Shown here piece by piece: positions 1 to 33,038 of a DNA stretch of 33,038 bases. The translations under genes were made by a program, and so were the position numbers. This stretch comes from Geobacter sp. (GTDB taxonomy: Bacteria > Desulfobacterota > Desulfuromonadia > Geobacterales > Pseudopelobacteraceae), in contig VFJM01000025.1 in assembly GCA_009886055.1 (NCBI GenBank), forward strand, positions 1 to 33,038, in the 5' to 3' direction. A model generated the notes under the pieces. It ran no database searches and was not told the DNA's origin. It worked only from the letters and a program-made list of their open reading frames with translations. Numbering within the stretch: position 1 is the first letter of the stretch; every line of letters starts with the position of its first letter.

Positions 1-29
1 AGAATCTGAATACCTGAATTGTCGCTCAT
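1..29 (-). CDS. nuoF: Start of next nuo gene, probably nuoF (5' end only)
   Basis: An ATG at 29-27 on the minus strand is preceded by AGAGGAC, a good ribosome binding site about 7 nt upstream, and opens a frame reading MSDNSGIQI up to the window edge. It lies 27 nt downstream of the nuoE stop in the same direction. In the usual nuo operon order the gene after nuoE is nuoF, the FMN and NADH-binding subunit of complex I. Only nine or ten residues are visible, so the identity rests on position rather than on sequence. Confidence 0.55.
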
Positions 30-56
30 GCGTTGTGTCCTCTAGCGTGAGTCCGC

Positions 57-569
57 TTAATCAAGCGGGAGTGCAGAATATTTGGCTACGATTTCGTCAA
101 CTTTCTGAACAGTCATCTTGCCGTAAGTATCATCATTGACCATGGCAAGCGGTGCCATACCACAGGCCCCCAAACAGGCAACCTCTTCAAAAGTGAAACG
201 CAGATCGGCGCTGGTTTCCGTATGAGCGATGTGTAAAAGGTTAAAAAAAGTTTCTTTAATCCTTTGAGCCCCCTGAACATGACAGGCGGTACCTACGCAG
301 ACACGGATGATAAACCGACCACGCGGCTTAAGATGAAACTGCGCATAAAAGGTAAGCACACCGTAGATCTGGCTGGGGTAGACATTCAGGCGCTCCGCAA
401 TATGATCGGCCACCGCACGCGGGATAAACCCGTACGCATCCTGGACGCCCTGCAGTACCGGCATCAGGTTGCCCGGCAAATCTATATATTTATCAATAAC
501 CTGATCGGCCTTTGCGAGGTCAACTTCCGGTTCCTGCTCTTCGGCCTGCTGCGCCACTACATCACTCAT
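57..569 (-). CDS. nuoE: NADH-quinone oxidoreductase subunit E (24 kDa-type, 2Fe-2S)
   Basis: This is the thioredoxin-like 2Fe-2S subunit of the peripheral arm of respiratory complex I, which takes part in electron transfer near the FMN site. The four cluster ligands are visible as CVGTAC (C91, C96) and CLGAC (C132, C136), the standard C-x4-C / C-x3-C pattern. The protein is 170 residues, normal for NuoE, with an acidic, probably disordered N-terminus. The ORF track begins three codons earlier at an ATG that directly abuts the AAAGGAG ribosome binding site; the second ATG (MSDVV) has a 9-nt spacer and is preferred. It follows nuoD by 29 nt and precedes the presumed nuoF, so it belongs to the nuoA-F run. 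Confidence 0.95.
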   Translation of the reverse strand: MSDVVAQQAEEQEPEVDLAKADQVIDKYIDLPGNLMPVLQGVQDAYGFIPRAVADHIAERLNVYPSQIYGVLTFYAQFHLKPRGRFIIRVCVGTACHVQGAQRIKETFFNLLHIAHTETSADLRFTFEEVACLGACGMAPLAMVNDDTYGKMTVQKVDEIVAKYSALPLD

Positions 570-598
570 GCGCCCCATCTCCTTTGAATCGTGCGGAG

Positions 599-1771
599 TT
601 ATCTGTCAATTTCACCAAGAACGATGTCCAAGGTACCGATTACGGCCACCAGGTCGGCTATCATGGAACCTACGCTCATCTGTTCGATGGCCTGCAGATT
701 CACGAACGAAGGGGGACGTATCCTCAAACGCTCCGGCTTGTTTCCGCCGTCGCTGACGATATAGAAACCGAGCTCCCCTTTTGGAGCCTCCACGCCGTGG
801 TATACTTCCCCTTCCGGTGCAGCAAAGCCTTCCGAAGCTATCTTGAAGTGGTGGATCAGTCCCTCGATGCTGTTGTAGACATTTTCCTTCGGTGGATAGC
901 AGACCTGCGGACAGTCGGCCAGCACCGGTCCCGGCTTGAGTCTGTCAAGAGCCTGACGGACAATCTTGCAGGCTTCACGCATCTCGACCAGACGAACTTT
1001 ATATCGGTCAAACGTATCGCAGTTTTCACCGGTCGGCACCTTGAACTGGTACTTATCGTAACCGCTGTATGGATTATCGCGGCGAAGATCCCAATCGACA
1101 CCTGATCCCCGCAATGCAGGACCGGTGATGCCGATATCGATCGCATCTTCAGCAGAAATGACGCCGTTGCCGACCGTACGCTTGAGCCAGATCGGGTTGG
1201 TTGTCAAAAGGCCTTCATACTGATCGAGGTAGCCGGGCATAACGTCGATAAAATCGCCGACTTTTTTCACAAACTCATCCGGTACATCCTGCGAAAGACC
1301 ACCGACACGGAAGAAGTTCGATGTCATGCGCGCCCCGGAGATCAGTTCATAGATCTCCATGACCGTTTCGCGCTCACGGAATGCGTAGATAAAAACCGTC
1401 ATCGCACCGATATCGAGAGCATGGCAGGCCAGCCAGACCAGATGAGATTCAAGCCGGGTCAGCTCGGCCATGATTATCCTGATCGTTTCAGCGCGTTCGG
1501 GCACTTCGACCGCCATCAGCTTTTCAACTGTCAGGATATACCCCAGGTTGTTGCTCATAGGAGCCAGGTAATCGAGTCGGTCGGTCAGCGGCAGTATCTG
1601 ATGATAGGTACGGTGTTCAGACAGCTTTTCGACGCCGCGATGCAGGAAGCCGATATGAGGAGTAACCTTGACGATCACCTCGCCGTCAAGCTCGAGTACG
1701 AGCCGCAGAACCCCGTGGGTACTGGGGTGCTGCGGACCCATGTTTAGTGTCATTGTTTCAGTAGTAGCCAT
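599..1771 (-). CDS. nuoD: NADH-quinone oxidoreductase subunit D (49 kDa-type)
   Basis: This is the 49 kDa-type subunit of complex I. It lines the quinone-binding pocket together with NuoB and is related to the large subunit of NiFe hydrogenases. The N-terminal signature GPQHPSTHGVLRL is present, and the C-terminus ends in DIVLGEIDR as expected of the family. At 390 residues it is the usual length for a NuoD not fused to NuoC. The start is supported by GAGG 7 nt upstream of the ATG. It lies between nuoC and nuoE with short gaps, consistent with one transcript. Confidence 0.97.
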   Translation of the reverse strand: MATTETMTLNMGPQHPSTHGVLRLVLELDGEVIVKVTPHIGFLHRGVEKLSEHRTYHQILPLTDRLDYLAPMSNNLGYILTVEKLMAVEVPERAETIRIIMAELTRLESHLVWLACHALDIGAMTVFIYAFRERETVMEIYELISGARMTSNFFRVGGLSQDVPDEFVKKVGDFIDVMPGYLDQYEGLLTTNPIWLKRTVGNGVISAEDAIDIGITGPALRGSGVDWDLRRDNPYSGYDKYQFKVPTGENCDTFDRYKVRLVEMREACKIVRQALDRLKPGPVLADCPQVCYPPKENVYNSIEGLIHHFKIASEGFAAPEGEVYHGVEAPKGELGFYIVSDGGNKPERLRIRPPSFVNLQAIEQMSVGSMIADLVAVIGTLDIVLGEIDR

Positions 1772-1815
1772 GTATCGCCTCTTCTATGATCGAATTACAG
1801 AACGATGTAGTAAAA

Positions 1816-2304
1816 CTATGACAAACGCCCTTTATAGGGTTCACGGTCAGGGCCTTGCAGCGGATAATCCTTGCGGAGCGGGTGCCCCACCCAGTCATCT
1901 GTCATGAGGATACGCCGGAGATCGGGATGTCCGCTGAACGTAATTCCGAACAGGTCATAGACTTCACGCTCGAGCCAGTTGGCCGTTTTCCACACCTGGG
2001 TTGCCGTCGGGACAGTGCACTCAACTTCGGTAACCGGCGTTTTGATGCGCAAACGATCCTTGTTGGGAATTGAGTAGAGCTGGTAGACCATCATGAAACG
2101 CTCTTCTTTCTTCCCCAAATAATCAACTGCAGTAAGGTCGGTAAGCAGGTTGTACTGAAGAGACTGCTTGAGGAACGAAAGGATTTCAATAATAGCATCC
2201 TTCGCTACGGTTACCGTCACTTCTCCCCTGAATTCGACGACATCGATGATCGAAGCGGAGAACTTTTCCTTCAGTTTCAGTACTGCACGATTGTTTTCTG
2301 CCAT
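1816..2304 (-). CDS. nuoC: NADH-quinone oxidoreductase subunit C (30 kDa-type)
   Basis: This is the 30 kDa subunit of the complex I peripheral arm, a structural partner of NuoD. The C-terminal family signature is clear: WLEREVYDLFGI, then HPDLRRILM and HPLRKDYPL. The ORF track starts at a GTG 16 codons upstream, only 7 nt after the nuoB stop and without a ribosome binding site. The ATG giving MAENNRAV has an AAAGGG-type site upstream and yields 162 residues, the usual length for unfused NuoC. NuoC and NuoD are separate genes here. Confidence 0.95.
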   Translation of the reverse strand: MAENNRAVLKLKEKFSASIIDVVEFRGEVTVTVAKDAIIEILSFLKQSLQYNLLTDLTAVDYLGKKEERFMMVYQLYSIPNKDRLRIKTPVTEVECTVPTATQVWKTANWLEREVYDLFGITFSGHPDLRRILMTDDWVGHPLRKDYPLQGPDREPYKGRLS

Positions 2305-2359
2305 GATATCCAACCCTTTTGTGGGATTTGTGTATACGTTCGTTGAAAGCACCGAGAGA

Positions 2360-2875
2360 TCAGGCGGCTTCAGGAATATAGCGTTCGCCCAAGCCGATGG
2401 CGGAACCGAATGAGTTACGTTCCTTCATAATCTTGTCCTGCAGCTTCATCAGGCCGAACAGAAGCGCCTCGGGACGCGGAGGACAACCGGGGATATAGAC
2501 ATCAACCGGCAGCGCCTCATCGATACCCTGCACAACACTGTAGGTGTCGAATATCCCGCCGGAGCAGGCGCAGGCGCCCATGGCAATAACCCATTTCGGC
2601 TCGGGCATCTGCTCATAGACCGTCCTGATGACCGGCAGCATCTTTTTGGTAACCGTCCCGGCAATGATGATACAGTCTGCCTGGCGGGGTGATGCGCGGA
2701 ATATGATGCCGAAGCGATCCAGGTCATTGTGGGAGGCGCCGGTAGCCATCATCTCGATAGCACAGCAGGCCAGACCAAAGGTCATCGGCCAGATGGATGA
2801 CTTCCGGGACCAGTTAACCAAGAGGTCCAGTGACGTGGTGATAACGTTATCGCCAAGCGGATTGTCTACTCCCAT
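2360..2875 (-). CDS. nuoB: NADH-quinone oxidoreductase subunit B (PSST-type, cluster N2)
   Basis: NuoB carries the terminal 4Fe-4S cluster N2, which passes electrons to quinone. The cluster ligands are visible as adjacent C37-C38 in GLACCAIE, C102 in the GACACSGG segment, and C131 in [12 protein letters not shown]. At 171 residues the protein has typical length. The 5' end overlaps the nuoA reading frame by 10 nt, indicating translational coupling. It sits second in the nuoABCDE run, the universal order of this operon. Confidence 0.97.
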
Positions 2876-3222
2876 TCCAGCGCTCCTTTTTTCCAGACAT
2901 AAATATAACCGACGAAAAGAATGACAATGAAAACTCCCATCTCAACCAGGCCGAAAACCCCCAGCTTCTTGTAGAGAATGGCCCATGGGTAGAGGAACAC
3001 CGCTTCAATATCGAAGAGGATGAACATCATTGCAATCAGATAGAACTTGATCGAATAACGTTCACGGGCGGTCCCGACAGGATCACAACCACTTTCGTAC
3101 GGCTGCAGCTTCAACTTTGACGGCTTTTTCTGGCCAATCAACGATGACATGACAAGGGATACAAGCCCGAAACCTATTGCCACGATTACTAAAAGTAGTA
3201 TTGGCAGGTATGCACCAAGCAT
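2866..3222 (-). CDS. nuoA: NADH-quinone oxidoreductase subunit A
   Basis: This is a small membrane subunit of complex I (118 residues) with three predicted transmembrane helices, at about residues 5-28, 60-80 and 90-110. The family motif around YESGCDP is followed by [22 protein letters not shown] in the second helix region, characteristic of NuoA/ND3. A consensus AAGGAGG lies 6 nt before the ATG. It is first in the nuo operon and diverges from hemL; a near-perfect sigma70-type promoter is found upstream at 3270-3298. Confidence 0.96.
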
Positions 3223-3269
3223 TAAAATCCTCCTTACTTCGGACGGTATACTGTATACAAACGTTGCAT

Positions 3270-3298
3270 TAAATAGGCTGTTTGTATTTCTTTGTCAA
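3270..3298 (-). promoter_or_regulatory. Sigma70-type promoter for the nuo operon
   Basis: On the minus strand a consensus -35 box TTGACA is followed after exactly 17 nt by TATTTA as the -10 box. The predicted start of transcription is about 40 nt upstream of the nuoA ATG. A GTATACTGTATAC palindrome at 3246-3258 lies around or just after the predicted start and could bind a regulator. Confidence 0.65.
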
Positions 3299-3375
3299 CT
3301 GTTTTTTTACCCCTGCTAAAACCGGGAAAAGAGGACGGAACCCTCTAAATTACAAATAAAATTACTGCTTTACCA

Positions 3376-3405
3376 TTGACATCAGCGGATAGTGTGTGGT
3401 AAATA
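3376..3405 (+). promoter_or_regulatory. Sigma70-type promoter for hemL
   Basis: On the plus strand TTGACA is followed after 18 nt by TAAATA. Transcription would begin near 3412, downstream of the GTG used by the ORF track for hemL and upstream of the ATG at 3458. This supports the shorter hemL start. Confidence 0.5.
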
Positions 3406-3457
3406 CGCCACTCTGTCAGACTCATTCACCCATCTATTTTCGACACGAGGTACACCT

Positions 3458-4744
3458 ATGAATCACGAACGCTCCAGCTTTCTTTTTCGGCAGGCACAGG
3501 CAGTCATTCCAGGCGGCGTCAACAGCCCCGTACGCGCCTTCAAGTCGGTAGGCGCCGACCCGCTCTTCATCAAGAAGGGGTCCGGCAGCCATATATATGA
3601 CGAAGACGGCAACGCCTTTATTGATTATGTCGGCTCGTGGGGACCGATGATTGTCGGTCATTGTCACCCCGACATCATTACAGCGGTTCAGGACACCATG
3701 ACCAGCGGAGCCAGCTTCGGCGCGCCGACGGAACGGGAGACGACTCTTGCCAACATGGTAATAGACGCGGTTCCTTCCATCGAAATGGTGCGTATGGTCA
3801 GCTCCGGTACCGAAGCGACGATGAGTGCCATCCGGCTTGCCCGCGGCTACACCGGGCGAGATAAAATCCTGAAGTTTTCCGGCTGTTATCACGGTCACGC
3901 CGATTCCCTGCTGGTCAAGGCCGGCTCCGGCGCCGCCACCTTCGGCGTGCCAGACTCTCCCGGCGTTCCGGCTGAGGTTGCCAGACTCACGCTGACCGCT
4001 GAATTCAATTCGCTTGATTCGGTCAGGAAGCTGGTTGCCGAAAACAGAAGCAGCATCGCCTGCATTATCGTAGAACCGGTTGCCGGAAACATGGGAACAG
4101 TCCTCCCACGCGAGGGCTTTTTGGAAGGTCTTCGGGAAATATGCACCAATGAAGGGATAGTATTGATTTTTGACGAAGTCATGTCCGGCTTCCGCGTCGC
4201 CTACGGCGGCGTTCAGGAGCTGTACGGCGTCACTCCGGACATGACCACTCTGGGCAAGATCATCGGCGGCGGCCTTCCGGTTGGAGCTTTTGGCGGAAAG
4301 CGCGAAATCATGGAGAAGCTCTCGCCATCCGGCGGGGTTTATCAGGCAGGTACCCTCTCCGGCAACCCGCTTGCCATGTCGGCGGGGATCGCAACACTGA
4401 ATATTCTCAAGCAGCCCGGTTTCTACGAAGCACTGGAAGAAAAGAGCCGTGCGGTTGCCGAAGGGATCGCTGCGGCGGCCGGGAAGGCCGGGTATCCGAT
4501 CTACTCGACCCGCGTCGGCAGCATGTTTTGCGCCTTTTTCAGCAAAGGTGAAGTACATGACTGGCCGACTGCCAGTCAGTGCGACACCAAAGCCTTTGCA
4601 AAATATTTCCTCGCCATGCTGGATGAAGGGGTCTATTTGGCACCTTCCCAATTCGAGACCGCTTTCGTTTCAGCCGCCCACAGCGAGTCAGACATCGAAA
4701 AAACGATTGCAGCGGCGGCCAGATGTTTCAAGCTGATCGCGTGA
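3458..4744 (+). CDS. hemL: Glutamate-1-semialdehyde 2,1-aminomutase
   Basis: HemL is a PLP enzyme that converts glutamate-1-semialdehyde to 5-aminolevulinate, the last step of the C5 route to haem and other tetrapyrroles. The N-terminus ([15 protein letters not shown]) is diagnostic of GSA aminomutase rather than of other class III aminotransferases. The PLP lysine is K267 in [14 protein letters not shown]. The ORF track starts 22 codons earlier at a GTG, but the ATG at 3458 has ACGAGG 7 nt upstream and gives 428 residues, the normal family length. Haem demand is high in cytochrome-rich Geobacter relatives. The gene is divergent from nuoA and precedes the F0 genes by less than 100 nt. Confidence 0.97.
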
Positions 4745-4829
4745 CTCATGTTCTCATTTCTGTTTGACATATCAACGGCACCTGTGGTAAGGAATACCGG
4801 TTTTGTGCCGCTGTCGATACCGACATCTC

Positions 4830-5072
4830 ATGGCCGGTAACAATCGCCAGCTCTTTCAGAGCCTTGCGATGGTTTCCAGTATGGGCATCTCCGTTGTTCT
4901 GGCGATTGCCATCGGAGTCTGGTTCGGCCTGACCCTTGACCGCTGGCTCGGCACGAAACCCTGGTTCTTTTATATTTTTCTGTTCATCGGGATTGCCGCC
5001 GGTTTCAAGAATGTGTACGTTATCGCCGGCAGGGAGATCCGCAAAAGTGATGATAACGATCAACGAGGATAA
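4830..5072 (+). CDS. AtpZ/AtpI-family small membrane protein
   Basis: This is a small protein of 80 residues from this start with two transmembrane helices (about 12-34 and 43-63) and a WFGLTLDRWLGTKPWFF segment typical of the AtpZ/AtpI family that precedes F0 genes. Such proteins are thought to help c-ring assembly or to act as cation channels serving ATP synthase. A TTG codon at 4803 has AAGGA 9 nt upstream and would add nine residues (MCRCRYRHL). The ATG used here has no clear ribosome binding site, so the start is uncertain. Its 3' end overlaps the next gene by 23 nt. Confidence 0.8.
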   Translation: MAGNNRQLFQSLAMVSSMGISVVLAIAIGVWFGLTLDRWLGTKPWFFYIFLFIGIAAGFKNVYVIAGREIRKSDDNDQRG

Positions 5073-5430
5073 CCTCTTTGCTGTCATCATCAAGGGGAGC
5101 CTGGGGTTAGTGGCTTTTCTGACACTGGCCGGATGGACTCTGTTTTCACGACAAGTCGGTTTGGGCGTTCTGGCCGGCGGATGTATCGCGATAGTTAATT
5201 TTGTCTGGATTCGTAACGTACTGCAGCGCGTTCTCGGGCAGCTGCCCGCCAAGGCGACAGCGTACGCTCAGCTCCGCTTTATTGCCCGTTTGAGCGTGAC
5301 CGGGCTGCTGCTCTATTTTATCATTACCTCCGGATGGTTTTCACTGGCCGGATTATTGGTCGGGCTCTCCGTTATTGTAATAAACATAATCGCACTTTCA
5401 CTTTACAGCGCCCTGCGCGCAGGAGGTTAG
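5050..5430 (+). CDS. atpI: ATP synthase subunit I (AtpI)
   Basis: The protein has 126 residues and four hydrophobic segments (about 10-27, 32-50, 75-93, 98-118). It matches ATP synthase protein I in length, topology and location directly upstream of atpB. The family assists assembly of the c-ring. The ORF track extends 38 codons upstream through the neighbouring gene, which is not credible. The ATG giving MITINEDN is preferred, with GGGAG about 13 nt upstream and likely coupling to the overlapping atpZ-like gene. Its stop overlaps the ribosome binding site of atpB. Confidence 0.8.
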
Positions 5431-5434
5431 CTCC

Positions 5435-6124
5435 ATGGTTCACCCGTTACTTTTTCTCGAATTTTTCCGCAAGCTGCTTGCTCCTCTCCATATAACCGGA
5501 GCAAGTGCCGATGCGATCGCCTATACCTGGCTGATCATCGTGCTGCTGCTGGTTCTTTCGCTGCTGGCCACTGCAGCGCTCAAATCGATTCCAGGCGGGT
5601 TGCAGAACTTCATGGAAACCGTTATCGGCGGCATTGAAACCATGATCGTCGACACGATGGGAGAACATGGGCGCCCCTTTTTCCCGCTGATCGCCACGCT
5701 CGCAATCTTCGTGCTTGTATCCAACCTGATCGGCCTGATACCCGGCTTCTTTCCGCCGACCGCCAATATCAACACGACCGCAGCCTGCGCAGTCATCGTC
5801 TTCGTCTCCACCCATGTGGTAGGGATCAAGCATCACGGCCTGGGCTATATAAAGCACTTCCTCGGACCCATCGCCTGGCTGGCTCCGGTCATGTTCTTCA
5901 TCGAAGTCATCGGCCACCTCTCCCGCCCTGTTTCACTGACGCTGCGTCTGTTCGGCAACATGAACGGCCATGAGCTCGTACTGATGATTTTCTTCGGCCT
6001 GGCGCCGTTCCTCGTACCGCTGCCGATGATGCTGATGGGCGTACTGGTTTCCTTCATCCAGGCTTTCGTATTCATGCTCCTGGCCATGATCTACATCCAG
6101 GGTTCGCTGGAGCACGCACATTAA
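5435..6124 (+). CDS. atpB: F0F1 ATP synthase subunit a
   Basis: Subunit a forms the two half-channels next to the c-ring. The essential arginine is seen in [14 protein letters not shown], in the penultimate-type helix, followed by the C-terminal [15 protein letters not shown] helix typical of the family. At 229 residues with five or six transmembrane helices it resembles subunit a of other delta-proteobacteria-like lineages. AGGAGG overlaps the atpI stop and lies 7 nt from the ATG. The rest of the ATP synthase (b, delta, F1) is not in this window, so F0 a and c form a separate operon here. Confidence 0.97.
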
Positions 6125-6125
6125 T

Positions 6126-6183
6126 AAGTTAGAAATCATTTTCTGCGGTTTATGCAAAAATGATTTCGTTAACGCACTTATCC
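6126..6183 (+). repeat. Dispersed ~60-nt hairpin element, copy A (atpB-atpE gap)
   Basis: The element begins 1 nt after the atpB stop. It contains an 11-bp perfect stem, GAAATCATTTT (6132-6142) with AAAATGATTTC (6157-6167), extendable by TGC/GCA across a one-base bulge, and then a conserved tail ending CTTATCC. A second copy lies on the minus strand at 14266-14325; the last 26 nt match at 24 positions and the first 16 at 15. No U-tract follows the stem, so it is not a canonical intrinsic terminator. It may act in mRNA processing or stability, or be a small mobile repeat. Confidence 0.7.
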
Positions 6184-6257
6184 CCTTGCGGGACTAATTT
6201 TTAATCTCAGATACTCCTATACTGTTTAGGAGACAAAACCATACGGAGGTAGTAAAG

Positions 6258-6533
6258 ATGAGCTTTTTCACGATGTGCGTTCTGGCAGCAGGTATTGGTA
6301 TGGCACTGGGCACCATAGGCACCGGCATTGGCCAGGGTCTCGCAGTAAAAAGCGCCGTAGAAGGCGTTTCCCGTAACCCCGGCGCGTCCGGCAAAATCCT
6401 GACCACGATGATGATCGGTCTGGCCATGATCGAGTCACTGGCAATCTATGCACTGGTTGTCTGCCTGATCATCCTGTTCGCCAACCCTTACAAGGACATC
6501 GCTCTTAAACTGGCTGAAACTGTTGCCAAGTAA
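6258..6533 (+). CDS. atpE: F0F1 ATP synthase subunit c
   Basis: This is the hairpin subunit of the rotor ring (91 residues). Helix 1 has the glycine repeat TIGTGIGQG, the polar loop reads SRNPGASGK, and helix 2 carries the ion-binding carboxylate E59 in MIESLAIYALVV. The ligand set includes Q26 and S60, as in sodium-binding rings, but L61 replaces the threonine of their EST motif; proton use is therefore more likely. A strong GGAGG precedes the ATG by 9 nt. A 133-nt gap holding a hairpin element separates it from atpB, which may help it be made in excess, as a c subunit must be. A terminator follows. Confidence 0.97.
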   Translation: MSFFTMCVLAAGIGMALGTIGTGIGQGLAVKSAVEGVSRNPGASGKILTTMMIGLAMIESLAIYALVVCLIILFANPYKDIALKLAETVAK

Positions 6534-6564
6534 CTTCTGAACCAGGCAACAACGGCAGAAAGTA

Positions 6565-6592
6565 AAAGGGCATCCACGTGTGGATGCCCTTT
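6565..6592. terminator. Bidirectional intrinsic terminator between atpE and the lipoprotein gene
   Basis: A perfect 12-bp stem, AAAGGGCATCCA with TGGATGCCCTTT, encloses a CGTG loop. T-rich sequence follows on the plus strand and the A-rich left arm gives a U-run on the minus strand. It lies 32 nt after the atpE stop and 38 nt beyond the stop of the convergent lipoprotein gene, so it can end both transcripts. Confidence 0.9.
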
Positions 6593-6629
6593 CTCGTTTC
6601 ATATATGCGATTTACGTGGCGTATTTCAG

Positions 6630-7400
6630 TTATTCGTCGTCCTTCAGCATCCCTTCAACCCCATCCGATTCGGCACTTTCTGCGATATCTCCCGACACCT
6701 GCAGCATCAATGCTCTGGCCCAATAGCGGTACTTCACCCCCCGTTCAAGAGCGGCGTCAACATACTCGTTCCCTTTCAGCAGTTCCCTGTTAAGCGGCTC
6801 GTAAGAGCGGGCTGTCGCAGCTGATGAGCGATACAGGTTGTATCCGAGCAGACGCCCCGCTATCTGGGGTTGTGAGGAAATGTGAAGCTTTATCTCCGCA
6901 GGTAATGACTCGATTTTCAAGACGGGGGCGGGAAGTGGCTGAGTAACCCGGACATCCGAAGTCGTGAATGGAGCGCCGTCAATACGATCCTCTGTGAATG
7001 GAACGATGCTGTACGAATATGCGTTCCCTGCAGTCACGTCACTGTCAAGCAGTATCAGACGGTTTCCAGAGCGCTGGGTCGTGGCTGGCAGATGATCGAG
7101 GTAGAGCGTCAGAAACGGGCTGTAATCGGTCGTACAGGAGCGGCAGACATCTTTCCGGTCAGCTTCGGCCGCCCTCCTGCTGATTTTTACGCCAGCCACA
7201 CCCTTCACGGGCCGCCCGGCCCGATCCTTGTCGGGAAGAGCAAATTGAAGCTTTACAACGGAACCGCTCTGCAGCGCAGTAACAGCTGCCGGTGCCGCCG
7301 GGATCAGCATGTCAGGATAGATCAACGCCCCTTTCCTGCCGCAGGCAGTTGCCATCAGCGACAAACCAACGACCAGCGCCGTGCGGCCGAACCGGCTCAT
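6630..7400 (-). CDS. Lipoprotein with LptM-like N-terminus and fibronectin III-like repeats
   Basis: The protein has 256 residues with a signal peptide and a lipobox-like ATAC at C20, followed by GRKGALIYPD. That start resembles the small LptM/YifL lipoproteins (CGxKGPLYxP), but here it leads into a long periplasmic part. Two beta-rich segments (about 35-135 and 140-245) look like fibronectin type III domains, ending in GVKYRYWARAL. A CRSC pair at mid-protein could form a disulfide. Its start overlaps gspB by 4 nt (ATGA), so it is coupled to the ExeA/GspB pair, and it is last in the arg run before the terminator. A role in secretion or outer-membrane assembly is inference only. Confidence 0.75.
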   Translation of the reverse strand: MSRFGRTALVVGLSLMATACGRKGALIYPDMLIPAAPAAVTALQSGSVVKLQFALPDKDRAGRPVKGVAGVKISRRAAEADRKDVCRSCTTDYSPFLTLYLDHLPATTQRSGNRLILLDSDVTAGNAYSYSIVPFTEDRIDGAPFTTSDVRVTQPLPAPVLKIESLPAEIKLHISSQPQIAGRLLGYNLYRSSAATARSYEPLNRELLKGNEYVDAALERGVKYRYWARALMLQVSGDIAESAESDGVEGMLKDDE

Positions 7401-8092
7401 TTTTTCACCTCGGCCGGCAATACAGCGTCCAGTTTTATCTCGAATGTTCCCGCAGGTGATGAAAAACGGACCCTGTCTGCCTGAATATCACTGATTCTAG
7501 CGCCCGAAACGACAGCACCTTCCTTGAGCAGAAAGCCGTTGACAATCGCCCTTCTCCCTGCGCGCTCGTCCTGCCAGGCAATACCGGACAGTTTGATGTC
7601 AGCAGGCGCCTGCACGGTTTGAACAGGCTGCGCTGGAGAAGACGGCTGGACCATCCCCTGCTTTTTCGAGCGACGCCCTTCACGCGGCGAAGAATAGTCG
7701 TCTCCAACCGGTTCTGTTATTTTTGGTGCAGCCGGAACAGCCGGCGACGGCGCTGCAGGCGGCGCGGCCACCGCCGGCTGCTGAGACTGAGGCGTCACCG
7801 GAACGGGCGGCGGCACGGCTGGAGGGTTTACGGGAGCAGGGAGCGGCGGTGCGGCCGGGCGAGTTACCGCGACGCTCTTCTTGCCGTTTCCGCGGAGCAT
7901 AAACCAGGTGCCCGCACCTGTCACCAGCGATGCCACAACGATAAGCAGCACGGTTTTCCAGATTCTGCCCCGCGCCTTTGGCTGTTTCCGTTCCTGAAAC
8001 AGAGCGCCGGAAATACTGACCCTTCCATCCGGACCGGTTTTTTTGTTTTTTTCATGTTCTATTTTTTTCAGGGCATCAAGAATATAACTCAT
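7397..8092 (-). CDS. gspB: Type II secretion accessory protein, GspB-like
   Basis: The N-terminus MSYILDALKKIEHEK is the conserved start of GspB/ExeB-type proteins. A single transmembrane helix (about 44-66) is followed by a long proline/alanine-rich periplasmic linker (about 77-150). The C-terminal domain, from ADIKLSGIAWQ through VVSGARISDIQADRVRF, matches the GspB C-terminal fold related to pilus and secretin assembly proteins. GspA and GspB together help secretin insertion through peptidoglycan. The gene directly follows the ExeA-like ATPase and overlaps the lipoprotein gene by 4 nt. The main type II secretion genes are not in this window. Confidence 0.85.
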   Translation of the reverse strand: MSYILDALKKIEHEKNKKTGPDGRVSISGALFQERKQPKARGRIWKTVLLIVVASLVTGAGTWFMLRGNGKKSVAVTRPAAPPLPAPVNPPAVPPPVPVTPQSQQPAVAAPPAAPSPAVPAAPKITEPVGDDYSSPREGRRSKKQGMVQPSSPAQPVQTVQAPADIKLSGIAWQDERAGRRAIVNGFLLKEGAVVSGARISDIQADRVRFSSPAGTFEIKLDAVLPAEVKK

Positions 8093-8101
8093 ACTGTCAG
8101 G

Positions 8102-8965
8102 TCACTTTCCGGCAAACAGCCAACGCGAAATACGGTACCAGAGCCCTTCACGCTCGTCAACCGGCTGAAGCTCACTGATAACCTCCGCAGCAATCGAAGG
8201 AGAAACGGAGCGGATTTCCTGGGTCCAGGCCATAACCAGCGCCTGTTCACACGCGACATTTATCAACCGGGGAATGCCGTGCGAGAAACGATAGATACGC
8301 CTGACCGCAGCAGGTGAAAAAATCTCCGGGATCCGGCTGCCGGATATGTTGATACGGTGATTGATGTAATGGGTCGTGTCATCAAGTTTCATCGGCGTAA
8401 GACGGCAGCGCACGGTAATGCGCTGGTTAAGCTGGCGCAGGTCGTGTCGCCGGAGGATACCGTTCAACTCCGGTTGTCCCGCCAGTATGATCTGGATCAG
8501 CTTGTCCCGTTCGGTCTCCAGATTGGAGATCATACGCACCTGTTCCAGCACGTCCGGTTCCAGATTCTGCGCTTCATCGATGACGAGAACGACCGTCCGC
8601 CCCGCGCTATGCTCCTCAATCAGAAAGCGGTTGAGCGCGTCCAGATACCCGGAGCGATTCTGCTCACCTCCCTCCACGCCAAACTCCCGGCAGATAGCGG
8701 CCAGAAGCTGCTCGCCTGACATGCAGGGGTTAAAGATAAGGGCGCTTGTGTACTTCTCCGGATCAAGCTGGGTTAACAGCGTACGGAGCATCGTTGTCTT
8801 TCCGGTTCCGACTTCCCCCGTCAGGGCGATGAAACCGGCATGGCTATCGACGCCGTACAGCAGTCGGGCAAACGCCTCGCGGTGAATACTGCTCAGAAAC
8901 ACAAAGCGGGGATTCGGGGTAATCGTGAATGGCTTTTCAGAAAAGCCGAAAAAGTCACAATACAT
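8102..8965 (-). CDS. gspA: ExeA/GspA-like AAA ATPase
   Basis: The 287-residue protein opens with YCDFFGFSEKPFTITPNP, the hallmark of the ExeA/GspA family. Walker A is GEVGTGKTT (K56), Walker B is VVLVIDEAQ (D130, E131), and a sensor-like segment reads ILAGQPEL. Full-length ExeA has a transmembrane segment and a peptidoglycan-binding domain; this one ends soon after the ATPase module, so it is the short form. It probably powers or regulates secretin assembly with GspB encoded downstream. It starts 6 nt after the argH stop, within what looks like the arg transcript. Confidence 0.87.
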   Translation of the reverse strand: MYCDFFGFSEKPFTITPNPRFVFLSSIHREAFARLLYGVDSHAGFIALTGEVGTGKTTMLRTLLTQLDPEKYTSALIFNPCMSGEQLLAAICREFGVEGGEQNRSGYLDALNRFLIEEHSAGRTVVLVIDEAQNLEPDVLEQVRMISNLETERDKLIQIILAGQPELNGILRRHDLRQLNQRITVRCRLTPMKLDDTTHYINHRINISGSRIPEIFSPAAVRRIYRFSHGIPRLINVACEQALVMAWTQEIRSVSPSIAAEVISELQPVDEREGLWYRISRWLFAGK

Positions 8966-8971
8966 CGCTGG

Positions 8972-10348
8972 TCAGTTTCCCGCTCTCACGTTCTGAATTT
9001 CACTCCATACGCGCTCACGAGCCGTTCCACCCGGGATATTACGGGCATTGACACTGGCCTCAACGGTAATGCATTCAAAGATATCATTGTCGATCCTGGC
9101 GGAGAAGAGTTTCCATTCCTCGAGCGACAGCTCGGTAATATCCTTCTTGTTTTTCACACAGTACGCGACCGACTTACCGACCGCCTCGTGGGCATCACGG
9201 AAGGCGAGCCCCTTCCGCACCAGATAATCGGCGACATCAGTGGCCGTCGAGAACCCCTGCCCCGCTGCCGTGCGCATGCTTTCCGTGTTGACCCGCATTT
9301 CACGGATCATATCGGCAAAGATCTTGAGGCTCCCCTTGACCGTGTCAATCGTATCAAAGAGCGGCTCCTTGTCTTCCTGCATATCCTTGTTGTAGGCGAG
9401 CGGAAGAGCCTTCATGGTCGTTAGGAGCGCCATCAGATTGCCGTAGACACGGCCGGTCTTGCCCCGCACCAGTTCCGGCACATCCGGGTTCTTCTTCTGT
9501 GGCATGATTGATGATCCGGTACAGAACCCGTCCGACAGTTCGATGAATTGAAATGCACTGGTCGACCAGAGAATCAACTCTTCCGAAAAGCGGGAGAGAT
9601 GCATCATCAGAATTGATGAGTCCGCCAGAAACTCCAGGGCGAAGTCCCGGTCGGAAACCGCGTCCAGCGAGTTGCGGGTGATCGCCGGAAAACCGAGCTG
9701 CTCGGCAACATATTCACGGTCGATCGGAAAGGTCGTGCCGGCCAGCGCGCCTGCTCCCAGCGGGAGAACGTTGACCCGCTTGAGGCAGTCATCCAGCCGC
9801 CCCTTGTCGCGTTTGAACATCTCGACATACGCCATCAGGTGATGGGCAAACAGGATCGGCTGGGCGGTCTGCAGATGGGTGAAACCGGGCATAAGCGTAT
9901 CCATGTTGGCCTCTGCCTGGGTCAGCAGGGCATCGATCAGCAGGTCGAGATAGGTTGTTATCTGAACGGTCTCATCCCGCAGGTAGAGGCGGATATCCAG
10001 CGCCACCTGATCGTTGCGTGAACGGCCGGTGTGCAGACGCTTCCCCGCTTCACCGATCGCGGCGGAGAGCCGCGCTTCGATGTTCATATGGATATCTTCG
10101 AGGCTGATGGAAAAATCGAACTCCCCCGCCTCGATCTGCTCCAGGATTTTACGCAGACCGTGGACGATCTGCTCGACGTCTTCGAGCGGGATGATCCCCT
10201 GTTTACCCAGCATGCGGGCATGGGCGACCGATCCGCGTATGTCCTGGTGATAGAGGCGCTTGTCGAATTGGATAGAGGAGGTGAACTCCTCGACGAATTT
10301 ATCGGTGGGCTGGGTGAAGCGGCCGCCCCAGAGCTTATCTTTTGACAT
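8972..10348 (-). CDS. argH: Argininosuccinate lyase
   Basis: ArgH cleaves argininosuccinate to arginine and fumarate, the last step of arginine synthesis. The superfamily signature [16 protein letters not shown] is intact. The N-terminus (KLWGGRF) and the 458-residue length are standard. The start is supported by a purine-rich AGGAGAAAG just before the ATG. It is separated from argG by the Nudix and nitrilase-like genes, and a 113-nt gap precedes it. That gap may hold its own promoter, although no convincing boxes were found. Confidence 0.97.
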
Positions 10349-10452
10349 TCTTTCTCCTGACTTTGAAAACGGAATACGTGCGGTGACAATCTTGTTTTCT
10401 GCCGAAAACGCCTAAAACGATTCCGGGTTGCTGCTATTTCGCTTACGGAACA

Positions 10453-10469
10453 GCGGGTATTTTACCCGC
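10453..10469. other. Short perfect hairpin overlapping the nitrilase-like stop codon
   Basis: GCGGGTA and TACCCGC form a 7-bp stem with a 3-nt loop, and the nitrilase-like stop codon lies within it. There is no U-tract on the minus strand, so it is at most a weak pause or stability element before argH. Confidence 0.45.
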
Positions 10470-11607
10470 CTGCCGCCGATTCATCGACGGTGATCTTGCT
10501 CCACACGCCAACCTCATCGACAGCCATGATCGCATGAACCTTGAGCGGAATCCGCGAGGTGCGCGGGTCAATCTCGTGCTGCGGAGGGAGGTTGAAATAG
10601 AGCAGCCTCGTTCCCTTGCCGAAGCGGAGTCGACAGACCGGGGCGCCATCAAAGTCATCCGTGGCAAATTCCGAGAGGCTGACTTGTGCCAGGCGATGAC
10701 TATGGTTGATCACGACGTACGAGCGGCCATAAGCGTCCTCTGCGGGAGAGCCTTCAATCGTGGTCTCCTCCGACACGTTGCCGAAGACGGTCACCGTCTC
10801 GCGCACACCCGGCATATCCTCCAGGTATTCGCCGTAGAAGCCGCTTATCACTTCACGATAGGCGTGGTGCTCCGGCTTGGGGTTGCACTGGATGACGAAC
10901 AGGGCGTCCAGCCCCTGCCGGGTCGTAAAGTAGAGCTGGTTGGCGTGGTCGATAATCTGCCGTATGTTCGACGTGTGCAGGTCGCGATACAGGTAATCGA
11001 GACAGATGATGGCCATGAAATTGAAACAGGAGGGACGACAGCGGAACAGGTAGAAATGCCTGCCACGATACAGGTCATGAAACGTGTCGATGTACTCCTC
11101 ACCGTGAAAGGGGTGACTCTTGGCCTCAAGAAAGACCCGCAGCCGGCCGTCGGCTTCCTTGACGGCGACGCAGCACCAGTTGACCGGCATATCCAGCACA
11201 TCGCCCGAATCGATATCGTGATCCACAAACCCGATCGCCTCGGCGTTATCCGCGCTGAAACGTTCCAGCAGGGCACGGTACTCACGCAACCGGATATGTT
11301 CGACACCGAACACCGTTACCGTATTCGGGCGGAATCGCTGTTCGATTACTGCCAGCATATCGTCGAAGCGGGAGGCGGGGAGGCTCGATTCGGGAAACAT
11401 CAGAAAATGGAGCTTCTTCAGGTTCCCTTCCCCGGCCGCCACCAGTTCCAGCACCGAGCTGACCAGGCGCCACTTTTCTTCAGGATCGACCAGGCAGAAG
11501 CCGATTTCCGCCCGCTTGAGATGGTTGGGAATCTGGGCGACCATGCAGTGCAGGTGATGCCCGAGGGGAAATTCCAGGTTTATCTTTTTATCGATAATTT
11601 CAGGCAT
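10462..11607 (-). CDS. Divergent nitrilase-superfamily protein
   Basis: This 381-residue protein of unassigned function reads as a carbon-nitrogen hydrolase fold. A putative Glu-Lys-Cys triad is visible in the right order: E73 in FLMFPESSLP, K163 in FLEAKSHPF, and C202 in FMAIICLDYL. E170/E171 is near the position of the second catalytic glutamate. A C-terminal region of about 80 residues goes beyond a standard nitrilase core. The ORF track adds 50 codons of Nudix shadow; the ATG at 11607 overlaps the Nudix stop (ATGCCTGA), so the two are translationally coupled. Its substrate could be an amide or nitrile, or it could have lost catalysis. No link to arginine chemistry can be claimed beyond position. 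Confidence 0.7.
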   Translation of the reverse strand: MPEIIDKKINLEFPLGHHLHCMVAQIPNHLKRAEIGFCLVDPEEKWRLVSSVLELVAAGEGNLKKLHFLMFPESSLPASRFDDMLAVIEQRFRPNTVTVFGVEHIRLREYRALLERFSADNAEAIGFVDHDIDSGDVLDMPVNWCCVAVKEADGRLRVFLEAKSHPFHGEEYIDTFHDLYRGRHFYLFRCRPSCFNFMAIICLDYLYRDLHTSNIRQIIDHANQLYFTTRQGLDALFVIQCNPKPEHHAYREVISGFYGEYLEDMPGVRETVTVFGNVSEETTIEGSPAEDAYGRSYVVINHSHRLAQVSLSEFATDDFDGAPVCRLRFGKGTRLLYFNLPPQHEIDPRTSRIPLKVHAIMAVDEVGVWSKITVDESAAGG

Positions 11608-12061
11608 CGACGCTATCCGCGAGGTCGTGCAAAGAGAGCTCCGGAAACAGTTTCCCCAGTATGTACCGCGCACCGGCCGGCATGGCGTAACCGCCCAACT
11701 CGCGACTGGGAACCCAGTCGGCCTCGGCGACCTCGTGCGTGTTCTTGACAACATCACAATAGAGCGGACGGCAGCGGTAATAGAGGATCAAGAAGTGGCA
11801 GTTTTCCTCACCGGGAGTGAGGTGTTCGAAGACATCGATCAGCCCCTCGATTTCTATCTCCAGACCTACCTCTTCATGCACCTCCCGCTTCAGCGCCTCC
11901 AGGATCGGTTCGCCGAGGTCGATCTTGCCGCCCGGCATAACCCACAGATCGAGGAAGGGGGGGATACTCCGCCTGGTCAGGAGCACCCGCCCGTCGTCGT
12001 CCACGATCACCGCCACAACCGAGGTGACGATGTGTTCTTTCTTGTAGCGCTTCTTCGTCAA
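11600..12061 (-). CDS. Nudix hydrolase
   Basis: A complete Nudix box (G-x5-E-x7-REVxEExGL) spans residues 45-67, with REVHEEVGL as its catalytic helix. The enzyme therefore should hydrolyse a nucleoside diphosphate linked to another moiety; the substrate cannot be read from sequence. The 153-residue length is typical of single-domain Nudix proteins. The start codon appears to be TTG, 4 nt after the argG stop, with only a weak AAGAAG upstream, so expression probably depends on argG translation. Its stop overlaps the nitrilase-like start by 8 nt. Confidence 0.88.
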   Translation of the reverse strand: MTKKRYKKEHIVTSVVAVIVDDDGRVLLTRRSIPPFLDLWVMPGGKIDLGEPILEALKREVHEEVGLEIEIEGLIDVFEHLTPGEENCHFLILYYRCRPLYCDVVKNTHEVAEADWVPSRELGGYAMPAGARYILGKLFPELSLHDLADSVDA

Positions 12062-12065
12062 TCCA

Positions 12066-13295
12066 TTACTTCTTTTTTGCAGCCTGCATCAGCGAACGGA
12101 TACGTAGCCGCAGGGAGTTGATCTTGATGAACCCCTCGGCATCGGCCTGGTTGAAGACCTGATCCTTCTCGAAGGTGGCGAAGTCAAGGTTGAAGAGCGA
12201 GTCGGAGTCGGACTTGCGGCCGACGGTGCGGCAGAGCCCCTTGTACAGCTTGACGCGGGCTACGCCGTTGACGCACTTTTGCGAGTCGTCGATCAGCGTC
12301 TGCAGCATCAGACGCTCGGGAGAGAACCAGTATCCTGCGTAGATCTGTTTGGCATATTCAGGAATCAGGCCATCGCGGATACGCATGACTTCACGGTCCA
12401 TGGTGATCTGCTCGACTGCCGAATGTGCTTCGCGCAGGATCGTGCCGCCGGGGGTCTCGTAGACGCCACGCGACTTCATGCCGACGGAGCGGTTTTCAAG
12501 GAGGTCGACACGGCCGACGCCATGCTGGCCGCCGAGGTAGTTGAGGTGCGCCAGGAGCTGTGCCGGGGTCATCTTTTCGCCGTCAACGGCCACGGCGTTG
12601 CCGTTTTTGAACTCGATCTCGACGTACTGCGGCTTGTTGGGCGCCTTCTCCGGAGATTTGGTCAGGACATACATCTCTTCCGGCGCTTCGGCCCAGGTAT
12701 CCTCCAGGATGCCCCCTTCGAAGGAGATGTGCAGCAGATTGCGGTCTGACGACCAGGGGCGCTTCTTGATGGTCGGAATGGGAATGTTATTCTTCTTGGC
12801 GTATTCGATCAGCGCCTGGCGGCTGTTCAGGTCCCACATCCTCCAGGGGGCGATGACCTTGATGGCCGGATCGAAGTGGTAGTAGGCCAGCTCGAAACGG
12901 ACCTGGTCGTTCCCCTTGCCGGTGGCGCCGTGGGAAACGGCGTCGCACTTCTCTTTGGCGGCGATTTCCATCTGGCGCTTGGCGATCAGCGGGCGGGCGA
13001 TGGAGGTGCCGAGCAGGTAGTGCCCCTCGTAGATCGCGTTGGCGCGGAACATCGGGAACACGAAGTCGCGCACGAACTCTTCGCGCAGGTCATCGATGTA
13101 CACCTTGTCGGCGCCGGTTGCCAGTGCCTTTTCGCGGACCGGGTCAAGCTCGTCACCCTGTCCCAGATCGGCCGAAAAGGCGACCACCTTGCAGCCGTAC
13201 TCGTTTTTCAGCCATTTCAGGATGATGGAGGTGTCCAGCCCGCCCGAATAGGCCAGAACGATCTTTTTGATTTCCTGCTTCTTTGCTTGTGCCAT
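12066..13295 (-). CDS. argG: Argininosuccinate synthase
   Basis: ArgG condenses citrulline and aspartate using ATP. The N-terminal PP-loop [16 protein letters not shown] and the following [11 protein letters not shown] are diagnostic. The 409-residue length is normal. AAGGAG lies 9 nt before the ATG. It follows argF by 28 nt and precedes the Nudix gene by 4 nt, in the same transcriptional direction as all of argBDFG. Confidence 0.98.
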
Positions 13296-13323
13296 GTGCT
13301 CAGTCTCCTTAATGTTGCTGATA

Positions 13324-14235
13324 TTATTTGATCAAAGTGGCCATGATCGCCTTCTGTATATGCAACCGGTTTTCAGCTTCGTCCCAGACCACCGAATGCT
13401 TCCCTTCGATTACCGAGTCCGAGATCTCCTCACCGCGGTGAGCGGGGAGACAGTGCAGGACGATGCAGTCAGGCTTTGCCAGCGCCAGCAGCGCGTCATC
13501 CAGACAGTAGCCGGCAAAGGCCGTTTCACGCTCTTTCTGCTCCGCCTCCTGCCCCATGCTGGCCCAGACATCGGTGTTGACCACATCCGCTCCGGCCACC
13601 GCAGCCTTCGGGTCTGTTGTCAGAAAAATCAGGCCGGGAGCCTTGGCCCGAGCCCACGCCATGACCGTGCTGTCCGGCTCATACCCTGCAGGACAGGCGA
13701 GGCGCAACTCAAAACCGAAGAGTGCGGCCGCCTCGATCCAGGTGTTGGCCATGTTGTTGCCGTCACCTATCCAGGCAAATTTCAATCCGGCATAGCGGCC
13801 CTTGTGCTCGGCCACCGTCTGCAGATCGGCCATGATCTGGCAGGGGTGAAAGAGGTCGGTCAGACCGTTGATGACCGGTACATCCGAGTATTTCGCAAAC
13901 TCCTCCACGATCTCCTGCCCGAAAGTCCGGATCATGACTCCGTCGCAGTAACGGGACATGACGCGGGCACTATCCTTGATCGGCTCACCGCGCCCCATCT
14001 GGGACGAACCGGACGGCATGAACAGGGCATGGCCACCTAGCTGAAAGACACCCACCTCAAAGGAAACCCTGGTGCGGGTGGAGGCTTTTTCGAAGATCAG
14101 CGCCACGCTCTTTCCGTCCAGCAACCGGTGAGGAACACCCCCCTTCTGCTTCCCCTTCAGGTCGGCGGCCAGGGCCAGCAGAGCGTCCAGTTCATCCTTG
14201 GTATAATCGTGCAGCGCCAGAAAATGTTGCGTCAT
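13324..14235 (-). CDS. argF: Ornithine carbamoyltransferase
   Basis: ArgF makes citrulline from ornithine and carbamoyl phosphate. The carbamoyl-phosphate loop is [12 protein letters not shown], the HPCQ motif appears in [13 protein letters not shown], and the ornithine-binding [10 protein letters not shown] is near the C-terminus. The 303-residue length is typical. TAGGAGAG precedes the ATG. The 91-nt gap upstream, between argD and argF, contains copy B of the dispersed hairpin element. Confidence 0.98.
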
Positions 14236-14265
14236 CTATTCTCTCCTATGCTTGCCCAGTAAACT

Positions 14266-14325
14266 GGATAAGAGCGTTCACGAAATCATTTCCGCAAAAA
14301 AACTCACAGAAATAATTTCTAACTT
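14266..14325 (-). repeat. Dispersed ~60-nt hairpin element, copy B (argD-argF gap)
   Basis: Read on the minus strand, the element starts 1 nt after the argD stop with AAGTTAGAAAT and ends CTTATCC. The arms GAAATTATTTC and GAAATGATTTC pair over 11 positions with one G-U, around a 16-nt loop. The 3' part AAATGATTTCGT...CTTATCC matches copy A at 24 of 26 positions. Like copy A it lies in the sense orientation between two co-directional genes. Confidence 0.7.
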
Positions 14326-14326
14326 T

Positions 14327-16437
<2,111 letters not shown>

Positions 16438-16477
16438 TTAACGTACTAAAAGAATATCTTCCAACTTACTAAAACAA

Positions 16478-16506
16478 AAACTGCCAGCCTATAAGCGGGG
16501 CAGTTT
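16478..16506 (-). terminator. Intrinsic terminator after the REC-histidine kinase gene
   Basis: On the minus strand AAACTGCC pairs with GGCAGTTT around a 13-nt loop, and TTGTTTTAG follows. It lies about 28 nt past the kinase stop and upstream of argB, marking the arg run as a separate transcription unit. Confidence 0.75.
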
Positions 16507-16534
16507 ACCGTAAATTTATGAAAATCTCAAAAGG

Positions 16535-17656
16535 TTATTGCAGGGGCAGGTTTATCGTTACTGTCGTACCTAAACCAGGTTCACTGGCGAGACTGATACT
16601 CCCCCCATGCTGCCTGATGAAATCCCGCGCGTAGAACAGCCCCAGTCCGAAACCCCGTATCTGACCGGTTTGGTCCGGATCGATCTGATAAAATTTTTCA
16701 AACACCTTTGGTATCTCGGACTCCGGAATTCCGATTCCCGCGTCTGAAACAATAATAAAGGCAGTATCAGCGTTGCTTCCGATCTTAACGGAGACATGGC
16801 CGAATTTCCCGGAGAATTTGAAGGCGTTATCAATCACCTGCAGGAGTGCGAAGCGGATTTTTGAAGCGTCAAGGAGCACGGGGGGGAGATCCGCGGGGGC
16901 AAAATCAATTTCAAAATCATAACTGCAGTGCGCCTCCCTACATTTGCACAGAACCTCCGCAACGATTTCATTCAAATCACAGGGGCTCTTATTGACACCG
17001 GTACCATTGACCATCATCTGACTGAACAGGAGCAAATCGGCAACCAACGTACCAAGATAGCGCACCTCCTCGCTGGCCATGGCAACATTCTGCTGAAAAA
17101 GCGGATCGTCCGGGTTGATTATCCCCATCCGGAGATTTTGCAGAAAAAGGGAAATACCGGTGATCGGGGTGCGCAGCTTATGTGAAACGAGAGACATAAA
17201 TGCGTTTTTGAGCTCATCGGAGTGCTTGACGTCTGCCAACTCCTCCTTAAGCGCTTTTCTTTCCAGGGTTTTTTCGATCGAGGTTTTCAGCTGCAGAAAA
17301 TTGAGCGGTTTCTTGATAAAATCATCGGCGTCTTCTTTAAGTGCATCCAGTATGACCTCTTTGTTCGCAAACCCGGTCATGATGACCACCGTCGCATTCG
17401 GATCGAGCGCTTTGACCTGCTTGAGCAGATCGATACCCGACCCTCCCGGCATCATGACGTCGGAAAGAACCAGATCAATCTGTCCTTTTTCGTATAACCG
17501 GAGGGCTTCCTCGCAGGTACCCGCCTGGAGTACCCGATAATTCCGGAGCGCCTGTGCGCACAATTCACGAATATTTTTATCGTCATCGACAACTAAAATG
17601 GTACTCCGTGAAGATTGTGAAAGGTGCTCGTTATTATGAGAGGGTGATGCCGACAT
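16535..17656 (-). CDS. Response-regulator/histidine-kinase hybrid (REC-HisKA-HATPase)
   Basis: The 373-residue cytoplasmic protein starts with a receiver domain (about 18-132) with acidic DDD at 24-26 and phosphoacceptor D66 in VLSDVMMP. A HisKA domain follows, with H159 in LVSHKLRTP, where K replaces the usual E. The HATPase domain has an N-box DNAFKFS and the G boxes DAGIGIP and GFGLGLF. There is no membrane segment or other sensor domain, so it probably relays a signal from another kinase. GGAG lies 6 nt upstream of the ATG. It lies between alaS and argB and no partner regulator is adjacent. Confidence 0.9.
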   Translation of the reverse strand: MSASPSHNNEHLSQSSRSTILVVDDDKNIRELCAQALRNYRVLQAGTCEEALRLYEKGQIDLVLSDVMMPGGSGIDLLKQVKALDPNATVVIMTGFANKEVILDALKEDADDFIKKPLNFLQLKTSIEKTLERKALKEELADVKHSDELKNAFMSLVSHKLRTPITGISLFLQNLRMGIINPDDPLFQQNVAMASEEVRYLGTLVADLLLFSQMMVNGTGVNKSPCDLNEIVAEVLCKCREAHCSYDFEIDFAPADLPPVLLDASKIRFALLQVIDNAFKFSGKFGHVSVKIGSNADTAFIIVSDAGIGIPESEIPKVFEKFYQIDPDQTGQIRGFGLGLFYARDFIRQHGGSISLASEPGLGTTVTINLPLQ

Positions 17657-17802
17657 GCTAACTCCGGGGTGCTCACGACTTTACATGCAACCATTCAACG
17701 CACTGCAAAATCATTCAATTTAACAGGAATGAAGGGGATAACTGTAACAAAGTTTTTTTGTTTTAGCTGTTTATCCAAATACCGCTAAATAGGTACCTTC
17801 AG

Positions 17803-20439
17803 TTAACGACCGGATATGCATGTGGAAACTGCCGCCAGCGCCTCGTCAAGTTTGTCCGGCACGCTTCCACCCGCCTGGGCCAGTTCCGGCTTACCGCCGC
17901 CGCTGCCGCCGACAAGCGGCGCAATCTGTTTTATAATATCGCCGGCCCTGATTGACCCGCTCAGTTCTTTGGTGACCGCGACCAGCAGATTTGCCTTGCC
18001 GCCGATGGATGCGCCAAGCGCAATCACACCCTCTCCGATACGATCTTTCAGAGTGTCCGACAGGTCACGCAACGCCTTTACATCCTCCACCTGCACCTGT
18101 ACAGCCAGCACCTTGACACCCTGTACCAGGGTCACCTGCGTCAGCAAATCTCCGGAAGCGACAACATTCAGCCTGGCCTGCAACGATTCGATTTCACGCT
18201 GCAGCTCCCTCTGACGCGCCAGCAGTTTTTCGAGCCGGTCACGCGAATTGCCCGCTTCCACCTTGAGCAACGCAGCGATTCCCCTCTGTTCATCCTGCAT
18301 CTGCCGGACAAAGTCAAGCGCCCCGAGACCGGTCAACGCTTCAATACGACGTACGCCGGCAGCGATCCCCGCTTCCGAAACGATCTTGAACAGGCCGATA
18401 TCACCGGCTGCCCGCACGTGAGTCCCCCCGCACAGCTCCATGCTGACGTCTCCAACCCTCACGACACGAACCGAATCTCCATACTTCTCGTCAAAAAGTG
18501 CCGTGGCGCCAGTCTCAATAGCTTCGGAGATATCCATCTCGCGGGTTACCACCTGATCATTTGCCATGATTAAACTGTTCACAATCGTTTCAATGTGGCG
18601 CAGCTCTTCGTCTGTCACCGCGGAGAAATGGGTAAAGTCAAAACGGAGACGCCCCTGCGACACCAGAGAACCGGCCTGTTTGACATGGTCACCCAACACC
18701 TGGCGCAGCGCGCTCTGCAGCAGGTGAGTTGCGGTGTGATTGCGGCAGGTTGCATCGCGCTGGCTGCGTGACACCTTCAGATCCGCCGCATCGCCGATTT
18801 TGAGGACCCCTTCCGTAACGACGGCGTGGTGGACGATCATGTCGACAAAGGGGCGGCTGGCGGTAACGACGTCAAGGTGTGCGATACCGGTCGAAAGCGT
18901 CCCGCTGTCACCTTTCTGGCCGCCCGAATCGCCATAGAAAGGGGTCCGTTCCGTGATCACCTCAACCGAATCCCCGACGGCGGCCGATTCAACGGGAACG
19001 CCGTCCCGGATAATTGCCAGCACCGGAGCATAGATCGACATTTCGTCATAGCCGACAAACTGACCGCGCACTCCTTTGTTGTGGAGTTCTTTATATATCT
19101 GGGCAATCCCCTCTTCACCGGAACCTTTCCAATGTTCACGTGCCTGGGCCCGCTGCCGCTCCATGCAGAGTTCAAAACCGGCTTCATCGATCGTAAAACC
19201 TTCACTCTCCACGATGTCGGCGGTCAGATCGGTCGGAAAGCCATAGGTATCGTACAGCTTGAACAGGACATCACCCGGAATGGCGCTCTTTCCGGCACCG
19301 CGTAGAGCCGCAACCTCATCATTGAGGATAGCCAGCCCCCGATCCAGGGTTTCAGCAAAACGCTGCTCCTCTGCGAGAACAACCTTCTTGATATACTCTT
19401 CGCGGTCCTGCAGCTCCGGATACGCATCCCCCATGGTCTCCCGCACCGCATCAACCATGTGGTACAGCATCGGTTCCGCACAGCCGAGCATCTTGGCATG
19501 GCGTGCCGCCCGGCGCATGATCCGCCGCAATACATAGCCGCGCCCTTCATTGGAGGGAAGTGCGCCGTCACAGATCAGGAACGTCACCGCCCGTGCATGA
19601 TCGGCAATAACCCGCATCGAGACATTGTCCTTCTCATCGGCGCCGTAGCGTTTGCCCGACAGCCGCTCGATATGGCGGATTATCCCCTGCAGGATGTCGA
19701 TGTCGTAGTTGGAGCTTACCCCCTGCATGACAGCCGAGACCCGTTCCAGCCCCATTCCTGTATCGACCGACGGCTTCGGAAGCGGTGTCAGGGTGCCGTC
19801 ACTTGACCGGTTAAACTGCATAAAGACGTTGTTCCAGATCTCCATATAGCGGTCACAATCACATCCGACCGTGCATTCGGGACGACCGCAGCCGACTGCA
19901 GCCCCCTGATCATAGAAAATTTCGGTGCAGGGGCCGCAGGGGCCGGTATCACCCATCGACCAGAAGTTGTCCTTCTCGCCGAAGCGGAAAATCCGCTCGC
20001 GCGGAATCCCTTCCTGGATGTGCCAGAGGTCGGCCGCCTCATCATCATCGGTGTAGACCGTCACATACAGGCGGCTTTTGTCTATCTTCAACTCTTTGGT
20101 CAGAAACTCCCAGGCGTAGGCGATCGCCTCTTTTTTGAAATAATCACCGAAGGAAAAATTTCCCAGCATTTCAAAGAACGTATGGTGACGTGCCGTCCGA
20201 CCTACGTTTTCCAGATCATTATGCTTCCCCCCCGCCCGAACGCATTTTTGAGAACTGGCGGCCCGGTAATAGCCCCGATCCTCCAGCCCCAGAAAACAGT
20301 CCTTGAACTGATTCATGCCGGCATTGGCAAACATCAGTGTCGGATCGTTCTTGGGGAGGATGCCGGAACTGGGAACGACCGTGTGACCACGGTCGGCAAA
20401 ATACTGAAGAAAGAGTGCCCGAATTTCTGTACCTGTCAT
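17803..20439 (-). CDS. alaS: Alanine--tRNA ligase
   Basis: AlaRS charges tRNA-Ala. The N-terminal class II catalytic core begins [18 protein letters not shown] and continues with [14 protein letters not shown] and the [12 protein letters not shown] region. The editing domain has H568/H572 in HTATHLL and the zinc-binding CGGTH. A glycine-rich C-terminal segment ([18 protein letters not shown]) ends the 878-residue protein, as expected of full-length AlaS. GAGGG precedes the ATG. It follows recX by 32 nt, so recA, pilT, recX and alaS may share a transcript. Confidence 0.98.
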
Positions 20440-20471
20440 GATGCCCTCATATGTTTCTTATCGATTTTGGT

Positions 20472-20981
20472 TTAATCCTCTGACCGTAGCGCCCGCATTA
20501 TTGCAGAAAACCCGAATCCTCGCCGCTGCAGGAAACCGACCACCCGTCGTTTGTCGCGATCGCTCGCCGCTGAATAGGAAAATCCGGGGTAGCGGCGCTC
20601 TGCCGCCGATCTGACCTCGGAAATTTCATCACTTTCCGCCAGAAGAGGCGCAAGGGTTTCAGTAACTACATCCGGAGTGAACCCTCTGCGGCGCATCTCC
20701 AGGCGGAGACGACCCCCGTAATACCGGCCTGAGGAAAGCGCCGCTTCTGCAAACCGTGCGGCATAACGAGTGTCATCCAGCCACCCCTCACGCTGCAGAC
20801 GGAGAATCACGGCTTCGATCTCCTGCTTGGCAACCTCGCGCGCAGCCAGCTTTTGCCGTATTCTGGCGACGGTATAATCCCGCCCGGTCAGTAGCCGCAC
20901 TGCATACTGGTAGGTCCGTTCAAGCGTTAACGGCTCAGTATTTCTCGATATCAAGTTTATCCGGCTCCGCAGCGGGATCAT
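20472..20981 (-). CDS. recX: Regulatory protein RecX
   Basis: RecX binds RecA filaments and restrains recombinase activity. The three-helix repeats are visible, with family segments GWLDDTRYAARF, YYGGRLRLEMRRRGF and FLQRRGFGFSAIMRAL. The ORF track starts 36 codons upstream, deep inside pilT. The ATG at 20981 gives 169 residues and overlaps pilT by 47 nt. A TTG at 20954 with GGAG 10 nt upstream would give 160 residues and is a serious alternative. RecX is usually next to recA; here pilT lies between them. Confidence 0.9.
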   Translation of the reverse strand: MIPLRSRINLISRNTEPLTLERTYQYAVRLLTGRDYTVARIRQKLAAREVAKQEIEAVILRLQREGWLDDTRYAARFAEAALSSGRYYGGRLRLEMRRRGFTPDVVTETLAPLLAESDEISEVRSAAERRYPGFSYSAASDRDKRRVVGFLQRRGFGFSAIMRALRSED

Positions 20982-22092
20982 CGGGCTTATTCTCGAACCC
21001 TTCCCAGGAAGCGTCAGAGGTTGATGATATACCTGAGACCTTAAGGGCAAAGTCGTCAGGATTAGAACTCTGGCGAATCGCTTCCTCATACGTAATCAGC
21101 TTGCTGGAATAGAGCCTCATCAGCGACTGGTCAAAGGTCTGCATGCCATAGGTGACATACCCCTGCGAAATAGCATCATTCAGCTGTTTGGTCTTGTCCT
21201 TGTCGTCAATACATTCCCTGACACGGGCCGAGGCCAGCATGATTTCAACCGCCGGAACACGCCCCTTGCCGTCAGCCTTGGGCACCAGTCGCTGGGAGAC
21301 TACCGCCTTGATAATGCCTGCCAGCTGAATACGAACCTGACGCTGGTGATAGGGGGGGAACACGCCGATGATGCGGTTGATGGTTTCCGCCGCGTCCATC
21401 GTATGCAGGGTGGACATGACCAGGTGACCGGTCTCGGCAGCGGTCATCGCCGTCTCGATCGTCTCATAATCACGCATTTCGCCGACCAGAATAACATCCG
21501 GATCCTGGCGCAGGGCACCTTTGAGGGCGGCTGAGAAGGAGGGCGTGTCAGTGCCGACCTCGCGCTGACTGATGATGCTCTTGTTGTCGCGATGAAGGAA
21601 TTCAACCGGATCTTCAACAGTGATGATGTTGCAGGTACGCTGGCTGTTGATGTAGTCGATCATGGCCGCAAGCGTACTCGACTTTCCGGAACCGGTGGTA
21701 CCGGTCACCAGAATCAGCCCCCGCTCTTCCTTGCAGATTTTCTGCATGATCGGCGGCAGATTGAGCCCTTCCAGCGACGGGATAACAATTGAGATCGAGC
21801 GGAATACCATCGCCACGGTGCCGCGTTGATGGTAGACACTAACCCTGAAACGCCCCAAACCAGGCACGGCATAGGCCAGATCGACTTCATAATTTTCTTC
21901 GAAGATACGTCGTTGACGATCACTCATCATCGACATGGCGGTATTGGAAACGAAGTCCGGTGACAAACGCGGGGCGTTGGGGATCGGGTGCAGCCGGCCG
22001 TCAATGCGGACAATAGGGGGGAGGCCGGTCTTTATATGGATATCCGAACCCTTGGCCTTAAACGCAATGGTGAGTATCTCGTTCAGTTCCAC
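20935..22092 (-). CDS. pilT: PilT-family twitching/retraction ATPase
   Basis: This is a hexameric secretion-superfamily ATPase of 385 residues. Walker A is GTTGSGKS (K137), the Asp box is EDPVEF (160-165), Walker B is VILVGEMRD (E205), and the His box TLHTMDAAETINRII is intact. The N-terminal PAS-like part begins MELNEILTIAFKAKGSDIHI, typical of PilT. The C-terminal AIRNLIRE motif of canonical PilT is replaced by RVRECIDDK, so it may be a paralogue with a distinct role. It starts 15 nt after recA and overlaps recX. The symbol denotes the family; several pilT copies are usual in Geobacter relatives. Confidence 0.93.
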   Translation of the reverse strand: MELNEILTIAFKAKGSDIHIKTGLPPIVRIDGRLHPIPNAPRLSPDFVSNTAMSMMSDRQRRIFEENYEVDLAYAVPGLGRFRVSVYHQRGTVAMVFRSISIVIPSLEGLNLPPIMQKICKEERGLILVTGTTGSGKSSTLAAMIDYINSQRTCNIITVEDPVEFLHRDNKSIISQREVGTDTPSFSAALKGALRQDPDVILVGEMRDYETIETAMTAAETGHLVMSTLHTMDAAETINRIIGVFPPYHQRQVRIQLAGIIKAVVSQRLVPKADGKGRVPAVEIMLASARVRECIDDKDKTKQLNDAISQGYVTYGMQTFDQSLMRLYSSKLITYEEAIRQSSNPDDFALKVSGISSTSDASWEGFENKPDDPAAEPDKLDIEKY

Positions 22093-22107
22093 AATCTACC
22101 TCCGCAG

Positions 22108-23136
22108 CTACGCAGTCTTTTCGGGGACTGGAGCAGGCTTGAGCAGATCCATCAGCTTGCCTTCAATCTCAGCCAGAGTCTCAGGGTGTTCGGTCAACCA
22201 TGTGCGGGAATTCTCGCGTCCCTGTCCGATCCGCTCTTTGCCGTAGGAATACCATGCACCGCTCTTTTCAACGATGTTTCTGTCAACCGCCAGATCGAGC
22301 ACGTCACCGGTGCGAGAGATACCTTCACCGTAGAGGATATCGAACTCAACCTCTTTGAACGGGGGAGCAACCTTGTTTTTCACAACCTTGACCCGGGTAC
22401 GGGAACCGATGATCTGATCACCCTGCTTCAGTGTCGCAATCTTGCGGATGTCCATACGGACTGAAGCGTAGAATTTGAGCGCGTTGCCGCCGGTGGTCGT
22501 CTCGGGATTACCGAACATGACGCCGATTTTCATACGGATCTGATTGATGAAGATCACGCAGCAGTTCGACTTGCTGATGATGCCGGTCAGTTTGCGCAGC
22601 GCCTGGGACATCAGGCGGGCCTGCAGCCCCATATGGGAATCACCCATGTCACCTTCGATCTCGGCCTTGGGAACCAGGGCAGCCACCGAGTCGATTACCA
22701 GCACGTCAATCGCGCCGCTCCTGACCAGGGTTTCGGTAATTTCCAGCGCCTGTTCGCCGGTGTCCGGCTGTGATACCAGCAGGTCATCGGTCTTGACACC
22801 CAGCTTGCGGGCATAGCCGATATCGAGCGCATGCTCGGCATCGATAAAAGCGGCAATACCTCCCGTTTTCTGCGCCTCGGCGACAATGTGCAGTGCAAGC
22901 GTCGTCTTGCCGGAAGACTCGGGGCCATACACCTCAATTACCCTGCCGCGCGGAACACCGCCGACTCCCAGAGCCATGTCGAGAGAAATGGAGCCGGTGG
23001 AAATAGCCTCCACACCCGGAAGCGCCTCGTCATTGCCGAGCCGCATGATCGCGCCCTTGCCGAACTGTTTCTCGATCTGGCTCAGGGCCAGCTCAATCGC
23101 CTTGTTTTTCTCCAGTGCGTTGTTTTTCTCAGCCAT
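22108..23136 (-). CDS. recA: Recombinase RecA
   Basis: RecA forms filaments on single-stranded DNA, performs strand exchange and triggers the SOS response. Walker A is GPESSGKTT (71-79), and [20 protein letters not shown] carries the L1/L2-type conserved region. The 342-residue length is normal. TCAGGAGAC precedes the ATG. The upstream region contains a possible promoter and an imperfect inverted repeat. Co-directional pilT and recX follow at once, and mutM lies upstream. Confidence 0.99.
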
Positions 23137-23182
23137 AAGAGGTGTCTCCTGAAGGATAGGGTGTACAGATTAAAAGGGTAGA

Positions 23183-23239
23183 AAAATAGCATATCCGACA
23201 GAAGTATCGCAAGGTTTTATCTGTCTGTTTTATAAACCT
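23183..23239 (-). promoter_or_regulatory. Possible recA promoter and operator
   Basis: On the minus strand TTGCGA (23212-23207) is followed after 18 nt by TATTTT (23188-23183), a plausible sigma70-type pair. Overlapping its upstream side is an imperfect inverted repeat between AGGTTTATA and TAAAACCT (23239-23212). It does not match the spacing of the GGTT-type LexA box I recall for Geobacter, so the regulator is unknown. Confidence 0.35.
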
Positions 23240-23244
23240 GTCCC

Positions 23245-24048
23245 TCATTCCTGGCAGGTGCGGCAGTAAACAGTGCTCCGCCCCCCGAGCCTGATCTCGT
23301 CAAGGAGCTCTCCGCAGCCGGGGCACGGTTTCCCCCCCCGTCCGTAGACCTTGAAGAGCTGCGGATAATAGGCGACCGTTTCCTCTGCTACCAGGCAGGC
23401 ATCCCCCTCACCGATCGAATCTTCCAGCACCTCACGGATAACCACAGCCAGTTCTGTACACTCCTGGAGTGTCATCGTCCCGGCGGCACGGTCCGGGCGG
23501 ATGCGGGCACGGAACAGCGCCTCGTTGGCGTATATGTTCCCCACCCCGGCCACGACGCCGCTATTCATGATCAGCTGTTTAACCGCAACCCTCCGACCCC
23601 TGCTGGTCGCAAAGAGGTATGTACCGTCGAAGGCGCCGCTGAGCGGTTCCGGGCCGATCTCTGCCAGGAGCGGGTGCTGCAGCGGGTCACCGGTAAGCCA
23701 GGCAACGATGCCGAATTTGCGCGGATCGTGGAAACGGAGCAGCCGGCCATCGTCAAAAATGAAGTCGAGATGATCGTGTTTCCCCGGCGGAGATGTTCCG
23801 CGGAGCAGCCGCAGGAAGCCGGTCATCCCCAGGTGCACGAGCAGCCAGCCGCTTCCGCAGTCGAACAGCAGGTACTTCCCCCGCCGGTCGATGCCGCGCA
23901 CGGTCCGTCCCGGCAGGATCTTCGCCAACTCCGCAGGGACCGGGAGCCGGAGCTGCCTTACGCGCAGCACCACCTGCTTAAAGCTCTTTCCCACCAGCTC
24001 CCGTTCCAACCGGCGGCGGGTTACTTCAACTTCCGGGAGTTCGGGCAC
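23245..24048 (-). CDS. mutM: Formamidopyrimidine-DNA glycosylase
   Basis: This is a bifunctional glycosylase/AP lyase that removes 8-oxoguanine and formamidopyrimidines. After removal of the initiator Met the N-terminal proline and glutamate (PELPEVEVTRRRL) provide catalysis. A central NSGVVAGVGNIYANE helix-two-turn-helix and a C-terminal zinc finger (CPGCGEL...YCRTCQE) complete the family pattern. The start codon is GTG with GGAGG 4-5 nt upstream. The 267-residue length is normal. It lies between cinA and recA in the same direction, a DNA-repair neighbourhood. Confidence 0.97.
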   Translation of the reverse strand: MPELPEVEVTRRRLERELVGKSFKQVVLRVRQLRLPVPAELAKILPGRTVRGIDRRGKYLLFDCGSGWLLVHLGMTGFLRLLRGTSPPGKHDHLDFIFDDGRLLRFHDPRKFGIVAWLTGDPLQHPLLAEIGPEPLSGAFDGTYLFATSRGRRVAVKQLIMNSGVVAGVGNIYANEALFRARIRPDRAAGTMTLQECTELAVVIREVLEDSIGEGDACLVAEETVAYYPQLFKVYGRGGKPCPGCGELLDEIRLGGRSTVYCRTCQE

Positions 24049-24078
24049 AGCACCTCCAATAGCTGATTTTGCTGCCGC

Positions 24079-25326
24079 CTACTCCCTCTTCAGCAGATAC
24101 CGACGCAGCCAGTCCAGAGCCGTCCATGCCGTCAGTGTACGGATCTCGTCCCGGTTCCCGCTGAACTGGAAGCGTTTGGTCCAGCAGCCGTCTGATGCCG
24201 CAAGCGAAATGTAGACAGTGCCAACCGGCTTCTCTTCGCTGCCGCCATCCGGCCCGGCAATCCCGGTGACCGCCAACCCAAGGTCACTCCCTGAAGCCAT
24301 CCGGACACCCTTGGCCATCGCCGAGGCACATTCGGAGCTGACGGCACCGGAGCTGTTCAGCAGTTCGGCCGGAACCCCCAGCAGTCGCACTTTTGCATCA
24401 TTCGAATAGGTCACCACTCCTTCGTAAAAATACCGGGAACTGCCGGAAATATCGGTGATCCTCTTTGCCAGCAAACCGCCGCTGCACGACTCCGCCAAAG
24501 AGAGCGTCAGGCAACGTTCACGAAACAGCTCCGCCACAGCTTCGTCCATGCTGATATCGCCCGATGAGAAGCAATACTCCTTCAATCGCTCCCGCACGGT
24601 GCGAACCGCCGGCACAAGAAGCTCTGTGGCCGCATCGTCATTGTCCGCTTCACCCCGCAACGTCACTTTTATCCAGGGGTACGTGACGCAAATTCCAAGT
24701 GTGAGCCCCTGTTCCGGCATGGCTATTCCCAGAAGCAATTCATCAACTTCCGCCTCACACGGTCCGAACAGGTTCAGGGCGGCAGTGCGGATAACCCGCT
24801 TGTGTGGAACCCTTTCCAGGATGAAGGGGATAACCGTGTCACGCAGCATGACGATCATCTCGGACGGTACGCCGGGCAGGAAAAACATGAAACAGCCGGT
24901 ATGCATCAGATGAAAACCGCAGGCGGTTCCGTTGGGATTCGGGATCAGAGCAGACTTGGTCGGAATCATGGACTGCTTGTCACTCAAAGGGCAGACGATC
25001 AGGGTTTCCAGCTTGCTTGACATCAGGCGGACATGGGCGCGCGCCTCTTCATGAATGACCAGACGCCGGCCGGTGGCTCGCGCCGCAGCCCGCGACGTCA
25101 GATCATCAGCCGTAGGGCCGAGACCTCCGGTTACGATGATCGCATCGCTGACCCTCCCGAGGTCGTTAAGCGCTCCGATGATATCCGGTTCGTTGTCGCC
25201 GACCGTAAGGTGCCGCTGAACGCGCAACCCTTCCGCAAGCAGCATGGAAGCAATCGTCCCGGCATTCGTATCGGTCAACTGGCCGCAGATCAGTTCATCA
25301 CCGATGCTCAACGTTGAAATTCTCAT
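24079..25326 (-). CDS. cinA: CinA-family protein (MoCF-like domain plus NMN amidase domain)
   Basis: The 415-residue protein has an N-terminal MoCF_biosynth-type domain ([31 protein letters not shown]) and a C-terminal CinA domain with [16 protein letters not shown] and [11 protein letters not shown]. CinA proteins recycle NAD by ADP-ribose pyrophosphatase and nicotinamide mononucleotide deamidase activities. In some bacteria cinA is cotranscribed with recA. Here mutM lies between the two, all co-directional. Its ATG overlaps the larC stop by 4 nt. Confidence 0.93.
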
Positions 25327-26504
25327 GATTCAGACGCTCCTTTGCTCTGAAGCAGCTCCATGACCTCAAGGCAGGGGATTCCCTTTTCGCGGGCGATCCG
25401 GCGACAATCCTCGTATTCAGGGGATCTGCGCAGTACTTTCCCGCTAGAATCAATAACCTCTTTAAACCGGACTGTGCCAAATCCGGTCGGCTGTTCGACA
25501 ATCCGCCGCTGCAGAACAATGCGATCAGCCCGGTAATAGCGCAGACCGATGGCTGTTGTCTCGCTCAGCAGCAGCTGAGACAACTGATCAAGCTGCCCCG
25601 GGCGGCAGAGAAACGACACCATCACGCCGGGACGACCCTTCTTCATCTGGATCGGCGTAAAGTAGGCGTCCAGAGCCCCACCTTCGAAGAGACGTTCCAT
25701 GGCGTACCCAAGCAGTTCCGGAGTAGAGTCGTCTATATTTGTCTCGGCAACGATCACGTCATCGTTATTTTTGTCATCAGCTCCGGAGTGCCCCAGAAAG
25801 GCCCGCAGAATATTGGGGCAATCAGCGAAATCTTTCCCTCCGGCGCCGCACCCTGTCTTTTCCAGGACCATTGCCGGCTGCTTCCCAAACCCGCTGGCCA
25901 GAGCCGCCACAATGGCTGCGCCGGTCGGAGTTACCCGTTCTCCCGGCCCACACTCGCCATGCACTGCCAATCCTTTCAGAAGCTCGGCCGTGGCCGGGGC
26001 CGGCACCGGCAGGCGCCCGTGGGATGTCTCGACAAAACCGCTACCGAGCGGCAGCGCTGCGGCATAGACCGTCTTGACCCCCAGAAACTCCAGACATATC
26101 GCGGTCCCGACGATATCAATGATAGAGTCAATAGCCCCGACCTCATGAAAATGGACCTCTTCGATGGCGACACCATGCACCAAAGCCTCAGCCTCGGCCA
26201 GCCGGCGGAAGATCAGTCGCGCCCGCTCTTTGACCGGCTCGGCCAAACTGCTTCCGGAGATCAGGTCATCGATCCCGGCATAGTGCCGGTGAGTATGGTG
26301 GTCATGCACCGCCACGTCAAATTTCAGAGCCGGTATCTGCTGCCGCTCCGTTCGACTGGTTGAGAGTTCGTAAGAGCCTGGCGGGAGTCCCAGTTTGTCC
26401 AGCTCGGCGCTCAGGTGCTCCAGCGGCACACCCAGATCAAGCAGCGCAGCAACCGTCATATCGCCGGAGATTCCGGTGTAGCAATCGAGATATAAAATAG
26501 TCAT
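25323..26504 (-). CDS. larC: Nickel-pincer cofactor biosynthesis protein LarC
   Basis: LarC is the CTP-dependent nickel insertase that completes the nickel-pincer nucleotide used by LarA-type racemases. The N-terminus [14 protein letters not shown] and the central [16 protein letters not shown] are family signatures, and a histidine-rich stretch (HDHHTHRH) may bind metal. The 393-residue reading frame is uninterrupted, unlike the frameshifted larC1/larC2 of Lactobacillus. It overlaps cinA by 4 nt. LarB, the enzyme acting earlier in the pathway, is encoded at the far end of the window, with a 6.1-kb insert between them. Confidence 0.93.
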
Positions 26505-26522
26505 AGCGGTGGATTCCCGTTA

Positions 26523-26550
26523 TTCAAGTTGTTTGAAGCGTATTCAACTT
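26523..26550. promoter_or_regulatory. Inverted and phased repeat just upstream of larC
   Basis: AAGTTG (26526-26531) and CAACTT (26545-26550) form an inverted repeat. TTCAA, TTGAA and TTCAA also recur at exact 10-bp steps (26523, 26533, 26543), i.e. on one face of the helix. This lies about 20 nt before the larC ATG and could be an operator, overlapping a weak promoter-like TTGAAT-N17-AATAAC. Confidence 0.35.
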
Positions 26551-26894
26551 CGTAGAATGAGCTTTTTTACTGCTTTCCAATCCTCAACAGCTGGCGGCAA
26601 TGTGTCCATGACAATTCTCGACGCAGTGCATTGAGAATTGGGAATGCCTGATAGAATGAACGCATATTTCAGAGGTTTGAACGATCAAAACCTTTGCCAT
26701 GCCTGGAACTCAGCTCGCTGGAGGCAGGGGCGGGTTGCTTAGATCGCGTCATTGGTGTCCTTGATTGATTCATAGGGTAAAGAATCTAACAAATGAAATG
26801 GAATTAGACTTTGCGTCTAAATAAAAAAGTATTTGGATATCAGTCCGTTAACTGTTTAATAACGAGTTAGTAACTGTGCCGTCTAAATAAGCGG
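26551..26894. other. Non-coding stretch at the larC side of the insert
   Basis: No credible gene was found in this ~390-nt gap, which spans 26505-26894 including the larC-proximal repeat. It holds CAATTCTC/GAGAATTG (26612-26640, 13-nt loop with an inner GCA/TGC), AGGTTTGA/TCAAAACCT (26673-26693), TTAGAC/GTCTAA (26804-26820), and an 11-bp direct repeat CGTCTAAATAA at 26814 and 26880. Base composition is visibly more AT-rich past 26760. The TTAGAC hairpin might be a weak terminator for the AlbA_2 gene. No integrase, transposase or tRNA remnant was recognised. Confidence 0.5.
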
Positions 26895-28304
26895 TTAAGC
26901 CCAAAACGGTACATAACTGCGGTATCTGAGCGAAGTAATAGTCGGGTCAGCCAGCTTGACAATCTCGGCTTCCATCGAATCCCGAATTACCCGTGACACG
27001 GATTCTGTTTTCTTCTCCGGTAACTTGAAGCGGTCTCGCAAGCTTTGGTTGGTCATCTTCTGGTTCATGACATATCTGAGGCAACAGTGCTGATAACAAG
27101 CCCTGATACGATCATTACGATCCATCTCTTCAAATTCTTTATGTGAGAAAAGAATCGCCTTTGTGTGTCGCTCGCCAACTCGGAAATCAGGAGCAGGAAG
27201 TTGGTACACTTCAGCGGCATGAATTACCTTGTCTATGCCACTCCCTTTTTCCTCGCAAATCCCCATACGTCTCATCAAGTCGGCAAGACGCTCATTACGT
27301 GATTGATATTCGTCGATAAAACGTTCGGGAGGGATAAACGGTTTGCCGGGGTTTGCTATCTCGATACGATCAGAATAGATTTCGATCATAACGGAACTGC
27401 CGCTTTCCATGAAGTCCTGATGGATGAGGGCGTTTGCCACCAGTTCCCGGATAGCTATCTCCGGAAACATCTTTACCTCATGGCGTAGAGCGGTTTCGAT
27501 CACCTCATTTGTGGGGATCTGTCCGTTGACAAAATCTATCAAACCCTCAAAACCTACGGCATACCCTTTGATGCCCGGTTTATCCAGACGGGTGTTCATT
27601 TTGCTTGTGCCGTCATACACAATGACTCGTGGTGCTTTGCGGGCAAGATCGGGGAATTCGTCAAGCCGTTTTGCAAGTAGAATTGCACCCAGATTGGTTA
27701 TGTCCCAATGTTCGCCTTGCCTGATGATCAGCCGTTCCCGTTCAAAACGATCCAGAACACCTTCCCGGTTAGCCGGATAAGGGAGTTTGAGCAGGTCAAA
27801 GTAGCTTTGAGAGTCCAACAGTCTGACCACATCGTCAGCGCTGCATTCCTTCAAGGTGTTTTGCGCCAACCAGTCCGCTTTGCCTTCATTGAAGATGCAG
27901 CGTAACCGGTCTTCTGTCATGGAAACGGTATCTTCGGTGGAACGCATCAAATAAGCGCCTTCAAACTGGTACGCAGTTCCTGCCGGTCGTGACGGGATGT
28001 GAAAGACAACTACCCGGCCATCGGGATGACTTACCTCTTCCACATCAACCCGGAGACGCAGCTTTTCAAATATCTTTGCTTGAATATCGCCAGGATTGGT
28101 GAATGCATTGCTGCCGACGACACGGCGGGGCAGCTTGTCGGTCACACCAAGGACAAACCTGCCGCCACCCTCATTCGCCAATGCTACGCAGTATCGATAT
28201 AGTTTGGTAGTGTCGTACTGGTTCTTGGCTTCCTTGAATTCAAGATGTTCGTCTTCGCGTGGCGCTGATATGAGGCTTTCAAGTTCAGGAATGCTGGTGC
28301 TCAT
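26895..28304 (-). CDS. Schlafen AlbA_2 domain protein with GHKL-like and winged-helix regions
   Basis: The 469-residue protein starts with an AlbA_2 (Schlafen) domain: EHLEFKEAK at 20-27, then ALANEGGGRFVLGVTD. A GHKL/HATPase-like segment follows with IRELVANALIHQDF (E287, N291) and IEIYSDRIEIANPG. The C-terminal part looks like a winged helix (MTNQSLRDRFKLPEKK). This architecture is annotated in databases as an ATP-binding or RecG-like transcriptional regulator; relatives occur in defence islands. The start overlaps the upstream giant gene by 4 nt (ATGA), so the two are translationally coupled. Composition is more AT-rich than the flanks. Its biochemical role here is unknown: nucleic-acid binding regulator or nuclease-like effector are both possible. 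Confidence 0.85.
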   Translation of the reverse strand: MSTSIPELESLISAPREDEHLEFKEAKNQYDTTKLYRYCVALANEGGGRFVLGVTDKLPRRVVGSNAFTNPGDIQAKIFEKLRLRVDVEEVSHPDGRVVVFHIPSRPAGTAYQFEGAYLMRSTEDTVSMTEDRLRCIFNEGKADWLAQNTLKECSADDVVRLLDSQSYFDLLKLPYPANREGVLDRFERERLIIRQGEHWDITNLGAILLAKRLDEFPDLARKAPRVIVYDGTSKMNTRLDKPGIKGYAVGFEGLIDFVNGQIPTNEVIETALRHEVKMFPEIAIRELVANALIHQDFMESGSSVMIEIYSDRIEIANPGKPFIPPERFIDEYQSRNERLADLMRRMGICEEKGSGIDKVIHAAEVYQLPAPDFRVGERHTKAILFSHKEFEEMDRNDRIRACYQHCCLRYVMNQKMTNQSLRDRFKLPEKKTESVSRVIRDSMEAEIVKLADPTITSLRYRSYVPFWA

Positions 28305-31300
28305 GGCTCACCTTCTACTACTGTCTCATCAGATTGCTCAGTCCAGTCAGGCCATTGAAACTCCAGCCGCAGCGCTACTTCCTGTATCCAGTGTGGGATA
28401 CGTCCTTGCCGCTGCTTGGCATATTTCTGCCAATTAGTTTTCCAATCCAGGCTCTCAACAGCGTCCGGGGCATACTTGGCACGCCACGCTACTGCGCATA
28501 GCCAGTATGGTTGAGAATCATTTCTACCTGCTTGCGACAATTCATCCCAAGGTGCAATAACCTGTTCCATAAGTTCATCACGCTTTGTAGGAAGCGTAGA
28601 ACAGCATGCCTGCACAAAGGAGCAGCATATCTGAATAGGTCGTTGACGATGGGATGGAATATTCAGTGCTGTGCTATGAATTTGTGCCAAGTCATCGCTT
28701 TTGACAGAATAAGTAACAAGCATACTGAGTAGAATTTGAACGCAGTAGCTGTTGGACAGATCTTCGGTAAATCGTGCTGTGGCTTTCTGGACCAGCCGTT
28801 GACGTATTTCTAGCGCTTGCTCAGCATACCCAAGAGACCTTTCGTATTGTCCAACATCTATCAAGCGGATTGCATAGTTGTTTAATGACATTGCAAAATC
28901 GGGGTCGAAGCGATCTGGATTTTTCTGGGCCAGCCTTTTGTATATTTCAAAGGCATGACAGGCATGCTCCAAAGCTACTTCAACTTGCCCAATATCACTT
29001 AAGTAGATTGCACTGTTACTTAAGGATGTTGCATAGTCGGATTCGAAACGTTCAGGATTCTTATCTGCCAGTCGTTTGTTGATTTCAAGTGCCTGCTTGA
29101 TGTGGTCAAAGGCTTCTTTGTACTGTCCATTGTCTCTCAAACTACTCGCATAATTGTTTAAAGACCTTGCATAGTCGGGTTCGAAACGATCCGGTTTTCC
29201 CTGGGCCAGTTTTTTATGTAGTTCCAAAGCTTGGAAGGCGCGATCCAGAGCTGCTTCGTCTTGCCCTGCATCGCTCAAGTAGCTTGAAAGGTTGCTCAAG
29301 GAAATAGCATAATGTGACTCGTAACGATCAGGATGCTTCTCGGCCAACCGTTTATCGATTTCTAATGCTAGCAAGGCATGAACTAAAGCCTCTTCATTTT
29401 GTCCAGCGCCATTTAGGCGTGCTGCATAATTTCCTAGTGTCATCGCATGATCAGATTCGTAGCGGTTTGGATATTTCTGTGCAAGTCGTTTGTTGATTTC
29501 CAATGCTTGACGTGTATGATCCAAAGCCACTTCGTCTTGTCCGGCATCATCCAGGCGATTAGCGTAGTTATTTATTGATTTCGCATAATCGAGCGAAAAA
29601 CACTCCGGATTCAAAGGATGTAATTTTTTAAAAAGATTATATGCCTCTCGGGCAAAATCAAGTGCCTGCTCATCACGTCCTACCCAATGAAGTGATACGG
29701 AATAATTAATAATTACTCCTGCGTAACGAGCAAGTAACTCCGGTTTTTTATTTTTTTCCAATGTTTGTCGAGCTTTATTAACGAGAAACTCTTTTACCGC
29801 ACACCCCAGTTCTGCAAGTTGTACTGATTCCTGTTGTAAATGTGGATCCAGCAAACCTACGACCTGGCTTTTTGCCGCTGGTCCTAATCGAGCAAAAGCA
29901 GCTTCCGCCGCAGCCGGTAAATATCCTGCGGTCTCAATAACTACAGTCAATATTTCCTGATAACAATGAGCAAAATTGCGAGTTAAGGCATCTGTCAGTG
30001 TCTCGTGCAAATCTGGACGCTTGTCTGACAGCCGAGCTAGAACAGTTAAAGAATGACGTCGAATTTTCTGAGAAGCGGAACTTGAGAGAACAGCATCCAG
30101 CAAGCGAGGAGCATCAGAACCAACTAAAGCTTGTGCTACCAGAGCCTCACCAAGCAGATCAGGGCGTACCGCCTGCAAGCCTTGTTTTCCGGGGTAAAGT
30201 GGCACCAATGCTTTGAACAGAGAGTTGAAATCTGCTGGACTAAGGGTAGTTCCCCCCATTTTATTCCAAAACATCTGGGCATCTTTCGGTGTGGCAAAGC
30301 CGCCAGCCAAGGTGGTCAGCGCCAATAATTGCTGGGCATGCTGTTCCGGTTCGCTGAAGGTGAAATGGGCAAGCAAGCGGCTCCAGTAGCGGCGTTCGTG
30401 GTTGAGCAGCGCCTTAGTCAACCCCTCGGCGGTGGTCGGGCGTTCACCGTGCAGCGCCAACAGGGCTGCCATTTGCAAATAGAGCGGGCGGCCAAAATGA
30501 TCTCCCGCCAGTTCGGGCGTTACATCCGGTGCGCTCACCCCCAAGGCATCGGCAAAGGCGGTCAATGCCTGGCGATAGGCATGGCGACGGTCATCTTCTT
30601 CAGCGTGGAGCGGCGGCAGGGTATATGGTCCTGTCGTAGCATAGCCGGAGAGCAGAGCCTCGCAGTGCGGGTCTTTGCTCGGCAGATTGTCCCACCATTC
30701 CCCGCCATCACGGGCCAGTAACAATAGCCGGACTGGATGATTGCCGGGGTTTTGCACGATGGCTTTGAGCAGGGCGAGCAAAACTTGCTGCCGGGTTTCG
30801 GCATAATCGATGACAACCAAAACGGGCATATCGAATGTACGAAGCTGCTGCCAGGCACCTGTCATCTCCCGTTGTTCCAATTGGGCATCCAGTAACCCGG
30901 TATGCCAGTTTGCAATTGATCGTTGCTGGCATAGTTCCAAAGCCAAACGGGTCTTGCCCAAGCCACCCGCTCCGGTGATCAGTCGTACTGCATGCGGCCA
31001 CTGGTTATCGTCGAGCCAGTTATGTAAAGCGTCTAGATCGGGTTGACGAGCAGAGTCAAAAGGCACCAGTGCTTCTTCCGCCCGCAGCAACTGGCTGTCG
31101 GCCATACCACCACCAGCTTTCCATTGCTTTACCGGCATCTGTAACGGTGAAGATATGGTCGTGGCGGATTGGGAGGGGGGCGTGGGAGCGCTCAGTACCG
31201 ATGCTATCTGTTCGGGGGTAACTGGCGGCAAACTCCCTTTCTGCAATGTCCAGCCGAACGCCTCCACAGCGTCCTCCGCGCAATTGGGCCACGAGAACTT

Positions 31301-32497
31301 TGCAAGATTATTACGCAACCTACCTGCTATGCTACGAGCTTTCTCCGGCTTGTGCGCGATCTCTGTAAGCTTGGCAACAACTGTCGGCAGATCATCCTTA
31401 TGGAAATACGGATTATTGCTTGAAGCACGTACGCTAATCGAGTGCACTTCGTTGTCAAGATCCAATTCATCCAATAGCCGGTATACACCGCTGTTTTCAC
31501 TGATGATCAGCGGAACGCCCGCTGCAATTGCTTCCCATGCCGTAAGTCCGAAACCTTCATGCCAGGACGGCATCATCGCCACGCTCGAACCGCTCAAGTC
31601 GGCATAAAGCATCTGCCGATCCTGTGTAAAAGGTAAGGCATGGAGGTTAATTACTCGTTGTGCATATTCTTCCGCAAACTGCTTAAGTTCTGTTTCAGGA
31701 TTTATTTGGTTATCCTGGAGGGATGGAGATTCAAGATCGACACCGCGCAATACCAGCTTGGGTTCTTTACAGAGGCCATCCGGCATGTTTTTATCACATG
31801 CTTCACGGTGGGCCTGGGCAAAGGCAGCAATACCGAGATGTCCCTGTTTAATCCGAGCCGCGTCATCACTGAGCCGACCGCTGAGAAATGCGGTGAACTT
31901 CTTAGGCGGCTCACGAAGCGATATTTCAGCAAGTCCCGGTATCAACATGTAAACCGGTTTTGCAGCCTCAATCATATCACTCAATGCATCGCGCAAGAGT
32001 GGACCTATTGCCAGAGCAATATCGGCCTGCCTGAAAAGCGTTGTTTGCTCTTCGACTTTTGTTCTGGCTGTTGCTGAATCTTCGGCATACGACTCATAGT
32101 GATCGTAGCTCATATGATGTATCAGGGCAGAACGTCCTCCAGCCAGTTTTGCCGCTGCAATGGCTGCCACGCCGGTGATTCTGTCATGTCCTAACCATAC
32201 AGTATTGCCTAGTTCAAAAGTGATTTCACGGCGCTTTAATTCATCAATAGCTACCTGCGCATGAGCTTCGGAAAACAGCTTGTCCGCGGGAGAGTAGGGA
32301 AGAGGCACAAGAGTTACATATGCATTGCGGGCTTCCTCAATCTCTTCAGGTGTGGCGCTTGTCACAACACAAACAAGTTGCGCTCCGAGATAATAGGCAA
32401 TACCAAAATGATGCAGAAAGTCGGTATTAAAGCAATTGATGCCGCCGTATTTGCTTCCCCATTGTGTGGCAAAAGAAATTAGTGTGTGCACGTTCAC
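28301..32497 (-). CDS. Glycosyltransferase-STAND NTPase-TPR fusion protein
   Basis: The single ORF encodes 1398 residues. Residues about 1-425 form a GT-B, GT4-like glycosyltransferase, with donor-side SKYGGINCFN and the E-x7-E motif E314-E322 in WHEGFGLTAWEAIAAG. A Ser/Pro-rich linker (about 430-475) leads to a STAND-type P-loop NTPase: GAGGLGKT (K515), VLVVIDYAE (D564) and LLLARDGGEWW (593-602). Seven 46-residue TPR-like repeats occupy 925-1246, followed by an unassigned 150-residue tail. The layout effector-NTPase-repeats recalls bacterial NLR-like sensors. The listed start is GTG; a second GTG at 32491 has AGGTGG with a better 7-nt spacer. It overlaps the AlbA_2 gene by 4 nt. Defence is inferred, not shown. 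Confidence 0.85.
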   Translation of the reverse strand: MNVHTLISFATQWGSKYGGINCFNTDFLHHFGIAYYLGAQLVCVVTSATPEEIEEARNAYVTLVPLPYSPADKLFSEAHAQVAIDELKRREITFELGNTVWLGHDRITGVAAIAAAKLAGGRSALIHHMSYDHYESYAEDSATARTKVEEQTTLFRQADIALAIGPLLRDALSDMIEAAKPVYMLIPGLAEISLREPPKKFTAFLSGRLSDDAARIKQGHLGIAAFAQAHREACDKNMPDGLCKEPKLVLRGVDLESPSLQDNQINPETELKQFAEEYAQRVINLHALPFTQDRQMLYADLSGSSVAMMPSWHEGFGLTAWEAIAAGVPLIISENSGVYRLLDELDLDNEVHSISVRASSNNPYFHKDDLPTVVAKLTEIAHKPEKARSIAGRLRNNLAKFSWPNCAEDAVEAFGWTLQKGSLPPVTPEQIASVLSAPTPPSQSATTISSPLQMPVKQWKAGGGMADSQLLRAEEALVPFDSARQPDLDALHNWLDDNQWPHAVRLITGAGGLGKTRLALELCQQRSIANWHTGLLDAQLEQREMTGAWQQLRTFDMPVLVVIDYAETRQQVLLALLKAIVQNPGNHPVRLLLLARDGGEWWDNLPSKDPHCEALLSGYATTGPYTLPPLHAEEDDRRHAYRQALTAFADALGVSAPDVTPELAGDHFGRPLYLQMAALLALHGERPTTAEGLTKALLNHERRYWSRLLAHFTFSEPEQHAQQLLALTTLAGGFATPKDAQMFWNKMGGTTLSPADFNSLFKALVPLYPGKQGLQAVRPDLLGEALVAQALVGSDAPRLLDAVLSSSASQKIRRHSLTVLARLSDKRPDLHETLTDALTRNFAHCYQEILTVVIETAGYLPAAAEAAFARLGPAAKSQVVGLLDPHLQQESVQLAELGCAVKEFLVNKARQTLEKNKKPELLARYAGVIINYSVSLHWVGRDEQALDFAREAYNLFKKLHPLNPECFSLDYAKSINNYANRLDDAGQDEVALDHTRQALEINKRLAQKYPNRYESDHAMTLGNYAARLNGAGQNEEALVHALLALEIDKRLAEKHPDRYESHYAISLSNLSSYLSDAGQDEAALDRAFQALELHKKLAQGKPDRFEPDYARSLNNYASSLRDNGQYKEAFDHIKQALEINKRLADKNPERFESDYATSLSNSAIYLSDIGQVEVALEHACHAFEIYKRLAQKNPDRFDPDFAMSLNNYAIRLIDVGQYERSLGYAEQALEIRQRLVQKATARFTEDLSNSYCVQILLSMLVTYSVKSDDLAQIHSTALNIPSHRQRPIQICCSFVQACCSTLPTKRDELMEQVIAPWDELSQAGRNDSQPYWLCAVAWRAKYAPDAVESLDWKTNWQKYAKQRQGRIPHWIQEVALRLEFQWPDWTEQSDETVVEGEP
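28760..29725 (-). repeat. Seven tandem 138-bp coding repeats (46-residue TPR-like units)
   Basis: Residues 925-1246 of the fusion protein repeat a pattern near YAxSLNNYAxxLxDxGQ followed by an EALDHxxQALEI-type helix and a KRLAxKxPDRFESD linker. The period is exactly 46 residues; for example atagtcgg recurs at 29033 and 29171, 138 nt apart. Units 2-6 are closest to each other, and the first and last are more diverged. Confidence 0.88.
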
Positions 32498-32522
32498 CCC
32501 ACCTGGATAATGAAGTTGTTCG

Positions 32523-32551
32523 ATTGTAAATAGCTGTTATTTCAACACCAA
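32523..32551 (-). promoter_or_regulatory. Sigma70-type promoter for the insert operon
   Basis: On the minus strand TTGGTG is followed after exactly 17 nt by TACAAT. Transcription would start about 20 nt before the GTG of the fusion gene, so the two-gene module need not rely on larB read-through. Confidence 0.5.
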
Positions 32552-32616
32552 ATAAATTCCCTGACTATTTTCAACGGGCTAGAATATAGGCTGGTAATTC
32601 CAACGTCAATCCACCC

Positions 32617-33038
32617 TCACATCCGATTCATCAGACTCGCGGCGCAGGCGGCTCCAAAACCGTTGTCGATGTTGACGACCGTTACCCCGGAGGCGCAGGA
32701 GTTGAGCATCCCGAGCAGAGCCGCGATGCCGCCGAAGGAAGCGCCATACCCGACCGAAGTCGGCACCGCAATCACCGGTTTATCCACCAGCCCTCCGACG
32801 ACCGAAGGGAGCGCACCTTCCATGCCGGCCACCACGATAATGACCGCGGCTGCGTTCAACTGTTCGCTCCGGGCCAGCAGCCGGTGAATACCGGCCACGC
32901 CGACATCGTAGATCTGCTCGACCTGGTTACCCAGAAAGCGGGCCGTTACGAGCGCCTCTGCCGCAACCGGAATATCGGACGTGCCGGCTGAAACAACCAG
33001 AATCGTCCCCTTCCCCCGCTGTTCCGGCGGCTGATGCT
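32617..33038 (-). CDS. larB: Nickel-pincer cofactor biosynthesis protein LarB (3' part)
   Basis: LarB carboxylates and hydrolyses nicotinic acid adenine dinucleotide in the first step of nickel-pincer synthesis. The visible 140 residues are its C-terminal PurE-like domain: [57 protein letters not shown] and [11 protein letters not shown]. The ORF track starts at an internal GTG (32898), but the frame is open to the window edge and the family motifs continue upstream, so the gene is cut by the edge. LarC is 6.1 kb downstream in the same direction, beyond the accessory insert. Confidence 0.93.

Follow-up and report, generated by a model that had tools for sequence, protein, structure and literature searches.

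What do a Nudix hydrolase and a 381-residue protein that finds no match in Pfam or NCBIfam do between argG and argH of a Geobacter arginine operon, and do they belong to arginine synthesis or to each other? The window (the whole 33,038-nucleotide stretch of contig VFJM01000025.1) carries argB, argD, argF and argG upstream of the two genes and argH after them, and all of these genes lie on the minus strand. The pair also has an AAA ATPase and a histidine kinase among its neighbours. The features are as follows.

8972..10348, minus strand: argH, argininosuccinate lyase, downstream neighbour (Pfam Lyase_1 and ASL_C2)
10462..11607, minus strand: predicted nitrilase-fold amidase gene, ATG start, 381 residues (PADLOC LmuA, E 2e-24; all significant fold matches in the nitrilase superfamily)
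11600..11607, minus strand: stop/start overlap of the Nudix and nitrilase-like genes, ATGCCTGA, 8 nt, read from the sequence and recurring among relatives
11600..12061, minus strand: Nudix hydrolase gene, TTG start, 153 residues (Pfam NUDIX, E 8e-22; nearest PDB sequences MutT-type)
11861..11929, minus strand: Nudix box, residues 45-67, G-x5-E-x7-REV-x-EE-x-GL, read from the translation
12066..13295, minus strand: argG, argininosuccinate synthase, upstream neighbour (Pfam Arginosuc_synth)

Gene layout and the Nudix protein

The argG stop codon ends at 12066 and the Nudix open reading frame runs from 12061 to 11600, sharing positions 11600-11607 with the nitrilase-like frame (11607-10462), in agreement with the original prediction of a TTG start 4 nt past argG and an 8-nt overlap of the two genes. 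The same overlap is found in 19 of 63 relatives measured, and for 57 of these 63 the spacing from Nudix stop to nitrilase start falls in the range -20 to +19 nt. The 8-nt overlap suggests that translation of the two genes is likely to be coupled. TTG is the commonest Nudix start codon among the relatives (19), followed by ATG (13) and GTG (10). Promoter-like and terminator-like sites were also looked for in the vicinity of the pair, with no useful result.

The Nudix protein contains a complete GX5EX7REUXEEXGU box, the residues of which are conserved across 71 homologues. It resembles the MutT-type Nudix hydrolases in this box, in its Pfam NUDIX match and in its closest PDB relatives by sequence, but it falls under every NCBIfam equivalog cut-off, and so no specificity is assigned to it.

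Fold of the nitrilase-like protein

Neither single-sequence nor profile searches of the PDB find a relative of the 381-residue protein, and it has no match to the Pfam CN_hydrolase model (PF00795), which is matched by only 2 of the 56 family members (best E 0.011). A score above the gathering threshold of PF00795 is a detection aid, however, and not a defining chemical feature of the nitrilase superfamily. Since this sequence model misses the branch, membership was decided by the fold and the catalytic residues. An AlphaFold2 model built from an alignment of 56 homologues has a pLDDT of 84.9 and a pTM of 0.89, and replaced an earlier model made with close relatives only (pLDDT 71). Comparison of the model with the PDB gives 49 chains at E<=0.001, every one of which belongs to the nitrilase superfamily, and the model has the alpha-beta-beta-alpha sandwich expected of a nitrilase fold, as had been proposed. 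On the predicted fold together with the catalytic residues, the protein is a member of the nitrilase superfamily.

The top matches are aliphatic amidase (AmiE) and formamidase (AmiF), with E about 1e-8, probability 1.00 and the same order of the catalytic triad, but the identity is only 10-13%, and the protein here is missed by the Pfam model. The TM-scores are moderate, mostly 0.3-0.6, suggesting that the protein represents a divergent branch. A viral structure library contains a single match, a phage CN hydrolase with E 3e-5. N-carbamoylputrescine amidase and other canonical nitrilases were considered as the identity of the protein and rejected; the four CN_hydrolase genes of this genome are separate from it.

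About 80 extra C-terminal residues had been described. A tail is present, but the model has strands at residues 297-301, 314-317, 324-329 and 334-340, which we take to close the nitrilase sandwich, and so the tail is probably nearer 40 residues. Aliphatic amidase and formamidase likewise carry long C-terminal arms.

Catalytic residues

The positions of the presumed catalytic residues are as follows.

11389..11391, minus strand: E73 codon, presumed general base, FPE motif, invariant in 80 of 80 homologues
11119..11121, minus strand: K163 codon, EAKSHP motif, invariant in 80 of 80
11095..11100, minus strand: E170-E171 codons, candidate second glutamate of the nitrilase tetrad, both invariant in 56 aligned members
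11002..11004, minus strand: C202 codon, presumed nucleophile, ICLDYLYR motif, invariant in 80 of 80

The Glu-Lys-Cys order E73, K163, C202 was numbered correctly in the original prediction, and none of the 80 homologues, down to about 49% identity, has lost a triad residue; H165, E170 and D204 are also invariant among them. E170/E171 lies 7-8 residues past the lysine, as in aliphatic amidases, and its spacing makes it a candidate for the second glutamate of the amidase tetrad, which we take to be the equivalent of amidase E142.

Distribution and gene order

The nitrilase gene is present in 88 of 141 sampled genomes of the order and in 121 of 195 of the class, and it is almost absent from the rest of the wider phylum searched. 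Geobacter argillaceus, Pelotalea chapellei, Trichlorobacter thiogenes and Geomonas diazotrophica are among the named carriers; the last three are cultured and have both genes. From these names the class is taken to be Desulfuromonadia. Most loci that extend far enough retain the order argF-argG-nudix-nitrilase-argH; they come from 16 family groups, with nitrilase identities of 49-90%, and both genes stand beside a full argH in 59 loci. No copy of the nitrilase gene was found in 50,697 phage records, in 72,556 plasmid records or in a scan of viral contigs. A cellular role would agree with this absence and with the stable location throughout the class.

The pair is usually kept, moved and lost together

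Within the order, 87 genomes have both genes, 52 have neither, and one genome each has one gene alone (Fisher p 2e-36, ignoring shared ancestry); for the class the counts are 116 with both, 64 with neither, and 5 and 6 with one alone (Fisher p 2e-37, again ignoring shared ancestry). The state with neither gene requires about 9 changes on the best ArgH tree, and at least 5 on strongly supported branches. The nitrilase state differs within 7 independent pairs; the Nudix gene changes with it in 5 of them, runs against it in none and ties in 2 (sign test p 0.0625, the limit for a sample of this size). Both genes are gone from an intact argG-argH junction in nine sampled genomes (L135-L142 and L144). 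Six other loci (L017, L033, L034, L039, L128 and L129) have the pair at a distance from the arg genes, with its two members still adjacent, and the relocated pairs fall at three places on the nitrilase tree. Horizontal transfer of the relocated pairs was considered, since L128, L129 and L039 stand apart from their family on the nitrilase tree, but it is not claimed because the AU test does not reject monophyly of the family (p 0.19).

The near-perfect co-occurrence, the joint loss and the adjacency after moving bear out the earlier suggestion that the two genes form a real pair. A function tied to arginine metabolism had also been suggested, and this link is weakened, because several lineages that have neither gene keep argF-argG-argH intact and other genomes have the pair elsewhere. 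Intact arg operons without the pair, together with the relocated pairs, indicate that arginine synthesis can do without the pair and the pair without the arginine operon. Since the two genes are usually kept, moved and lost together, they probably make up one unit of two enzymes and not a step in making arginine. Therefore, the pair itself, and not its link to arginine, is probably the functional unit, and the pair is dispensable for arginine synthesis.

Possible function of the pair

Observation extends to the fold, the conserved residues, the pairing and the dispensability; beyond these, we infer the substrate and the order of the steps. Tentatively, and with less than even confidence, we favour a single unit of two small-molecule hydrolases, most likely cleaning up a side-product or a damaged metabolite. 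The Nudix enzyme would act on a nucleotide-type metabolite by cleaving a diphosphate bond. Either this compound or the Nudix product would be the substrate of the amidase, which would hydrolyse a C-N bond of the amide or ureido kind. A nucleotide-linked amide, suggested earlier as the substrate, is a guess. In the amidase, C202 would act as the nucleophile and E73 as the base, K163 would stabilise the tetrahedral intermediate, and E170/E171 would provide the second glutamate. The pair would be expressed with the arg genes because of its ancestral place in their operon. What counts against a clean-up unit is that the nearest described relatives of the nitrilase-like protein are immune effectors and not metabolic enzymes. 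The genomes with one gene alone and the nitrilase copies without an adjacent Nudix gene, both described below, also weigh against a single unit, and the sign test on independent pairs reaches only p 0.0625.

These relatives are found with defence profiles. The PADLOC profile of the Lamassu protein LmuA (PDLC03850) matches all 56 members (best E 1.8e-29; protein here 2e-24), and a profile of DRT/UG5 nitrilases matches 31 of 56 (best E 2e-7). The relatedness shown is one of sequence and not of function; the comparison places its nearest described relatives among the LmuA/DRT anti-phage effector nitrilases rather than in the Nit or biotinidase branches. C-N hydrolase is listed among the effector domains of LmuA in a review (PMC10586767), and a 2026 paper shows the nitrilase domain of DRT1 to be an effector in abortive infection, with a substrate that it states as unknown (PMC13275509).

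The likeness to LmuA covers residues 9-302, which align with positions 12-304 of the 604-position profile. A full-length LmuA has a C-terminal docking region, whereas the match here stops at position 304 and the protein has only 381 residues. Lamassu also differs in its genes: the gene here has no adjoining LmuB SMC or LmuC, but a Nudix partner and a place in a biosynthetic operon. With DRT1/UG5, which belong to the class 3 defence reverse transcriptases, the profile similarity is weak and the catalytic residues are alike (PMC13275509), but the protein here stands alone without a reverse transcriptase domain. Pfam finds no such domain in it, and the PADLOC RT-nitrilase profile is touched in its nitrilase part only. 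No SMC, RT or other sensor gene adjoins the pair at the locus, and the relatives likewise show arg genes. With no partner of either the SMC or the RT type, the protein is placed outside both the Lamassu and the DRT systems.

The nearest relative found outside the class, a fragment from genome G527 of a different class (L166), matches LmuA with E 4e-64 and the family of the protein here by profile at 26% identity (E 5e-11). The LmuA-type fragment shares the motifs VN-C---K, C-D and N--P-H with the protein here, and it adjoins HsdR and HsdS of a type I restriction-modification system and a Fic protein. Its gene (L166:5905-6627) overlaps the end of hsdR and adjoins the Fic-family PADLOC candidate PDC-S24; the 10-kb contig shows no SMC gene. 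Another outside relative (L113, genome G181) has 586 residues and keeps the FPE, K-HP and IC motifs.

The main and live rival to the clean-up unit, unlikely and more surprising if true, is a stress or defence role, in which the pair would act on its own as a stress module or an anti-phage module. When triggered, the LmuA-like nitrilase would be a toxic effector, destroying a metabolite that is essential and bears an amide or amine, and the Nudix enzyme would restrain this effector or share in nucleotide depletion. In addition to the effector kinship, the activity of the DRT1 nitrilase domain in abortive infection (PMC13275509) and the restriction-modification and Fic neighbours of the L166 fragment, the repeated loss and relocation of the pair is consistent with such a module. 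Two nitrilase copies without an adjacent Nudix gene (L118 and L104) adjoin defence or toxin genes, and the moved pair in L017 adjoins a HepT-like gene. Eight sampled nitrilase copies lack an adjacent Nudix gene, however, and they have no common neighbours; most have ordinary ones, and in several of these genomes the arg operon contains a Nudix copy. The fixed position in a biosynthetic operon across 16 family groups, the absence from phage, plasmid and viral collections and the lack of an adjoining sensor gene also argue against a defence module.

It is equally improbable that the two proteins are unrelated housekeeping enzymes sharing an operon for expression only. Each gene occurs without the other in several genomes, the Nudix gene in G446, G458, G472, G476, G498 and G499 and the nitrilase gene in G467, G507, G511 and G512, and in the f99 genomes the Nudix gene is still in the operon with the nitrilase gene missing, but the near-perfect co-occurrence and the joint relocation and loss are against this idea. 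A repair step specific to arginine synthesis, for example one that hydrolyses cyclised argininosuccinate or carbamoylated by-products arising around ArgF, ArgG and ArgH, is quite unlikely: the ancestral site lies exactly between argG and argH throughout the class, and N-carbamoyl-amino-acid amidohydrolases and N-carbamoylputrescine amidase are among the fold matches, but argFGH is kept without the pair in many genomes, relocated pairs are distant from the arg genes, and matches at 10-15% identity carry no information on the substrate. Literature searches on argininosuccinate with Nudix and Geobacter, and on guessed G. sulfurreducens locus tags, yielded nothing useful.

The two hydrolases are a class-wide gene pair, one half of which goes unrecognised by Pfam and NCBIfam. 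With a small probability, the two genes form an immune or stress module, or are a cellular counterpart of the Lamassu and DRT nitrilase effectors, kept in a core operon throughout the class; if so, its substrate would reveal the targets of those effector nitrilases. Being standalone, conserved, genetically linked and present in culturable anaerobes, the relative described here gives tractable access to the chemistry of the effector-nitrilase branch, and the Nudix partner is a hint towards nucleotide chemistry.

Additional observations

The outside relative of 586 residues (L113:2539-4299) is an LmuA-like nitrilase-fold protein near LmuA in length, with no Pfam match; downstream of it are indolepyruvate-oxidoreductase-like genes (named by eye) rather than SMC, and no evident defence genes adjoin it. 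In L166, positions 586-2214 encode an HsdS with an N-terminal MNT-like nucleotidyltransferase domain in a single frame, preceded by a nucleotidyltransferase-substrate-binding gene. Genes for AbiEi-AbiEii and a ParE toxin lie near the orphan nitrilase copy of L104 (3343-5398). Where the pair is absent in L133 and L134 (genomes G075 and G101), other genes occur upstream of argH, between it and argG, namely one for a NERD nuclease-related protein in L133 and ones for AbiEii-type and YafQ/RelE-like toxins in L134. A contig filed under Candidatus Cloacimonadota (L038) carries argH and a nitrilase gene that hardly differ from the copies in a Geobacter MAG (L032), and its assignment is probably a binning error.
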